Shown piece by piece: positions 1 through 64,000 of a stretch of DNA of 64,000 nucleotides. Below the pieces are notes generated by a model, which saw only the letters and a program-made list of their open reading frames with translations, did no database searches and had not been told where the DNA came from. The position numbers and the translations under genes were made by a program. Every line of letters begins with the position of its first letter. Within the stretch, counting starts at the first letter, position 1. This DNA is from Pseudoxanthomonas japonensis (GTDB taxonomy: Bacteria > Pseudomonadota > Gammaproteobacteria > Xanthomonadales > Xanthomonadaceae), in NCBI RefSeq assembly GCF_010093445.1, contig NZ_PDWW01000010.1:45526-109525 (forward strand), written 5' to 3'.

Positions 1-1
1 C

Positions 2-2197
2 GCGGTGCCGGCGCAGCAGTTCCACCTGGGTGCGGGCGAGCCGCAACCGGTGCGGCAGAACGGCTCGCAGCCGCTGCTGCCGCCACCGCCTCCGGTGCCG
101 CCGTCGGCCACCTACCAGCCGCTGCTGTGGCCCGACGATGCCGCGCCGATCCAGTACACGCAGGACGACGGCACGCTGGTGACCCACGTCGGTGGCCGCG
201 TGCGCGACCGCCATGCGCGCGAGCCCATCGTCGACGACAGCTACCAGGTGTTCCCGCCGCATTACTTCGAACGGCGCACGCACGAGATCCTGATCTACGA
301 CGATGCCGTGCCCGGCACCTCCGGCGAGCAGCGCATCCTCACCGTAGTGGTGAAGCCGCAGCACTACTGGTACGGCACCAACTTCCGCCACGGTTACATC
401 GGCCGGCGCAGCGAGGATCCGCTGGAGCCGACCTCGGTCGCGTTGTACGCCGACAACGGCGGCATGAAGCTGCTGCCCGGCGGTGTGGCCACGCAGACGC
501 CGATCGCCAACTACGCGCAGCTGGGCCAGGACCCCAACAGCAATTACACGCCACCGGCCGGCGCGCCCGGCAACGCCTTCGTGCTGGTGAAGGAGATCCG
601 CACCGCCGCCAACGAAGCACACCGGCCGCTGCGCAAGGGCGATCTGGTGGAATTCGAGCTGGGCATCTTCCTGGCCGGCAATCCGGACCTCATCGGCCGC
701 TTCAACTACTACGCCGAAGCGCTGGTCTACCGCGCGGGATCGCACGGCATCGTGTCGTGGTTCCGTGGGCCGGGCTATGGCGTGCAGCGTCCGCTGGACT
801 CGCTGGCGATGCCCGCCGAAGCGCTGTCCGCCGGTCCGTGGATGACCCTGCACGAGGACACCTCCAGCGAGCCGTTCCGCATGCTGCAGCAGGCCTCGCA
901 CAACATCGCCGGCTACAACATGCAGCCGTGGGCGGAAGGGCGCCGGTTGATCCACACCTCCTTCGCCAGCGGCCGGCACTCGGAGGAGAGCAACACCGTC
1001 TTCACTGCGCATGCCGGGAAGGCGGCACCGCGCTTCTCGCAGACGCGCTGCGTGGACTGCCACACCGGCAACGGCCGCAGTTCGCCCGTGGTCGGCGCGC
1101 CGCTGAACCGGTTGGGCGTGTTCATCGGTGTGGCGGGCGCAGGAACGCAGGCGCCGGACGCGCGCTTCGGCCTGCGCCTGCAGCAGGGCACCTACCGCGA
1201 AGCCGGCGCGAACCTCGACGGACGCGAAGCCGAGCTGGTGTTGACCGGCTATACCGAACTGCCGGGTCGCTACGCGGATGGCACCGGCTACACGTTGCGC
1301 CGTCCGAACTACGCACTACGCGATCGTGCTGGCCAGCCGCTGGCGCTGCCGACCGCACTGTCCGTGCGCGTGGCGCCGTCGCTGATCGGATTGGGTCTAT
1401 TGGAAGCGGTGCCCGAGCAGCAACTGGAACGTCTGGCGCTGGCGCAACAGGGCGATCCCGATGGCGTGGCCGGGCGCCTGCAGATCGTCGCCGATGCCCG
1501 CGATGCCGGGGCCAGCCGCGTCGGCCGCTTCGGCTGGAAGGCGGCCGCCGCCACACTGGAGCAGCAGGCCTCGCTCGCGTTCAACACCGACATGGGCGTC
1601 ACCTCGCCGCTGATGCCGTCGCTGGAATGCGCGCGTGGCAGCCAGGGTACGGCGTGCGCGCAGGTCGATACCGGCAGTGCGAAGCTCACCGCCGCCGATA
1701 TCCACCAGACCACGCTCTACCTGAGCCTGCTGGGCGTGCCGCCGCGGCGCGACTTCGACAACCCGCTGGAACAGGACGCGCAGGCACGCGGGCGCCAGCT
1801 GCGCGTCAAGCGCGGTGCGCAGCTGTTCGAGGCCGCACGGTGCAGCACCTGCCACACGCCGGAACTGCGGACCGGCCACCACCGGTTTGCCGAGCTGCGC
1901 TACCAGACCATCCGCCCGTACTCCGACCTGTTGCTGCACGACATGGGACCGGAGCTGGCCGACACCTACGTCGAAGGCCGCGCCACCGCACGCGAATGGC
2001 GCACGCCGCCGCTGTGGGGCCTCGGCCTGGCCGCATCGATCGATCCGAGCGTGCGCTACCTGCACGACGGTCGCGCGGCCACGCTGGAAGAAGCGGTGCT
2101 GTGGCACGGTGGGCAGGGCACCGCGGCGAAGCAGCGGTTCGAAGCAATGAGCGCCGAAGACCGGCGGGCGCTGGTGGATTTCCTCAGGTCGCTCTGA
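2..2197 (+). CDS. di-heme oxidoreductase family protein (5' end outside window)
   Basis: The reading frame is open to the window edge, so the N-terminus and any signal peptide are missing; a GTG at 5 is probably internal. Two c-type heme motifs are visible, CVDCH (about residue 349 counted from base 5) and CSTCH (about residue 613). This is the pattern of the di-heme oxidoreductase family (DHOR, formerly thiol oxidoreductase/DUF1111), which are periplasmic cytochromes. The C-terminal part, with a conserved segment around LHDGRAATLEEAVLWHGG, resembles the MauG/DHOR cytochrome fold. The physiological substrate is unknown. It converges on the methyltransferase gene, and a GC-rich inverted repeat without a T-run (2202-2219) lies in the 22-base gap. 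Confidence 0.8.
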   Translation, partial: AVPAQQFHLGAGEPQPVRQNGSQPLLPPPPPVPPSATYQPLLWPDDAAPIQYTQDDGTLVTHVGGRVRDRHAREPIVDDSYQVFPPHYFERRTHEILIYDDAVPGTSGEQRILTVVVKPQHYWYGTNFRHGYIGRRSEDPLEPTSVALYADNGGMKLLPGGVATQTPIANYAQLGQDPNSNYTPPAGAPGNAFVLVKEIRTAANEAHRPLRKGDLVEFELGIFLAGNPDLIGRFNYYAEALVYRAGSHGIVSWFRGPGYGVQRPLDSLAMPAEALSAGPWMTLHEDTSSEPFRMLQQASHNIAGYNMQPWAEGRRLIHTSFASGRHSEESNTVFTAHAGKAAPRFSQTRCVDCHTGNGRSSPVVGAPLNRLGVFIGVAGAGTQAPDARFGLRLQQGTYREAGANLDGREAELVLTGYTELPGRYADGTGYTLRRPNYALRDRAGQPLALPTALSVRVAPSLIGLGLLEAVPEQQLERLALAQQGDPDGVAGRLQIVADARDAGASRVGRFGWKAAAATLEQQASLAFNTDMGVTSPLMPSLECARGSQGTACAQVDTGSAKLTAADIHQTTLYLSLLGVPPRRDFDNPLEQDAQARGRQLRVKRGAQLFEAARCSTCHTPELRTGHHRFAELRYQTIRPYSDLLLHDMGPELADTYVEGRATAREWRTPPLWGLGLAASIDPSVRYLHDGRAATLEEAVLWHGGQGTAAKQRFEAMSAEDRRALVDFLRSL

Positions 2198-2219
2198 ATG
2201 GGGCGCGCGCCGGCGCGCC

Positions 2220-3029
2220 TCAGCCTGGACGAAGCGTCGGCTTGCGCGCGATCAGGGCGATCGAATCGTCGGTCGTGCCGTCGTGCACGCGCCGACCGTC
2301 CAGGTCGTAGGCTTCGGCATCGGCCTCGAAACCAGCCTCGACCAGTTGCTCGCGCTGCTTGTCCAGCGTCAGGTAGTACAGCATGGTGCTGTAGTGGTGG
2401 CAGACGTCGTTGATGACCGAGTAGTCCTCGGTGTGGATCTCATGCGGATGGTGCCGCCGACGATTGCGGAAGCGCAGCACGGTTTCGCCGGTGAACCGCA
2501 GCGAGCGGACGGCCAGGCGCAGCGGGTTGAACGACCAGTCGAACGGCGGGAACAGGAATCCGCGCTTGAACTCCGGCGAGTTGCGGTTGTGCGTGGAGAA
2601 CACGAAGTAGCCGCCCGGTCGCAGCACGCGATGGACTTCACGCAGGATCAGCAGCCGGTCGGCGTGCGACACCATGCCGATGCCGTTGCAGCTGAAGACG
2701 GCCAGGAAGATCGAGGCGTCGGCCACATCGGCGAGCGCGCGCGCATCGGCAAGCTCGAACCTGGCCTCCGGAAATCGCTGCCGGCACGCGTCCACCATGC
2801 CCTGGCTGTAGTCGATGCCCAGGTAGTCGTGGCTGATGCGGCGCAGGGCCTCCACCGTGCGTCCGCCACCCACGCCCAGGTCCAGGATGGGCTGGTCCTT
2901 CGTCTCGGCCGCCACCCGGTCGAAGGTGGCCTGTTCGGCGCGGCTCAGTTCCCAGGGGCGTGCATAGTGGGTGACCACCGACGCGCTGGTCATGGTCTTC
3001 CTGTTGATGCGGTCGATCGACTCGCTCAT
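2220..3029 (-). CDS. class I SAM-dependent methyltransferase
   Basis: This 269-residue protein has the SAM-binding motif I ILDLGVGGGRTVEAL near residue 50, an acidic post-I segment (YLGIDYSQGMVDACR), and a motif IV/post-motif region RPGGYFVFSTHNRNS. That architecture is the Methyltransf_11/25 fold, normally cytosolic. The ATG at 3029 is chosen because GGGGGAC lies just upstream and because the longer upstream frame reads as low-complexity Arg/Ala-rich sequence. The substrate cannot be inferred. It lies 97 bases downstream of accA on the same strand, so it may be read through from the dnaE-accA transcript, but nothing links it functionally to fatty acid synthesis. Confidence 0.8.
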   Translation of the reverse strand: MSESIDRINRKTMTSASVVTHYARPWELSRAEQATFDRVAAETKDQPILDLGVGGGRTVEALRRISHDYLGIDYSQGMVDACRQRFPEARFELADARALADVADASIFLAVFSCNGIGMVSHADRLLILREVHRVLRPGGYFVFSTHNRNSPEFKRGFLFPPFDWSFNPLRLAVRSLRFTGETVLRFRNRRRHHPHEIHTEDYSVINDVCHHYSTMLYYLTLDKQREQLVEAGFEADAEAYDLDGRRVHDGTTDDSIALIARKPTLRPG

Positions 3030-3126
3030 CCCCGTCCCCCTGCGGTTCTTGCCATCCGGCACCGCACTCCATCCCCATGGAGTACCGTGGCGCGTGCGTC
3101 TGCCCCGGCTTCCCGGGGCGGTTGTT

Positions 3127-4086
<960 letters not shown>

Positions 4087-4182
4087 CTGCGGGCCATGGG
4101 CCGGAAAGGGGGGAAGTGTAGCCGAAGCGGTCCGGCGGTCACGTACGGGGGGGTAGGGCCGTGATCGCGCGCACGCGGCGCG

Positions 4183-7100
4183 TCAGTTCGCCCAGGGCCG
4201 GCTGAAAGCGGGCTTGGCCGCGCGCACGCCGGGCATGGCGCGCAGGGCGTCGAGCAACTCCGCGTCCACGCGCACGGCCTTCTGCCCGTTGAGGTCCAGC
4301 ATGCCGGCGATGGCCGCGTCGGGGGTCGCCATCAGCAGGTCCAGGCGCAGCGGCGTGCCGCCGGGGCGATGGCGCGACAGCAGCGCATCGACGCGTTCCC
4401 ACAGGCCGGGCACGCGCAGGTCCAGGCGCAGCTGCAGACGGTGCGCATGCTGCTGGCAGAGCTGGGCGTAGTCCCACACCTGGCGGATGCGCAGGCTGTA
4501 GCCGCCGCTGAATTCGTCCTCGCGCAGGCCACCCTTGATGACGAGCACGCGGTCGCGCGTCATCAGGGCGCCGAACTCGGCCAGCGCATCGGAGAACGCA
4601 CTGCACTCGATGCGGCCACGGCCGTCTTCCAGCTGCACGAACACCTGGCTGTCGCCCTTGCGGCGGATGCCGACCACCTGGCCCGCGACGATCGCGTTGA
4701 CCTCCGGCCGCCAGCCCTTCTTGTCGCCGCCGGACGAACTGGACCAGATGCGGTCGAGTTCGCTGAGGTCGCTGCCGACCAGCGAGCGCAGGTCGTCACG
4801 GTACGGATCCATCGGATGGCCGCTGAGGTAGTGCCCCAGCGTCTCGCGCTCGCCATGCAGCACCTGCATGAGCGGCCATTCGTCGGTGTTCGACAGTTCG
4901 ACGTGGATGTCGTCGCCACCGCTGCTGGAGCCGAACATGTCGACGATGCCGGCATTGCGGTTCTTGCTGATCTGGTCGATGGCCTTCAGCACTTCCGGCA
5001 GCTGCAGCGCGAGCGACGCGCGGTTGCGGCCCAGCGCATCGAGCGCGCCGGCGTTGATGAGCGCTTCGAGCGCACGCTTGTTGAGCTTGGACGAATCGAC
5101 GCGCTTGCAGAAATCGAACAGGTCGACGAACGCGCCGTCTTTGGAGCCATCGCCCCCGTCCTTGCGCGCCTCGACGATGCTCTCGCACACGCCCTGGCCG
5201 ACGCCTTTCACCGCGCCCAGGCCGTAGCGGATGCTGTTCGCATCGGTCGCCACGAACATGAAATCGGAGTGGTTCACGTCCGGCGGCATCACGTTCAGGC
5301 CGAGGCCGCGCGCTTCGTCGAGGAAGCCGACCACCTTCTCGGTCTTGTCCATGTCCGAGGACAGCGTCGCGGCCATGAACTCGGACGGGTAGTGCTTCTT
5401 CAGCCATGCCGTCTGGTACGCGACCAGCGAGTACGCGGCGGCGTGCGACTTGTTGAAGCCGTAACCGGCGAACTTCTCCATCAGGTCGAAGATTTCGTCG
5501 GCCTTGCGCTCTTCCACGCCGCCCTTGGCGGCGCCCTCGCGGAAGATTTCACGGTGCTTGGCCATCTCGGCCGGCACCTTCTTGCCCATCGCGCGGCGCA
5601 GCAGGTCGGCGCCGCCCAGCGAGTAGCCGCCGACGATCTGCGCCATCTGCATGACCTGCTCCTGGTAGACCATGATGCCGTAGGTCTCTTCCAGCATGGT
5701 CCGCGTGCGTGGGTCGGGATACTCGAACTCCTCGCGGCCGTGCTTGCGCTCGACGAACGACGGGATCATGTCCATCGGGCCCGGGCGGTACAGCGCGTTC
5801 AGCGCGATCAGGTCCTCGAAGCGGTCGGGCTTGGCTTCCTTCAGCGCACGGCGCATGCCGGTGGATTCGAACTGGAACACCGAGCCGGTGTTGCCGTTGG
5901 CGAACACGTCGCGGTAGACGCTGGCGTCGTCGAGCGGAATGGTGGTGATGTCCACCGGCGGCACGCCGGCGCGCGCATGGCGCAGGTTGATGGCCTTCAC
6001 CGCCCAGTCGATGATCGTCAGCGTGCGCAGGCCCAGGAAGTCGAACTTCACCAGGCCGACGGCTTCCACGTCGTCCTTGTCGAACTGGGTCACCGGATTC
6101 TTGCCGCGACCGCCTTCGTCGTGTTCGGCGAACAGCGGGCAGAAGTCCGACAGCGGGGACGGCGCGATCACCACGCCGCCGGCGTGCTTGCCGGCGTTGC
6201 GGGTGAGGTCTTCCAGCTGGCGCGCCAGGTCGATCAGGTCGCGGACATCGTCCTCGTCGCGGTAACGGTCGATGAGCTCCTGCGAGGCGGCCTCGCTGCT
6301 GCCTTCGCCCATCGCATCCTTCAGCGACACGCCGAGGATGTTCGGGATCAGCTTGGCGACGCCGTCGACCAGACCGTACGGGAAGCCAAGCACGCGGCCG
6401 GCGTCGCGCACTACGGCCTTCGCCGCCATCGTGCCGTAGGTGATGATCTGGCTGACGCGGTCGCGGCCGTACTTGCGCGCGACGTAGTCGATGACCTCAT
6501 CGCGGCGGTCCATGCAGAAGTCGATGTCGAAGTCGGGCATCGACACGCGTTCCGGATTGAGAAAGCGCTCGAACAGCAGGCCGTACGGCAGCGGGTCCAG
6601 GTCGGTGATCTGCAGCGCCCACGCCACCAGCGAACCGGCGCCCGAGCCGCGGCCGGGGCCGATCGGGATGCCGTGGTTTTTCCCCCACTGGATGAAGTCG
6701 GCCACGATCAGGAAGTAGCCTGGGAAGCCCATCTTGCAGATGGTGTCCAGCTCGAAATCTAGCCGCTTCTCGTAGTCCTCGCGGGTGTGTCCGGGCGCGA
6801 GCGGATTCTTCTCCAGGCGCGCCTTCAGGCCGTCGTGCGACTGGCTGCGGATCCAGCTGTCGAGCGTCTCCTCGTCCGGCACCGGATACGCGGGCAGGAA
6901 GTACGTGCCCAGCCGCATTTCGATGTTGCAGCGTTGCGCCAGTGCCAGCGTATTGTCGATCGCGTCAGGCACGTCCGCGAACAGCTCGGCCATCTGTTCG
7001 GCCGACTTCATGTACTGCTCGGCGCTGTACTCGCGCGGACGCTTGGGATCGTCGAGCACGCGGCCGGAGGCGATGCACACGCGCGCTTCGTGCGCATCGA

Positions 7101-7758
7101 AATCGTCCGGCGACAGGAAGCGCACGTCGTTGCTGGCGATCACCGGCAGCCCGCGCGATCCCGCGGCATGCAGGGCGAAGGCGTTGAAGGCTTCTTCGCC
7201 GTCGCGCTGCGTGCGCGTCAGTTCCAGGTGCAGGTCGTCGCCGAAGGCGCGCTGCCAGTCGGCAAGGTGCTGTTCGGCCAGGTCATGGCGACCGGTCAGC
7301 GCGAGGCGTCCCGCGAGGCTCTGGCGACCCATGATCGCGAACAGGCCCTGGTGGTCTGCACGCAACCAGTCCGGATCGATGGCGACGCCGTCGGTGCGGT
7401 GGCCTTCCATCCACGCACGCGACAGCAGGCGCGACAGCGACAGGTAGCCTTCGCGGTCGCGGCACAGCAGCGTCACCGGCCATGGCGCTGCTGTGCCGTC
7501 GGCCACCATCACGTCGGCGCCGGCGATGGGCTTGATGCCCACGCCTTCGGCGGCCTTGTAGAACTTCACCAGCGCGAACAGGTTGTTGCGGTCGGTGACC
7601 GCCAGCGCAGGCATGCCCAGTTCCACCGCCCGGCTCAGCAGGTTGGCCTGCTTGGCCTTCTTCGGATCGGCGTGGTCCGGTTTCTCGGGCACGCGGATGA
7701 TCGAATCCGCGAGCGAGAACTCGGTGTGCAGGTGGAGGTGGACGAAACGGGAAGACAT
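4183..7758 (-). CDS. dnaE: DNA polymerase III subunit alpha
   Basis: This is the replicative polymerase catalytic subunit (1191 residues; the family is about 1160-1190). The N-terminal PHP domain opens with FVHLHLHTEFS. The palm carries the metal-binding acidic cluster PDFDIDF, with D409 and D411 matching E. coli D401/D403, preceded by GPGRGSGAGSLVAW. The fingers region contains KSHAAAYSLVAYQTAWLKKHYP. Helix-hairpin-helix and OB-fold regions follow, the OB part around VNAIVAGQVVGIRRKGDSQVFV. It acts in the replisome with the epsilon and theta subunits and the beta clamp. It sits between the 135-residue hypothetical gene and accA. The start has only weak ribosome-binding sequence, but the alignment with HLHTEFS supports it. 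Confidence 0.98.
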   Translation of the reverse strand: MSSRFVHLHLHTEFSLADSIIRVPEKPDHADPKKAKQANLLSRAVELGMPALAVTDRNNLFALVKFYKAAEGVGIKPIAGADVMVADGTAAPWPVTLLCRDREGYLSLSRLLSRAWMEGHRTDGVAIDPDWLRADHQGLFAIMGRQSLAGRLALTGRHDLAEQHLADWQRAFGDDLHLELTRTQRDGEEAFNAFALHAAGSRGLPVIASNDVRFLSPDDFDAHEARVCIASGRVLDDPKRPREYSAEQYMKSAEQMAELFADVPDAIDNTLALAQRCNIEMRLGTYFLPAYPVPDEETLDSWIRSQSHDGLKARLEKNPLAPGHTREDYEKRLDFELDTICKMGFPGYFLIVADFIQWGKNHGIPIGPGRGSGAGSLVAWALQITDLDPLPYGLLFERFLNPERVSMPDFDIDFCMDRRDEVIDYVARKYGRDRVSQIITYGTMAAKAVVRDAGRVLGFPYGLVDGVAKLIPNILGVSLKDAMGEGSSEAASQELIDRYRDEDDVRDLIDLARQLEDLTRNAGKHAGGVVIAPSPLSDFCPLFAEHDEGGRGKNPVTQFDKDDVEAVGLVKFDFLGLRTLTIIDWAVKAINLRHARAGVPPVDITTIPLDDASVYRDVFANGNTGSVFQFESTGMRRALKEAKPDRFEDLIALNALYRPGPMDMIPSFVERKHGREEFEYPDPRTRTMLEETYGIMVYQEQVMQMAQIVGGYSLGGADLLRRAMGKKVPAEMAKHREIFREGAAKGGVEERKADEIFDLMEKFAGYGFNKSHAAAYSLVAYQTAWLKKHYPSEFMAATLSSDMDKTEKVVGFLDEARGLGLNVMPPDVNHSDFMFVATDANSIRYGLGAVKGVGQGVCESIVEARKDGGDGSKDGAFVDLFDFCKRVDSSKLNKRALEALINAGALDALGRNRASLALQLPEVLKAIDQISKNRNAGIVDMFGSSSGGDDIHVELSNTDEWPLMQVLHGERETLGHYLSGHPMDPYRDDLRSLVGSDLSELDRIWSSSSGGDKKGWRPEVNAIVAGQVVGIRRKGDSQVFVQLEDGRGRIECSAFSDALAEFGALMTRDRVLVIKGGLREDEFSGGYSLRIRQVWDYAQLCQQHAHRLQLRLDLRVPGLWERVDALLSRHRPGGTPLRLDLLMATPDAAIAGMLDLNGQKAVRVDAELLDALRAMPGVRAAKPAFSRPWAN

Positions 7759-7852
7759 GCCGGCTCAGGGTGCTGTCGTGGCAGCGTACCGGCGGGGGTG
7801 GGGTGGGGCAAGGCTTGACATTCCGGCATCCCGGAACGGGCCGGAAGCAGCG

Positions 7853-7882
7853 AAAAAAAGGCCGCCCGGGGAAAGGCGGCCT
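7853..7882 (-). terminator. rho-independent terminator upstream of dnaE
   Basis: Read on the minus strand, an 8-bp perfect stem (AGGCCGCC with GGCGGCCT) with an 8-base loop is followed by a run of seven T. It lies after the 135-residue hypothetical gene and before dnaE, so dnaE probably has its own promoter in 7759-7850 or relies on read-through. Confidence 0.85.
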
Positions 7883-7940
7883 AGGGGAAACCCGAGGGCT
7901 CGGGGTGGGGTGGACGCGGCTGCGTAGGCCGCGCCGGGGT

Positions 7941-8348
7941 TCAATGGATGCGGAACATCGGCACCGGTTCTGGCGCGTAGCTGCTGAAGCGGACATGCCG
8001 CAGGTGGGACGCCAACGCGGCTTCGGCTGTGCGTGCGGCTTGCCAATCCGCACGGGTGTAGCGCACCTCGTCCTGCGTGCATCCCCGCAGTTGCGCCTCC
8101 AGAGTGCGCAGGCGGCGGAAGTCGAGGTAATGCGCGGTTTCGTCGGCGACCAGCAGCCAGGTGGCTTCGTCCAGCGAGGCTGCAGGATCGCGAAGCAACA
8201 GCAGGGCCTGTTGCAGGCGGCTGAGCAGGACGGCGTCCTGCGACCAGTCGCGATCCGCCAGCAGGCTGCGCAGCAGTTGCACGCGTGCGTCGTCGACGGG
8301 GTGGGGCGAGGAGGAAGAGGAAGAAGCGACAACGTTCAGCAGGGTCAT
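7941..8348 (-). CDS. hypothetical protein between rnhB and dnaE
   Basis: I do not recognise this 135-residue protein. The ATG at 8348 is preferred over an upstream one because GAGGTG sits 5 bases before it. After a serine-rich N-terminus (VVASSSSSSPHP) it is largely helical, leucine- and arginine-rich (VQLLRSLLADRDW, LLSRLQQALLLL, LRTLEAQLRGC), with no transmembrane segment or signal peptide. It ends in its own rho-independent terminator (7853-7882). It interrupts the usual rnhB-dnaE adjacency. A cytosolic helical protein is all that can be said. Confidence 0.65.
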   Translation of the reverse strand: MTLLNVVASSSSSSPHPVDDARVQLLRSLLADRDWSQDAVLLSRLQQALLLLRDPAASLDEATWLLVADETAHYLDFRRLRTLEAQLRGCTQDEVRYTRADWQAARTAEAALASHLRHVRFSSYAPEPVPMFRIH

Positions 8349-8447
8349 GGCGCACCTCGTGGGGGAGAGGGCTCCGGCGTGGGGAAGCGCCGGATGCAGG
8401 ACCATGGTGCCCTTGCGATGCCATGTGTGCGCCTGCTGGAAGCCATC

Positions 8448-8476
8448 GTGACCATGGGCACCATGCCGATGGTCAC
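8448..8476. promoter_or_regulatory. inverted repeat upstream of the 135-aa gene
   Basis: GTGACCAT (8448-8455) and ATGGTCAC (8469-8476) form a perfect 8-base inverted repeat with a 13-base spacer. It lies in the 148-base gap between rnhB and the small hypothetical gene. It could be an operator or simply a hairpin; no regulator is identified. Confidence 0.3.
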
Positions 8477-8496
8477 GCCCTCAGCGGTACGCGATG

Positions 8497-9102
8497 TCAG
8501 GTGCGGAGCAGTGCCTTGCGCACCGGGGCGAAGCTGTGCCGGTGGTGCGCGCACGGACCGTGCAGGGTCAGTGCGGAGAGATGCGCGGGCGTGGGGTATC
8601 CCTTGTGGACGTCGAACCCGTACTGCGGGAATGTCGCGTGCAGCTGCACCATCAGGCGATCGCGCGACACTTTCGCCAGGATCGAGGCGGCCATGATCGC
8701 CGGCTCGATGGCATCGCCGCCGACCAGTGTTTCCGCCATGCAGTTCAACCCTTTCGGCGCGCGGTTGCCGTCGATGCGGACCAGCTCCGGCAGCGGTTGC
8801 AGCGCCATGACGGCGCGGCGCATGCCTTCCATCGTCGCCTGCAGGATGTTGAGGCGGTCGATCTCGTTGGGTTCGACGAAGGTGACGTGCCAGGCGAGCG
8901 CGCGTTCCTGGATCTGCGGGAACAGCGCTTCGCGCCTGGCTTCGCTCAGCTGCTTGGAATCGTTGAGGCCGGCGATGGGGCGCGACTCGTCGAGGATCAC
9001 GGCCGCGACGGCGACCGGGCCCGCCAGAGGTCCCCGGCCGGCCTCGTCCACGCCAGCGACCAGACGGACGACGGGATCGGGAAACAGCGAGGCCATGGTC
9101 AT
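8497..9102 (-). CDS. rnhB: ribonuclease HII
   Basis: This 201-residue enzyme cleaves the RNA strand of RNA-DNA hybrids and nicks at single ribonucleotides in DNA. The catalytic carboxylates are in [16 protein letters not shown] near the N-terminus, LNDSKQLS, and the [10 protein letters not shown] segment; the HKGYPTPAH motif near the C-terminus is also family-typical. The size matches the family. The ATG at 9102 (MTMASL) is used; an in-frame ATG two codons later is equally possible. A 147-base REP doublet separates it from lpxB, so the lpxB-rnhB coupling seen in relatives is broken by repeat insertion. Confidence 0.96.
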
Positions 9103-9117
9103 CGCGCAGTGCTTCCT

Positions 9118-9264
9118 GTAGGAGCGACGTAAGTCGCGACCGCGGAAACGACATCCACGGCGAGTCCGCTCGTCGCATGAACGGATGGAGAGGGACGTGG
9201 TCTGGCGGACGGTGACGAAGCAGCGGCTGTCATGGCGTGCGGGCGCGACTTACGTCGCTCCTAC
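9118..9264. repeat. REPIN (inverted pair of GTAG REP elements) between lpxB and rnhB
   Basis: A REP begins with GTAG at 9118 and contains the hairpin GCGACGTAAGTCGC. A second copy in inverted orientation ends with CTAC at 9261-9264. Together they form a REP doublet of 147 bases. The right-hand REP overlaps the 3' end of lpxB and supplies its stop codon (9250-9252). The same REP sequence recurs at 58152-58304. GTAG-starting REPs are known from Stenotrophomonas (SMAG elements) and relatives. Confidence 0.9.
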
Positions 9265-10452
9265 AGGGGCTGTGATCAGTTCCGCCACCGCCTCGGCCGC
9301 GCTCGCCGAGGCATCCTGGCGCAGCTGCGCATGCAACTGCTGGTAAATCGGCTGCAGCGCGGCGACGGCGTCCGGTGCACGGAACCAGCGCAGGACGGCC
9401 GCGGACAGCTGCTCGGGCGTGCAGTCGTCCTGCATCAGTTCCGGCGCGATGTCCTCGCCCGCCAGCACGTTGGGCAGCGCGTAGCGCTCCACCTTCAGCA
9501 GGCCGAGCCCCGTGACGATGCGGTAGGTCAGCGGTGCGATGCGGTAGCCGACCACCATCGGCCGTTTGCACAGCATCGCTTCCAGGGTCGCGGTGCCCGA
9601 GGCGAGCAGGACGACATCGCTTGCGATCATCGCATCGCGCGCCTGCCCATCGAGCAGATGCCAGGCCGCATCGGCGCCGTGCGCGGCGAACTGCGCGTCC
9701 AGCGCCTGCCGGCAGGCGACATTGGCGGCAGGCACGACGATCTGCAAGCCCGGCATCTGAGCAGCGACCAGGCGCGCGGCGTCGAAGAAGGCCGGCGCCA
9801 GCCGCCCGATCTCGCCGAGCCGGCTGCCCGGGAGTACAGCCAGCACCGGTGCATTCGGCGACAGCCCGAGCGCCGCGCGCGCCGCAGCGCGATCCGGCTG
9901 CAGGGGGATGTCGTCCGCCATCGGATGGCCGACGAAGCGCGCATCCACGCCGTGCTTCGCGTAGATCGGCGGTTCCATCGGGAACAGGCACAGCACGCGG
10001 TCCGCGCTGTGGCCGATCTTCCCGGCGCGCTTCTCGCGCCATGCCCATACGGAGGGACTGACGTAATGCACGGTGCGGACGCCGCGTTCCTTCAGCCAGC
10101 GCTCGATGCCGAGGTTGAAGTCCGGTGCATCGATGCCGACGTAGACATCGGGCTTCCAGTCCAGCACGCGCCGGCGGAACGCCTTGCGCAGGCGCAGCAG
10201 GCGCGGCAGGTGGCGCAGCACTTCGGCCAGGCCCATTACTGCCAGTTCGTTCGCGTCGAACCAGGTATCGCAGCCGGCAGCGCGCATGGCGTCGCCACCG
10301 ATGCCGGCGAACTCGGCGTTGGGGAAGCGCGTCTTCAGCGCAGCGATCAGCCCTGCGCCGAGACCATCGCCGGAGGCTTCGCCCGCGCACAGCGCGATGC
10401 GCAGCGGGATTGCGGCGGGAGTCGTGTCGCCGGGCTCCCGCACCGGGTCCAT
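9250..10452 (-). CDS. lpxB: lipid-A-disaccharide synthase
   Basis: LpxB (400 residues) condenses UDP-2,3-diacylglucosamine with lipid X to give the lipid A disaccharide at the inner-membrane surface. Family motifs include CAGEASGDGLGAGLI (residues about 21-35), GIGGDAMRAAG, YVSPSVWAWREKR and the GT-B region VLPGSRLGEIGRLAP. The start overlaps the lpxA stop as TGATG. The last residues, APVGAT plus the TAA stop, are encoded by the inverted REP at 9118-9264, so the natural C-terminus has been replaced or extended by repeat DNA. Confidence 0.97.
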   Translation of the reverse strand: MDPVREPGDTTPAAIPLRIALCAGEASGDGLGAGLIAALKTRFPNAEFAGIGGDAMRAAGCDTWFDANELAVMGLAEVLRHLPRLLRLRKAFRRRVLDWKPDVYVGIDAPDFNLGIERWLKERGVRTVHYVSPSVWAWREKRAGKIGHSADRVLCLFPMEPPIYAKHGVDARFVGHPMADDIPLQPDRAAARAALGLSPNAPVLAVLPGSRLGEIGRLAPAFFDAARLVAAQMPGLQIVVPAANVACRQALDAQFAAHGADAAWHLLDGQARDAMIASDVVLLASGTATLEAMLCKRPMVVGYRIAPLTYRIVTGLGLLKVERYALPNVLAGEDIAPELMQDDCTPEQLSAAVLRWFRAPDAVAALQPIYQQLHAQLRQDASASAAEAVAELITAPVGAT

Positions 10453-11240
10453 CAGCGTTGCAGCGGCCGTTCGCCGCTTTCGATGAACTGCAGCAGCGCC
10501 CTCACGTCATCGCTGGCGCTGGCCTGTTCGGCCAGCTGCTGCTTGGCTTCCGCCAGCGGCAGGCCGGCCACGTACAGCGTGCGGTACGCGCGCTTGATCG
10601 CGGCGATGCGGTCGGCGTCGAAGCCGCGCCGCTTGAGGCCTTCGCTGTTGATGCCGCGAGGCCGGCCGGCGGCATCGCCGGCGACCATGGTGAACGGCGG
10701 CACGTCGCCGCTGAGCAGCACACCCATGCCGATGAAGGCATGCGCGCCGACGCGGCAGAACTGGTGCACGCCGGCGAAGCCGCTCATGATCACCCAGTCC
10801 TCGATGGTCACGTGGCCGGCGAGGGTGGAGTTGTTGGAGAACACGCAGTGGTTGCCGATGATGCAGTCGTGCGCCACGTGCGTGTAAGCGAGCAGCATGT
10901 TGTCGTTGCCGACGCGGGTGATGCCGCTGCCGGTGACGGTGCCGCGGTTGATCGTGACGAACTCGCGCACCTGGTTGCGGTCGCCGATGACGAGTTCCAC
11001 GCGCTCGCCCTTGAACTTCTTGTCCTGCGGATCGCCGCCGATCGCGGCGTGGCCGACGAAGTGGTTGTCGCGGCCGATGCGGGTGGGACCGGTGACGGTG
11101 CAGTGCGGACCGACCACCGTGCCGTCGTCGATCTCGACCTCCGGGCCGATGTAGGCGAACGGACCGACACGCACGCCTTCACCAAGCTTCGCGCCGGGAT
11201 CGACGACGGCACTGGGATGGATGGCGGTGGGGGCGCTCAT
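10452..11240 (-). CDS. lpxA: acyl-ACP--UDP-N-acetylglucosamine O-acyltransferase
   Basis: LpxA (262 residues, E. coli 262) transfers a hydroxyacyl chain from ACP to UDP-GlcNAc, the first step of lipid A synthesis. It begins [26 protein letters not shown], a left-handed beta-helix of hexapeptide repeats, and contains the catalytic-His region [14 protein letters not shown]. It ends in the helical C-terminal domain. The ATG at 11240 is chosen by alignment; fabZ ends one base upstream of it. The 3' end overlaps lpxB as TGATG, indicating translational coupling. Confidence 0.97.
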
Positions 11241-11241
11241 C

Positions 11242-11697
11242 TCAGCGGGTGTCCTCGGCGCACAGCACGTCGGCGCAGGCGACCTGTTCGCCATTGACCG
11301 AGGCGACGCCGGTGTAGAAGGCCATGTTGCGGATCAGCCGCTTCAGGGTGACGTCGAGGTCCAGGCGGTCGCCGGGCACCACCATGCGGGTGAAACGCGC
11401 GTTCTCGACCTTCACCATGTAGAACATGCGGCCCGCGGTATCGCCCTGGTGCGACAGCTGCGTCAGCAGGCCGCCGGCCTGCGCCAGCGCCTCGATGATC
11501 AGCACGCCGGGCATGATCGGGCGGTCCGGGAAATGGCCGGTGAAGAACGGCTCGTTCTGGGTGATGTTCTTGTAGGCCAGCACGCGCTTGTCCTTCTCGA
11601 ACTCCACCACGCGGTCCACCAGCAGGAACGGATAGCGGTGCGGCAGCAGCTTGCGGATGGTGGCCGCGTCGACTGGCAGTTGCAGGTCCAGGGTCAT
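11242..11697 (-). CDS. fabZ: 3-hydroxyacyl-ACP dehydratase
   Basis: FabZ (151 residues) dehydrates beta-hydroxyacyl-ACP in fatty acid elongation. The hot-dog fold signature is clear: [13 protein letters not shown], then [29 protein letters not shown] with the catalytic His (GHF) and Glu (IEALAQ). The start codon overlaps the lpxD stop (TGATG), and the gene ends one base before lpxA. Coupling of fabZ with lpxA and lpxD balances the use of hydroxyacyl-ACP between phospholipid and lipid A synthesis. Confidence 0.97.
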
Positions 11698-12716
11698 CAG
11701 GTTTCCTTGTCGGCCGCCAGCACGCGTCGTGCCAAGGCGTCCAGTTGCTTGAAGCGGGCGGCGTTCTTGCGCCAGGTACGGTTGTCGGTGAGCGGTGTGC
11801 CGCTGGAGTACTCGCCGGGCTCGGTGATCGAACTGGTCACCAGCGACATGGCGGTGACCACCACGCGGTCGCAGATCTCCAGATGCCCCAGCACGCCGGC
11901 CGCGCCGCCGATCAGGCAGTAGCGGCCGATGCGCGCGCTGCCGGCCGCGGCGCTGCAGCCGGCCATCGCGGTGTGCGCGCCGATGCGGACGTTGTGGCCG
12001 ATCTGGATCTGGTTGTCGAGGCGGACGTCTTCCTCCAGCACCGTGTCGTCCAGCGCGCCACGGTCGATGGTGGTGTTGGCGCCGATCTCGCAGTCGTCGC
12101 CGACCACCACACCGCCGAGCTGCGGCACCTTGATCCAGTGCCCGCTGTCCATCGCCAGGCCGAAGCCGTCGGCACCGATCACGGCACCCGGATGGATCAG
12201 CACGCGCTGGCCCAGGCGCACGCGTGTGACCAGGGTGACGCGGGCGACCAGCTCGCAGCCCTCGCCGATGACGCAATCGTCGCCGATCACGCTGCCCGGG
12301 CCGATCACGCTGCCCTCGCCGACGATGCTGCGTGCGCCCACCACGACGAAGGGCCCCACGTGCGCGCCGGGCGCGATGCGCGCGCTCGGATCAACGACGG
12401 CGCTCGGATGGACGCCGGGTTCGCGGACCGGCTTCTGTTCGAACAGGGCCGCCATCTTGGCGAACGCGGTATACGGATCCTTCGCGACCAGCAACGTACC
12501 GGTCGCGTCGCCGGCGTCATCGGCGCGCAGCACGACCAGGCTGGCGCGGCTGTCGGCCAGCTGCGCGCGGTAGCGGCTGTTGGCCAGGAAGGCGAGTTGT
12601 CCCGCCTCGGCCCGGGCGAGCGTGGCCACGCCGTCGATGCGCAGGCCGGCATCGCCGCGCAGCTCCAGGCCGAAACGGTCGGCCAGCTCGCCGGAGGTGA
12701 AGGAAGGAGGGGTCAT
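11697..12716 (-). CDS. lpxD: UDP-3-O-(3-hydroxyacyl)glucosamine N-acyltransferase
   Basis: LpxD (339 residues, E. coli 341) adds the N-linked hydroxyacyl chain, the third step of lipid A synthesis. The N-terminal uridine-binding domain (ELADRFGLELRG, QLAFLANSRYRAQL) is followed by left-handed beta-helix repeats ([20 protein letters not shown]). The catalytic-His region GADGFGLAMD...KVPQLGGVVVGDDCEIGANTTIDRG is present. The C-terminal helix binds ACP. It follows bamA after 116 bases with no skp gene in between. Confidence 0.97.
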   Translation of the reverse strand: MTPPSFTSGELADRFGLELRGDAGLRIDGVATLARAEAGQLAFLANSRYRAQLADSRASLVVLRADDAGDATGTLLVAKDPYTAFAKMAALFEQKPVREPGVHPSAVVDPSARIAPGAHVGPFVVVGARSIVGEGSVIGPGSVIGDDCVIGEGCELVARVTLVTRVRLGQRVLIHPGAVIGADGFGLAMDSGHWIKVPQLGGVVVGDDCEIGANTTIDRGALDDTVLEEDVRLDNQIQIGHNVRIGAHTAMAGCSAAAGSARIGRYCLIGGAAGVLGHLEICDRVVVTAMSLVTSSITEPGEYSSGTPLTDNRTWRKNAARFKQLDALARRVLAADKET

Positions 12717-12780
12717 AGGCCGCGTAGTTTAGCCCCTGCCGCCCCAGAACCGCTTCCACGGGGGCGTATGGTGGACAGCA

Positions 12781-12804
12781 GAAGGGGGGCTTGCGCCCCC
12801 CTTC
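12781..12804 (-). other. strong hairpin between bamA and lpxD
   Basis: A perfect 10-bp stem (GAAGGGGGGC with GCCCCCCTTC) with a TTGC loop lies in the 116-base gap between bamA and lpxD. No T-run follows on either strand, so it is not a canonical terminator. It may be a processing or stability hairpin that separates bamA from lpx expression. Confidence 0.6.
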
Positions 12805-12832
12805 GTCGTCTGCGGATCGCGTGGCGCCGCCG

Positions 12833-15310
12833 TCAGAACGCGCCGCCGAAGGTGAACTGCAGGCGCTCCAGTTCGTCGCCGTCTTCCTTCTTGATCGGGA
12901 AGGCGTAGCTGATCGAGATCGGGCCGACCGGCGCGCGCCACAGCAGGGCCACGCCGGTGGAGGCGCGCAGCTGGCCGGCGTCGAAGTTGTCCACGCCGTC
13001 GAACACGTTGCCGAAGTCGAAGAACGCCGACACGCGCGCGGCGTTGGAATCGAACAGTTTCGGGAAGATCAGCTCCACCGAGCCCGTGGTCTTCAGCGAA
13101 CCGCCCAGCGGCTGGCCGCGATAGCCGGAAATGACCTCCGAACGCGGACCCAGCGTGTTGTCGCGGAAACCGCGCACCGAGCGCGTGCCGCCGGCGTAGA
13201 AATTCTCGAAGAATGGAAGGCCGGTGGCGACCAGGGTCCTGTCCAGCGTGCCGCCGTCCGCGCAGGTGCCGTCGGCCGAGGGCGTGGTGGGCGCCTGGCC
13301 GGGTATCTGCGGGTCAGAGCCGGTCGCACGGCAGATGTAACGGTAGATGTCGGAGCCGTAGCTGTCGCCGTAGCCGACTTCGGCGCGGGTGTTCAGCACG
13401 AACGAGGGGCTGAGCGACCAGTACTTGGAGAACTCGTAGTTGAGCTTGTAGTACTGCACGGTGGAACCGGGCAACGCGACCTCCGCCGACACGCGCTGGT
13501 AGGTGCCGCCGGTAGGCATGAAGTAGTCGTTGCGGGTGTCGCGTGCCCAGCCGAGTTCGGTGCGCCACGCATGGAACGTGCGCTGGCCCACGGCGTCGAT
13601 GTAATCGATGATCGACCGCGGCGTGGAGCCGCCGAAGGTCAGGATCTCGTTGCTGTCCACGCCGAACAGCAGCGAGACGGTGTCGTTCTCGGTGATCGGC
13701 AGGCCCAGGATGCCCTGTGCCGCGGCGCTGGTGGTCGAATACTGCGCGGTGTTGAAGTCCGAGTAGTCGAACTCGCGCCACCACAGGTTGTAGCCCAGCG
13801 ACATGCCTTCGTCGGTGAAGAAGGGATTGGTGTAGGAGAACGAGTAGCGCTGCAGGTAGTCGCTGCGCTGCGCTTCGACCGACACGCGGTTGCCGCCGCC
13901 GAGGAAGTTGTTCTGCGACAGCTGGATCGACGTGGTCAGGCCGGACAGCTGCGAATAGCCCAGGCCGAACACGAAGCTGCCCGACGTCGTCTCCTTCACG
14001 TTGAAGACCACGTCGACCTGGTCGTTCGTCCCGGGAACCGGGTTGGTCTCCACGTCGACCGTCTCGAAATAGCCGAGGCGGCGCAGGCGCACGCGCGACC
14101 GGTCCACCGCGACCTGCGAGAACCAGCTGCCTTCGAACTGGCGCATTTCACGGCGCAGCACCTCGTCGGAGGTGCGCGTGTTGCCCTTGAACACGATGCG
14201 GCGCACGTTGACGCGCGGCCCCGGCACCACCTGCAGGTTGATCGCGACGGTGCGGTTCTCGCGGTCGACGGTCGGGATAGGATTGACCTGCGCGAACGCG
14301 TGGCCGATGTTGCCCAGCGTGGCGGTGATGGAGTCCGCGGTCATTTCCAGCAGGATGCGCGAGAACGTCTGCTCTGGCTTCACGATCACCAGCCGTTCGA
14401 TCTCTTCCTTCGGCAGCACCGTGTCGCCGGTGACCTTCACGTCGGAGATCTTGTACTGCTCGCCTTCGGTGATGCCGGCGGTGATGAACATGTCGCGCTT
14501 GTCGGGACTGATCGACACCTGCGTGGAATCGATGTTGAAGTCGACGTAGCCGCGGTCCAGGTACCAGGAATTCAGGCGTTCCATGTCGCCGGACAGCTTT
14601 TCCTTCGAGTACTGGTCGTCGCGGCGGTACCACGACAGCCAGCTGGACTCCTTCGACTCCCAGTTCTCCAGCAGGTCCTCGGTGGCGAACTTCTCGGCAC
14701 CGACGACATTCACGTGCTTGATCTTGGCCGCCTTGCCTTCCTTGACCGCGATGGTGACGTCCACGCGGTTGCGATCCAGCGGACTGACGGTCGGCGTGAT
14801 CTCGACGTTGTACTTGCCGCGGTTGTTGTACTGGCGGACCAGTTCCTGCGTCACGCGGTCCAGGCTGAGGCGGTCGAAGGTTTCGCCCTCGGCCAGGCCG
14901 ATGTCCTTCAGGCCGGAGGTCAGGTCCTCGGTCTTGATGTCCTTGTTGCCGGTCAGCGTCAGCTTGTTGATGGCCGGACGCTCGGTGACGGTGACCACGA
15001 GGATATCGCCCTGCCGGTCGAGCCTGACGTCCTCGAAGAAGCCGGTCTTGTAGAGCGCGCGGATGGACTCGCCCACGTTGGAGGGCGTGACGACGTCGCC
15101 GCGCTCGATCGGCAGGTAGGTCAGTGCGGTACCGGTCGAGATGCGCTGCAGGCCGTCGATGCGGATGTCGGTCGCGGTGAACGATGCGGTGCTGAGCGGT
15201 TCGGCCGCTACGGGCGCGGCAGCGGGTTCCGTCGTCTGGGCCAGTGCCGGCATGGCGATGGCCGAAGCCAGGGCGAGGGCAAGCAGGCGGCGGGAAGGCA
15301 GTCGCGTCAT
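12833..15310 (-). CDS. bamA: outer membrane protein assembly factor BamA
   Basis: BamA (825 residues from this start) is the Omp85 core of the BAM complex that inserts beta-barrels into the outer membrane. The signal peptide is RLLALALASAIAMPALAQ. Five POTRA domains follow (starting FTATDIRIDGLQRIS), then the 16-stranded barrel with the VRGF loop motif (GTRSVRGFRDNTLG), and it ends with Phe as BAM substrates do (LQFTFGGAF). Two adjacent ATGs (15313 and 15310) are possible. A still longer frame starts at 15433, overlapping the rseP stop as TGATG, but would put 40 Pro/Ala-rich residues before the signal peptide, so it is not preferred. Confidence 0.96.
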   Translation of the reverse strand: MTRLPSRRLLALALASAIAMPALAQTTEPAAAPVAAEPLSTASFTATDIRIDGLQRISTGTALTYLPIERGDVVTPSNVGESIRALYKTGFFEDVRLDRQGDILVVTVTERPAINKLTLTGNKDIKTEDLTSGLKDIGLAEGETFDRLSLDRVTQELVRQYNNRGKYNVEITPTVSPLDRNRVDVTIAVKEGKAAKIKHVNVVGAEKFATEDLLENWESKESSWLSWYRRDDQYSKEKLSGDMERLNSWYLDRGYVDFNIDSTQVSISPDKRDMFITAGITEGEQYKISDVKVTGDTVLPKEEIERLVIVKPEQTFSRILLEMTADSITATLGNIGHAFAQVNPIPTVDRENRTVAINLQVVPGPRVNVRRIVFKGNTRTSDEVLRREMRQFEGSWFSQVAVDRSRVRLRRLGYFETVDVETNPVPGTNDQVDVVFNVKETTSGSFVFGLGYSQLSGLTTSIQLSQNNFLGGGNRVSVEAQRSDYLQRYSFSYTNPFFTDEGMSLGYNLWWREFDYSDFNTAQYSTTSAAAQGILGLPITENDTVSLLFGVDSNEILTFGGSTPRSIIDYIDAVGQRTFHAWRTELGWARDTRNDYFMPTGGTYQRVSAEVALPGSTVQYYKLNYEFSKYWSLSPSFVLNTRAEVGYGDSYGSDIYRYICRATGSDPQIPGQAPTTPSADGTCADGGTLDRTLVATGLPFFENFYAGGTRSVRGFRDNTLGPRSEVISGYRGQPLGGSLKTTGSVELIFPKLFDSNAARVSAFFDFGNVFDGVDNFDAGQLRASTGVALLWRAPVGPISISYAFPIKKEDGDELERLQFTFGGAF

Positions 15311-15432
15311 CATTACATCCGGTTGGGGTGGTTCCTGCTGGGCAGGAGTGGACTGCGGGGCGGCGGTCCGGGGTGCAGCAAGGGGAGGGGCGGCCACCTT
15401 GGAGCGGGCCGGCCCGTGGAAGTTCAGGGGCA

Positions 15433-16809
15433 TCAGGTCACCAGACGCGTCATCAGACGCAGGATGTCGTTGTAGAACGCCAGTCCCATCAGGCCCGCCA
15501 GTGCCGCCAGGCCCACGTATTGTCCGGCCACCATGTGGCGCTCGCTCAAGGGGCTGCCCTTGACCAATTCAATAAGGTAATACAGCAGGTGCCCGCCGTC
15601 CAAGACAGGGATGGGCAGCAGGTTGATGATGGCCAGGCTCAGGGACATGGCCGCGAGGAACCAGAGGAACCAGTCCGGCCCGCGCTGGGCCGAGACATTG
15701 GCGACCTGGGCGATGGTGATGGGCCCCGAGACGTTCTTCAGCGAGGCGTCGCCGGTCAGCATGCGACGGATCATGCCCAGCGAGTCCGAGGTCAGCTTGC
15801 CGGTCTCGCGCAGTGCCGCCGGAACCGCCGCCAGCGGGCCGAAGTGCAGGCGAGCGTCGTACGCGGGCATCTGCCGCTCTTCCGGCGGCGCCAGGCCGAG
15901 CGCCCAGTAGTGCCCTTTGGCGGCATCGGGATGCTTCGTCCAGCGCGGCGCCAGTTCGAATGCCAGTCGCTCGCCGGCCCGGTCCACCTCGATCATGGCC
16001 GCGCCGCCGCGCTTGCCCAGGGCGTCGACCTGACGGGCGATGTCATCGAAACCGTGCACCGGCTGGCCGTCCACGGCCGTCACGATGTCGTGGGCTTTCA
16101 GGACGCCGTCGGCGACGGAACCAGGGGCAACCTTGCCGATGACGGCCGGCGTAACCCAGTGCTGCCAGGTCAGGCCCATCAGGCCGATGGCGTTTTCCTG
16201 GTCGAAGCCGGCTGGCAGCCGGGACAACGGCAGGGTGCGCGTCAGCGTGGTGCCGGTGGCGGTTTCGACCTCCACCGGCAGGTTGTCGCCGTCGATGGCG
16301 GCTTTGGTCAGGACGATGGATGCGTCGGTCCACGTATCGATCGTGCGGTCGCCGACGCGGACGATGCGGTCGCCGCGCTGGAAGCCGGCGTCCGCCGCGA
16401 TGCCCGATACGCTGCCCAGCGTGGCGGAGTAGTCCTGCTTGCCGATGACGAACATCGCCCACAGCAGGATCACGCACAACAGGATGTTCGCCACCGGGCC
16501 GGCAGCCACCACGGCGATGCGCTGCCAGACCGACTTGCGGTTGAAGGCCTGGTCGAGCTGCGCCGCGGGGACATCGCCCTCGGCCTCATCCAGCATCTTC
16601 ACGTAGCCGCCCAGCGGAATCGCGGCGACCGCGAATTCGGTGCCATGGCGGTCGCGACGCGACCAAAGTGGCTTGCCGAAACCCACCGAAAAGCGCAGTA
16701 CCTTGACGCCGCAGCGGCGCGCCACCCAGTAGTGGCCGAATTCATGGAAGGTGACCAGCACGCCCAGCGCCACGATCATCCACCAGATTGAGCCCAGCAC
16801 TTCACTCAT
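15433..16809 (-). CDS. rseP: RIP metalloprotease RseP (site-2 protease)
   Basis: This inner-membrane zinc protease (458 residues, E. coli 450) cleaves anti-sigma factors such as RseA and remnant signal peptides. The zinc motif HEFGH is at residues 22-26 inside the first transmembrane segment. Two PDZ-like domains are in the middle (around GSVSGIAADAGFQRGDRIV and APGSVADGVLKAHDIV), and the C-terminal NLLPIPVLDGGHLLYYLIE motif supplies the third ligand. It follows dxr by 13 bases and precedes bamA, the conserved envelope-stress neighbourhood. Confidence 0.97.
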   Translation of the reverse strand: MSEVLGSIWWMIVALGVLVTFHEFGHYWVARRCGVKVLRFSVGFGKPLWSRRDRHGTEFAVAAIPLGGYVKMLDEAEGDVPAAQLDQAFNRKSVWQRIAVVAAGPVANILLCVILLWAMFVIGKQDYSATLGSVSGIAADAGFQRGDRIVRVGDRTIDTWTDASIVLTKAAIDGDNLPVEVETATGTTLTRTLPLSRLPAGFDQENAIGLMGLTWQHWVTPAVIGKVAPGSVADGVLKAHDIVTAVDGQPVHGFDDIARQVDALGKRGGAAMIEVDRAGERLAFELAPRWTKHPDAAKGHYWALGLAPPEERQMPAYDARLHFGPLAAVPAALRETGKLTSDSLGMIRRMLTGDASLKNVSGPITIAQVANVSAQRGPDWFLWFLAAMSLSLAIINLLPIPVLDGGHLLYYLIELVKGSPLSERHMVAGQYVGLAALAGLMGLAFYNDILRLMTRLVT

Positions 16810-16822
16810 CGGATGTCGGCGC

Positions 16823-18010
16823 TCATGGGGAGAGGTGGCCTGCGAGGTTGCGTTCGGTCAGTTGGCGGGCCTGCGCATCCGCCGCCAGCAGGACCTCCAG
16901 CGAATCCGCGGGCGCCGCAGGCAGCGCAGCGAGGGCGTCCTCGACCAGCGCGGGGATGGATAGGAAACCGATCCGGCCCTGAAGAAAGGCTGAAACTGCG
17001 ACTTCGTTCGCAGCATTGAGCACCGCCGGCGCGGTGCCGCCCGCCGCCATGGCGTCCCAGGCCAACCGCAGGCAGGGGAAGGCCTCGGTATCCGGGGCTT
17101 CGAATTCCAGTCGTGGATGCTTCAGCAGGTCGAGCCCGCCCACGCCGGAGTCGATCCGCGCGGGCCAGCCCAGGCCGACCGCGAGCGAGGTGCGCATGTC
17201 GGGCAGGCCCAGCTGCGCCAGCGTCGAACCGTCGACGAATTCCACCAGCGAATGCACCAGGCTCTGCGGATGCACCAGCACGTCCAGCCGTTCGCGGCCG
17301 ACGCCGAACAGGTGGTGGGCTTCGATCAGTTCAAGGCCCTTGTTCATCAGCGTGGCCGAGTCGACCGAGATCTTCGGCCCCATCGACCACTTGGGGTGCG
17401 CCACGGCCTGTTCGCGCGTGACCTGTGCCAGGTCGGCCCGGCTGCGGCCTCGGAACGGGCCACCCGACGCGGTCAGTACGATGCGCTTGACTTCGGCCTG
17501 AGCCTGCCGTGAACGCAGGCACTGGAAGATGGCGTTGTGCTCGCTGTCGATGGGGATGATCTCGGCGCCCGCGGCATCGGCCGCTTCGGTCACCAGCTCG
17601 CCGGCCAGCACCAGCGACTCCTTGTTGGCCAGCAGCAGGCGCTTGCCGGCGCGCGCGGCGGCCAGCGTCGAGGACAGCCCGGCCGCACCGACGATGGCGG
17701 CCACCACAACGTCGCAGTCGGGGGCCGCGACCAGCGTATCGAGCGCTTCCATGCCGGCGTGCGGCTGAGTGGCGAGGCCGGCGTCGGACAGTCCGTCGCG
17801 CAGGCGCGCGTACAGGGTGTCGTCGGCGATCACGGCGTGGTCGGGCCGATGCGCGATGCACAGCGTGAGCAGCGCCTCCACGTTGCAGCCAGCCGCCAGC
17901 ACGCTGGCGCGGTAGCGATCCGGATGGCGCGCGATGACATCCAGCGCCGACGCGCCGATCGAGCCCGTCGCGCCCAGGACCGCCACGTTGCGGGGGGCAA
18001 GCGTGCTCAT
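16823..18010 (-). CDS. dxr: 1-deoxy-D-xylulose 5-phosphate reductoisomerase
   Basis: Dxr (395 residues) converts DXP to MEP with NADPH in the isoprenoid pathway, feeding undecaprenyl diphosphate made by the neighbouring uppS. Motifs are the Rossmann [15 protein letters not shown] (residues about 11-25), [11 protein letters not shown], and the substrate/metal segment [13 protein letters not shown], plus [13 protein letters not shown]. The ATG at 18010 lies two bases after the cdsA stop. The cdsA-dxr-rseP order matches Pseudomonas rather than E. coli. Confidence 0.97.
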
Positions 18011-18012
18011 GC

Positions 18013-18873
18013 TCAGAATCCGAAGACTTCCTTGCCCAGCACGAAGATGGGCAGGGCAGCCAGCACGCCGTCGATGCGGTCCAGCACGCCGCCGTGGCCC
18101 GGGATCAGGTCGCCCGAGTCCTTGGCGCCGACGTGCCGCTTGAGCAGGCTTTCGAACAGGTCGCCCACGACCGAGAACAGCACGGTGAAGATCGCCACGA
18201 CCAGCACTCCGGCCAGCTGGCCGACGCCGGCGCCCGCGATCAGTGCGCCGGCCGCGGCCACCAGCATGCCGGCGGCCAGGCCGCCCAGCAGGCCTTCCAG
18301 CGTCTTGTTCGGGCTGATCCGCGGCGCCAGCTTGCGGCCGTTGAACCAGCGGCCACCGAAATGGCGACCCGCGAAATACGCACCGCTGTCGGCCGCCCAC
18401 ACGATGGCCAGGGCGACGAACAGCCAGATGTGGCCGTTCGGTTGCGACGAGTGGATCAGTCCCAGCGCGCACCAGGCCGGGACCACGGCGAGCGTGCCGG
18501 CAGCCAGCTTGAACACACGGGCCCAGGTCTCGTGGTCGGAGGCGAAGGTGAAGAAGCGCAGCCACAGCAGCGCCAGCAGCCACCAGACCACACCCACCAG
18601 CGCCATCAGGCGCAGCGGCACCAGGTCGGTCGCATCGCCTGAGCCGCGCGAGGCCCACACCAGCGCCACCATCACCAGCAGGTTGGCGGTCAGCAGCACG
18701 GTGCGCTGCAGGGTGTCGTCGATCTCGGCGAGCTTGAACCATTCCCACAGGCCGACCAGGAACACCAGCGCGGCCAGCATGGCCAGCCAGGAGGTGGGCA
18801 GCAGCAGGATCGCGCCGATGGCGAAGGGCGCCATCACCAGCGCGGCGATGACACGGGTACGGGTCGCGCTCAT
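18013..18873 (-). CDS. cdsA: phosphatidate cytidylyltransferase
   Basis: CdsA (286 residues) makes CDP-diacylglycerol from phosphatidate and CTP in the inner membrane. The protein is almost all transmembrane helix. Near the C-terminus it carries the family signature [20 protein letters not shown] followed by GVLDRID, with the metal-binding Asp residues; [10 protein letters not shown] is the other conserved loop. The start overlaps the uppS stop by four bases (ATGA). Confidence 0.97.
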
Positions 18874-19628
18874 GCGGTCGAATCCTCGATGGCGCCGGTG
18901 GCGACCTGGGCACTGGTCAGTCCGAAGCGGCGCTCGCGCTGCGCGAAGTCGTCCAGCGCGCGCTGCAGCAGGGCCGCGTCCAGGTCGGGCCACAGCACGT
19001 CGGTGAACCAGAGTTCGGTGTAGGCCAGCTGCCACAGCAGGAAGTTGCTGATGCGGTGGTCGCCGCCGGTGCGGATGAAAAGGTCGGGCGGCGGCAGGTC
19101 GGCCAGGGCGACATGCGCGCCGAGCGCGGCCTCGTCGATGTCCTCCGGCCGCAGGCGACCGGCCGCGACGTCGGCCGCCAACGCGCGTGCGGCGTGCGCG
19201 ATGTCCTGGCGCCCGCCATAGCTGGCCGCAATGACGAGGTGCAGGCGCCCGTTGTCGCGGGTCAGGGCTTCGGCGGCGTCCATCCGGCCACGGATGTCGG
19301 ACGAGAAGCGGGCACGGTCGCCGATGAAGCGCACGCGCACCTGGCGACGGTGCAGTTCGTCGACCTCGCGGTCCAGCGCGTTGAGGAACAGCTTCATCAG
19401 CGCGCCGACTTCCTCTTCGGGCCGGCCCCAGTTTTCGCTGGAGAACGCGAACAGGGTCAGCGCGCCGATGCCGCGCTCCAGGCAGAAATCGATGCAGACG
19501 TTGACCGCGCGCGCGCCGGCACGGTGGCCGATCACGCGCGGACGGCGGCGGCGTTCCGCCCAGCGCCCGTTGCCGTCCATGATGACGGCCAGGTGGCGGG
19601 GCACGGACGCGGGGACGGCAGGGGACAT
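18870..19628 (-). CDS. uppS: undecaprenyl diphosphate synthase
   Basis: UppS (252 residues) is the cis-prenyltransferase that makes the C55 lipid carrier for peptidoglycan and O-antigen. The catalytic motif is [13 protein letters not shown] (residues about 15-27), with [11 protein letters not shown] and the C-terminal [19 protein letters not shown] and [11 protein letters not shown]. The ATG at 19628 is chosen by alignment; it lies 8 bases after frr. It overlaps cdsA by 4 bases. Confidence 0.97.
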
Positions 19629-19636
19629 GGCAGTCC

Positions 19637-20194
19637 TCAGACCGCCATCAGTTCCTGTTCCTTGGCCTTGACGACATCGTCGACGTCCTTGATGGACTTG
19701 TCGGTGAGCTTCTGGATCTCGTCTTCGGTCTTGCGCTCTTCGTCTTCCGTGATCTGCTTGTCCTTCAGCAGGTCCTTGATCTGCTGGTTGGCGTCGCGTC
19801 GGATGTTGCGGATCGCGACCTTGGTGTCCTCGCCTTCGCCATGGACCACCTTGGACAGCTCCTTGCGGCGCTCCTCGGTGAGGGCGGGCAGGTTCAGGCG
19901 GATGGTGGTGCCGGCGGTATTCGGGGTCAGGCCCAGGTCGGAGGCCAGGATGGCCTTCTCGACCGCGCCGACCATCTGCTTTTCCCATGGCGTGATCGTC
20001 AGCGAGCGGGAGTCGGAAATCGTGACCGTCGCGACCTGGCTCAGCGGCATGTCGGACCCGTAGTAGTTGACCTTCAGGTGCTCGACCAGGGCGGTCGACG
20101 CACGGCCGGTGCGGACCTTCACCAGCGTGTGACGGAGCGCCTCGATGCTCTTGGTCATGCGCGCCTGCGCGTCTTTCTTGATGTCGTTGAGCAT
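19637..20194 (-). CDS. frr: ribosome recycling factor
   Basis: RRF (185 residues, exactly the E. coli length) dissociates post-termination ribosomes with EF-G. The sequence begins [20 protein letters not shown], and has [10 protein letters not shown], the [12 protein letters not shown] motif and [14 protein letters not shown] of the three-helix bundle. The gene is normally directly downstream of pyrH; here a CDF transporter gene lies between them. Confidence 0.98.
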
Positions 20195-20271
20195 CGCCCT
20201 TTCCGTTGCAAAGCCTGTAAACGACGGATTATAGGGCGATTCGGGGCCGTTGCCGACCGCTGGCGGGCCGT

Positions 20272-21201
20272 TCAGTGCGAATGATGCGGTGCCGCATCAT
20301 GCAGGTCGTGGCCGCAGCCGGCGCCGCGTTCGATCTGCAGGGTGGCATGGTTGATGCCGAAACGGTCGTCCAGCGCGTGCACGGTGGCATCGATGAAGGC
20401 GTCGTGGTCATCGTCGCGCGCTCGCACCAGATGTGCGGTCAACGCGATCTCGTTGGCGCCGAGCGACCAGATGTGCAGGTGGTGCACGGCCGATACACCG
20501 GGCTGTTCCTGCAGGAAGGCGCGGACCTCTTCGGCGTCCACATGGCCGGGAACCGCGTCCATCGCGGCGTCGAAACTGGCCCGCAACAGGCCCCAGGACC
20601 CGATGGCGACCACCACGGCGATCAGCAGCGCGGTGGCCGGATCCAGCCAGGCCCAGCCCAGCGTCGCCATGCCGACACCGGCGAGCACGGCGGCCAGCGA
20701 AACGGCGGCATCGGCCATCAGGTGAAGGAAGGCGCCGCGCTTGTTGAGGTCGTGCGCATGGCCGTCCTTCACGAGCCAGGCGGCCCCCAGGTTGACCAGG
20801 ATGCCCAGCGAGGCGACCACGATGACAGGCGTTGCTGGAATTTCGGGCGGCGCGCTGAAGCGTCGGAACGCCTCCCAGCCCAGCGCACCGGAGAACACCA
20901 CCAGCAGGACGGCATTGGCCAGCGGGGACAGCAGGGTCGCGCGGCGCCACCCGTAGGTATGCCGTCCGCGCGGCCGGCGGCCGGCGAGGGCGGCGGCGCC
21001 CCAGGCCAGCGCCAACCCGAGTACGTCGCCCAGGTTGTGCAGCGCGTCCGAGAGCAGCGCCAGCGAATTGGTGTGGAAGCCATAACCCGCCTCGACGGCG
21101 GTGTAGGCGAGGTTGATCAGCGTGACCCACGCGAACGTGCGCGTGGCCGATGCCTGTGGATGGGCGTGCGCCCCGTGTCCGTGATGGTGTCCGTGTCCCA
21201 T
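20272..21201 (-). CDS. cation diffusion facilitator transporter (zinc-type)
   Basis: This 309-residue inner-membrane exporter belongs to the CDF family (CzcD/ZitB branch) and uses proton antiport to expel divalent cations. The N-terminus is His-rich ([14 protein letters not shown]). Six transmembrane segments follow. The metal-site signatures are HNLGD in helix II and HLMAD in helix V; the H-x3-D/H-x3-D pattern favours zinc. A cytosolic C-terminal domain (around [14 protein letters not shown]) and a His-rich tail ([12 protein letters not shown]) complete it. It is inserted in the same orientation between pyrH and frr, an unusual position. Confidence 0.9.
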
Positions 21202-21272
21202 GGCGGGCTAGGGTGCCGGCGGGGTTGGCCGGACACTATTACAGCGAGCGCCTCGCCAGTCGCCCGGAAGAC

Positions 21273-21998
21273 TCAGTTGCGGCCCTTCACCAGCGTACCG
21301 ACATGCTCGCCACGCAGGATTCGCATCAGATTGCCCGGAACCGACAGGTCGTAGATGCGCAGCGGCACGTCGCTGTCGCGGCACAGGGCGAAGGCGGCCG
21401 TGTCCATCACCTGCAGGTCGCGGGCGATCACGTCGTCGTAGGTCAGCTGGTCGTAACGCACGGCGTCGGCGTGCTTGCTGGGGTCCTTGTCGTAGACGCC
21501 GTCCACCTTGGTCGCCTTCAGCAGCAGGTCCGCGCCGATCTCGATCGCGCGCAGGGCGGCACCGGAGTCGGTGGTGAAGAACGGGTTGCCGGTACCGGCC
21601 GCGAAGATCGCGATGCGGCCCTTTTCCAGGTGGCGGATCGCGCGGCGACGGATGTAGTCCTCGCACACGTCGTTGATCTTGATCGCGCTCATGACGCGGC
21701 ACTTGGCGCCGAGCTTCTCCAGCGCATCCTGCATGGCCAGCGCGTTGATGACCGTGGCCAGCATGCCCATCTGGTCGCCGGTCACGCGGTCCATGCCTCC
21801 CGCGGCCAGGCCGGCGCCGCGGAAGATGTTGCCGCCGCCGATCACCAGGCCCACTTCGGCCCCAGCGTCGCGCGCCTCGATGATCTCGCGGGCGATGCGG
21901 GTGATGACGGCCGGGTCGATGCCGTAGTCCTCCGCCCCCATCAGCGCCTCGCCGGACAGTTTGAGCAGGATGCGGCGATACATGAGCGGTGCGGGCAT
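21273..21998 (-). CDS. pyrH: UMP kinase
   Basis: PyrH (241 residues, E. coli 241) phosphorylates UMP to UDP; it is a hexameric amino-acid-kinase-fold enzyme regulated by GTP and UTP. Motifs are [30 protein letters not shown], and [18 protein letters not shown]. The ATG at 21998 (MPAPLMYRR) and one five codons later are both possible; neither has a strong ribosome-binding site. tsf, its usual upstream neighbour, is about 9.8 kb away. Confidence 0.97.
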
Positions 21999-22051
21999 GG
22001 GAGGTCTCGGCGTGGGGGCAAACGGCGCAATTCTAGCCGAGTGCGCCTGCC

Positions 22052-22408
22052 TCAGTCGCCGGGTTCGTAGATCGCGTAGAGCTTGCGGGCCGTCTCGAGC
22101 ACTTCCCACAGGCCGGTGAAACCCGCCGGCACGACGAAACTCTGGCCCGCCCCCAGCAGGACCTCGCTGCCGTCGTCGCCGCGCAGGCGCACGCGACCGC
22201 TGAGCAGGTGGCAGAACTCGTGCTCGGTGTACTGCACGCGCCAGGCGCCCACGCCACCTTCCCAGACGCCGCAGTGGAACCGGTCGTCCTGCGTCGAATA
22301 GGCATTGCCGACGGCCTGTTGCGGCTGACCCGTGACGAGGCGTTCGGCGGCGACCGGCGCACGGCTGGCCTCATCCGGGGTATGCGGTACGGGAACGATG
22401 CGGGGCAT
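22052..22408 (-). CDS. cupin domain protein
   Basis: This 118-residue single-domain cupin contains the sequence [46 protein letters not shown]. This is the pattern of the cupin_3/DUF861 family, related to EutQ and ureidoglycine aminohydrolase. The function is unknown. It lies 53 bases upstream of pyrH on the same strand and is divergent from the AIM24 gene, 65 bases away, which must hold both promoters. Confidence 0.75.
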
Positions 22409-22473
22409 GGGCGTTGCCTGCGGACGGGGCGACTATGATGTCGCCTCCCTTCGCCAGCCATCAAGGAACGGCC

Positions 22474-23169
22474 ATGAGCGTGCGCACCCTGCAGGAATTC
22501 ATCGCCTCGTCCCGCGAGAAGGACGCCAGCCCCGAAGCGTTCGAACTGGAAAGTCCCCATCTGCTCGAAGTGCGCTTGAACGGCCTGGTCTGGGCCAAGG
22601 CCGGCGCCATGGTCGCGCGCAAGGGCGCGGTGAAGTTCACCCGCCAGGGCGTGCTGGAGCAGGGACTCGGCAACCTGCTGAAGAAGGCGGTCAGCGGCGA
22701 GGGCATGCAGCTGATGAAAATCGAGGGCCAGGGACGCGTCTACCTGGCCGACGCCGGCAAGCGGATCACCCTGCTGCGGCTGGCCGGCGAATCCATCTTC
22801 GTCAACGGCAACGACGTGCTGGCGGTCGAATCGGGCATCGAAAGCCGCATCACGATGATGCGCAAGGTCGCCGGCATGCTGTCGGGCGGGCTGTTCAACG
22901 TGCGCCTGAGTGGCCACGGCATCGTGGCCATCACCTCGCACTACGAGCCGCTGACACTGCCGGTGAACGCACAGACCGGGCCGGTGTTCACCGATCCCAA
23001 CGCGACGGTCGCCTGGTCGGGCGGCCTGACGCCGGAAATCATCACCGACATCTCGTTCGGCACGCTGCTGGGACGCGGGTCCGGGGAAAGCATCCAGCTG
23101 CGGTTCGCGGGTGAGGGCTGGGTGGTCGTGCAGCCCTACGAGGAAGTCGTGTACCAACCGAGGCAATAG
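22474..23169 (+). CDS. AIM24 family protein
   Basis: This 231-residue protein matches the AIM24 (DUF124, formerly TIGR00266) family: a beta-rich trimeric protein whose bacterial role is unknown. Family-like segments are LVWAKAGAMVARKGAVKFTR, LAGESIFVNGNDVLAVE and VAWSGGLTPEI. The ATG at 22474 is preceded by AAGGAACGG. There is no signal peptide or membrane segment. It is divergent from the cupin gene and precedes a 486-base gap before the TonB receptor. Confidence 0.8.
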   Translation: MSVRTLQEFIASSREKDASPEAFELESPHLLEVRLNGLVWAKAGAMVARKGAVKFTRQGVLEQGLGNLLKKAVSGEGMQLMKIEGQGRVYLADAGKRITLLRLAGESIFVNGNDVLAVESGIESRITMMRKVAGMLSGGLFNVRLSGHGIVAITSHYEPLTLPVNAQTGPVFTDPNATVAWSGGLTPEIITDISFGTLLGRGSGESIQLRFAGEGWVVVQPYEEVVYQPRQ

Positions 23170-23655
23170 GCGCCGGGCTTTTCTCTGTCCCCAGGTTGCT
23201 CGCAGGTTCGTGGGACGAGCTTCGAGGATGCGATTGCACTGTTGGAGACCACCTGCACCGCCCACGCCCAGTCTCCGGCACGCGCTGCCGCCGTACTGAG
23301 CTTCTCGTGCGCGGGGGTGTGGCCACGTGCGTCACACAAGCGCAGCGCCCGGAGTAGCGACCTCGTCGCCCCTAGCGACTCTGCATCGGTGTGTCTGAGC
23401 TACCTGTTGGTACATTCTGTTACCGCTATTACGTTTCTGAACATCCAAGAATTGACCCTGAGGGGGGGCAAAACTACACGGAGTTTTGTGATCAAGTTGG
23501 CAATAATAATTGAGTGTTGCGTAACCTAATTCCAACATTTGATTAACCTGCTATTAAGGACCGTGGCTGGCCTGAAGGGGCGTGCCGCACATTCTCGGAG
23601 AGGGCGGGCCCGTCCGGACGCTCATGTGAATCAACCTGCAGCAGGGAGTCGCATC
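23170..23655 (+). promoter_or_regulatory. 486-base intergenic region upstream of the TonB receptor
   Basis: No convincing gene is seen. The part from about 23390 to 23560 is clearly AT-richer than its surroundings. It contains the hairpin CAAAACT-N6-AGTTTTG (23469-23488) and a possible -35 TTGGCA near 23497. The transcript leader would be over 100 bases. A promoter and leader for the receptor gene are likely, but the exact start cannot be fixed. Confidence 0.4.
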
Positions 23656-26600
23656 GTGTCCAAGCGAACGTTCAATCGAACACTCAAGCGCAGCGCCCTT
23701 ACGGTGGCGCTCGGCGTCTGCTTCAACTCTTCGATCTATGCCCAATCCAACACCTCCGGCGCGGTCTTCGGCCAGGCCTCGGCGGGCGAGAAGGTCCTGG
23801 TCCAGAATCCGGCGACCGGTTTCAGCCGTGAAATCGCGATCGGCGCCGACGGTAGCTACCGCGTATCAGCTCTCTCGCCCGGTACGTATCGTGTGACGCT
23901 GCAGCGCGCCGACGGTACGACGACGACGCGCGAAGTCGCGGTCAACGTCGGTACCGGTACGGCTGTCAACTTTGCTGCGGAAGGCACGGGTAGCGGTGCC
24001 ACCACGCTGGGCACGGTCACGGTCACCGGTTCCCAGCTCGTCAACCCGATCGACGTCTCTTCGGTCGAGTCCACCACCATCCTGACTTCCGAGCAGCTCG
24101 CGCGGATCCCTGTGCCGCGCGACACGACCTCGGTGGCGCTGCTCGCCCCGGGCACCGTGCGTGGTGACGGCGCCTTCGGCAACCTTGCTTCGTTCGGTGG
24201 TTCATCCGTTGCCGAGAACCAGTACTACATCAACGGCTTCAACATCACCAACTCGTTCCGTAGCCTGAACTTCTCCAAGGTGCCTTTCGAGGCAATCGCG
24301 GAGCAGCAGATCAAGACGGGTGGTTATGGCGCCGAGTTCGGTCGCTCGCTTGGTGGCGTGGTCAACCAGATCACCAAGCGTGGTACCAACGAGTTCAAGG
24401 CAGGCGCCAATGTGTTCTGGTCGCCGAAATCCCTGCGTTCGGACGTGGAAGACTACAAGTTCTCGAATCCGCTGGTGCCGGGTGACTTTGGCGATGTGGC
24501 CGAGAACAACAGCAAGGACACGCAAGATGAGCTGATTGGTGCCGTCTGGGCAGGCGGCGCGTTAATCAAGGACAAGTTGTTCGCCTATGGCCTGCTGTCC
24601 TACGGAAAGACCGACACGGACGCCTGGGGCAACATGGATGCGGTAACCAACCGCAACGGTTCGATCAAGAATCCGACCTGGTTGGCCAAGTTCGACTGGA
24701 ACATCAACGACAGCAACAAGCTCGAGCTGACGGCGTTCTCCGACAAGCAGGAGAGCGAGACACGGGTCTACAACAACACGCCAGGTGAAGTGGATCGCAC
24801 CAACTATGTTGGCACGGTGTTCGATGAGCAGGGTGGCAACAACTATGTCCTGAAGTACACCGGTTATCTCACTGACGCTTTCACTCTGACCGCGCTGTAC
24901 GGCCACGGCGAATTCAAGCGCTCGCAACACCTCAAGAACCCGGACGGCTCGATCGTCAGCTACAACGGCGATATCACGACCGCCTATACGACGAGCATTA
25001 CCGGCACCACCGCGTTGGGGGGCTGCCCCGCGATCATTGATGTGCGGCCGGGCTATCGCAAGGACATTACCGGGGCCTACGGCAGCCTGTGCCATCTTAC
25101 CGACGGTGCATTGCTCCAGGCGTCGAACAACAAGGACACCCGCGACCAGTACCGCATCGATGCGGAGTGGATCCTCGGGCCGCACCAGTTGCGCTTTGGC
25201 GTGGACGTGGACAACTACGAATCCGTGGCGGGCGAAGCCAATGTGGGCGGCTGGCTGTGGCGCTATTCGACCAACAACGGCCCTGATGGGCGGCCGAACA
25301 CAGGCGACGAGTTCGATGTCGTGCGTCGCCAGACCACAGCTCGTGGCACCACGATCGAAGTCAAACAGCGCGCCTACTACCTCGAAGATACGTGGAAGAT
25401 CACCGACAACTTCCTGGCCTATCTCGGCGCACGCTGGGACACCTTCGAGAACCTCGGCGCCGATGGCCGCGCCTTCGTCAAGATCGACAACCAGTTCGGG
25501 CCGCGTCTGGGCTTCTCCTGGGACGTCAATGGCGACTCGTCGCTGAAGATCTACGGCAATGCGGGCCGCTACGCTTTGCCACTTACGCCTAGCGTTGCCG
25601 TTCGTGGCTCCAGCGCCTCGATCTACCAGCGCAGCAACAACAATCGCTTTTCCGGCGTCGATCCCGTCACAGGTGCGCCGATCCTGATCGGGCCCCTCAA
25701 TCCGCTTGGCTTGATCAACGGCGAGGACGGCAGCGCGCATGATCCCAACACGATTGCCAGCAAGAATCTGGACCCGATGTACCAGGACGAGTTCATCCTC
25801 GGCTTCCAGACCACGATGACCGACCACCTCAACTTCGGTGCGCGCGCCATCTACCGCAAGTTGAAAGCCGCCATCGACGACAACTGCGATTACACGGCCA
25901 TCACCGATCTGGCAGATGCCGATGGACTCGACTACACAGTTCCAAACCCGGGGTTCCCGTACTGCCGTCTGTTCAATCCCGGCGAAGATGCAGTGCTGGT
26001 TACCGACCTGAATGGCGACGGCATCTACACCACCTACACCGTGGAAGGCGATCGCCTGAGTCCGCCCGCCAAGCGGTCGTACAAGGCGCTGGAACTGTTC
26101 CTGGACGGGAGCTGGGACAAGTTCTTCTTCCAGGCGTCGTATACGCTGGGATACAACAAGGGCAACACCGAGGGCGGCGTGAAGTCCGACATCGGTCAGG
26201 GCGACACCAATACCACGCAGGATTTCGACTATCGCGAACTGACGGTCGACACCTACGGCTACTTGCCCAATGACCGCCGCCACGCGTTGAAAGTGTTCGG
26301 CAACTACGACTTCAATGACGAATGGTCACTGGGCGCGAACCTGATCGTCCAGACGGGGCGGCCGATCAACTGTCTGGGCGTTCTGGATACCAACCCCCTG
26401 GAGCCCGTCGGTGTAGTGAGCAACTACTCCCCGCACCCTTACGGCTCTGGCTTCATGCGTTGCAGCAACTCGGAGTCCGGTGCTTCGATCGATTCGACCG
26501 TGAGGGCTGTGCCACGTGGGACCGCGGGGCGCTTGCCGACGACCACCAGCCTGGACTTGAACATCGCCTTCCGGCCCTCGTTCGCAGAGGGTCTGCAATT

Positions 26601-26760
26601 CAAGGTGGACGTGTTCAACGTGTTCAACTCGCAGAAGGTCACGGCCGTGAGCGAAGTGGCGGAAGACTCTGCGACGGGCAATCCCCTGAGCACCTATCTG
26701 CTTCCTCGCTCCTATCAGGCGCCACGTTCGGTCCGCTTCATGGTCCAGTACGACTTCTGA
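23656..26760 (+). CDS. Oar-like TonB-dependent receptor
   Basis: The 1034-residue product is an outer-membrane beta-barrel transporter energised by TonB. The GTG at 23656 is chosen because AGGGAG precedes it and because it places a signal peptide (SKRTFNRTLKRSALTVALGV, ending IYAQ) at the N-terminus. A carboxypeptidase-regulatory-like (CNA-B type) domain follows (GSYRVSALSPGTYRVTLQR), then a TonB-box-like segment (GTVTVTGS), the plug (around GGYGAEFGRSLGGVVNQITK), and a large barrel ending in Phe (VRFMVQYDF). Such Oar-type receptors are numerous in xanthomonads; the substrate is unknown. A terminator follows, then two sulfotransferase genes. Confidence 0.92.
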   Translation: MSKRTFNRTLKRSALTVALGVCFNSSIYAQSNTSGAVFGQASAGEKVLVQNPATGFSREIAIGADGSYRVSALSPGTYRVTLQRADGTTTTREVAVNVGTGTAVNFAAEGTGSGATTLGTVTVTGSQLVNPIDVSSVESTTILTSEQLARIPVPRDTTSVALLAPGTVRGDGAFGNLASFGGSSVAENQYYINGFNITNSFRSLNFSKVPFEAIAEQQIKTGGYGAEFGRSLGGVVNQITKRGTNEFKAGANVFWSPKSLRSDVEDYKFSNPLVPGDFGDVAENNSKDTQDELIGAVWAGGALIKDKLFAYGLLSYGKTDTDAWGNMDAVTNRNGSIKNPTWLAKFDWNINDSNKLELTAFSDKQESETRVYNNTPGEVDRTNYVGTVFDEQGGNNYVLKYTGYLTDAFTLTALYGHGEFKRSQHLKNPDGSIVSYNGDITTAYTTSITGTTALGGCPAIIDVRPGYRKDITGAYGSLCHLTDGALLQASNNKDTRDQYRIDAEWILGPHQLRFGVDVDNYESVAGEANVGGWLWRYSTNNGPDGRPNTGDEFDVVRRQTTARGTTIEVKQRAYYLEDTWKITDNFLAYLGARWDTFENLGADGRAFVKIDNQFGPRLGFSWDVNGDSSLKIYGNAGRYALPLTPSVAVRGSSASIYQRSNNNRFSGVDPVTGAPILIGPLNPLGLINGEDGSAHDPNTIASKNLDPMYQDEFILGFQTTMTDHLNFGARAIYRKLKAAIDDNCDYTAITDLADADGLDYTVPNPGFPYCRLFNPGEDAVLVTDLNGDGIYTTYTVEGDRLSPPAKRSYKALELFLDGSWDKFFFQASYTLGYNKGNTEGGVKSDIGQGDTNTTQDFDYRELTVDTYGYLPNDRRHALKVFGNYDFNDEWSLGANLIVQTGRPINCLGVLDTNPLEPVGVVSNYSPHPYGSGFMRCSNSESGASIDSTVRAVPRGTAGRLPTTTSLDLNIAFRPSFAEGLQFKVDVFNVFNSQKVTAVSEVAEDSATGNPLSTYLLPRSYQAPRSVRFMVQYDF

Positions 26761-26805
26761 TCCCGCGTCTGAACGAAGAACAAGACCAATCACTGCTCGC
26801 TGCTC

Positions 26806-26829
26806 GGCCGCCTTCGGGCGGCCTTTTTC
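26806..26829 (+). terminator. rho-independent terminator after the TonB receptor
   Basis: GGCCGCC, TTCG tetraloop, GGCGGCC and then TTTTTC form a textbook terminator 46 bases after the receptor stop codon. It separates the receptor transcript from the sulfotransferase pair, at least partly. Confidence 0.93.
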
Positions 26830-26887
26830 TTGAAGCCCATGGGTGCGAGGATCTCCTTGCGGCTATGCTTGAACCAATCCCACTTCA

Positions 26888-28483
26888 ATGGCGACCATGA
26901 GCGAAGCGTTGCAGCGTCACTGGAACGAAGCGAGTCACCACGAAGCAGCAAAGGACCTTCCAGCCGCCCGCGCAGGCTACGAGGCGATGCTGGCGATAGA
27001 GCCCAAGCTGGTGGCGCCGAACCTGCGCCTTTCACGGCTGGCGCAGATCGCCGACCGATACGTCGAGGCACGTGACCGGGCGCTGCAGGCCAGCCATGTG
27101 TGCGTGGAGACACAAGACGCGAAAAGCATAGGTTTCGTCAGCCTTCGACTGCTTGCCTTTGCCGAAGACGGGGAGATCGTCCGCCTGATCCGGTCCATGG
27201 ACTGGATCAGGCGCGACGTCCTGCAGCAGTCCGCTGTACTTGCGCAGCATCTGTGGCTGGTCGATCAGCATGAACTGGCGCTCGAGTTCCTGACTCATGT
27301 TGGCACCCGTGTGAAGCCCAGCCCCTTGCTCTGCTACACCCGCGCCAACGTGCTCAGGTCACTGGGCATGTTGGACGAGGCCGTCGAGTACTACGAGTAC
27401 GCACTGCGGCTGGATCCGCACAATGCGTACGTGCATCGAACGCTGGCCTTTCATCAGGCTTCCAGGCCGGCGGGAAGCCGCGTGCCCAGACTCGAAGCGG
27501 CACGGCGGCACCATGCGGAGGGGTCTGCGGAGAGTGCCCAGCTGTGCTACGCCCTCTTCAAGGAACTCGATGCGGCGGATCAGACGGAGGCTGCCTGGCA
27601 AGCGTTGCAGGAAGGCGCTGCCGCGGTTCGCCGCACGCTGCGACATGACCGGGAGGAGGAGGCGAGGGGCTTCGAGAGGCTGCTGCATTCGAGTCCCTGG
27701 AAGAAGTCGCCTACGGCATCCGCAGTATCGGGAGGGCCGGTGCCGATCTTCATCGTTGGCATGCCACGCACCGGTACGACGCTGCTGGATCGTGTGCTTG
27801 GCAATCATGCAGAGGTCGTTTCACTGGGCGAGCGCAACGACTTCGATGCCGCCATCAGTGAAGTTTCCAACCATTTCTACAAGGGTGGGCTGCGGGTGTC
27901 CCAGTGGACCAAACTCCTGGCCGCGGATCCGGCATTGGTCGGTGAGCGCTATCTGGAGCGCCTGGCGCCGAGGATTGCCGGCCATCACTGCTTCATCGAC
28001 AAGAATCCGAAGAACTTCTTCAACGTCGGACTGATACTGCGTGCCCTTCCGCAGGCGCGCATCATTTGCGTTCGACGCGACCCGATGGATGCCTGCTTTT
28101 CCAATCTGAAGGAGTTGTTCGAAGGTGGCGCATATCCCTACAGTTACGCCTTCGAGGACTTGGCCGCGCATCACCGCGGGTTCGTGCAACTGATGGCACA
28201 CTGGCAGGCAAGTGCGAACGGATCCGTGCATATCGTGGATTACGAGGCGCTGGTGCGGGTTGGCGACGAAACTTTGCACGAGCTGCTTGCATTCTGCGGT
28301 TTGGCGCCCGCGAAGGGATTGCTTGACATCACGGCCAATGCGTCGCCGGTATCCACGGCCAGCAGTTCGCAGGTACGTTCACCCATCCACGACCGTGGCG
28401 TCGGCGCATGGAGGCGATACGCGCTGCAGTTGGAGCCCCTGCGCGTGATGCTGGAAGCGCGAAGGACGGAAAATGGCGCCTGA
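26888..28483 (+). CDS. TPR-containing sulfotransferase family protein (copy 1)
   Basis: This 531-residue protein has an N-terminal half of helical TPR-like repeats (e.g. SLGMLDEAVEYYEYALRLDPHN near residue 160) and a C-terminal sulfotransferase domain. The PAPS 5'-phosphosulfate loop is FIVGMPRTGTTLLDRVLG (about residue 284), and the 3'-phosphate loop is ICVRRDPMDACFSNLKELF. Fusions of this type sulfate proteins or glycans, but the acceptor is unknown. No signal peptide is seen, so it is probably cytosolic. The ATG at 26888 or the one at 26897 may be used; neither has a good ribosome-binding site. It overlaps copy 2 by 11 bases. Confidence 0.85.
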   Translation: MATMSEALQRHWNEASHHEAAKDLPAARAGYEAMLAIEPKLVAPNLRLSRLAQIADRYVEARDRALQASHVCVETQDAKSIGFVSLRLLAFAEDGEIVRLIRSMDWIRRDVLQQSAVLAQHLWLVDQHELALEFLTHVGTRVKPSPLLCYTRANVLRSLGMLDEAVEYYEYALRLDPHNAYVHRTLAFHQASRPAGSRVPRLEAARRHHAEGSAESAQLCYALFKELDAADQTEAAWQALQEGAAAVRRTLRHDREEEARGFERLLHSSPWKKSPTASAVSGGPVPIFIVGMPRTGTTLLDRVLGNHAEVVSLGERNDFDAAISEVSNHFYKGGLRVSQWTKLLAADPALVGERYLERLAPRIAGHHCFIDKNPKNFFNVGLILRALPQARIICVRRDPMDACFSNLKELFEGGAYPYSYAFEDLAAHHRGFVQLMAHWQASANGSVHIVDYEALVRVGDETLHELLAFCGLAPAKGLLDITANASPVSTASSSQVRSPIHDRGVGAWRRYALQLEPLRVMLEARRTENGA

Positions 28484-30044
28484 GTCGACGTCAGATCGTG
28501 TGGCGGCGCTGACTGAGCGAGCGCAGGTCCATGCCGTTGCAAAGGACTTCGAGCAGGCGGCCGAGTGTTACCTTCTGGCGCTTGAGCTATCGCCCGGTGA
28601 TCCTGACATCCTGTTGCAGCTGTCGTACATGGCGTCGCTCGCAGGACGTTATCGGTCCGCGCATGGCTACGCAGTGCAGGCCAGCCAGCTAAAGACGCAG
28701 CGCACTGAAATTCTGAAGGAATTGCTGTCGCGGTTGCGCACCTTCAACGAAGTTCCCGCCATGCTGGCGTGCGTCGAAAGGATGCTGCCCATGTCGCGCA
28801 TCCCGATCCCTTCGCTGATTGCCATCGCCGCGCAGCTCACCTATGCCGGACTTCCACAGAAGGCGATCGCATTCCTGGACGAGGCCCGGCGTGCGGATCC
28901 TGAGTACCCGCCGACGCTGTTGTCCCGGGCGCACGTGTTGATGTTTCTGGGGCGGTTCGCCGAGGCTGGGGAGGATATTTCCCGAACGCTCACGCGTGCC
29001 CCGCAGATTGCGCAGGCATACTGGCTGCAGTCCCAGGTCCGCAAGCAGACCGCCAGCGAGAATCACCTCGCGCAGATCCGAGCGCAGCTTCTGGTGCCGC
29101 AACGTAGCGCGCAGGATCGCGCCTTGCTGGCTTTCGCCCTGCACAAGGAGCTGGACGACCTCGGTCGTCATGAGGAAGCGTGGCATGCATTGCAGGAAGC
29201 GTGTGCCAGCAAGCGATCGTCGCTACGCTACGACGCTGCGCGGTCGAGGGAGGTGTTCGAGCGACTGTTGCGTTTTGCACCGCATCCGATGCCAATGCGA
29301 CCGCAGCCCGATCTGCATGCCACGCCCGTATTCATCGTCGGCATGCATCGTTCCGGCACCACGCTCATCGAGCAGTTGCTTGACGGACATTCCGATGTGC
29401 GCGGCCTGGGTGAACTCTACGACTTCACCAGCGCGATGCGTTATGCGACCGATCATCACTGTGCCGGCGTGACCGACCCGGAGATCATTGCCCGCGCGAC
29501 GACCGTTGACTTCAGTGCGGCCGGCGAACGCTACTTGGAGGGCGTGGCATGGCGGCTCTGCGGTGAGCGGCATTTCACCGACAAGCTCCCCTCCAACTTT
29601 CTCAATGTCGGTTTCATATGCGAGGCATTGCCGCAGGCGAAGATAGTGCATATGGTGCGCGACCCGATGGAGACGTGTTTCTCCAATTTGCGCGAGATCT
29701 TCTCCGATGCAAATCCCTACAGTTACGACCAGTTCGAGCTGGCGGATTTCTACGGTTACTACCGCAGGCTGATGGCCCACTGGCATGCCCGTTACCCGGG
29801 TCGGATACTGGACGTGGACTACGCGCAGCTCACACGTGAGCCAGAGCAGGTGGTGCGTCGGGTCTGCAACTTTGTTGGCATCGCGTTCGAGCCACAGATG
29901 TTGGGCATGCAGTCGCGGACGCGTGGCATCGTGACGGCCAGTGCCGTGCAGGTGCGCGATCGCATCCGCGTGCAGGAGACACCGAAATGGCGCGCCTACG
30001 AGCGGTACCTTGCGCCGTTGCGCGAGCGCCTCGGGTACGAATGA
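28473..30044 (+). CDS. TPR-containing sulfotransferase family protein (copy 2)
   Basis: This 523-residue paralogue of the preceding protein has the same layout: TPR-like helices (YLLALELSPGDPDILLQLSYMA), then the sulfotransferase domain with VFIVGMHRSGTTLIEQLL (about residue 285) and VHMVRDPMETCFSNLREIF. Its start lies inside the end of copy 1 and is preceded by AAGGACGG, so the two are translationally coupled. The acceptor-binding parts differ strongly between the two copies, suggesting different acceptors or a heteromeric enzyme (inference). Confidence 0.85.
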   Translation: MAPESTSDRVAALTERAQVHAVAKDFEQAAECYLLALELSPGDPDILLQLSYMASLAGRYRSAHGYAVQASQLKTQRTEILKELLSRLRTFNEVPAMLACVERMLPMSRIPIPSLIAIAAQLTYAGLPQKAIAFLDEARRADPEYPPTLLSRAHVLMFLGRFAEAGEDISRTLTRAPQIAQAYWLQSQVRKQTASENHLAQIRAQLLVPQRSAQDRALLAFALHKELDDLGRHEEAWHALQEACASKRSSLRYDAARSREVFERLLRFAPHPMPMRPQPDLHATPVFIVGMHRSGTTLIEQLLDGHSDVRGLGELYDFTSAMRYATDHHCAGVTDPEIIARATTVDFSAAGERYLEGVAWRLCGERHFTDKLPSNFLNVGFICEALPQAKIVHMVRDPMETCFSNLREIFSDANPYSYDQFELADFYGYYRRLMAHWHARYPGRILDVDYAQLTREPEQVVRRVCNFVGIAFEPQMLGMQSRTRGIVTASAVQVRDRIRVQETPKWRAYERYLAPLRERLGYE

Positions 30045-30092
30045 TGCGTCGCGTGAGCGACGGGTGTCCCGGAATAGCGCTGGGTGAGGAAC

Positions 30093-31586
30093 TCAGGGGC
30101 TGACGACGCCCACTGACACGCGGTTGCGTCCTTCGCGCTTGGCGCCGTACAGCGCCTCGTCGGCGGCACGCAGCAGGTCGTCGACGTGGCGGAACTGCTC
30201 CAGCGCGCCCTGCGTGGCGAGGCCGGCGGAGAAGGTGATGTGCAGTGGCTGGCCGTTGACGTGGGCCATGGCGGCGCCGGCCACTTCGGACAGGATGCGC
30301 CGCACCACGTGCGCGGCGGCCTCCTCGTTGATGCCGGGCAGCACCACCAGGAACTCTTCGCCGCCGTAGCGGGCGACGATGTCGCTGCTACGCACGTGCC
30401 GCATCAGCGACTTGGCGAAGTTGCGCAGCACCTCGTCGCCGACCAGGTGGCCCCAGCGGTCGTTGACCTGCTTGAAGTCGTCCAGGTCGATGAAGGCGAT
30501 CGACAGCGGCCAGCCATGGCGCGTGGCGGCATCGAATTCCTTCTCGAGTACTTCCTCCAGCTGGCTGCGGTTGTAGGCGCCGGTCAGCGGATCGCGACGG
30601 ACTTCCTCGGCCAGGCGGCGTGCGCGGTCTTCGTGCTCGTCGGCTTCCTTGCGCGCGCGTGCGGCTTCCTGGATCTCGCGCAGGTTGCGCACCACCAGCA
30701 GTTCGCGCGCCTGGTCCAGCAATGCCTGGATGCGGGCGGGCGGCGCGGGCGGCACGTCGAACATCGTGCAGACCTCGGGCAGGGCCGCGAGCATGTCCTC
30801 GATCAGGGCGAGGAAGGCCGCATAGTCCAGGCCGAGTCGCGTCGCGGCCTGCAGCGCGGCGTGCCGGTGCGCTTCCTCGGTGCGCGCTTCGTCGGTGCCG
30901 GCGATCCAGATGTCGGCCACGTGGCCCGACACCGCGACGCAGGCGTTGAAGGTGGTGTCGGAGACGGGCGTCTCGCTCTCCATGATTGCTTCGCGCAGCA
31001 GGGCCGGCAGGTTCCATTGCCGCGCCAGCCAGCCGCCGACGGCGGCATGGTCGCAGCCCAGCAGGTCGCGCTCGGCGGCCAGCAGGGCCGCGTTGTCGTC
31101 GGCGCGCTCGACGAGTTGCGCGTAGTCGTCGCCCAGCACTTCCAGCAACGCGAGCACGCCGATGTCCTGCAGCAGGCCTGCCAGCATCAGTTCCTCGGCC
31201 TTGCGCAGGCCGGCATGCTGGCCCAGCAGCCGGCAGGCGAGGGCGGCGATGACGCTGCGGCGCCAGACGCGCTCCTGCGCCACCGGATGGGTGCCGGTGC
31301 CGCAGCGTGTCAGCGAGAAGCCCAGGGCCAGCGTCAGCGTCGCGTTGAGGCCCAGCACCGTCAGCGCCTGCGACAGGTTCTCCACGCGGCGACGGCTGGC
31401 GTAGAGCGGGGAGTTGGCGATGCGCAGCATGCGCGCACTCAGGGCGGCATCCAGGCCGATCGCATCGGCTGCCGTCGCCATCACCACCTCGGGATCCTGG
31501 GCAAGCTCGATGATGCGCAGCGCCACGCCCGGCGGGCTCGGCAGGTTGCGGCAGTTCGAGAGCTGGGATTCGAGTTCGGGACGCAT
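30093..31586 (-). CDS. HDOD domain-GGDEF diguanylate cyclase
   Basis: The 497-residue cytosolic signalling protein has an N-terminal HDOD domain (LPSPPGVALRIIELAQDPE; LMLAGLLQDIGVLALLE), a short helical linker (about residues 300-330), and a C-terminal GGDEF domain with the active site RYGGEEFLVVLP. The inhibitory RxxD I-site is present as RSSD five residues before GGEEF, so it should be an active, product-inhibited c-di-GMP synthase. The ATG at 31586 is chosen; the longer frame begins only with TTG at 31664. It converges on sulfotransferase copy 2. Confidence 0.87.
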   Translation of the reverse strand: MRPELESQLSNCRNLPSPPGVALRIIELAQDPEVVMATAADAIGLDAALSARMLRIANSPLYASRRRVENLSQALTVLGLNATLTLALGFSLTRCGTGTHPVAQERVWRRSVIAALACRLLGQHAGLRKAEELMLAGLLQDIGVLALLEVLGDDYAQLVERADDNAALLAAERDLLGCDHAAVGGWLARQWNLPALLREAIMESETPVSDTTFNACVAVSGHVADIWIAGTDEARTEEAHRHAALQAATRLGLDYAAFLALIEDMLAALPEVCTMFDVPPAPPARIQALLDQARELLVVRNLREIQEAARARKEADEHEDRARRLAEEVRRDPLTGAYNRSQLEEVLEKEFDAATRHGWPLSIAFIDLDDFKQVNDRWGHLVGDEVLRNFAKSLMRHVRSSDIVARYGGEEFLVVLPGINEEAAAHVVRRILSEVAGAAMAHVNGQPLHITFSAGLATQGALEQFRHVDDLLRAADEALYGAKREGRNRVSVGVVSP

Positions 31587-31751
31587 CCGGGTGCGCACTA
31601 CGCTGAAGGAAAGTGGCGGGCAGCATGCCAGCAAAGCGTGACCGAATGTCAGCTTTGTAAACAATGTCGGCGCAGGAACGGCGAACTTTAGGTGCGGGCG
31701 ACGAGCGGTCGTGCGACGCGACGACGCAGGCCGCGCGCGTCGCAGGCAAAG

Positions 31752-31779
31752 AAAAAGCCGCGGTTTCCCGCGGCTTTTT
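31752..31779 (-). terminator. bidirectional rho-independent terminator after tsf
   Basis: AAAAAGCCGCGG, TTTC, CCGCGGCTTTTT form a 12-bp symmetric stem with T-runs on both strands. It ends the rpsB-tsf transcript 25 bases after the tsf stop. It also isolates the GGDEF gene and, further on, pyrH from rpsB-tsf transcription. Confidence 0.93.
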
Positions 31780-31803
31780 CCGGTGAAGCGGAGGCGGCTC
31801 GGC

Positions 31804-32682
<879 letters not shown>

Positions 32683-32706
32683 GGGATTACCTCTGTTTGG
32701 ATTGGC

Positions 32707-32853
32707 AAAGCCCCTCTCCCGTCGGGAGAGGGGTTGGGGTGAGGGTCCGGAGGAGTGCGACGTCTTGAACGCCGGCGTGCTTCCCGTACCCTCATCCGCC
32801 CTTCGGGCACCCCCGCCTTCGCGGGGGCAGGCCCTTCTCCCGAGGGGAGAAGG
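32707..32853. repeat. intergenic repeat between rpsB and tsf
   Basis: Two short palindromes, CCCTCTCCC-GTC-GGGAGAGGG at the tsf side and CCTTCTCCC-GA-GGGGAGAAGG at the rpsB side, flank a segment with CCCTCATCC, CTTCGGGCACCC and a CCCCCGCC-TTCG-CGGGGGC hairpin. The same phrases recur at 41983-42140. This is a xanthomonad-type intergenic repeat unrelated to the GTAG REPs. Confidence 0.7.
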
Positions 32854-32901
32854 AACAATATGGACCGCCGCGCAGCATGGCGCGGCGGCGTTGCAGCCGG
32901 A

Positions 32902-33705
32902 TTACTCGGCAGCGGCTTCGTCGGACTTCTTGCCGGCGGCCTTCTTGGCCGGGGCACGACGGGCACCCTTGTCGTCGCCGCCTTCGGCGAACTCTTCCTC
33001 GCGCACGGTGGCGGCGTTCGGCTGGGCGGCCTTGCCTTCCAGCACGGCGTCGGCGGCGGCACGTGCGTACAGCTGCACGGCGCGGATGGCGTCGTCGTTG
33101 CCGGGGATGGCGTAGTCGACCAGGGCCGGGTCGTAGTTCGAGTCGACCACCGCGATCACCGGGATGCCGAGCTTCTTGGCTTCCTTGATGGCGATGTCTT
33201 CATGGCCGATGTCGATGACGAACAGGGCGTCCGGCAGGCGGTTCATTTCCTTGATGCCGCCCAGCGAGGCCAGCAGCTTCTCGCGCTCGCGGCGCAGGCC
33301 CAGCACTTCGTGCTTGACCAGCTTCTCGAACGTGCCGTCGGTTTCGGCGGCTTCCAGTTCCTTCAGGCGGGCGACCGACTTCTTCACGGTGGCGAAGTTG
33401 GTCAGCGTGCCGCCCAGCCAGCGCTGGGTCATGAACGGCATGCCGCAACGCTCGGCCTCTTCCTTCACCGCCTCGCGCGCGCTGCGCTTGGTGCCCAGGA
33501 ACAGGATGGTGCCGCGCTTCTGCGCGACGCCCGAGATGAAGTTCATCGCGTCGTTGAACAGCGGAACGGTCTTCTCGAGGTTGATGATGTGGATCTTGCC
33601 GCGGGCACCGAAGATGTACGGCGCCATCTTGGGGTTCCAGTAGCGGGTCTGGTGGCCGAAATGGACGCCGGCTTCCAGCATCTGGCGCATGGTGACTTGG
33701 GGCAT
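32902..33705 (-). CDS. rpsB: 30S ribosomal protein S2
   Basis: S2 (267 residues) is an essential small-subunit protein that also helps recruit S1. It starts [20 protein letters not shown], with [26 protein letters not shown] and [16 protein letters not shown]. The C-terminus is a charged extension ([21 protein letters not shown]) typical of xanthomonads. The ATG at 33705 is chosen by alignment. A 200-base leader precedes it. Confidence 0.98.
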
Positions 33706-33951
33706 TGCAGTGACTCCATCGAAGGGGAACCCACCGTCCGGTTCAATGGAGGACGGCGCCGGTGAAGGCGGGGTTCCGGGGTTGGGCCTCCCTGCGGCGT
33801 CCGTGACCGAACCCTCCAGCGAAGGGCACCCCGGCACGGGCTGTGGCAGCAGGTGTGGATTCGTCGGTGTCGCCCGACGTGGGCGGTCTCGGTCCGGGCA
33901 GGCCGGGCACGAAGCCGCGGGAGTATAGCCGGACAGGGCCGGTGGTCGCAA
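33706..33951 (-). promoter_or_regulatory. rpsB promoter and leader
   Basis: On the minus strand, TTGCGA (33946-33951) and TATACT (33922-33927) are spaced by 18 bases, a good sigma-70 promoter. The transcript would start near 33915, giving a leader of about 210 bases rich in GC hairpins. S2 is known to repress its own mRNA through the leader in E. coli and other gammaproteobacteria; whether this leader has that structure is not shown by eye. Confidence 0.65.
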
Positions 33952-33992
33952 ACCGCGGGGTGGGCCGGCAAGGGTGACGCCGCCCCGGGGCG

Positions 33993-34027
33993 TTCAGATG
34001 CCGCGCCAAATGGGGGATAATCGGCCA
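33993..34027 (+). promoter_or_regulatory. candidate map promoter giving a leaderless mRNA
   Basis: GATAAT (34016-34021) fits a -10 element, with a weak TTCAGA (33993-33998) at 17-base spacing. The map ATG begins at 34028, only 7 bases after the -10, so transcription from it would produce a leaderless message. The nearest purine-rich stretch (GGGGGAT) overlaps the -10 itself. Confidence 0.4.
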
Positions 34028-34804
34028 ATGGCCATCCAGCTCAAGACCCCCGAAGACCTCGCCCAGATGCGCATCGCCGGCCGGCTCGCCGCCGAGGTGC
34101 TGCAGGTGGTCGCCCCGCACGTGAAGCCGGGCGTCACCACCGCCGAACTGGACCGCATCTGCCACGACCACATCGTCAACGTGCAACAGGCGATCCCGGC
34201 CAACGTGGGCTACAAGGGTTTCCCGGCCACCGTCTGCACCTCGGTCAACAACGTCATCTGCCACGGCATCCCCAATGAGGGGAAGGTCCTGAAGGACGGC
34301 GACATCCTCAACATCGACGTCACCGTCATCAAGGATGGCTGGCACGGCGACACCAGTCGCATGTACATGGTTGGCACGCCGTCGGTGATGGCCAAGCGGC
34401 TCGTGGACGTGACGCGGGAGGCCATGTTCCGCGGCATCCGCGCGGTGAAGCCGGGCGCCACCCTGGGCGACGTGGGGCACGCGATCCAGCAGTACGCCGA
34501 AGCCGAGCGCTTCAGCGTGGTGCGCGAGTACTGCGGGCACGGCATCGGCAAGGTCTACCACGACGAGCCGCAGGTGCTGCACTACGGGCGTCCCGGCGAG
34601 GGCGTGGTGCTGAAGCCGGGCATGACCTTCACCATCGAGCCGATGATCAACGAAGGCGCGCGTCATACCCGTGTGCTGCCCGATGGCTGGACCGTGGTGA
34701 CCAAGGACCGCAAGCTGTCGGCGCAGTGGGAACACACCGTGGCGGTGACCGAGGACGGCGTGGAGATCCTGACCCGCGTGCCGGGCGACGACAACGACTT
34801 GTGA
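34028..34804 (+). CDS. map: type I methionine aminopeptidase
   Basis: MetAP (258 residues, E. coli 264) removes the N-terminal Met from nascent proteins. Metal-ligand segments are visible: CHGIPNEGKVL, GDILNIDVTVIKDGWHGDTSR (two Asp), YCGHGIGKVYH (His), TIEPMIN (Glu) and QWEHTVAVTEDG (Glu). It is divergent from rpsB, the common arrangement. The stop overlaps the glnD GTG start by four bases (GTGA). Confidence 0.97.
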   Translation: MAIQLKTPEDLAQMRIAGRLAAEVLQVVAPHVKPGVTTAELDRICHDHIVNVQQAIPANVGYKGFPATVCTSVNNVICHGIPNEGKVLKDGDILNIDVTVIKDGWHGDTSRMYMVGTPSVMAKRLVDVTREAMFRGIRAVKPGATLGDVGHAIQQYAEAERFSVVREYCGHGIGKVYHDEPQVLHYGRPGEGVVLKPGMTFTIEPMINEGARHTRVLPDGWTVVTKDRKLSAQWEHTVAVTEDGVEILTRVPGDDNDL

Positions 34805-37443
34805 GCACCCCTTCGGCCGCGAACGGACAGGCGACGCGGCTTCCGGACATCGGCCCGGACGCCGCCGATGATGCGGCCTGGTCGGCGGCGGCGCGGGTGT
34901 CGCTGGGTCATACCGACGCGCGCCTGGACAAGCGCTTCGACCAGGACGACGGCATGGACCGCATCCTCGCGCTGCGCGCGCGGGCGGTCGACCATCTGCT
35001 GAAGGACGCATGGCTGCGCTGCATCCCCGCGGATGCGCCGATGGCGCTGTTCGCGGTCGGCGGCTACGGGCGTGGCGAACTGTTTCCGCATTCCGACGTC
35101 GACGTGCTGGTGCTGGCGCCGGCCGACGTGCAGCAGACCCACCACGATGCCGTGGCGCGCCTGTTCGCCTTGCTGTGGGACGCCGGCCTGCCGATCAGCC
35201 ACAGTGTGCGCTCGGCGGCGCAGTGCACGGCCGCGGCGGCGGCCGACCAGAGCGTGCTCACGGCGCTGATCGAGGAGCGGCTGATCGTCGGCGAGCCGGT
35301 CGACGAAGCCCTGCTGATCGATGCCATCGGTCCGGCACGCGTCTGGCCCGCACGCGACTTTTTCGTCGCCAAGCGCGAGGAGTTGCGCATCCGCCACGCG
35401 CGGTTCGGTGATACCTCCGACAACCTGGAGCCCAACATCAAGGACGGCCCAGGCGGTCTTCGCGACCTACACACGCTGGGCTGGATGGCGCTGCGCACCT
35501 TCGGCGTGCGCGATCTGGAAGCGCTGGTGGGACTGGGCCACCTGGGTCCGGACGAAGCCGTCGCACTGGCGCGCGAACGCCGCGCGCTGGGACGCCTGCG
35601 TTACGGCCTGCATCGCGTCGCGGGGAGGCCCGAGGAACGGCTGCGGTTCGATTACCAGAAGACGCTCGCGCAGCGGCTGGGGTTCGCCGACGACGCCGAA
35701 AGCCTCGGTGTCGAGAAGATGATGCAGGGCTTCTACCGCAGCGCCGCTATCGTGCGGCGGATCAGCGATCGGCTTCTGCAGCGGTTCGAGGAACAGTTCG
35801 ACGGCGAAGCCCTGCCCGAGCCCCTCGACGAACAGTTCGCGCTGCGTCGCGGTTACCTGGCTGCGCGCCAGGGCGGCTGGCCGGCGAACGATGTGGGGCA
35901 GGTCTTCGCCTTGTTCGCCGCGTGGGCCGCCCATCCGCAGATTCGCGGCCTGCATTCGCGCACCGCACGCGCGCTGGCGGAATCGCTGCCGAAGCTCGCC
36001 GCCTATCCCGATGCCACGCGCGCCCAGCGCGACGCCTTCATGGCACTGCTGCGCGGCCCGCGTGCGGTGGAGACGCTTACCCGCATGGCCCGCCTCGGCG
36101 TGCTGGGGCAGTGGATACCTGCCTTCGCCCGCGTGTCCGGGCGCATGCAGTTCGACCTGTTCCATGTCTATACCGTCGACCAGCACACGCTGATGGTGCT
36201 GCGGAATATCGCTGCCTTCGCCGCCGGTCGTGCCGACGAGCGCTTCTCCATCGCGCACGAAGTCTGGCCGCGCCTGCGCAAGCCGGAACTGCTGCTGCTG
36301 GCGGGCCTGTTCCACGATATCGCCAAGGGCCGCGGCGGCGACCATTCGGAACTGGGCGCGGTGGATGCGCGCGAGTTCTGCGCGGCGCATGCGCTCAGCG
36401 ACGGCGACACCGCGCTGGTCGCCTGGTTGGTGGAGCAGCACCTGCGCATGTCGGTGACGGCGCAGAAGCAGGACATCGCCGACCCCGACGTCATCCACCG
36501 GTTCGCCACGCTGGTGGGGGATCGTGAGCGCCTCGACTACCTGTACCTGCTGACCTGCGCGGACATCGCCGGCACCAGCCCCAAGTTGTGGAACGCGTGG
36601 AAGGACCGCCTGCTCGCGGACCTGTACTTCGCTGCGCGCCGCGTGCTGCGCGAGGGTCTGGAAAACCCGGTGGCCGTGGACGAGCGGCTGGACGAAGCGC
36701 GCGGCGGCGTGCGCGCCATGCTGGAAGTGCAGGGCTTGTCGGCGGACCAGGCGGATGCGCTGTTCACCACCATGCCGGAAGAGAGCTTCCTGCGTTTCCG
36801 GCCCGAACAGCTCGCCTGGCAGGCGCATGCCATCCGAGGCGCGAATGCGGGCGAGACGCGCGTACGCGCGCGCCGCATCGCCGACGATGCCGATGCGATC
36901 GAGGTGTTCGTCCATTCGCCCGACCGCGATGGCCTGTTCGCCGCCATCCTCGCCACCCTCGACCGCATGGGCTTCGCGATCCACCAGGCGCGCGTGCTGG
37001 TGGGGCCACAGGGCGCTGTCTTCGATACGTTCGAGTTGCTGCCGGCCGACACCTACGCTACGCGAGACCCGGACGAGATCGAAGGCACCCTGGGTGCCGC
37101 GCTGTCGCGTCCGCTCGACAGCGTGCGCACGTCGCGCCGCGCGATGCCGCGGCAGCTGAAGCATTTCAGGTTCGCGCCGCGCATCGAATTCGGCACCACG
37201 CCCGACGGTCGCCGCACCGTCCTTGGCCTGGTCGCGCCCGACCGCCCCGGCCTGCTGTCGGACGTGGCCCAGGTGCTGCGCCGGCAAGGCCTGCGCGTGC
37301 ACGACGCCCGCATCGCGACCTTCGGCGAGCGCGCGGAAGACGTCTTCCAGATTACCGACGAGCACGACCAGCCCCTCACCGATACGTCCTTGCAGGACGC
37401 GTTGCGCGATGCGCTTCGCGCCGGCCTCGAGACGTCCCCCTGA
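34801..37443 (+). CDS. glnD: [protein-PII] uridylyltransferase/uridylyl-removing enzyme
   Basis: GlnD (880 residues) senses glutamine and uridylylates or deuridylylates PII, controlling nitrogen assimilation. The nucleotidyltransferase motif [19 protein letters not shown] is near residue 85. A middle HD domain carries [17 protein letters not shown], and two C-terminal ACT domains (around [18 protein letters not shown] and [17 protein letters not shown]) bind glutamine. The GTG at 34801 is the first start giving a native N-terminus and overlaps the map stop, indicating coupling. Confidence 0.97.
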
Positions 37444-37465
37444 CACGCATCCGGCAGACCCTTTG

Positions 37466-38317
37466 ATGACCCGCAAAGCCAGCAAGACCGAAGAACTGAA
37501 GTCCACCATCGAAAGCGCCTTCGAGCGCCGCGCCGAGCTGACGCCGGCCGAGATCGAGGGGTCCACCCGTGCCGCCGTCGAACTGGCCATCGAAGGTCTT
37601 GAAGCCGGCAAGCTGCGCGTGGCCGAGCCGGACGGCAAGGGCGGCTGGAAGGTCAACGAATGGCTGAAGAAAGCGGTGCTGCTGTACTTCCGCGTCAACG
37701 AGATGGAACTTGTCGAAGCCTATCCCGCGCCATTCTGGGACAAGGTCGAGGCACGCTTCGGTGCGTTCGACGAGAACGACTTCCGCAAGCTCGGCGTGCG
37801 CGTCGTCCCGGGCGCGATCGCGCGCCGCGGCACGTACTTCGGCAAGGATGTCGTACTGATGCCGAGCTTCGTCAACATCGGCGCCTACGTGGGCGAGGGC
37901 ACGATGGTCGACACCTGGGCGACCGTGGGTTCGTGCGCGCAGATCGGCAAGCACTGCCACCTGTCCGGCGGCGCCGGCATCGGTGGCGTGCTGGAACCGC
38001 TGCAGGCCAGCCCGACGATCATCGAGGACCACTGCTTCATCGGCGCGCGTTCGGAAGTCGTCGAGGGCGTGGTGATCGGCCACCACAGCGTGATCGGCAT
38101 GGGGGTGTTCATCGGCCAATCCACGCGCATCTACAACCGCGCGACGAAGGAAATCACCTACGGCTATGTGCCGCCGGGAAGCGTGGTCGTGTCGGGTTCG
38201 CTGCCGGCCGCCGACGGGTCGCATTCGCTGTACTGCGCGGTGATCGTCAAGCAGGTCGACGAGAAGACGCGCAGCAAGACCAGCGTCAATGAGCTGCTGC
38301 GCGGTCTGGCGGATTGA
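37466..38317 (+). CDS. dapD: 2,3,4,5-tetrahydropyridine-2,6-dicarboxylate N-succinyltransferase
   Basis: DapD (283 residues) succinylates tetrahydrodipicolinate in the lysine/meso-DAP pathway. An N-terminal helical domain ([17 protein letters not shown]) leads to a left-handed beta-helix ([26 protein letters not shown]), with [22 protein letters not shown] and the C-terminal [14 protein letters not shown]. It lies 22 bases after glnD and ahead of yffB-dapE, so two steps of the same pathway are clustered. Confidence 0.97.
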
Positions 38318-38342
38318 GCGGCGGGTCGAGTCCGTACGTCTT

Positions 38343-38425
38343 GTAGGAGCGCGCCATGCGCGCGATGCTCCTGCGGCATGTCCGGCTCACGTCGGAAAAG
38401 CATCGCGCGCATGGCGCGCTCCTAC
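38343..38425. repeat. REPIN between dapD and yffB
   Basis: GTAGGAGCGCGCCATGCGCGCGATGC starts at 38343 and its inverted partner ends in CTAC at 38422-38425; both halves pair nearly perfectly. Total 83 bases, in the middle of an otherwise tight biosynthetic operon, 16 bases before the yffB start. Confidence 0.9.
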
Positions 38426-38441
38426 AAATCTCTGGAGCATC

Positions 38442-38804
38442 ATGACGACCACGCTGTATGGCTTGAAGAACTGCGACACCTGCAAGAAGGCGACCAAGTG
38501 GCTGGACCGCTTCGGTGTCGCGTATGAATTCATCGACTACCGCGACCACCGGCAATCGCCCGAGACGATGAAGGACTGGGCGGAGAAGGCGGGTGGCTGG
38601 GACGCGCTGATCAACAAGTCGTCGACGACGTGGCGGCAGTTGCCCGAGAACCGGAAGACGCCCGGTTCCGATGCGGAATGGAAGCTGCTGCTGAAGGAGT
38701 ATCCGCAGCTGATCCGCCGTCCTGTCGTCATCGGAGGCGTGGCGGGCTTTTCACAGGGCTTCAGCGACAATGGCTTCAAGAAGCAGTTCGGAGCCGGGTC
38801 GTGA
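38442..38804 (+). CDS. ArsC/Spx-family reductase (YffB-like)
   Basis: This 120-residue thioredoxin-fold protein has CDTCKKA (Cys11 and Cys14) near the N-terminus and RRPVVI near the C-terminus, as in the ArsC/Spx/YffB family. YffB-type proteins lie just upstream of dapE in many gammaproteobacteria, and this one overlaps the dapE GTG start by four bases (GTGA). It is probably a glutathione-dependent thiol reductase; arsenate reductase activity is not implied. Confidence 0.9.
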
Positions 38805-39946
38805 GCGATGTCGTCGAGCTTTCCAGCGAGCTGATCCGCCGTCATTCGGTGACGCCGGACGACGCGGGCTGCCAGCAGGTGCTGGCCACGCGGCTGGCAC
38901 AGTGGGGTTTCCAGTGCGAACACCTGCGCTTTGGCGACACCGACAATCTGTGGGCGACGCACGGAACGGGATCGCCGGTGCTGGTGTTGCTCGGCCACAC
39001 CGACGTGGTGCCGCCGGGTCCGCTGTCCGCCTGGACCAGCGATCCCTTCGTGCCGACGGTGCGCGATGGCGTGCTTTACGGGCGCGGTACCGCCGACATG
39101 AAGTGCAGCGTGGCCGCGTGCACGATCGCGCTGGAACGTTTTGTCGATGCGCATCCCGACCATCCGGGCACGGTCGCGCTGCTGGTGACCTCCGACGAGG
39201 AAGGGCCCGCGCACGATGGCGTCAAGAAAGTCGCCGAGCTGTTCCGTGAGCGAGGCCAGCGGATCGACTGGTGCATCACCGGCGAGCCGTCCTCGAAGGA
39301 AGCGCTGGGCGACTTGTTGCGCGTAGGTCGCCGCGGCACGCTGACCGGCACCTTGCAGGTACACGGCGTGCAGGGCCACGTGGCCTATCCGCACAAGGCG
39401 CTCAATCCCATCCACAAGGCATTGCCCGCGCTGGACGAACTGGCCGCGCGTCAGTGGGACGACGGTTACGAAACCTTCCCGCCGACCAGCCTGCAGATCT
39501 CCAACATCAACGCCGGCACCGGTGCCAGCAACGTCATCCCGGGTGAACTGCAGGTGGTGTTCAACCTGCGCTTCAATCCGAGCTGGACGGCTGAACGGCT
39601 GGAGCGGGAGATCGAAGGCATCTTCCGCAAGCATGGGCTGGAGTACAGCATCCAGTGGCTGCGTGGCGGCGAGCCGTTCTACACGCCGGAAGGCCACCTG
39701 CGCGCCACCGCGCGCGCGGTGCTGGGCGAGTTCGCCGGCCTGCCGCCGGAGGAGAGTACGGCCGGCGGTACGTCCGATGCGCGCTTCATCGCACCGTTGG
39801 GTGCGGAGTGCATCGAGGTAGGGCCGGTCAACGCCAGCATCCACAAGGTGGACGAGAACATCCGCATGGCCGATCTGGAAGCATTGCCGGGTCTTTATCA
39901 GAAGCTGATCGAGCGTTTGATGCTGACGGTTCGCCCGGCGCTGTAG
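38801..39946 (+). CDS. dapE: succinyl-diaminopimelate desuccinylase
   Basis: DapE (381 residues, E. coli 375) is the dinuclear zinc hydrolase that removes the succinyl group added by DapD. Zinc ligand motifs are [21 protein letters not shown] and [11 protein letters not shown] (catalytic Glu), with [11 protein letters not shown], and [10 protein letters not shown] near the end. The GTG at 38801 overlaps yffB. The TAG stop (39944-39946) is the TAG of a GTAG REP element that begins at 39943. Confidence 0.97.
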
Positions 39947-40014
39947 GAGCGCCCCATGGGCGCGACGCTTTTGCGATTCTTTCCTGAAGAGCATCGCGCC
40001 CATGGGCGCTCCTG
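39943..40014. repeat. REPIN overlapping the dapE stop codon
   Basis: GTAGGAGCGCCCCATGGGCGCGACGC begins at 39943; its inverted partner ATCGCGCCCATGGGCGCTCC lies at 39992-40012. The right-hand end has decayed from CTAC to CTGG. The left GTAG supplies the dapE stop codon. Confidence 0.88.
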
Positions 40015-40053
40015 GAATGGAGAGGGTGGTTGCAGACGCAACTTTTGCAGGAC

Positions 40054-40083
40054 TTGCCAAGCCCTGGCCTGAGCGGTTACGTT
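40054..40083 (+). promoter_or_regulatory. candidate promoter for the asn leader
   Basis: TTGCCA (40054-40059, 5 of 6 match to TTGACA) with TACGTT (40078-40083) 18 bases later is the best match upstream of the leader peptide. It would start transcription at about 40090, the first base of the leader ATG, which would explain the lack of a ribosome-binding site there. The -10 match is weak. Confidence 0.3.
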
Positions 40084-40089
40084 CGCGCC

Positions 40090-40173
40090 ATGCCCAGCCG
40101 CAACGCCATCAACAACAACCGCAATAACCTGCGCCCGAACAATCGGACGCGGGCGATGCGGCTCTGCGACTAG
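40090..40173 (+). CDS. asparagine-rich leader peptide of asnB attenuator
   Basis: A 27-codon open frame starts at 40090 and ends with TAG at 40171-40173. Eight codons are Asn (residues 5, 8, 9, 10, 12, 13, 17, 18); residues 8-13 read NNNRNN. It ends 26 bases before an intrinsic terminator that precedes asnB. Composition, size and position are those of classical leader peptides such as TrpL and HisL, so the product is expected to act only through ribosome stalling when charged Asn-tRNA is scarce. No strong ribosome-binding site is visible, and translation may be leaderless. Too short for routine gene finders. Confidence 0.85.
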   Translation: MPSRNAINNNRNNLRPNNRTRAMRLCD

Positions 40174-40228
40174 GCAACGAAAGACCTGCCGGATACCAGA
40201 AACCCGCATCGCGAGATGCGGGTTTTTT
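40096..40228 (+). promoter_or_regulatory. transcription attenuator controlling asnB
   Basis: Four segments can pair alternatively. Segment 1 (40096-40107) pairs with segment 2 (40152-40163) in 11 of 12 positions. Segment 2 (40153-40161, GCGATGCGG) pairs perfectly over 9 bp with segment 3 (40204-40212, CCGCATCGC). Segment 3 (40200-40210) pairs perfectly over 11 bp with segment 4 (40215-40225), giving the terminator. A ribosome stalled on the Asn codons covers segment 1 and frees 2:3 (antitermination). A ribosome at the leader stop covers segment 2 and allows 3:4 (termination). Without translation 1:2 forms and 3:4 terminates. The logic matches trp/his attenuation, here for asparagine. Confidence 0.85.
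40200..40228 (+). terminator. attenuator terminator upstream of asnB
   Basis: AAACCCGCATC, loop GCGA, GATGCGGGTTT, then further T bases to a run of six T (40223-40228). It lies 43 bases upstream of the asnB ATG and downstream of the Asn-rich leader peptide, so it must act as a conditional terminator for asnB. Confidence 0.93.
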
Positions 40229-40270
40229 CGTTCCGGGCGCCCGCCATCGAACCCCACCAGGAGTGTTTCC

Positions 40271-41983
40271 ATGTGTTCCATCTTCGGCATCTTCGGGCTG
40301 CAGCCCGGTGACGACGTCCAGGCGCTGCGACGGCAGTCGCTGGAACTTTCGCAGAAGCAACGCCATCGTGGTCCCGACTGGAGCGGCGTGTACCACGACG
40401 ACGGCGCCATCCTGGTGCACGAGCGCCTGGCCATCGTCGATCCGGCCGGCGGCTCGCAGCCGCTGCGTTCGGCCGACGGCGAACTGGTGCTGGCTGTCAA
40501 CGGCGAGATCTACAACCACCGCGAGCTGAAGGCGGAACTGGCGCAGGACTACGCCTTCCAGACCGGCTCGGACTGCGAGGTCATCAACGCGCTGTATCGC
40601 GAGGATGAACCTGCTTCCTTCCTCAACCGCCTCAACGGCATCTTCGCGTTCGCGCTGTGGGACAAGGCGAAGGGACGTGCGCTGATCGCGCGCGATCCCA
40701 TCGGCGTGTGTCCGTTGTACTGGGGCCATGATCGCGAGGGCCGCCTCTGCGTGGCGTCGGAGATGAAGGCGCTGGCGCCGATCTGTGCGGACGTGGCCCA
40801 GTTCCCGCCCGGGCACTATTACGAGTTCTCGACGGATGCTGAGGATGGCGGGCCAAGGCCCGCCCTACGGAAGTACTACGACACGGCGTGGCGCGACTAT
40901 GCGGCGGTGGAAGGCGTGCAACTGGCGAAGGACGAACTACGCGAGGCGTTCGAACGCGCGGTGCACCGCCAGCTGATGACCGACGTGCCTTACGGCGTAC
41001 TCCTGTCCGGTGGACTGGATTCGTCGTTGGTCGCGGCGGTTGCGGCGCGCTACGCGCGTCACCGCATCGAGGACAACGACACGACCGAAGCCTGGTGGCC
41101 GCGCCTGCATTCGTTCGCCATCGGCCTGGAAGGCTCGCCCGACCTGGCGGCGGCCGAAGTCGCGGCCAAGGCATTGGGCACGGTGCACCATGGTTTCACG
41201 TACACCTTCCAGGAAGGGCTCGATGCCATTCCCGAGGTGATCCGCCACATCGAGACCTACGACGTCACCACCATCCGCGCGTCCACGCCGATGTACCTGC
41301 TGGCGCGCCGCATCAAGGCGATGGGCGTGAAGATGGTGCTGTCCGGCGAAGGCAGCGACGAGATCTTCGGCGGCTACCTGTACTTCCACAAGGCGCCCAA
41401 CGCGCGCGAGTTCCATGAGGAACTGGTACGCAAGCTGGATGCGCTGCACAACTACGACTGCCTGCGCGCGAACAAGTCGATGATGGCGTGGGGCGTGGAG
41501 CCGCGTGTGCCGTTCCTCGATGTCGAGTTCCTCGACGTGGCGATGAAGATGGATGCCCTGCACAAGATGATCGACAAGGGCAGCGCCGGTGCGCAGCGCA
41601 TGGAGAAGGGCGTGTTGCGCGAGGCGTTCGACGGCTACCTGCCGGAATCGATCCTGTGGCGGCAGAAGGAGCAGTTCAGCGATGGCGTCGGCTACGGCTG
41701 GATCGACGGGCTGAAGGCGCATGCCGAAGCGCAGGTCAGCGACCGCGAACTCGCGGCCGCCGACAAGCGCTTCCCGGTCAACCCGCCACAGACGAAGGAG
41801 GCGTACCTCTACCGCACGCTGTTCGAGCAGCACTATCCGGGCCAGGCCTGCGCGGAGACGGTGCCGGGTGGCAAGTCGATCGCCTGTTCGTCGCCGGCGG
41901 CCATCGCCTGGGATGCGAGTTTCGCGAAGATGGCCGATCCGTCCGGTCGCGCCGTGTCAGGCGTACACAACGCGGCGCTGTAG
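40271..41983 (+). CDS. asnB: asparagine synthetase B (glutamine-hydrolysing)
   Basis: AsnB (570 residues, E. coli 554) makes asparagine from aspartate, ATP and glutamine. Cys2 is the glutaminase nucleophile (MCSIFGIFG), with RHRGPDWSG and VNGEIYNHRELK in the Ntn domain. The synthetase domain has the PP-loop VLLSGGLDSSLVAA and SGEGSDEIFGGYLYF. Ribosome-binding sequence AGGAG lies 8 bases upstream. Residues about 192-199 (DGGPRPAL) are encoded by an in-frame REP hairpin, in the linker between the two domains. Expression is probably controlled by the upstream Asn attenuator. Confidence 0.97.
   Translation: MCSIFGIFGLQPGDDVQALRRQSLELSQKQRHRGPDWSGVYHDDGAILVHERLAIVDPAGGSQPLRSADGELVLAVNGEIYNHRELKAELAQDYAFQTGSDCEVINALYREDEPASFLNRLNGIFAFALWDKAKGRALIARDPIGVCPLYWGHDREGRLCVASEMKALAPICADVAQFPPGHYYEFSTDAEDGGPRPALRKYYDTAWRDYAAVEGVQLAKDELREAFERAVHRQLMTDVPYGVLLSGGLDSSLVAAVAARYARHRIEDNDTTEAWWPRLHSFAIGLEGSPDLAAAEVAAKALGTVHHGFTYTFQEGLDAIPEVIRHIETYDVTTIRASTPMYLLARRIKAMGVKMVLSGEGSDEIFGGYLYFHKAPNAREFHEELVRKLDALHNYDCLRANKSMMAWGVEPRVPFLDVEFLDVAMKMDALHKMIDKGSAGAQRMEKGVLREAFDGYLPESILWRQKEQFSDGVGYGWIDGLKAHAEAQVSDRELAAADKRFPVNPPQTKEAYLYRTLFEQHYPGQACAETVPGGKSIACSSPAAIAWDASFAKMADPSGRAVSGVHNAAL
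40846..40868 (-). repeat. GTAG REP element inside the asnB reading frame
   Basis: On the minus strand GTAGGGCGGGCCTTGGCCCG continues to CCA (40846-40868): GTAG followed by a perfect 8-bp hairpin with a 2-base loop. It is read through in frame by asnB as DGGPRPAL. Equivalent GTAGGGYGGGCC REPs are normally intergenic in xanthomonads. Confidence 0.8.
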
Positions 41984-42140
41984 CCCTCTCCCTTCTCCCC
42001 GCATGCGGGGAGAAGGTGGCCGACAGGCCGGATGAGGGGCGAGCGAAGCCAGTTTGTGCGGACGGCGCCGAAGCGGGAGAGGCAAGAGCGCCCCTCATCC
42101 GCCTTCGGCACCTTCTCCCCATCGCGGGCGATGGGGAGAA
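41983..42140. repeat. intergenic repeat pair after asnB
   Basis: CCCTTCTCCCC-GCAT-GCGGGGAGAAGG near 41990-42016 and CCTTCTCCCC-ATCGCGGGCGAT-GGGGAGAAGG near 42112-42141 flank a segment containing GGATGAGGGGCG and its inverse CGCCCCTCATCCG. It shares phrases with the repeat between rpsB and tsf (32707-32853). The whole 257-base gap between asnB and the convergent acylase gene holds only this repeat and flanking sequence. Confidence 0.75.
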
Positions 42141-42240
42141 GGGCGGCGTCGGGCGCTACGTTGGGCCGGGCGGTGTCCAGCTTGCATGAAGCGGCGCTGC
42201 AGGCATTTTGCTTTTCCCCGCACGGGGAAACGGGAATACG

Positions 42241-44634
42241 TCAGGGCCTCAGCGTCAGCGTGTGTCGTGCATCGCCAGGCAGGAACGGCGTCGGCCGGCC
42301 ATGCACCCAGTCATCGTGACCAGCGCCCCAGAACGGCGACATCGGGTGGCCGCTCTGGCCACCCGGCATGTGGATGATGCCGTCGGCTTCGTGACCCGGT
42401 GAGACCACCATGCGTTCCGACGCACCGAACGCCGGACCCTGCACGCGCGGCATGGCGCCGTCGCCGGCGAGCGGTTCGCCCGGCATGCACAGCGTCGGCT
42501 TGAGGAAGGCAGGCAGGGCGTTGGCCAGCGGGTGGCAGATCTTCGCGGTATTGCGCTCGCCCCAGCGACGTTGTGCGAGCGGACCTTGTCCGGCGAGATC
42601 GTCGCGCACTTCCTTGGCGGCGTCTTCCAGCAGCGCATCCCACGTCGTGTAGCGGCGCGACAGCAGGTGCGGCGGGCGCTGTTCCAGCAGCGGCCACACC
42701 GCGCCTTCCAGCTGCGGCAGGTCGGGCATGACGAAGTCGTCGCCCAGCGCGGCCTGCGCGGGCGCGGTCAGGCCGTCGGCGATACGCGCATGCACCGCCA
42801 GGCGCCAGGCGCGCACCAGCCGGTAGCTCACCGAATCGACGCTGGCGACGCCTTCCCAGGTCCTGCCGGCATCGGCGAGCGTCTTCACCGACGAATCCGC
42901 CGGCATCCGCTTCGCTTCGTCCTGCAGCAGCTGCCACCAGCGCTCGAGAAACAAGGCGCGGTCGTCGAGCTGGATCGCCAGCAGGTCCTGCTCGGTGAAT
43001 CGCTCCTTCGCCAGCAGGCCGTCGCGGATCTGCTTTGCACGTGCACCCAGCGCGTAGCCGCCGTCGCCCACGCGGTCGAGCGCAGCGCCATCCAGCACGC
43101 GCGCGTTCGCCGTCCACAGGCGGTGGCTGGTCTGCGAGGTGAGTACCGGCGAGAGCTGGCTGGAAATGACCCAGGGCCGGCAACTGCCGGGCGGCTGCGG
43201 CGCCACGTCGTTCGCGGGCGCTGCCGGTGCGAGTTCCAGCGTATGCGGGCACGACGCCGCGCGCGACGGTAGCGGGCCGAGGATACGCCAGGCGATGCGG
43301 CCGTTGTGGTCGGCGATCACCAGGTTCTGCGCTGGCGTCGCGGTGCGTTGCGCCACCGACAGCGCGGCCGACAGGTCGCCGGCCGCAGCAAAGTCCGCCA
43401 GCCCGAAGTTCAGCGCGCCTGGCTGGTGCGCGACCCAGCGCAAGGCCAGCGCCGGCTGCTTGTCCTTCGCGGCATGGAGGATCGGCCCGTAGCGCGTTTC
43501 CGGCACGTCCAGCGTCACCGGCTCGCCACCAGCAACCTCGATCGTTTCGGCATGGTGTTCGACCGCGTCGCAGGTCTCCGCCGCATCGTCCTCCCCGCAG
43601 GGTTTCACCGGGTACCAGTCCGCGGTGTCCGCGTAGCTGTTGGTGAAGCCCCACGCCACGTGCCCGTTGCTGCCCACGATGACCGCCGGCAGGCCGGGCA
43701 GGCTGAAGCCGGAGACATCGACCTTGCCGCCTGGCGCGCGCGGATCCGGATAGCGCAGGCGCACGCGGAACCAGATGTTCGGCGCGCGCAGCCCCAGGTG
43801 CATGTCGTCGGCGACGATGGCGCGGCCGTCGGCCGTCAGTGCGCCGGCCACGGCCCAGTTGTTGCTGCCGGGCGTGCCCTTGTCGGCGAGGCGCTGGTGC
43901 GTGCCGGCTTCCGGCATCGGCAGCGTACGCAGGTCGACCTGGTCGGCGGTCGGCAGGGGCGCATTGCCGCGCGGCTCGCCCTGCAGCGGCGCATCCCACT
44001 CGGTGCCGTCGTGGGCCAGCAGCGCATACAGTGCGGGCGGCACCTGGCGACGGATCTTCCACAGGCCGAGCTCGCGCACGTTGTCCGCGTCCTGCAGATC
44101 GAAGTACATGGCATAGCCGGCCAGCGCCGAGTCGGCCACTTCCCACTTGCGCGGCGACTGGCGCAGCAGCAGGTACGGCCAGGGGCGGGACTTCAATGCC
44201 CCCAGGCCATCGTTGACGCCGTCCGCATAGGCCTGCAGCTGCGGCATGCGGTCGCCGGCGAAGCCCTCCAGCGATGCATCGACGCGTGCGCGCATGCGGT
44301 GCATGCGGCGTCCCTTGTCCATGTCCACCGCAATCGGGCCGAACAGGCCGGACAGCTCGCCGGCGGAACTGCGCCGCATCAGGTCCATTTCGAAGTAGCG
44401 CTCCTGCGCATGCACGAAACCGAGCGCGCGCATGGCGTCGGTTTCACTGGCGGCGTCGATGGTCACCACGCCCAGGGCATCGCGCTGGAGGGAGACGGGT
44501 GCCGACAGCCCGGGCAGCGCCTGTTCGCCATCGAGGCGGGCCAGGCTGCTCCGCATCGACCACCACGCCACCAGCAACGCCACGACCACCAGGGCCAACA
44601 ACAGCAGCGCGATGCGCCGGGTCCACTTCAGCAT
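42241..44634 (-). CDS. penicillin acylase family protein (Ntn hydrolase)
   Basis: This 797-residue protein has an N-terminal membrane anchor ([18 protein letters not shown]) and belongs to the penicillin G acylase / AHL acylase / aculeacin acylase family. These precursors cut themselves into alpha and beta chains; the new N-terminal Ser nucleophile is Ser257 in [13 protein letters not shown]. Other family segments are [10 protein letters not shown] and [25 protein letters not shown] C-terminal sequence ([20 protein letters not shown]). It is a periplasmic amidohydrolase; quorum-signal, peptide or antibiotic substrates are all possible. It is divergent from the bacterioferritin gene. Confidence 0.9.
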
Positions 44635-44796
44635 TGCGGAGTCCTTGCGGGGAATGGCAGGGCGGGGTGGCCGGATTATTCCACGGAAGCCACGACCGGC
44701 ACTGCCGCGCCGCAGCGACGAACGAGACTGATTCCGATTCGGTCATCGTCCGGAAGGATGGGGCATCATGCGCGCCTCGCCCCCGGAGCCGCCCCC

Positions 44797-45282
44797 ATGA
44801 AAGGCCACCCCGACGTCGTCGATTACCTCAACTTCCTGCTGCGCGGCGAACTGGCCGCGCGCGATCAGTACTTCATCCATTCGCGCCGCTACGAGGACCA
44901 GGGGCTGAAGGCCCTGTTCCATCGCCTCGACCACGAGATGCAGGAAGAGACCGAGCACGCGGACGCGCTGCTGCGCCGCATCCTGTTCCTGGAGGGCGAC
45001 CCGGACATGCGTCCGGAACCGTTCGTGCCCGGCAAGACGGTGGAAGAGATGCTGCAGCGCGACCTCGAGGTCGAGTACGCCGTGCGTGCGCACCTGGCCA
45101 AGGGCGTGGCGCTGTGCGAGCAGCATGGCGACTATGTCAGCCGCGAGATCCTGCTGACCCAGCTCAAGGACACCGAGGAAGACCACGCGCACTGGCTGGA
45201 ACAGCAACTGGGCCTGATCAAGCGCCTGGGCATCGAGCTGTACCTGACCTCCAAGCTCGACGGCGAACCCGCCGCCGAGTGA
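44797..45282 (+). CDS. bfr: bacterioferritin lacking the heme-ligating methionine
   Basis: This 161-residue four-helix ferritin stores iron as a 24-mer. The ferroxidase ligands are all present: Glu18, Glu51, His54, Glu93, Glu127 and His130 (E. coli Bfr 18, 51, 54, 94, 127, 130). The position of the inter-subunit heme ligand Met52 is Thr (EETEHAD), so this subunit should not bind heme in the usual way. Start [12 protein letters not shown] matches the family. A 162-base gap with the promoter separates it from the divergent acylase gene. A REPIN follows ten bases after the stop. Confidence 0.93.
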
Positions 45283-45291
45283 CCGTTCCCC

Positions 45292-45368
45292 GTAGAGCCG
45301 AGCTTGCTCGGCTTTGCGCGATAGCGATGCCGCTCGGATGAAAAGCAGCGGAGCGAGCTCCGCTCTAC
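45292..45368. repeat. REPIN between bfr and tpm
   Basis: GTAGAGCCGAGCTTGCTCGG begins at 45292; the inverted partner (AGCGGAGCGAGCTCCGCT followed by CTAC) ends at 45368. Each half is its own hairpin; the two halves are more diverged than in other REPINs here. On the minus strand the GTAG supplies the tpm stop codon (TAG, 45365-45367). Confidence 0.85.
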
Positions 45369-46021
45369 GAACGGCGGAGGCGGTAGACCGCCGTCTCCAG
45401 CGCGCTCAGCCCTTCCTCGCGGAAGCGCGGCTCCTGGTCGAGGATGTCGCGCCGCTCCAGCAGCGTGTGCCGCCACGGCGCCGCGAACAGCGCTTCCACT
45501 TCCGATTGCGTCACCGAGAACGGCGGCCCGGCCTTCTCTTCCTGCGGATACTCGACGGTGATCAGCAGCCCCTGGCAGCCGGCCGGCAGCGCGGCGTAGA
45601 CCGTATCGCGGTAACGCAGGCGCAGCTCCGGCGGCAAGGCGATCAGCGCCGCGCGGTCGTAAACGCCGGCGACGTCCGCCAGCAGCGCGGGATCCAATCC
45701 GAATGCGTCACCGAGAATGATCTCGATGGGGCCGGCGCTGAAGTGCTCGCCGTAGTGACTGGTCGTCCGGACCGGTTCCAACCCCGCCTCTTCGAAGAAC
45801 TGGGTCACCGCCAACGGCGACAGCTCCACGCCCAGCACGTCGTGTCCCTGCGCCGCCAGCCAATGCATGTCCAGCGACTTGCCGCACAGCGGCACCAGCA
45901 CGCGCGAACCCTCCGGCAGCTGCAGCGACGGCCAGTGCTTCTGCAACAGCGGCATCACGTCGTGGCGGTGGAAGCCGATCTGGCCTTCCTGCCACTTCTG
46001 CAACCAGAAATCGGCGTCCAT
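45365..46021 (-). CDS. tpm: thiopurine S-methyltransferase
   Basis: TPMT (218 residues) is a SAM-dependent methyltransferase that in bacteria detoxifies tellurite/selenite and thiopurines. The family signature is clear: MDADFWLQKWQEGQIGFH, VLVPLCGKSLDMHWLA (SAM loop), VLGVELSPLAV, and FSVTQSEVEALF. The gene converges on bfr and its TAG stop lies in a GTAG REP. A second REPIN lies just upstream of its start. Confidence 0.95.
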   Translation of the reverse strand: MDADFWLQKWQEGQIGFHRHDVMPLLQKHWPSLQLPEGSRVLVPLCGKSLDMHWLAAQGHDVLGVELSPLAVTQFFEEAGLEPVRTTSHYGEHFSAGPIEIILGDAFGLDPALLADVAGVYDRAALIALPPELRLRYRDTVYAALPAGCQGLLITVEYPQEEKAGPPFSVTQSEVEALFAAPWRHTLLERRDILDQEPRFREEGLSALETAVYRLRRS

Positions 46022-46069
46022 CGTGCAGCCCTCGCGGTAGATACAGGGAAGCGAACTTGCCGGCCCGCT

Positions 46070-46133
46070 GCAGGAGGGGCTTCAGCCCCGACCGCCTTGA
46101 GGCGTGAAGCGTCGGGGCTGAAGCCCCTCCTAC
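46070..46133. repeat. REPIN upstream of tpm
   Basis: GCAGGAGGGGCTTCAGCCCC (46070-46089; decayed GTAG) and its inverse GGGGCTGAAGCCCCTCC followed by TAC (46114-46133) form an almost perfect 64-base doublet with a short spacer. It lies 49 bases upstream of the tpm start, between tpm and the parC repeat array. Confidence 0.88.
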
Positions 46134-46149
46134 AACGGCGATGCTGTCA

Positions 46150-46402
46150 CGCGTGCGCCGCAGCGCGCCCGTGCGGCGAACTACTGGACGTCCAGTCCGT
46201 CCACCTTCTGCCGCGCCCCCTGAAAAGCAGACCGTGGCGATGACGAACGCGCCGCAGCGCGTCCGTTAGGTGAATTACTGAACATCCAGCCCATCGACCT
46301 TCTGCCGCGCCCCCTGGAAAGCAGGCCGTGGCGATGACGAACGCGCCGCAGCGCGCCCGGCTGATGAACTACTGGACATCCAGTCCATCGACTTTCTGCC
46401 AA
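46150..46402 (-). repeat. 94-base tandem copies of the parC 3' end
   Basis: The last codons of par[13 protein letters not shown], occur three times at exactly 94-base intervals: native stop at 46369-46371 (TAG), second at 46275-46277 (TAA), third at 46181-46183 (TAG). The 24 bases encoding KVDGLDVQ differ between copies only at synonymous third positions. The two downstream copies are also preceded in frame by A-F-Q-G-A-R and the longer SPR context, which the native gene lacks. Each copy contains a near-palindrome ACTGGA-N2-TCCAGT at the stop codon. Because 94 is not a multiple of 3, the copies lie in different frames. Confidence 0.85.
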
Positions 46403-48612
46403 CCTCTGGGCAACAACCCACCCCGCGTCGCCCGCGCACCCACATATTCGTCCAGGTCCTTGAACGACAGGCTCATCGTGCGCTGCCCGCTCTTGACCAG
46501 CAGCGTCGCGCCCGGCGACACCGCGGCGATCGCGACCACGCGCTCGGTGCCCAGCTTGGCCTTCGGGATCTCGATGATCTTGTTGCCTTTGCCCTTGTCC
46601 AGTTCCGGCAGTTCGCTGACCGGGAAGGCGAGCAGGTGGCCGGCACTGGTGACGGCGACGATGCGGTCGGTCCCGGTATTCGGCACCTGCGCGGGCTGCA
46701 GCACGTTAGCGCCCACGGTCAGGTTGAGCATCGCCTTGCCGGCCTTCTGCCGGCCGGTCAGATTTTCGAAGCGGGTGACGAAGCCATAGCCATGCGACGA
46801 CGCCAGCACGAAGCGGGCGTCGTTGTCGCCGGTGGCCAGCGCCTGGAACGAGGCGCCCGCGGCCGGCGAGAAGCGTCCGGTCAGCGGCTCGCCGTTGCCG
46901 CGCGCGGACGGCAGCGTGTGCACGGCGGTGGAATAGCTGCGGCCTTCCGAATCGAGGAACGCGACCTGCTGGGTGCTGCGCGAGCGCACCGCGCCGAGCA
47001 GGCCGTCGCCATCGCGGTACGACAGCGTGGACGCATCCACGTCATGGCCCTTCGCCGCGCGGATCCAGCCCTTCTCCGACAGCACCACCGTCATCGGCTC
47101 ACTGGCGACCAGTTCGGTCTCGTCCAGTGCCTGCGCGGCGTCGCGTTGCACCAGCGGCGACAGGCGGGCGTCGCCGAACTTCTTCGCGTCGGCGGTCAGT
47201 TCGTCCTTGATCAGCTTCTTCAGCTTGGCCTTCGACTCGAGGATGCCGGCGATCTTCTCGCGCTCGGCCCGCAGCTCGTCCTGCTCGCCGCGGATCTTCA
47301 TTTCCTCCAGGCGGGCGAGCTGTTTCAGCTTGGTCTCGAGGATGTAGTCCGCCTGTTCCTCGCTCAACCCGAAGCGCGCGATCAGCGCGGCCTTCGGCTC
47401 GTCCTCGGTGCGGATGATGCGGATGACTTCATCCAGGTTGAGGAACGCGACCAGCAAGCCTTCCAACAGGTGCAGGCGACGCTCGACCTTGTCCAGCCGG
47501 TGCTTGAGGCGGCGGGTGACGGTGTCGCTGCGGAACGCCAGCCACTCGGTCAGGAACATCTTCAGGTTCTTGACCTGCGGACGCCCGTCCAGCCCGATGA
47601 TGTTGAGGTTGACCCGGTAGCTCTTTTCCAGGTCGGTGGTGGCGAACAGGTGGCCCATCAGCTGTTCGGCGTCCACGCGGTTGGAGCGCGGGATCAACAC
47701 GACGCGCACCGGATTGGCGTGGTCGGACTCGTCGCGGATGTCCTCCAGCCACGGCAGCTTCTTGGCGCGCATCTGCGCGGCGATCTGCTCGATCACCTTC
47801 GACGGCGATACCTGGTAGGGCAGGGCGTCGATGACGATGTTGGCGTTGTCCTTGCGCCAGACCGCGCGCGCGCGGACGCTGCCGGTGCCGTTCTCGTACA
47901 TCGCGCGCAGGTCGGAGGCGGCGGTGATGATCTCCGCCCTGGTCGGATAGTCGGGGCCGCGCACGTGTTCGCACAGGTCGGCGACGGTCGCGTCCGGATC
48001 GTCGATCAGGCGGATGCAGGCGCTGACGATCTCGTTGAGGTTGTGCGGCGGCACGTCGGTCGCCATGCCGACGGCGATGCCGGTGGTGCCGTTGAGCAGC
48101 AGGTGCGGCAGGCGTGCCGGCAGCCAGGTCGGCTCCTCCAGTGTGCCATCGAAGTTCGGCGTCCAGTCGACCGTGCCCTGGCCGAGTTCGCCCAGCAGCA
48201 CTTCGGCGATGGGGGTGAGCTTGGACTCGGTATAGCGCATCGCGGCGAACGACTTCGGGTCGTCCGGTGAACCGAAGTTGCCCTGGCCCTCGATCAGCGG
48301 ATAGCGGTACGAGAACGGCTGCGCCATCAGCACGAGCGCTTCGTAGCAGGCGCTGTCGCCGTGCGGGTGGTACTTGCCGATGACGTCGCCGACGGTGCGG
48401 GCGGACTTCTTCGGCTTGGCACCGGCGCTCAGGCCCAGCTCGCTCATCGAGTACACGATGCGCCGCTGCACCGGCTTCAGGCCGTCGCCGATGAAGGGCA
48501 GGGCGCGGTCCAGCACCACGTACATCGAATAGTCGAGGTAGGCGCGCTCGGCGTATTCGCGCAGCGGGATCTGTTCGAAACCGTGGAAGGTCGGGCGGAT
48601 CGTTTCGGTCAT
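46369..48612 (-). CDS. parC: DNA topoisomerase IV subunit A
   Basis: ParC (747 residues, E. coli 752) with ParE decatenates daughter chromosomes. The quinolone-resistance region [16 protein letters not shown] carries the wild-type Ser and Glu (S80, E84 in E. coli). The catalytic Tyr region is [15 protein letters not shown]. The C-terminal beta-propeller domain runs from about residue 490 ([18 protein letters not shown]). ParC rather than GyrA is called from the [20 protein letters not shown] segment, the short C-terminal domain and no GyrA box. The 3' end is tandemly repeated downstream. Confidence 0.96.
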
Positions 48613-48668
48613 TGCGGGCGTGCGGTCTGCGGGTCGGAAAACCCGGCCATTCTACCCGCCGCCCCGTC

Positions 48669-50486
48669 TCAGCCGCCGATACCCGGCCACAGCGGACCGT
48701 CCAGCCACAGCCAGCGTGCCAGCCAGGCGGTGGTGAGGGCGATGGCCGCCGTCAGCGGGATGCCCACGCGCAGGAAGTCGCCGAAGGTGTAGCGCCCCGG
48801 GTTGAGGATCAGCAGGTTGCCGTGGTGGCCGATCGGGGTCAGGAACGAGGCCACCGCGCCCATCGCGGTACAGACCACGAACGGCACCGGGTTCAGGTCC
48901 AGGCCGTTGGCCAGCGCCAGCGCAATCGGGGCGAGCAGCACGGTCGTGGCGGCGTCGGACAGGATCTGCGTCAGCAGGGCTGCGGTGCCGAACATCACCA
49001 GCAGCAGCACCAGCGGCGACCAGTGCGCTGCGTGGTTCAGCAGGAGGTCGGCGACCACGGCCGCGGTGCCGGTCTTCTCCATCGCGATGCCCAGCGGAAT
49101 CACGCCGCCGATCATCACGAAGATGCGGACGTCGATCTCCTGGTAGGCCCGTTCGATGTCGACGCAGCGGGTCAGCACCATCGCCACCGCGCCGGCCAGG
49201 AAGGCGATATGCGGCGCCAGCGTTTCGGTCGCGGCGGCCGCTACCGCCGCCACCATGATCGCGAGCGCGACCGGCGCGCGACGGCGCGGCTTCTTCTGCC
49301 CGCCGAACGGCACCAGCATCAGGAAGCCGTGATGGGCGGCCAACGGCTCGAAGTTCTGCTGCTGGCCCCACAGCACCAGCAGGTCGCCTTCCTGCAGCAC
49401 CATCTCCGACAGTTCACCGTGCAACCAGCCTTCGCGCCGCCACAGGCCCACGACGACCACGCCGAGGTTCCGCAGGAAATCGATGTCGGCCACGCTGCGT
49501 CCGATGAACTCGGAATGCGGCGCGACGACGGCCTGCACCAGCTGTTCCTCGCCCAGCGCCTCGCTCTTGCCTTCCTCGCGTTTCTCGCCGTACTTGGCCA
49601 CCGCGTGCAACGCCAGGCCGGGTTCGTCGCGGATCGAGGCGATCTCGTCGGGCGACGCGCGTACCAGCAGTACGTCACCGGCGGCCAACACGCTGTCCGA
49701 ACGCTGGTTGCGGCGGCGCATGCCGTGGCGCAGCCAGTCCACCACCTGCAGCCGGTCGTCGAAGGTTTTCGCGAAATCGCCGCGCGGTTTGCCGATCCAC
49801 GGCGAATCCTCTTCCACCAGCAGCTCGGTGTAGTAGCGGTCCAGCTTCAGGTAGTCTCCCTGCGGCGACTCGCCCTCGCGCTTGGGCACCAGCCAGCGCC
49901 CCAGCAGCATGTAGACGGTGCCGAGCAGCACCAGCGCGATGCCGATGGGCGTGATGGCGAAGATGTCGAGCGCCGGCAGGCCGGCACGCTTGATCAGGTC
50001 GTTCGACAGCAGGAAGGCCGGCGCGCTGAACAGCGTCAGCGTGGTACCCAGCGACGCGGCCAGCGACATCGGCATCAGCAGGCGGGAGGCGGCCAGCTTC
50101 TGCTCGCGCGCGATGCGCATCAGGATCGGCAGCATCATCGCGGTGACCATGACGTGGTGCGAGAACGCCGCGAGCGCCGCGGTCGCGGGCATCACCACGG
50201 CGATCGTGCGCCACTCGCTGCCACCGGCCGCGCGGCCGATGCCCGCGCCGATGCGTTCGGTGATGCCGGTCGCCGACAGGCCGGCGGACAGCACGAACAC
50301 CGCGGCTACGATGATCGCCGGCTCGCTGGCGAAGCCCGAGAGCGCTTCCTTCGGGTTGAGAATCCCGGTCAGGGACAGCGCCAGCAGGGCCAGCAGGGCG
50401 ACCAGGTCGACACGCAGCTTCTCGCTGACGAACAGACCCAAGGTGATCGCCAGGATGGCGAGGAACAGGATCTGCTGGAACTCCAT
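48669..50486 (-). CDS. SLC13-family permease with two TrkA-C (RCK_C) domains
   Basis: This 605-residue inner-membrane protein has two sets of transmembrane helices separated by a soluble region (about residues 205-385) with two TrkA-C domains (FDDRLQVVDWLRHGMRRRNQ...LLVRASPDEIA; VVAPHSEFIGRSVADIDF...GDLLVLWGQQQ). It is a member of the divalent anion:sodium symporter (DASS/ArsB-like) superfamily; substrates of related proteins include sulfate, dicarboxylates and potassium-linked ions, and the exact one here is unknown. It is 56 bases downstream of parC start region, same strand, probably independent. Confidence 0.85.
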   Translation of the reverse strand: MEFQQILFLAILAITLGLFVSEKLRVDLVALLALLALSLTGILNPKEALSGFASEPAIIVAAVFVLSAGLSATGITERIGAGIGRAAGGSEWRTIAVVMPATAALAAFSHHVMVTAMMLPILMRIAREQKLAASRLLMPMSLAASLGTTLTLFSAPAFLLSNDLIKRAGLPALDIFAITPIGIALVLLGTVYMLLGRWLVPKREGESPQGDYLKLDRYYTELLVEEDSPWIGKPRGDFAKTFDDRLQVVDWLRHGMRRRNQRSDSVLAAGDVLLVRASPDEIASIRDEPGLALHAVAKYGEKREEGKSEALGEEQLVQAVVAPHSEFIGRSVADIDFLRNLGVVVVGLWRREGWLHGELSEMVLQEGDLLVLWGQQQNFEPLAAHHGFLMLVPFGGQKKPRRRAPVALAIMVAAVAAAATETLAPHIAFLAGAVAMVLTRCVDIERAYQEIDVRIFVMIGGVIPLGIAMEKTGTAAVVADLLLNHAAHWSPLVLLLVMFGTAALLTQILSDAATTVLLAPIALALANGLDLNPVPFVVCTAMGAVASFLTPIGHHGNLLILNPGRYTFGDFLRVGIPLTAAIALTTAWLARWLWLDGPLWPGIGG

Positions 50487-50584
50487 GCACGCCCCCTGGC
50501 GACAAATCGTGGTGCTTGTGCCGCCAGCCTAGCGCGGGCCGGCGTGAGGACGCGTGATCCGGCATCCGTGCGACGCCGGAAACG

Positions 50585-50608
50585 AAAAACCCCCGCTTTC
50601 GCGAGGGT
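50585..50608 (-). terminator. terminator downstream of tRNA-Leu
   Basis: On the minus strand ACCCTCGC, loop GAAA, GCGGGGGT (one mismatch) is followed by five T. It lies 13 bases after the tRNA 3' end. Confidence 0.8.
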
Positions 50609-50620
50609 CTTCGTTATGCG

Positions 50621-50705
<85 letters not shown>

Positions 50706-50797
50706 AGGTAAGCGAGGCGCGCATTTTGAGGATCGGGCGGGGGAATGTCAACGGTTCGTTCGCATGAGGTTGTTCAGGCGAGGTGTACCATCCCGTC

Positions 50798-53254
50798 ATG
50801 ACCAAGAAACCAACGAAAAGCGGCGGCAAGACGCCCGCCGGGAAAGGAAGCAAGCCAGGCGGCACCGCCGCCTCGCGCACCGCCGGCAAGTCCGGCAAGC
50901 CGGCCAAGAAGAGCCTGCCACCGTGGATGCCTGACGTCGCTGCGCGCACGCCGTCCCGTCCGTCGGCGGGCAACGCGCCCTCCCGGCGACCGGCCACCGG
51001 ACACACGCCACGCGCGGCCGGCGGATTCGTCGATCCGCACGCGCAGCGCGAGGCCCAGCGCTACGAACAGCCCATCGCCAGCCGCGAGGCCATCCTGGGG
51101 TTCCTCGAGGCGGCGGACGGTCCGCAGACGGCCGAGGAAATCGCAGGCCCGCTGGGGCTGGAGGCGCCCGACCGCTTCGACGCGCTGTCCAAGCGGCTGG
51201 GCGCGATGGTGCGCGACGGGCAACTGGTGCAGAACCGCCGCGGCGGGTTCGCCCCGGTCCAGCACACCGCATTGATCGCCGGCACGGTGATCGCCAATCC
51301 CGACGGCTTCGGCTTCCTGCGGCCGGACACGGGCGGTGGCGACGACCTGTTCCTGCCGCCGTATGAAATGCGCAAGGTCATGCACGGCGACCGCGCGCTG
51401 GCCAACGTCACCGGCATCGACCGCCGCGGCCGTCGCGAAGGCAGCATCGCGCGCGTGCTGGAGCGCGGCGTCACCCGCCTGATCGGACGCTTCGGCTTCG
51501 AGGTCGGCATCGCCTACGTGGCACCGGACGACAAGCGCATCCAGCGCAATGTGCAGATACCGCAGGACGCCACCGGCGGCGCGCGCGACGGTCAGCTCGT
51601 CGTGGTCGAACTGACCCAGGCGCCCGACGCGCGCCGTCCGCCCATCGGCAAGGTCATCGCCGTGCTCGGCGACAGTCTCACGCCGTCGCTGGTGGTCGAG
51701 GCTGCCATCCACGGCCACAACCTGCCGCACGAGTTCCCGCAGGAGGTGCTGGACGAAGCCACCGCGGTGCCGCTCGTGGTCGAGCCCGCGATGATCGGCG
51801 ACCGCGTCGACCTGCGCTCCACGCCGCTGGTGACCATCGACGGCGAGGACGCGAAGGACTTCGACGATGCGGTCTACTGCGAGCCGACGCGCGACGGTTT
51901 CCGCCTGGTCGTCGCGATCGCCGACGTGTCGCATTACGTCCGTCCCGGCACGCCGCTGGACGACGAGGCGCAGAAGCGGGCGACCTCGGTCTACTTCCCC
52001 GGCTACGTGGTGCCGATGCTGCCGGAGACGCTGTCCAACGGCATCTGCTCGCTGAATCCGAACGTCGACCGCATGACCTTCGTCTGCGACATGCAGGTCA
52101 ACCGCGACGGCGAAGTGACGCAATCGAAGTTCTACGAAGCGGTGATGAATTCGCATGCGCGCCTGACCTACACGCAGGTGTGGAAGGCGGTCGGCGAAAA
52201 CGACGAGGAGGTCCGTGCGCAGATCGCGCCCGTGCTGCCGCACGTCGAGCGCCTGTATCAGCTCTATCACGTGCTGGCCAAGGCGCGCACCCAGCGTGGC
52301 GCCATCGAGTTCGAGAGTTCCGAGGTGCGCTTCGTCCTCGACAACCGCGGTGAGGTCACGCAGGCCGGCATGCTGGTACGCAACGACGCACACAAGCTGA
52401 TCGAGGAGTGCATGATCGCCGCGAATGTCCAGGCAGCGAAGTACCTGCTCGCCGCGCACATTCCGGCGCCGTACCGCATCCACGACAAGCCGCCGGAAAC
52501 CAAGTACATGGACCTGCTGGAATTCCTGAAGGAGTTCAAGCTCTCCATGCCGTCGTGGGGGAAGGTGCAGCCCAAGGACTTCACCAACCTGCTGAAGAAG
52601 GTGCGCGAGCGTCCCGATGCGGCGCTGCTGGAGTCGGTGCTGTTGCGCAGCCAGAGCCTGGCCGTGTATGCGCCCGAGAACGTCGGCCACTTCGGTCTGG
52701 CACTGGAGGCGTACGCGCACTTCACCTCGCCGATCCGGCGCTATCCCGACCTGCTGGTGCACCGTGCGATCAAGCACGGGTTGAGCAGGAAGAATCCGGA
52801 TGCGTTCCAGTACTCGCCGCGCGACATGGCCGCGCTGGCGCTGCAGTGCTCCGAACGCGAGCGCCGCGCCGACGAGGCCGAGCGCGAAGTCGACGAGCGC
52901 TTCCGCGCCGCGTGGATGGAAAAGCATGTCGGTGGCCAGTTCGACGGCGTCATCAGCGGCGTGACCAGCTTCGGCCTGTTCGTCGAGCTGGACCAGTCCA
53001 AGGTCAACGGCCTGGTCCACGTGACCCAGTTGCCGCACGACTATTACCACTTCGACCCGGTACGCAAGACGCTGGCGGGTGAGCGCCGCGGCCTGTCGTA
53101 CCGCCTGGGCGACCGCGTGCGCATCATCGTGCTGAAGGCAAGTCTGGAGGAGCGCAAGATCGACTTTCGCCTGGTCGAGGACAAGACCGATACGGGGGTG
53201 CCGCCGCCCCCGCCGCGCGGCCAGCCGGCCAAGCGGACGAAGAAGAAGTATTGA
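50798..53254 (+). CDS. rnr: ribonuclease R
   Basis: RNase R (818 residues) is a processive 3'-5' exonuclease that degrades structured RNA. After a basic, Ala/Lys-rich N-terminus come a winged-helix/cold-shock region (ALIAGTVIANPDGFGFLRPD), the RNB catalytic domain with VTIDGEDAKDFDDAVY (Asp cluster) and HFTSPIRRYPDLLVHRAI, then the S1 domain (DGVISGVTSFGLFVELDQ). A GTG 15 bases upstream is an alternative start. The rnr-rlmB pair is conserved in gammaproteobacteria; here a GFA gene and a repeat lie between them. Confidence 0.97.
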   Translation: MTKKPTKSGGKTPAGKGSKPGGTAASRTAGKSGKPAKKSLPPWMPDVAARTPSRPSAGNAPSRRPATGHTPRAAGGFVDPHAQREAQRYEQPIASREAILGFLEAADGPQTAEEIAGPLGLEAPDRFDALSKRLGAMVRDGQLVQNRRGGFAPVQHTALIAGTVIANPDGFGFLRPDTGGGDDLFLPPYEMRKVMHGDRALANVTGIDRRGRREGSIARVLERGVTRLIGRFGFEVGIAYVAPDDKRIQRNVQIPQDATGGARDGQLVVVELTQAPDARRPPIGKVIAVLGDSLTPSLVVEAAIHGHNLPHEFPQEVLDEATAVPLVVEPAMIGDRVDLRSTPLVTIDGEDAKDFDDAVYCEPTRDGFRLVVAIADVSHYVRPGTPLDDEAQKRATSVYFPGYVVPMLPETLSNGICSLNPNVDRMTFVCDMQVNRDGEVTQSKFYEAVMNSHARLTYTQVWKAVGENDEEVRAQIAPVLPHVERLYQLYHVLAKARTQRGAIEFESSEVRFVLDNRGEVTQAGMLVRNDAHKLIEECMIAANVQAAKYLLAAHIPAPYRIHDKPPETKYMDLLEFLKEFKLSMPSWGKVQPKDFTNLLKKVRERPDAALLESVLLRSQSLAVYAPENVGHFGLALEAYAHFTSPIRRYPDLLVHRAIKHGLSRKNPDAFQYSPRDMAALALQCSERERRADEAEREVDERFRAAWMEKHVGGQFDGVISGVTSFGLFVELDQSKVNGLVHVTQLPHDYYHFDPVRKTLAGERRGLSYRLGDRVRIIVLKASLEERKIDFRLVEDKTDTGVPPPPPRGQPAKRTKKKY

Positions 53255-53263
53255 ACAACCACG

Positions 53264-53370
53264 CCGTCGTCCCAGCGCACGCTGGGACCCATCTTGATGT
53301 TGCTTTTGTCCGGATGATTCAAGGCACGTGCAGAATCAGGATGGATCCCGGCGTGCGCCGGGATGACGGC
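53264..53370. repeat. intergenic inverted-repeat element after rnr
   Basis: GTCGTCCCAGCGCACGCTGG at 53266 and, in inverse orientation, CCCGGCGTGCGCCGGGATGA ending near 53367 flank about 45 bases. Each arm is itself a hairpin (CCCAGCG-CA-CGCTGGG and CCCGGCG-TG-CGCCGGG). This GTCATCCCGGCG-type repeat differs from the GTAG REPs. It fills most of the 156-base gap between rnr and the GFA gene. Confidence 0.75.
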
Positions 53371-53410
53371 ATGGATTGCCGTGTTTTCCCTTGCCTGATG
53401 CGGAGCGACT

Positions 53411-53884
53411 ATGTCCCTCGACATCCACAGCGGCGGCTGCCAATGCGGCGCGGTCCGCTTCCGCGTCACGGGTGAGCTGAAGGACGCATCGATCTGCCAT
53501 TGCCGCATGTGCCAGAAAGCCTTCGGCGCTTACTACGCCCCGCTGGTGTCCACGCGCGGCGCGGTGCTGGAATGGACGCGAGGCGAACCGAAGCGCTTCC
53601 GGTCGTCGAACGTCGTGCAACGTGGCTTCTGCGCCGACTGCGGCACACCGCTGACCTACGAGGCGCCCGATGGCGTGGCGCTGGCGGCAGGGGCTTTCGA
53701 CGATCCGGCCGGGCTGGCGCCGTGGGTGCAGTACGGCGTGGAGGGCAAGCTGCCCTATGTGGACGGCCTGTCCGCACTGCCGCAGCGGCGGACCGAGGAA
53801 GACGAGGCCGCTGCGGCGTTCCTGGCCGGGGTGGTCTCGTTCCAGCATCCGGACCACGACACGACCGCGTGGCCGCCGCGCTGA
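53411..53884 (+). CDS. GFA family zinc protein
   Basis: This 157-residue protein is of the glutathione-dependent formaldehyde-activating enzyme (GFA, centromere protein V-like) family. It has the zinc-binding cysteines CQCGAVRF, CHCRMCQKAFG and FCADCGTPLTY. The substrate is unknown; GFA proteins are carbon-sulfur lyase-like. It lies between rnr and rlmB, 51 bases before rlmB on the same strand, where it may be a late insertion into an older operon. Confidence 0.88.
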   Translation: MSLDIHSGGCQCGAVRFRVTGELKDASICHCRMCQKAFGAYYAPLVSTRGAVLEWTRGEPKRFRSSNVVQRGFCADCGTPLTYEAPDGVALAAGAFDDPAGLAPWVQYGVEGKLPYVDGLSALPQRRTEEDEAAAAFLAGVVSFQHPDHDTTAWPPR

Positions 53885-53935
53885 GCCGGCGGTCGGTGCG
53901 ATAATGCCGGCCTTTCCTACGCGGCCGTACAGCGC

Positions 53936-54679
53936 ATGAGCAAGCAGAACCAGTGGATCGTCGGCGTCAACGCGGTCGCCTCGGCCGTCGAGAACGACGC
54001 CGACAACGTGCGCGAGATCCTGGTCGAGGGCGGCAGCAAGAATGCGCGCCTGACCGAGATCGAAGAGAATGCGCGCCGCAAGGGCATCGACGTGCGCCGC
54101 GTCACCGGCCAGGCGCTGGACGGCGTGGCCGGCGCGCTGCGCCACCAGGGCGTGGCCGCGCGCTACGCCGCTGCGCCGACCTGGGACGAGAACGAATTGC
54201 ATGGCCTGGTCGAAGCCGCCGACGGCAAGGCGTTGCTGCTGGTGCTGGACGGCGTGCAGGACCCGCACAACCTCGGCGCCTGCCTGCGCAGCGCGGCGGC
54301 GGCCGGCGTCACCGCGGTGATCATCCCCAAGGACAAGTCGGTGGGCGTCAACGCCACCGTGCGCAAGACCTCGGCCGGTGCCGCCGACCGCATCCCGGTG
54401 GTGCAGGTCACCAACCTGTCGCGCTGCCTGCGCGACCTGCAGCAGTTGGGCGTGTGGATCTATGGCCTGGCCGGAGAAGCCACCGCATCGCTGTACGCGA
54501 CCGACCTGCGCGGCAACGTGGCGCTGGCACTGGGTGGCGAAGCCGATGGCCTGCGCCGCCTGACCCGCGAGCACTGCGACGGGCTGGTGAAGATCCCCAT
54601 GCCCGGCGACATCGAAAGCCTCAACGTCTCGGTCGCAGCCGGCATCACGCTGTTCGAGGCCGTCCGCCAGCGCCAGTAA
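53936..54679 (+). CDS. rlmB: 23S rRNA (guanosine-2'-O)-methyltransferase RlmB
   Basis: RlmB (247 residues, E. coli 243) methylates G2251 in the peptidyl-transferase P loop. It has an N-terminal substrate-binding domain (QWIVGVNAVASAVEND) and a SPOUT domain with the deep-trefoil-knot motifs LVLDGVQDPHNLGACLRSA, LALGGEADGLRRLT and MPGDIESLNVSVAAGITLFE. It is the usual partner of rnr. Confidence 0.96.
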   Translation: MSKQNQWIVGVNAVASAVENDADNVREILVEGGSKNARLTEIEENARRKGIDVRRVTGQALDGVAGALRHQGVAARYAAAPTWDENELHGLVEAADGKALLLVLDGVQDPHNLGACLRSAAAAGVTAVIIPKDKSVGVNATVRKTSAGAADRIPVVQVTNLSRCLRDLQQLGVWIYGLAGEATASLYATDLRGNVALALGGEADGLRRLTREHCDGLVKIPMPGDIESLNVSVAAGITLFEAVRQRQ

Positions 54680-54692
54680 ACAAGGAGAAGAC

Positions 54693-55886
54693 ATGAGCAA
54701 GGAACGCGGCGGCATCTTTCGCCACCTGGTCGCGCTGTCGCTGGTGGCGTGTTCGTTCTCCGCGACCGCGAAGGACGAAACGCGCGTCCGCGCGCGCGAC
54801 CTCGGCGTCGCCCCGGGCATCTTCGCGCCCGGCACGCACAATGCCATCACCGACGTCCCCGGCGTGCGCGTCGGCCAGGTGACGCTGAAGGAGGGCGACA
54901 CCGTCCGCACCGGCGTCACCGCGATCCTGCCGCATGCCGGCAACGTTTATCGCTCGCGCGTGCCGGCGGCGGTGCATGTCGGCAACGGCTTCGGCAAGTT
55001 CGTCGGCAGTACCCAGGTCAACGAACTGGGCGAACTGGAAACGCCGATCCTGCTGACCTGCACGCTGTGCGTGTGGAAGGCCGCCGATGCGATGGCGGAC
55101 TGGATGCTGGCCAAGCCGGACATGCAGCAGGTGCGCTCGCTCAACGTGGTGGTCGGCGAGACCAACGATGGCGGACTCAACGATATCCGTGCGCGCCCGG
55201 TCACCGCCGACGCCGTGCGCCGCGCGCTGGATACCTCCACTGGCGGCGCCGTGCAGGAAGGCAGCGTCGGCGCCGGCACCGGCACGGTGGCGTTCGGCTG
55301 GAAGGGCGGCATCGGCACGTCCTCCCGCACGCTGCCCGCGTCGCTGGGCGGCTGGACCGTCGGCGTGCTGGTGCAGAGCAATTTCGGCGGCGTGCTGCAG
55401 GTCTCGGGTGCGCCGGTCGGTCGCGAACTGGACCGCTACGCCTTCCAGAAGGCCGTCGCCATGCAGGCCGGTGCGCAGCGCGGGTCGGCGGACGACCGCG
55501 GCGATGGCTCGATCATCATCGTCATCGCCACCGATGCGCCGTTGAGCGACCGCAACCTGCGCCGTGTCGCCTCGCGCGCGATGATGGGGCTGGGCCGCAC
55601 CGGCAGTTCGGCGTCGAACGGCAGCGGCGACTACATCCTCGCGTTCTCCACCGCGGACTCGGTGCGGCGTGCCTTCGATGCGCCGCGGCTGGAGACGTCG
55701 GAACTTGCCAACGAACAGATGAGCGCGGTGTTCCAGGCCAGCGTGGAGGCGGTGGAAGAGGCGATCTACAACTCGATCTTCATGGCGACCACGGTCAGCG
55801 GCAATGGCGAGACCGTCGAGGCGATCCCGCTGGATCGCGTGCGCCGGATCCTGAAGCAGCACGGCATCGCACCGCCGACAGAGTGA
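54693..55886 (+). CDS. P1 family peptidase (DmpA/BapA-type beta-peptidyl aminopeptidase)
   Basis: This 397-residue protein has a signal-like N-terminus (HLVALSLVACSFSATA) and the S58 family sequence ITDVPGVRVGQVTL...GNGFGKFVGSTQVNELGELETPILLT. The self-processing nucleophile is the Ser in VGVLVQSNFGGVLQ. These enzymes are cleaved into two chains and hydrolyse N-terminal D-, L- or beta-amino acid residues from peptides. Ribosome-binding sequence AAGGAG lies 8 bases before the ATG, and rlmB ends 13 bases upstream. It converges on the XRE-cupin gene with a 10-base gap. Confidence 0.92.
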   Translation: MSKERGGIFRHLVALSLVACSFSATAKDETRVRARDLGVAPGIFAPGTHNAITDVPGVRVGQVTLKEGDTVRTGVTAILPHAGNVYRSRVPAAVHVGNGFGKFVGSTQVNELGELETPILLTCTLCVWKAADAMADWMLAKPDMQQVRSLNVVVGETNDGGLNDIRARPVTADAVRRALDTSTGGAVQEGSVGAGTGTVAFGWKGGIGTSSRTLPASLGGWTVGVLVQSNFGGVLQVSGAPVGRELDRYAFQKAVAMQAGAQRGSADDRGDGSIIIVIATDAPLSDRNLRRVASRAMMGLGRTGSSASNGSGDYILAFSTADSVRRAFDAPRLETSELANEQMSAVFQASVEAVEEAIYNSIFMATTVSGNGETVEAIPLDRVRRILKQHGIAPPTE

Positions 55887-55896
55887 TCCTCCGGGA

Positions 55897-56436
55897 TCAG
55901 TGCACGACGTTGCGGATGAAGCGCAGCGGCGCGTCGCCGTCGTTGCGATAGGCGTAGTCGCGGTCGCTGGGGAACACGAAGAAGTCGCCGGCCACGACGA
56001 CGTGCTCGCGGTCCGGCAGTTCGATCACCAGACGGCCTTCGATGACGAAGAACATCTCGTGCCAGCCGGCCGGATCGGCTGCCGACGTGTAGCGGTCGCC
56101 GGGCATCAGCGTCCACGCCCACAGCTCCACGTCGTGCGAGGCCGGCGCCGTTGCGAGCAGTACGCCCTGCGATCCTGCCGTGCGGCCGCTCCAGGCCAAT
56201 GCTTCGATGCGGTCCAGGCCGGGCGCGCTGGGCGGCTTCACCAAGTCGGCGAACGTCACCTTCAGCGCTTCGGCGATGCGGTCCAGGGTGTTGAGGCTGA
56301 CATTGGCGTCGCCGGATTCGATCCCGACGAGCATGCGGCGGGACACGTCCGCGGCGACCGACAGCGCCTGCTGGCTGAGGCCCGCGTCGGCCCGCAGGCG
56401 ACGGATATTCTCGGCGACGTGTTCCAGCACACTCAT
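55897..56436 (-). CDS. XRE-cupin transcriptional regulator
   Basis: This 179-residue protein has an N-terminal helix-turn-helix (VAENIRRLRADAGLSQQALS...VSRRMLVGIESGDANVSLNTL) and a C-terminal cupin sensor domain (MFFVIEGRLVIELPD, VVAGDFFVFPSD). Such proteins usually repress an adjacent operon and respond to a small ligand. It is divergent from an RhtA-like exporter gene, with a perfect 19-base inverted repeat immediately upstream of its own start, so autoregulation and control of the exporter are likely. Confidence 0.9.
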   Translation of the reverse strand: MSVLEHVAENIRRLRADAGLSQQALSVAADVSRRMLVGIESGDANVSLNTLDRIAEALKVTFADLVKPPSAPGLDRIEALAWSGRTAGSQGVLLATAPASHDVELWAWTLMPGDRYTSAADPAGWHEMFFVIEGRLVIELPDREHVVVAGDFFVFPSDRDYAYRNDGDAPLRFIRNVVH

Positions 56437-56445
56437 GGGCGAGGG

Positions 56446-56500
56446 TTGCGCACTATATTGCGCATCCTGTAAGCTTCGGTCTGCGCAATATAGTGCGCAA
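56446..56500. promoter_or_regulatory. perfect inverted-repeat operator between XRE-cupin regulator and exporter
   Basis: TTGCGCACTATATTGCGCA (56446-56464) and its exact reverse complement (56482-56500) are separated by 17 bases. Each arm contains TTGCGCA twice as a direct repeat (12-base period), giving four half-sites. It starts 10 bases upstream of the regulator ATG and ends 57 bases before the exporter ATG. It is AT-richer than its surroundings, so it may overlap both promoters. Confidence 0.85.
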
Positions 56501-56556
56501 TCGAATCCCTCTTCAAGCGCGGCGCTCCGCTCCCGGTGTCCGCAGGTCGTGTCGTC

Positions 56557-57444
56557 ATGTCGTCCTCCAACTCCCATCCCACCATCCACTGGCAGCCGAT
56601 CGCGTTGCTGCTCGTCGCCATGCTGTCCATCCAGGCCGGCGCGTCGATGGCGAAGAGCCTGTTCCCGGCCGTGGGCGCCACCGGCGCCACCGCGCTGCGG
56701 CTTGCGCTGGCGACCGTGATCCTGGTGGCCGTGTTCCGCCCGTGGCGCGCGCGCGTCACCCGCGAGCAGTGGCCGCTGCTGCTGTTCTACGGCGCCTCGC
56801 TCGGGCTGATGAACCTGCTGTTCTACAAGTCGTTGGAAACGGTGCCGCTCGGCATTGCGGTCGCGCTCGAATTCACCGGACCGCTGGCGGTGGCGCTGCT
56901 GGGTTCGCGTCATCTGCGCGACGTGGGCTGGGTCGTGCTGGCCGTGATCGGACTGGTGCTGCTGGTACCGGAGCAGGGCAGCCAGCCGCTGGACCTCGTC
57001 GGTGCGGCCTACGCGCTGGGTGCCGGCGCCTGCTGGGCGATGTACATCGTGTTCGGCCAGAAGGCGGGCAACGTGCATGGTCCGCAGACGGTCGCCATCG
57101 GCAGCTGCATCGCCGCCGCGGTGGCGGTGCCGTTCGGCGTCGCGCACGCCGGCACCGCGCTGCTGGCGCCTGCATTACTGCCCGTTGCGTTGGCGGTCGC
57201 GCTGCTGTCCACCGCGATTCCCTACAGTCTGGAGATGGTGGCGCTGACGAAGATGCCCACCCGCACCTTCGGCATGCTGATGAGCCTGGAACCTGCCATC
57301 GCCGCGCTGTGCGGCCTGCTGTTCCTGCACGAGCGCCTGTCGATGCTGCAGTGGCTGGCGATCGCGTCGATCATCGTGGCATCCGCCGGTGCGGCGATGA
57401 CCTCGCGCGCGCCGGTGACGACGGCGGCCAGCGGCGAGGCGTAG
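56557..57444 (+). CDS. EamA family transporter (RhtA-like amino acid exporter)
   Basis: This 295-residue membrane protein has ten transmembrane helices in two EamA repeats (RhtA/YdeD branch of the drug/metabolite transporter superfamily). Segments such as LGLMNLLFYKSLETVPLGIAVALEFTGPLAVAL and SLEPAIAALCGLLFLHERLS are close to RhtA, the threonine/homoserine exporter of E. coli. The ATG at 56557 is used; a GTG at 56536 is possible. The divergent XRE-cupin regulator and the operator between them indicate inducible export of an amino acid or similar compound. Confidence 0.88.
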   Translation: MSSSNSHPTIHWQPIALLLVAMLSIQAGASMAKSLFPAVGATGATALRLALATVILVAVFRPWRARVTREQWPLLLFYGASLGLMNLLFYKSLETVPLGIAVALEFTGPLAVALLGSRHLRDVGWVVLAVIGLVLLVPEQGSQPLDLVGAAYALGAGACWAMYIVFGQKAGNVHGPQTVAIGSCIAAAVAVPFGVAHAGTALLAPALLPVALAVALLSTAIPYSLEMVALTKMPTRTFGMLMSLEPAIAALCGLLFLHERLSMLQWLAIASIIVASAGAAMTSRAPVTTAASGEA

Positions 57445-57454
57445 CGTCGCGCGA

Positions 57455-58084
57455 TCAGCCCAGCGGCTTCGGCCACGCGTTCACGATCTTGCAGAACAGG
57501 CGCGCGGTCTGCTCCGCGTCGTACACGGCGGAATGCGCGTCCTCGGCATTCCAGTCGAAGCCGGCCGCCTGCACGGCGCGGGCGAGCACGGTCTGTCCGT
57601 AGGCGACGCCGGCCAGCGTCACCGTGTCGAACACGCTGAAGGGGTGGAACGGGTTGCGCTTGTGCGCCACGCGCGCGACGGCGGCGTTGAGGAAGTTGAG
57701 GTCGAAGTGCGCGTTGTGGCCGACCAGGATCGCGCGCTGGCAGCCGTGCTTCTTCACCGCGGAGCGCACCGGCGCGAACACGTGGTCCAGCGCGTCCTTC
57801 TCGTGCTTGGCGAACCGGAACGGGTGGTCGAGGTCGATCCCGGTGACTTCCAGCGACTTCGGGTCGATCTCGGTGCCTGGCGCAGGATGCAGGTGCACGC
57901 TCGACGTGGTGCCGCAGACCAGCAGGCCGTTCTCGTCCAGGTCCAGCGGTACCGCGGCCAGTTCCAGCAGCGCATGCCGGTTCCAGTCGAAGCCGCCGGT
58001 CTCCACGTCCACCACCACGGGCAGGTAGCCGCGGAAGCGCTGGGCCATGGGGGTGATGCGGGCGGGTTCGGCGGTGTTTTCCAT
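57455..58084 (-). CDS. rnt: ribonuclease T
   Basis: RNase T (209 residues, E. coli 215) is a DEDDh exonuclease that trims the 3' ends of tRNA and other stable RNAs. Exo motifs are [11 protein letters not shown] (I), [11 protein letters not shown] (II) and [14 protein letters not shown] (III, His and Asp). It ends WPKPLG. Start ATG at 58084 is chosen from alignment to [12 protein letters not shown]; an internal ATG is possible. It converges on the exporter gene with a 10-base gap. Confidence 0.95.
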
Positions 58085-58151
58085 GGGGGAAAGCGTAGCA
58101 GAGGCAGCCGGTGCTTCCTCGGCTGGAAGCACAACGCCGGCCAGGCCTTCT

Positions 58152-58304
58152 GTAGGAGCGACGTAAGTCGCGACCGCAAACCCGACGTCCCGAGAAAAGC
58201 TGGAGGATTGGTGTCGGGGGTGAAAGCAGACAGTGTTCTCCGGCGCTCGTTCGCAACGTCCCAGGTCGCACATGGCTTCCGGTCGCGACTTACGTCGCTC
58301 CTAC
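58152..58304. repeat. REPIN overlapping the hvfC 3' end
   Basis: GTAGGAGCGACGTAAGTCGC starts at 58152; the inverted copy GCGACTTACGTCGCTCCTAC ends at 58304 (153 bases in all). It is the same REP as at 9118-9264. The right-hand copy provides the last residues (PVGAT) and TAA stop (58290-58292) of the HvfC-like gene. It fills most of the gap to rnt. Confidence 0.92.
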
Positions 58305-59060
58305 AGGGGGGCAGCGGCTGGGCACGGTCCCCAGCAGCGTGCCTTCCTCGCGCATGCGCGACAGCATTGTCGCGCCCTGTTCGACGAAGGCGGGCACGTC
58401 GTCGACGCCTGCTTCCACCGCGAGCTTCCGCAACGTATCACTACCACTGCGGCCACCTTCGCCGAGCAGCTCGATCAGGCGGTACACCAGCGGCGAGATG
58501 GCGGCGAAGCGGATCTGGTGGCCGGCGTCGCGCCGGACGAGCAGCAGGGTCGGCTCGACCGGCGGCGCGTCGGGCTGGAACGCCGGACCGATGCGATGCA
58601 CGGGCCACTGGTAGGCCAATGCCCAGGCGAAGGGCGACACGACGGGCTCACCCGCAAGGAGGTCGCCATCGGGCACATGCGCCGGGACTGCGTCGTCGGC
58701 GATCTGCAGGGCCAGCTCGACCCACTCGTAGTGTGCGAGTTCGCGCAGCCAGGGAGGAAGCCCATCGTCTTCGCGCGATTCCAGGTAACGGATGAACTCG
58801 CGCGCGATCTCCGGGAACAGTGGTGTCTGGCTGCGGTGGTCGGCGTAGAAGCGGCGCACGAGCGCACGCCACGCATCGTCGCCCAGCGTCTTGCGGATCA
58901 CCGGGAAGTTGCCGGCCAGAAGGCCTTCGATGTTGTTGAAGAACAGATCGCGGTAGACCGCCAGTCGCCGGTCCTCGATGCCGGGCGGCGGGGGTTGCGA
59001 CGACGGATCCCGCAGGTGGCGCGACAGCGCGAACTGCTGGTCGTGCAGCGTGTCAGCCAT
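58290..59060 (-). CDS. HvfC/BufC-like partner protein (DUF2063)
   Basis: This 256-residue protein belongs to the DUF2063 (putative DNA-binding domain) family, recently shown to be the partner of DUF692 enzymes in copper-binding RiPP synthesis (HvfC, BufC). The N-terminal helical domain is [23 protein letters not shown] followed by [17 protein letters not shown]. It overlaps the hvfB-like gene by 8 bases (start at 59060, upstream stop at 59053). The final residues PVGAT and the stop codon come from a REP element. Confidence 0.9.
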
Positions 59061-59907
59061 GCGTGGCCTGGGCGGTCGTGCCGTTCGCATGCATCGCCTG
59101 CAGGTCGCGGACGCGCTGCAGTTCCGCGCACAGCTCCGCCAGTGGCGGGAAATTGAAATCGCGTTCCAGCAGGGTAGGGCGCACGCCATGGGTGGCATAG
59201 GCCGCCGCCAGCAGCGACCATACGTCGTCCTTCACCGGCGCGCCGTGCGTGTCGACCTTCAGGTCGTCGGCTTCGTCGTAATGGCCGGCGATGTGGTACG
59301 ACGCGATCCGCGCAGACGGCATGCGCGCCAGGAAATCGCGCGCGTCGTAGCCATGGTTGATGGCGTTGACGAACACGTTGTTGACGTCGAGCAGCAGGTC
59401 GCAGTCGGCTTCGCCCAGCACCGCGGCGATGAAGTCGGCTTCCGCCATCGCCTGGTAGGGCGCGGCGTAGTAGGAGACGTTCTCCACGGCGATGCGGCGG
59501 CCCAGCGCATCCTGCGCCTGGCGGATATGCGCGGCGACGTGGCGGACCGCCTCCTCGGTAAACGGGATCGGCATCAGGTCGTACAGATGGCCGTCGTCGC
59601 TGCAGTAGCTCAGGTGTTCGCTGTACAGCGACACGCCATGCTGGTCGAGGAAGCGCCGCGTGCGTGCTAGGAAGGTGTCGTCCAGCGGCGTCATGCCGCC
59701 CAGCGAGAGCGACAGGCCGTGGCAGGTGACCGGATGGCGGGCGGACAGCACCTGCAGTGCTTCGCCGTAGCGGCCACCCACGCCGATCCAGTTGTCCGGC
59801 GCGCACTCGAGAAAATCGAACGCGCCGGCCGGCGCATCCAGCAGTTCGCCCAGCAGTGCGCGACGCAGGCCGAGGCCAGCAGTGTGGGTGGAGAGGGGAT
59901 GGCTCAT
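59053..59907 (-). CDS. HvfB/BufB-like MNIO enzyme (DUF692)
   Basis: This 284-residue TIM-barrel enzyme is a multinuclear non-heme iron-dependent oxidase (MNIO, DUF692), like MbnB, HvfB and BufB, which modify cysteines of RiPP precursors. Metal-ligand motifs are all visible: [49 protein letters not shown] and VDTHGAPV. It lies 58 bases downstream of the EF-hand/EGKCG precursor gene and overlaps the partner gene. The expected reaction is conversion of Cys in EGKCG to an oxazolone-thioamide or thiooxazole copper ligand. Confidence 0.93.
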
Positions 59908-59965
59908 GCGCGGGGTGTGCGCGGATCCCGGCGGTGCGCCAGGATCCGCGTCGACCGATCAGGGC

Positions 59966-60361
59966 TTACTTGTCGCCGGTCTTCTTGTCGCCGCCGCACT
60001 TGCCCTCGCCACACTTGCCTTCACCGCACTTGCCCTCGGCACCCTTGGTGCCGGCATGGGCCTTGTGCTCGGCGGCGTCGATGAAGCCATCCTTGTTGGT
60101 GTCGATCTCGGCGAACTTCGCCGCCTTGTCCGGGTGCGCGGCGGTGAACTCGGCCTGCGAGACCTTGCCGTCCTTGTCGGTGTCGATCTTCGCCATGCCG
60201 CACTTGCCTTCGCCGCATTTGCCTTCGGCCGTCTTGGCGGCGTCCTGCGCGGCCAGCAGGTAGCCCTGCGCCAGCGGTTCCATGGCGAAGGCGGAACCGG
60301 TCAGGGCAAGGCCGCCGACCAGGGCGATGGCGACAGCGGCGGGCTTGTTCGTCTTGGACAT
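59966..60361 (-). CDS. EF-hand-containing EGKCG precursor (HvfA/bufferin-like RiPP)
   Basis: This 131-residue protein has a signal peptide ending TGSAFA (cleavage after residue 26). It has five EGKCG motifs in two clusters (46-55 and 109-123, the latter followed by GDKK). Between the clusters are two canonical EF-hand loops, DTDKDGKVSQAE (60-71) and DTNKDGFIDAAE (87-98). EGKCG is the motif modified by HvfB-HvfC in Haemophilus to bind copper. It is the first gene of a three-gene operon with the MNIO enzyme and partner. The ATG at 60361 has GGAG nine bases upstream; another ATG at 60367 lies too close to it. A periplasmic copper-buffering peptide with calcium-binding domains is likely. Confidence 0.87.
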   Translation of the reverse strand: MSKTNKPAAVAIALVGGLALTGSAFAMEPLAQGYLLAAQDAAKTAEGKCGEGKCGMAKIDTDKDGKVSQAEFTAAHPDKAAKFAEIDTNKDGFIDAAEHKAHAGTKGAEGKCGEGKCGEGKCGGDKKTGDK

Positions 60362-60458
60362 CGTCATGCTCTCCAATGAGGTGCGACGGGGGCCGCACGG
60401 GAAGTGGCGACAGTGTAGACGCAGTCCGTTAGCCGGCCGTATGCAGGGCCTGAAACGC

Positions 60459-60486
60459 CTGCGCCCCGCATGGGAGCGGGGCGCAG
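60459..60486 (-). terminator. strong hairpin after phoU
   Basis: CTGCGCCCCGC and GCGGGGCGCAG form a perfect 11-bp stem with a 6-base loop, 39 bases after the phoU stop; on the minus strand the following bases are GCGTTT. A short T-run makes it a plausible terminator of the pst-phoU transcript, ahead of the hvfA-like gene on the same strand. Confidence 0.6.
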
Positions 60487-60524
60487 GTGGTGTTGCGGTG
60501 CGGAACGGGTCGGCCCGGCCCGGC

Positions 60525-61235
60525 TCAGACCGCGCCGGTGGTGCTGGTCTCGTCGCGCTTGTCGCGCGGGGGCAGCGGCTGCTCGCCGTGCACCAGGAAC
60601 CAGACGTTCTCGGCGATGTTGGTGGCGTGGTCGCCGATGCGCTCCAGGTTCTTCGCCATGAACAGCAGGTGCGTGCACGGCGTGATGTTGCGCGGGTCTT
60701 CCATCATGTAGGTCAGCAGCTCGCGGAACAGTGCGGTGTAGTGTGCGTCCAGCTCGGCATCGCGCGCGCGGACCTGCACCGCCTGTTCGGCGTCGCCGTT
60801 CTGGTAGGCAGCCAGCACGTCGCGCACCTGGCGGGCCGCCAGCTTGCCGAGCGCGCGCAGGCCGGTGATCTGCGGCATCGGCGGCGACACGTTGAGGGCG
60901 ATGGACCGCTTGGCCACGTTGGCCGCGTAGTCGCCGATGCGCTCGATGTCGGCCGGGATGCGCAGGCCGGCGAGGATCTCGCGCAGGTCGCGCGCCATCG
61001 GGCCACGCAGCGCCAGGTGCATCACGTCGTGGCTGACCTGGTGCTCGATGGCATCGATGGCCTCGTCGTTGGCGATGATGCGCTGGGCGGCCTTGTCGTC
61101 GCGGCGCTCGACCACGTCCAGCGCGGCTTCCAGCTGCGCGACCGCGGTTTCGCCCATGCGCACGATCTCGGCCACGATGCGGCGCTGTTCTTCGTCGTAG
61201 CTCTTCACGATATGGTCGTTGGGTTGGGTGTTCAT
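60525..61235 (-). CDS. phoU: phosphate signalling protein PhoU
   Basis: PhoU (236 residues, E. coli 241) links the Pst transporter to the PhoR sensor kinase and represses the Pho regulon when phosphate is plentiful. Two three-helix repeats are seen (around GETAVAQLEAALDVVERRDD and DPRNITPCTHLLFMAKNLERIGDHATNIAE), with metal-binding E/D-x3-D patterns (ADIERIGDYAANVA; NLERIGDHATNIAE). It is the last gene of the pst cluster on this strand, separated from pstB by a 124-base repeat. Confidence 0.96.
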   Translation of the reverse strand: MNTQPNDHIVKSYDEEQRRIVAEIVRMGETAVAQLEAALDVVERRDDKAAQRIIANDEAIDAIEHQVSHDVMHLALRGPMARDLREILAGLRIPADIERIGDYAANVAKRSIALNVSPPMPQITGLRALGKLAARQVRDVLAAYQNGDAEQAVQVRARDAELDAHYTALFRELLTYMMEDPRNITPCTHLLFMAKNLERIGDHATNIAENVWFLVHGEQPLPPRDKRDETSTTGAV

Positions 61236-61246
61236 GGGGACGCCGT

Positions 61247-61350
61247 CATTGGTGATTCGTGATGGGTGATTCGCGATGGGATGAACCGGTGCCGTTTCAT
61301 GCTGGGGTGCTCGCTTTGGCGAATCACCAATCCCCAATCACGAATCACGG
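61247..61350. repeat. imperfect inverted repeat between pstB and phoU
   Basis: ATTGGTGATTCGTGATGGGT followed by GATTCGC (61248-61274) and, in inverse orientation, GCGAATCACC...CCCAATCACGAATCAC (61320-61348) flank a 45-base centre. GATTCGTGATTGGTGATTC-type repeats are common between genes of xanthomonads. Its position inside the pst-phoU operon may lower phoU expression or process the mRNA. Confidence 0.7.
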
Positions 61351-61359
61351 GTTCCGGCA

Positions 61360-62178
61360 TCAGCCGAACCTGCCGGTGATGTAGTCTTCGGTCTGCTGCT
61401 TGCCGGGGTTGGAGAAGATCGTCGACGTGGCGTCGTGCTCCACCAGCTCGCCCAGGTACATGAAGGCGGTGTAGTCCGACACGCGCGCCGCCTGCTGCAT
61501 GTTGTGGGTGACGATGGCGATGGTGTACTGGTGCTTCAGTTCCTCGATCAGTTGCTCGATCTTGCTGGTCGAGATGGGGTCCAGCGCCGAGGTCGGCTCG
61601 TCCAGCAGGATCACGTCCGGGCGCAGCGCCACCGCACGCGCGATGCACAGGCGCTGCTGCTGGCCGCCAGACAAACCCAGCGCGCTCTGCTTCAGCTTGT
61701 CCTTGGCTTCGTCCCACAGCGCCGCCTGGCGCAGCGCCTGCTCGACGCGCACGTCCATGTCGGCCTTGTTCAGGCGTTCGTGGTGGCGGATGCCGTAGGC
61801 GACGTTCTCGAAGATGGTCATCGGGAACGGCACCGGCTTCTGGAACACCATGCCCACCTTGCTGCGCAGACGGTTCATCGGGTACCTGGTGTCGAGGATG
61901 TTCTCGCCATCCAGCAGTACCTCGCCCTTGGCATGCAGCTTGGGGTACAGCGAATAGATGCGGTTGAACACGCGCAGCAGGGTGGACTTGCCGCAGCCGG
62001 AGGGACCGATCAGCGCGGTGACGCGCTTTTCCGGGATCTCCAGGTTGATGTTCTTCAGCGCGTGGAAGTCGCCGTAATAGAAGTCCAGGCCCTTGGCCGC
62101 CAGCTTCACGCTGGCCGGCGCGGCGAGGTCGTCGTGGCGCTGCGGCGTCACCACGGCAATGCGGGCGGCGTCATTCAT
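61360..62178 (-). CDS. pstB: phosphate ABC transporter ATP-binding protein
   Basis: PstB (272 residues) is the ATPase of the high-affinity phosphate importer. Walker A is [12 protein letters not shown], the signature is [17 protein letters not shown], Walker B is [13 protein letters not shown], and the H-loop is [14 protein letters not shown]. It overlaps pstA by 8 bases. The PstB subfamily is recognisable from [25 protein letters not shown]. Confidence 0.98.
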
Positions 62179-63022
62179 GGGTCACCTTGTTTCGAAGAAG
62201 GATGGTTCGCGCGATCAGGCTGAGCACCAGCACCATGCCGGTGACGAGGAAGGCGCCGGCCCAGGCCAGCGAGTTCCACGAGTCGTAGGGGCTCATCGCG
62301 TACTGGAAGATCACCATGGGCAGGTTGGCCATGGACTGGTTGAGGTCCGTGCTCCAGAACTGGTTGTTGAACGCGGTAAACAGCAGCGGAGCGGTTTCGC
62401 CGCTGATGCGCGCCAGGGCGAGCAGGATGCCGGTGACGATGCCCGGCAACGCCGAGCGCATCAGCACCTGGGTGGTGACCTTCCACTGCGGCACGCCGAG
62501 CGACAGCGCGGCTTCGCGCATCTGCTGCGGCACCAGCCGCAGCATCTCGTCGGTGGTGCGCACGATCACCGGCAGTGCGATGAATGCCAGCGCCACCGCA
62601 CCAGCCCAGGCGGAGTAGTGGCCCATCTGCGCCACCATCACGGTGTAGATGAAGAGGCCCAGCACGATGGACGGCGCCGACAGCAGGATGTCGTTGACGA
62701 AACGGACGGTTTCGCCCAGCCAGTGCTTGTTGGCGTATTCGGCCAGGTAGGTGCCGGCGGCGATGCCGATCGGCGTGCCCAGCAGGATCGCCAGCAGGCT
62801 GATCACCACGCTGCCGAACAGCGCGTTGGCCAGGCCGCCGGGTTCGTTAGGCGGCGGCGTCATCTGGGTGAACAGGTCCAGGTTCAGGCTGCCCATGCCC
62901 TTGGTGATCGTGGTCCACAGGATCCAGACCAGCCACATCAGGCCGAACGCGGCGGCGGCGATGGACAGCGAGAGCGCGGCGACATTCTTGACCTTGCGCC
63001 AGGTGTAGAGCGAAGCGGACAT
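62171..63022 (-). CDS. pstA: phosphate ABC transporter permease PstA
   Basis: PstA (283 residues) is one of the two inner-membrane channel subunits. Six transmembrane helices and the EAA loop ([22 protein letters not shown]) are visible. It starts as TGATG with the pstC stop and overlaps pstB by 8 bases, so the three genes are translationally coupled. Confidence 0.97.
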
Positions 63023-63993
63023 CAGTTGCCCTCCCGCTTGGCGAGCTGGCGCAGCATCAGGCGGGCGATCGCCAGCACGATGAAGGTCAGCACGAACAGG
63101 GTGAAGCCGAGCAGCAGCAGCGAGCCCTTGTGCAGCGGGTCGGTGGCTTCGGCGAATTCATTGGCGATGGTCGCGGCGATCGAGGTGCCAGGTTCCAGCA
63201 GCGCCAGGCTGATCGCGTAGGCGTTGCCGATAACGAAGGTCACCGCCATCGTTTCGCCGAGCGCGCGGCCCAGGCCGAGGAACACGCCGCCGATCACCGC
63301 GGAGCGGGTGTAGGGCAGCACGATGTCCCAGACCACTTCCCACCTGGTCGAGCCCAGCGCGTACGCGGATTCCTTAAGGCGGCCCGGCACGGTCAGGAAG
63401 ACCTCGCGCATCACCGACGAGATGAAGGGGATCACCATGATGGCCAGCACCAGGCCGGCGGTCATCATGCCAATGCCCAGCGGCGGGCCCGACAGCAGCA
63501 CGCCGACCAGCGGCAGCTGGCCGAGGTTGTCGTTGATCCACGGATAGACGTGTTCGCTCAGCTGCGGCGCCAGCACGAACAGGCCCCACATGCCGTAGAT
63601 GATCGAGGGGATGCCGGCCAGCAGTTCAATGGCCATGCCGACCGGACCGCGCATCCAGGCCGGCGCGACTTCGGTCAGGAACACCGCGATGCCGAAGCTC
63701 ACCGGCACGGCGATCAGCATGGCGATGCCGGCGCTGACCAGCGTGCCGAAGATCGGCACCAGCGCACCGAACTCGCGCGTGCCGACGTTCCAGTTGGTGC
63801 TGGTGAAGAAGCCGAGGCCGAAGGTCTGCAGGGCTTCACGGCCGCCCCACAACATCGAGACGGCAGCGGCGATCAGGGAGAACAGGACGAACAGGCCGGC
63901 GCCGGTCAGGGTCAGCCGGAACAGCGTGTCGGCGCGTGCGTCTTTCGCAGTGCGCACGTCCGTCAGGGAAGCGGGGAGGGCGGTGGCGTTCAT
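63022..63993 (-). CDS. pstC: phosphate ABC transporter permease PstC
   Basis: PstC (323 residues, complete) is the second channel subunit. The EAA loop is VPGRLKESAYALGSTRWEVVWDI; LGRALGETMAVTFVIGN is typical of PstC. It starts at the window edge side (ATG 63993), seven bases from the end, so pstS, expected immediately upstream, lies outside the window. Confidence 0.97.
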   Translation of the reverse strand: MNATALPASLTDVRTAKDARADTLFRLTLTGAGLFVLFSLIAAAVSMLWGGREALQTFGLGFFTSTNWNVGTREFGALVPIFGTLVSAGIAMLIAVPVSFGIAVFLTEVAPAWMRGPVGMAIELLAGIPSIIYGMWGLFVLAPQLSEHVYPWINDNLGQLPLVGVLLSGPPLGIGMMTAGLVLAIMVIPFISSVMREVFLTVPGRLKESAYALGSTRWEVVWDIVLPYTRSAVIGGVFLGLGRALGETMAVTFVIGNAYAISLALLEPGTSIAATIANEFAEATDPLHKGSLLLLGFTLFVLTFIVLAIARLMLRQLAKREGN

Positions 63994-64000
63994 GCAACCC

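What the first reader, a model, noticed from the sequence alone, without database searches (positions are those of the whole stretch)
40090..40270. Complete asparagine-responsive transcription attenuator in front of asnB
A 27-codon open frame with 8 Asn codons (including NNNRNN) precedes an intrinsic terminator and asnB. Four pairing segments give mutually exclusive folds: 1:2 (40096-40107 with 40152-40163, 11 of 12), 2:3 antiterminator (40153-40161 with 40204-40212, 9 of 9), 3:4 terminator (40200-40210 with 40215-40225, 11 of 11). Spacing fits ribosome stalling at the Asn codons (40111-40146), which would leave segment 2 free, and release at the stop (40171), which would cover it. Leader-peptide attenuation is well known for trp, his, thr, ilv, leu and phe operons; I am not aware of a described asparagine example.
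Basis: partly seen in the sequence, partly recalled or inferred. Interest (0 to 1): 0.93.

Follow-up and report, generated by a model that had tools for sequence, protein, structure and literature searches.

The report
Asparagine-sensing switch before asnB
In front of the bacterial gene that makes asparagine lies a short asparagine-rich reading frame followed by RNA that can fold into either of two competing hairpins, a layout kept across Xanthomonas and its relatives and predicted to let ribosomes that stall for lack of asparagine switch the gene on; our searches of open papers showed no earlier attenuator for this amino acid.

Summary
Window 40090-40173 encodes MPSRNAINNNRNNLRPNNRTRAMRLCD (8 Asn of 27), followed by an intrinsic terminator and asnB (NCBIfam asparagine synthase B, 870 bits). 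The stated 1:2, 2:3 and 3:4 pairings are present. Of 99 distinct asnB upstream regions, 93 carry the leader plus terminator; 4 lack it, 2 could not be judged. Asn codons are 22.6% of codons in frame, 0% and 0.2% in the other frames. Terminator and antiterminator covary. The design recurs with other peptide ends and stem letters in 18 of 19 loci of a second family of the order (f12) and 3 of 3 of a third (f2); of 35 loci from f4, f5, f7, f9 and f10, one meets the same rule. The genome has AsnRS and no GatB match, so Asn-tRNA should depend on free asparagine. New here: 80 of 93 leaders have a TAnnnT box 6-8 nt before the ATG and 9 an SD-like motif, so the leader mRNA is probably leaderless. In form it is classical ribosome-mediated attenuation with, as far as our searches show, a new amino acid. 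No expression data were available.

The parts
40054..40059 (+). predicted -35 element TTGCCA of the leader promoter (18 nt from the -10)
   Evidence: sequence; TTGC/TTGA begins at -37 to -35 before the leader ATG, 92 matches in 93 sequences. Not found by the strict sigma-70 scan; no experiment.
40078..40083 (+). predicted -10 element TACGTT, ending 6 nt before the leader ATG, so the transcript would start at or next to that ATG
   Evidence: TAnnnT ends 6, 7 or 8 nt before the leader ATG in 43, 35 and 2 of 93; C at -1 in 92 of 93.
40090..40173 (+). leader peptide frame MPSRNAINNNRNNLRPNNRTRAMRLCD, 8 Asn
   Evidence: sequence; Asn kept in one frame; in-frame pS/pN 2.80 against 1.27 and 0.63 in the shifted frames.
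40111..40143 (+). control region NNNRNNLRPNN, predicted stalling site
   Evidence: AsnAsn in 91 of 93 leaders.
40119..40123 (+). widely kept alternative core of segment 1, CCGCA, able to pair with UGCGG 40157-40161
   Evidence: 95.8% of cells paired, but nearly invariant, so no covariation for or against.
40128..40153 (+). hairpin P1 inside 1:2, with the last Asn-Asn codons at its loop
   Evidence: on its own not more stable than shuffles (z -0.85, 48 of 200).
40153..40161 (+). segment 2, 5' arm of the antiterminator
40198..40228 (+). intrinsic terminator (segments 3:4) with T-run
40204..40212 (+). segment 3, shared by antiterminator and terminator
40271..41983 (+). asnB, asparagine synthase B, the gene that would be controlled
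   Evidence: NF006949 870 bits (cut-off 499).
38630..39946 (+). upstream neighbour dapE, not part of the switch
   Evidence: TIGR01246 536.4 bits (cut-off 361.8).

Best explanation
The 180 bases before asnB hold an Asn-rich leader frame whose RNA can fold either as a terminator or as a competing antiterminator, and it likely works as a ribosome-mediated transcription attenuator that would turn asnB on when charged Asn-tRNA is scarce. Shown by sequence: the frame, its terminator, the mutually exclusive pairings, their conservation and covariation, and a genome with AsnRS and no GatB match. Inferred: transcription would start at or next to the leader ATG (leaderless mRNA). With enough Asn-tRNA the ribosome would reach the TAG at 40171, cover segment 2, and let 3:4 end transcription. 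When Asn-tRNA runs short the ribosome would stall at NNNRNN or the following NN, mask segment 1 and open hairpin P1, so that segment 2 pairs with segment 3 and RNA polymerase reads into asnB. Without translation, 1:2 plus P1 would form and the terminator would stand.
For: Leader plus terminator in 93 of 99 distinct asnB upstream regions. Asn codons 616 of 2724 in frame, 0 of 2631 and 4 of 2631 in the other frames; AAC 333, AAT 283, so the amino acid is kept rather than the bases; in-frame pS/pN 2.80 and 1.56 in two clades, above both shifted frames in each. Terminator: 98.1% of cells paired, 46 cells changed on both sides against 8.8 in shuffles. Antiterminator: 82.6% paired, 40 such cells against 16.9 in shuffles and 1-11 when slid. 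Own segments 2 and 3 pair better than swapped ones: mean score 26.55 against 22.21, 0 of 2000 permutations as high, 122 sequences. Same design in 18 of 19 f12 and 3 of 3 f2 loci. AsnRS 632 bits, no GatB match. Leader codons 94% identical among 11 Xanthomonas, spacer after the terminator 46%. A leader of like layout (LLVLVLITS) lies before ilvC in the same genome.
Against: No expression, 5'-end or ribosome data. For 2:3, the number of pairs changed on both sides (243 of 500 shuffles as high) and of pair types (290 of 500) is not beyond shuffles. The slid terminator reaches 26 both-side cells at +3; slid P1 reaches 33, above its own 23. P1 alone is not more stable than shuffles. The 1:2 core hardly varies, so it cannot covary. 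16 of 93 sequences do not beat a shuffled segment 2 at 0.05. Permutations and shuffles do not allow for relatedness. Three asnB genes of the window's family (L097, L131, L157) have no such leader.
Confidence: 0.9

Rival explanations
1. The hairpin is only the ordinary terminator of dapE, and asnB has its own promoter downstream of it; the Asn-rich frame is incidental.
For: dapE lies upstream on the same strand; 28-103 nt separate terminator and asnB, enough for a promoter.
Against: The conserved promoter-like boxes lie just before the leader. The spacer after the terminator is little conserved (46% in 11 Xanthomonas). The antiterminator pairing and the in-frame Asn have no place in this reading.
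Confidence: 0.04
2. An untranslated RNA element (riboswitch, T-box or protein-bound leader) senses asparagine or tRNA-Asn directly; the AAY-rich stretch is a binding site.
For: Strong folds (z -4.3); the terminator/antiterminator logic is shared by such elements.
Against: Asn codons in one frame only, AAC/AAT mixed, and an in-frame stop a median 9 nt after the segment 2 core. No Rfam family reached its gathering score here; a permissive scan of five examples gave 7 matches, all below gathering, the leader families among them being Thr_leader and Trp_leader.
Confidence: 0.03
3. Attenuator as proposed, but the signal is general slowing of translation or another amino acid (Arg is also frequent) rather than asparagine.
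For: The leader C-terminus of most members is Arg-rich (RARPMR).
Against: The Arg codons lie in the pairing segments and the C-terminus changes where the stems change (ASLPRAGD in Lysobacter; TRNDGWAGV in f12), whereas the Asn runs stay. The gene makes asparagine.
Confidence: 0.03

Closest known systems
Classical ribosome-mediated attenuators of amino acid operons (trp, his, leu, thr, ilvGMEDA, ilvBN, pheA; named in PMC1183508, passages seen)
   Same: Leader frame rich in the codon of the product; mutually exclusive terminator and antiterminator; leader stop placed to cover segment 2.
   Different: The regulatory codon is asparagine, a word that does not occur in PMC1183508, PMC1262725, PMC2965389 or PMC4833913 (term counts); the controlled unit appears to be one gene, asnB.
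Sinorhizobium meliloti trpL/rnTrpL attenuator (PMC7298713, passages seen)
   Same: Its transcript starts with the ATG of the leader frame, i.e. it is leaderless; the same is predicted here.
   Different: Tryptophan, an alphaproteobacterium; there the 5' end is reported in the paper, here it is inferred from promoter spacing.
ilvC leader of the same genome (G000:C66:55245-55417, locus L217)
   Same: Like layout: short leader (LLVLVLITS), CCCCGCACT...AGTGCGGGG terminator, biosynthetic gene behind; matched by covariance model R1 at 45.6 bits.
   Different: Branched-chain codons; by eye no box at leaderless distance was obvious.
T-box leaders (recalled)
   Same: Gene-specific response to tRNA charging by terminator/antiterminator choice.
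   Different: No T-box at gathering score in the window; here a reading frame would be the sensor.

Membership tests
ribosome-mediated transcription attenuator | short leader frame with several codons of the amino acid made by the controlled gene | tested here: met
   8 Asn before asnB; 5 or more Asn in 90 of 93 leaders.
ribosome-mediated transcription attenuator | the leader is a translated, selected reading frame | tested here: met
   by codon statistics only; no ribosome profiling or peptide data.
ribosome-mediated transcription attenuator | intrinsic terminator between leader and gene | tested here: met
   termination itself not measured.
ribosome-mediated transcription attenuator | antiterminator that excludes the terminator, kept by covariation | tested here: met
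   two of five measures are not beyond shuffles.
ribosome-mediated transcription attenuator | anti-antiterminator (1:2) upstream | tested here: inconclusive
   Pairing present; core nearly invariant, exact arms differ between clades.
ribosome-mediated transcription attenuator | leader stop placed so that a terminating ribosome covers segment 2 | tested here: met
   median 9 nt, range 0-18, between the segment 2 core and the stop (92 of 93 measured); footprint size is recalled.
ribosome-mediated transcription attenuator | read-through rises when the cognate charged tRNA is limiting | not testable with these tools
   Needs reporter or RNA data.
leaderless mRNA | transcript begins at the start codon, no Shine-Dalgarno | tested here: inconclusive
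   boxes and spacing fit, SD-like motif before 9 of 93 leaders against 89 of 93 asnB genes; no 5'-end data.
any family of Rfam 15 | match at gathering score | tested here: not met
   only a tRNA in the window.

The most novel reading that the evidence does not exclude
A leaderless, asparagine-specific attenuator is the main switch of asparagine synthesis in the Xanthomonas family and at least two sister families: RNA polymerase starts on the leader ATG itself, the bare 5' end loads a ribosome at once, and that ribosome's pace over the Asn codons decides whether asnB is transcribed. It would be the first attenuator described for asparagine, and its terminated RNA of about 140 nt would be a tiny leaderless mRNA.
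Probability: 0.65. Interest if true: 0.78.

Novelty: new variant of a known kind. Interest (0 to 1): 0.7.

Why it matters
Leader-peptide attenuation is a textbook mechanism with a short list of amino acids. This would add asparagine, with comparative support in three families of one order, and it names a directly testable switch for asparagine synthesis. The predicted leaderless start makes it a good case for how ribosome and polymerase are kept in step without a Shine-Dalgarno site. It also gives annotators a marker: the element in the window has no Rfam match at gathering score.

Tried and rejected
Covariance model R1 over 79 genomes of the family was meant to find Asn leaders before other genes. 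The one non-asnB hit of the window's genome that I followed (45.6 bits) is an ilvC leader; hits in G025 and G089 read alike by eye. Of nine loci fetched, L220 and L222-L225 were not looked at, and L221 was only searched for the ilv motif, without a match. Weaker hits, many of them covering only the terminator end of the model, were not followed. All 79 genomes match at E <= 1, so that tally is no evidence of presence.

Outside the order: of 229 genomes, 3 beyond the window's family have an NF006949 asnB at E <= 1e-150; upstream of these the best frame has 3, 3 and 2 Asn in 16 codons. Asparagine synthetases of other families were not examined.

Scoring terminators for the 26 loci by the rule gave one that meets it, L150 (MFAIYNTINTTNNRLLRSAGSF, 4 Asn, then AAAAGCCCGC-TTCAAAA-GCGGGCTTTT, 78 nt before asnB). 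The text now says so.

Papers: ten searches of open PMC papers listed no paper that in title or abstract start describes an asparagine attenuator; lists were cut at 8-20 rows where more papers matched (e.g. 340). I opened passages, not whole texts, of PMC2965389, PMC3771888, PMC11282234, PMC1262725, PMC1183508, PMC7298713, PMC2659441 and PMC4833913. The main comparative survey of proteobacterial attenuators (Vitreschak 2004, seen only in the reference list of PMC1262725) is not held, nor is the Xanthomonas transcriptome paper that I tried. PMC3771888 names an AsnB2 (XCV1533) with qRT-PCR ratios of 1.0; I did not check that it is this gene. The novelty claim is limited to what is held.

Rows dropped before counts: of 99 distinct upstream regions, L055 (6 bases held), L073 (run of N, partial Asn-rich leader visible) and L097, L100, L105, L110 (no leader) are not in alignment A1 (93 rows). 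L100, L105 and L110 bear labels of other taxa. In one search the 11 Xanthomonas rows were chosen by me for equal leader length.

That f12 is Rhodanobacteraceae is a guess.

Full report
What is there. Searches show an ATG at 40090 and a 27-codon frame, MPSRNAINNNRNNLRPNNRTRAMRLCD, ending at TAG 40171-40173, then AAACCCGCATC-GCGA-GATGCGGGTTTTTT, then asnB from 40271. The leader 40090-40230 folds with 1:2 and the terminator together (z -4.3, 0 of 200 shuffles as stable), and 40146-40213 folds as the antiterminator (z -3.2, 1 of 200); the inner hairpin P1 alone is not beyond shuffles (z -0.85, 48 of 200). A slightly longer stretch gives another outer helix. In the window no other short frame combines such Asn density with a terminator (the whole genome was not given as a file).

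Conservation. asnB relatives came from 61 genomes (30 loci kept) and from named GTDB contigs (best 80 of 584). They give 99 distinct upstream regions. One is too short and one has a run of N; four have no leader (L097 of a Lysobacteraceae; L100, L105 and L110 labelled Tardiphaga, Rhodopseudomonas and Planctomycetota). The other 93 have an Asn-rich frame and a terminator of 8 or more pairs: 5 or more Asn in 90, AsnAsn in 91; L035 has only 3 Asn. Named holders include Pseudoxanthomonas, Xanthomonas, Stenotrophomonas, Luteimonas, Lysobacter, Thermomonas and Vulcaniibacterium. Peptides differ: NNRARPMRVCD at the end in most, RGT...RARxRARA in the Thermomonas type, NNNNRNNASLPRAGD in the Lysobacter type.

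Wider reach. 58 further upstream regions were fetched (my choice of places). By the rule (3 or more Asn in 16 codons and terminator score 24 or more) 46 have the element: 25 of 25 in f1 (the window's family; partly the same species as), 18 of 19 in f12, 3 of 3 in f2, and 0 of 11 in f4, f5, f7, f9 and f10. Another 26 loci were scored by the same rule: 0 of 2 in f1 (L131, L157), 1 of 23 in f7, 0 of 1 in f9. So outside f1, f2 and f12 the rule is met in 1 of 35 loci; that one, L150, reads MFAIYNTINTTNNRLLRSAGSF before a perfect GCCCGC:GCGGGC terminator and may be a diverged or independent case. L139 had only 95 bases to score. In f12 the peptides end NNNNANNNTRNDGWAGV or NNNRANNNANRWRARA, and the terminator is built on GGCCCGC:GCGGGCC instead of ACCCGCATC:GATGCGGGT. 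In three f12 loci (L168, L173, L174) the script found only 5-pair 2:3 helices, and in L115 one outside the usual core. What persists over these families is a run of Asn codons, a stop after a GC-rich segment, and the terminator.

Is it translated? Over the 93 leaders, Asn codons are 616 of 2724 in frame and 0 and 4 of 2631 in the other two; AAC 333, AAT 283. In-frame pS/pN is 2.80 (13 Pseudoxanthomonas-type leaders) and 1.56 (10 Xanthomonas-type), above the shifted frames (1.27 and 0.63; 0.89 and 0.53). These sets are small and part of the frame is also under RNA constraint. The leaders were picked for Asn content, so the frame comparison is partly built in; the AAC/AAT mix and pS/pN are not.

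Is the RNA logic selected? On alignment A1: terminator 98.1% of cells paired, 6 pairs and 46 cells changed on both sides (shuffles 3.4 and 8.8), slid versions 1-26 cells. Antiterminator 82.6% paired, 40 such cells (shuffles 16.9), slid 1-11, while pairs changed and pair types do not exceed shuffles. Hairpin P1 78.9% paired, 23 such cells (shuffles 8.7), but one slid version reaches 33. The structures were taken from one of the sequences, which favours them in the slid control, and segment 3 takes part in both stems, so these are not independent tests. The swap test avoids the alignment: own 2:3 score 26.55, swapped 22.21 (sd 0.41), 0 of 2000 as high; own is at or above the median of swaps in 115 of 122 and strictly above it in 87; relatedness is not corrected for. 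A telling single case is L108: GCAGGCC pairs with GGCCTGC where related L104 has GCGGGC with GCCCGC, a change on both sides of 2:3 that leaves a U-G in the terminator.

Leaderless start. In 93 sequences a TAnnnT box ends 6, 7 or 8 nt before the leader ATG in 43, 35 and 2; TTGC/TTGA begins at -37 to -35 (92 matches); -1 is C in 92; SD-like motifs lie before the leader in 9 and before asnB in 89. Several f12 leaders show CTTGC and TAGTC-like boxes at like distance by eye. The strict promoter scan found none in the window stretch. The expected transcript starts at or beside the ATG; this step is inferred. Such a start is described for S. meliloti trpL (PMC7298713, passages).

Physiology. The window's genome has AsnRS (632 bits, cut-off 342.6) and no GatB match, so Asn-tRNA should be charged from free asparagine only. 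In 160 genomes of the order AsnRS is found in 148 and GatB in 47, none of them in f1. None of those 47 handles is among the 214 genomes with NF006949. An Asn-codon sensor would thus read the product of AsnB.

Working model. See the best explanation. The ribosome at TAG would cover segment 2 (median 9 nt from its core). A ribosome stalled on NNNRNN would sit on the CCGCA core and the foot of P1. Footprint sizes are recalled and come from no call.

Known or new. In form it is a classical attenuator. PMC1183508 names trp, his, leu, thr, ilv and phe operons (passages); the words for asparagine do not occur in PMC1262725, PMC2965389 or PMC4833913 as a regulated amino acid, and PMC2659441 names none. 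Ten full-text searches listed no such case. Papers that are not open were not covered. Hence: known mechanism, apparently new amino acid, probably leaderless.

Noticed in passing
L217:150-470 (G000:C66:55245-55417): A leader (...AASLLVLVLITSPTTAGRTGV*) with terminator before ilvC in the window's genome, apparently a branched-chain attenuator; alike in L218 and L219.
   Followed up: partly
L150 (G117, family f7), 78 nt before asnB: A 22-codon frame with 4 Asn in NTINTTNN followed by a strong terminator: a possible diverged or independent asparagine attenuator outside the three families.
   Followed up: partly
window 39943-40013: GTAGGAGCGCCCCATGGGCGCGAC and its inverted copy between dapE and the asnB leader; a related inverted pair lies at 38343-38425. 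It looks like a REP-type palindrome (recalled).
   Followed up: partly
order-wide: Asparagine synthase B and GatB seem to exclude each other: none of the 47 GatB-positive genomes is among the 214 asnB-positive ones.
   Followed up: partly
L131 and L157 (G269, G126), L097: asnB genes of the window's family without an Asn-rich leader; how they are controlled is unknown.
   Followed up: no
window 42241-44634, - strand: 797-aa frame convergent with asnB; only a weak NCBIfam match (PvdQ acylase, 28.4 bits, cut-off 950), so asnB looks like a single-gene unit.
   Followed up: partly
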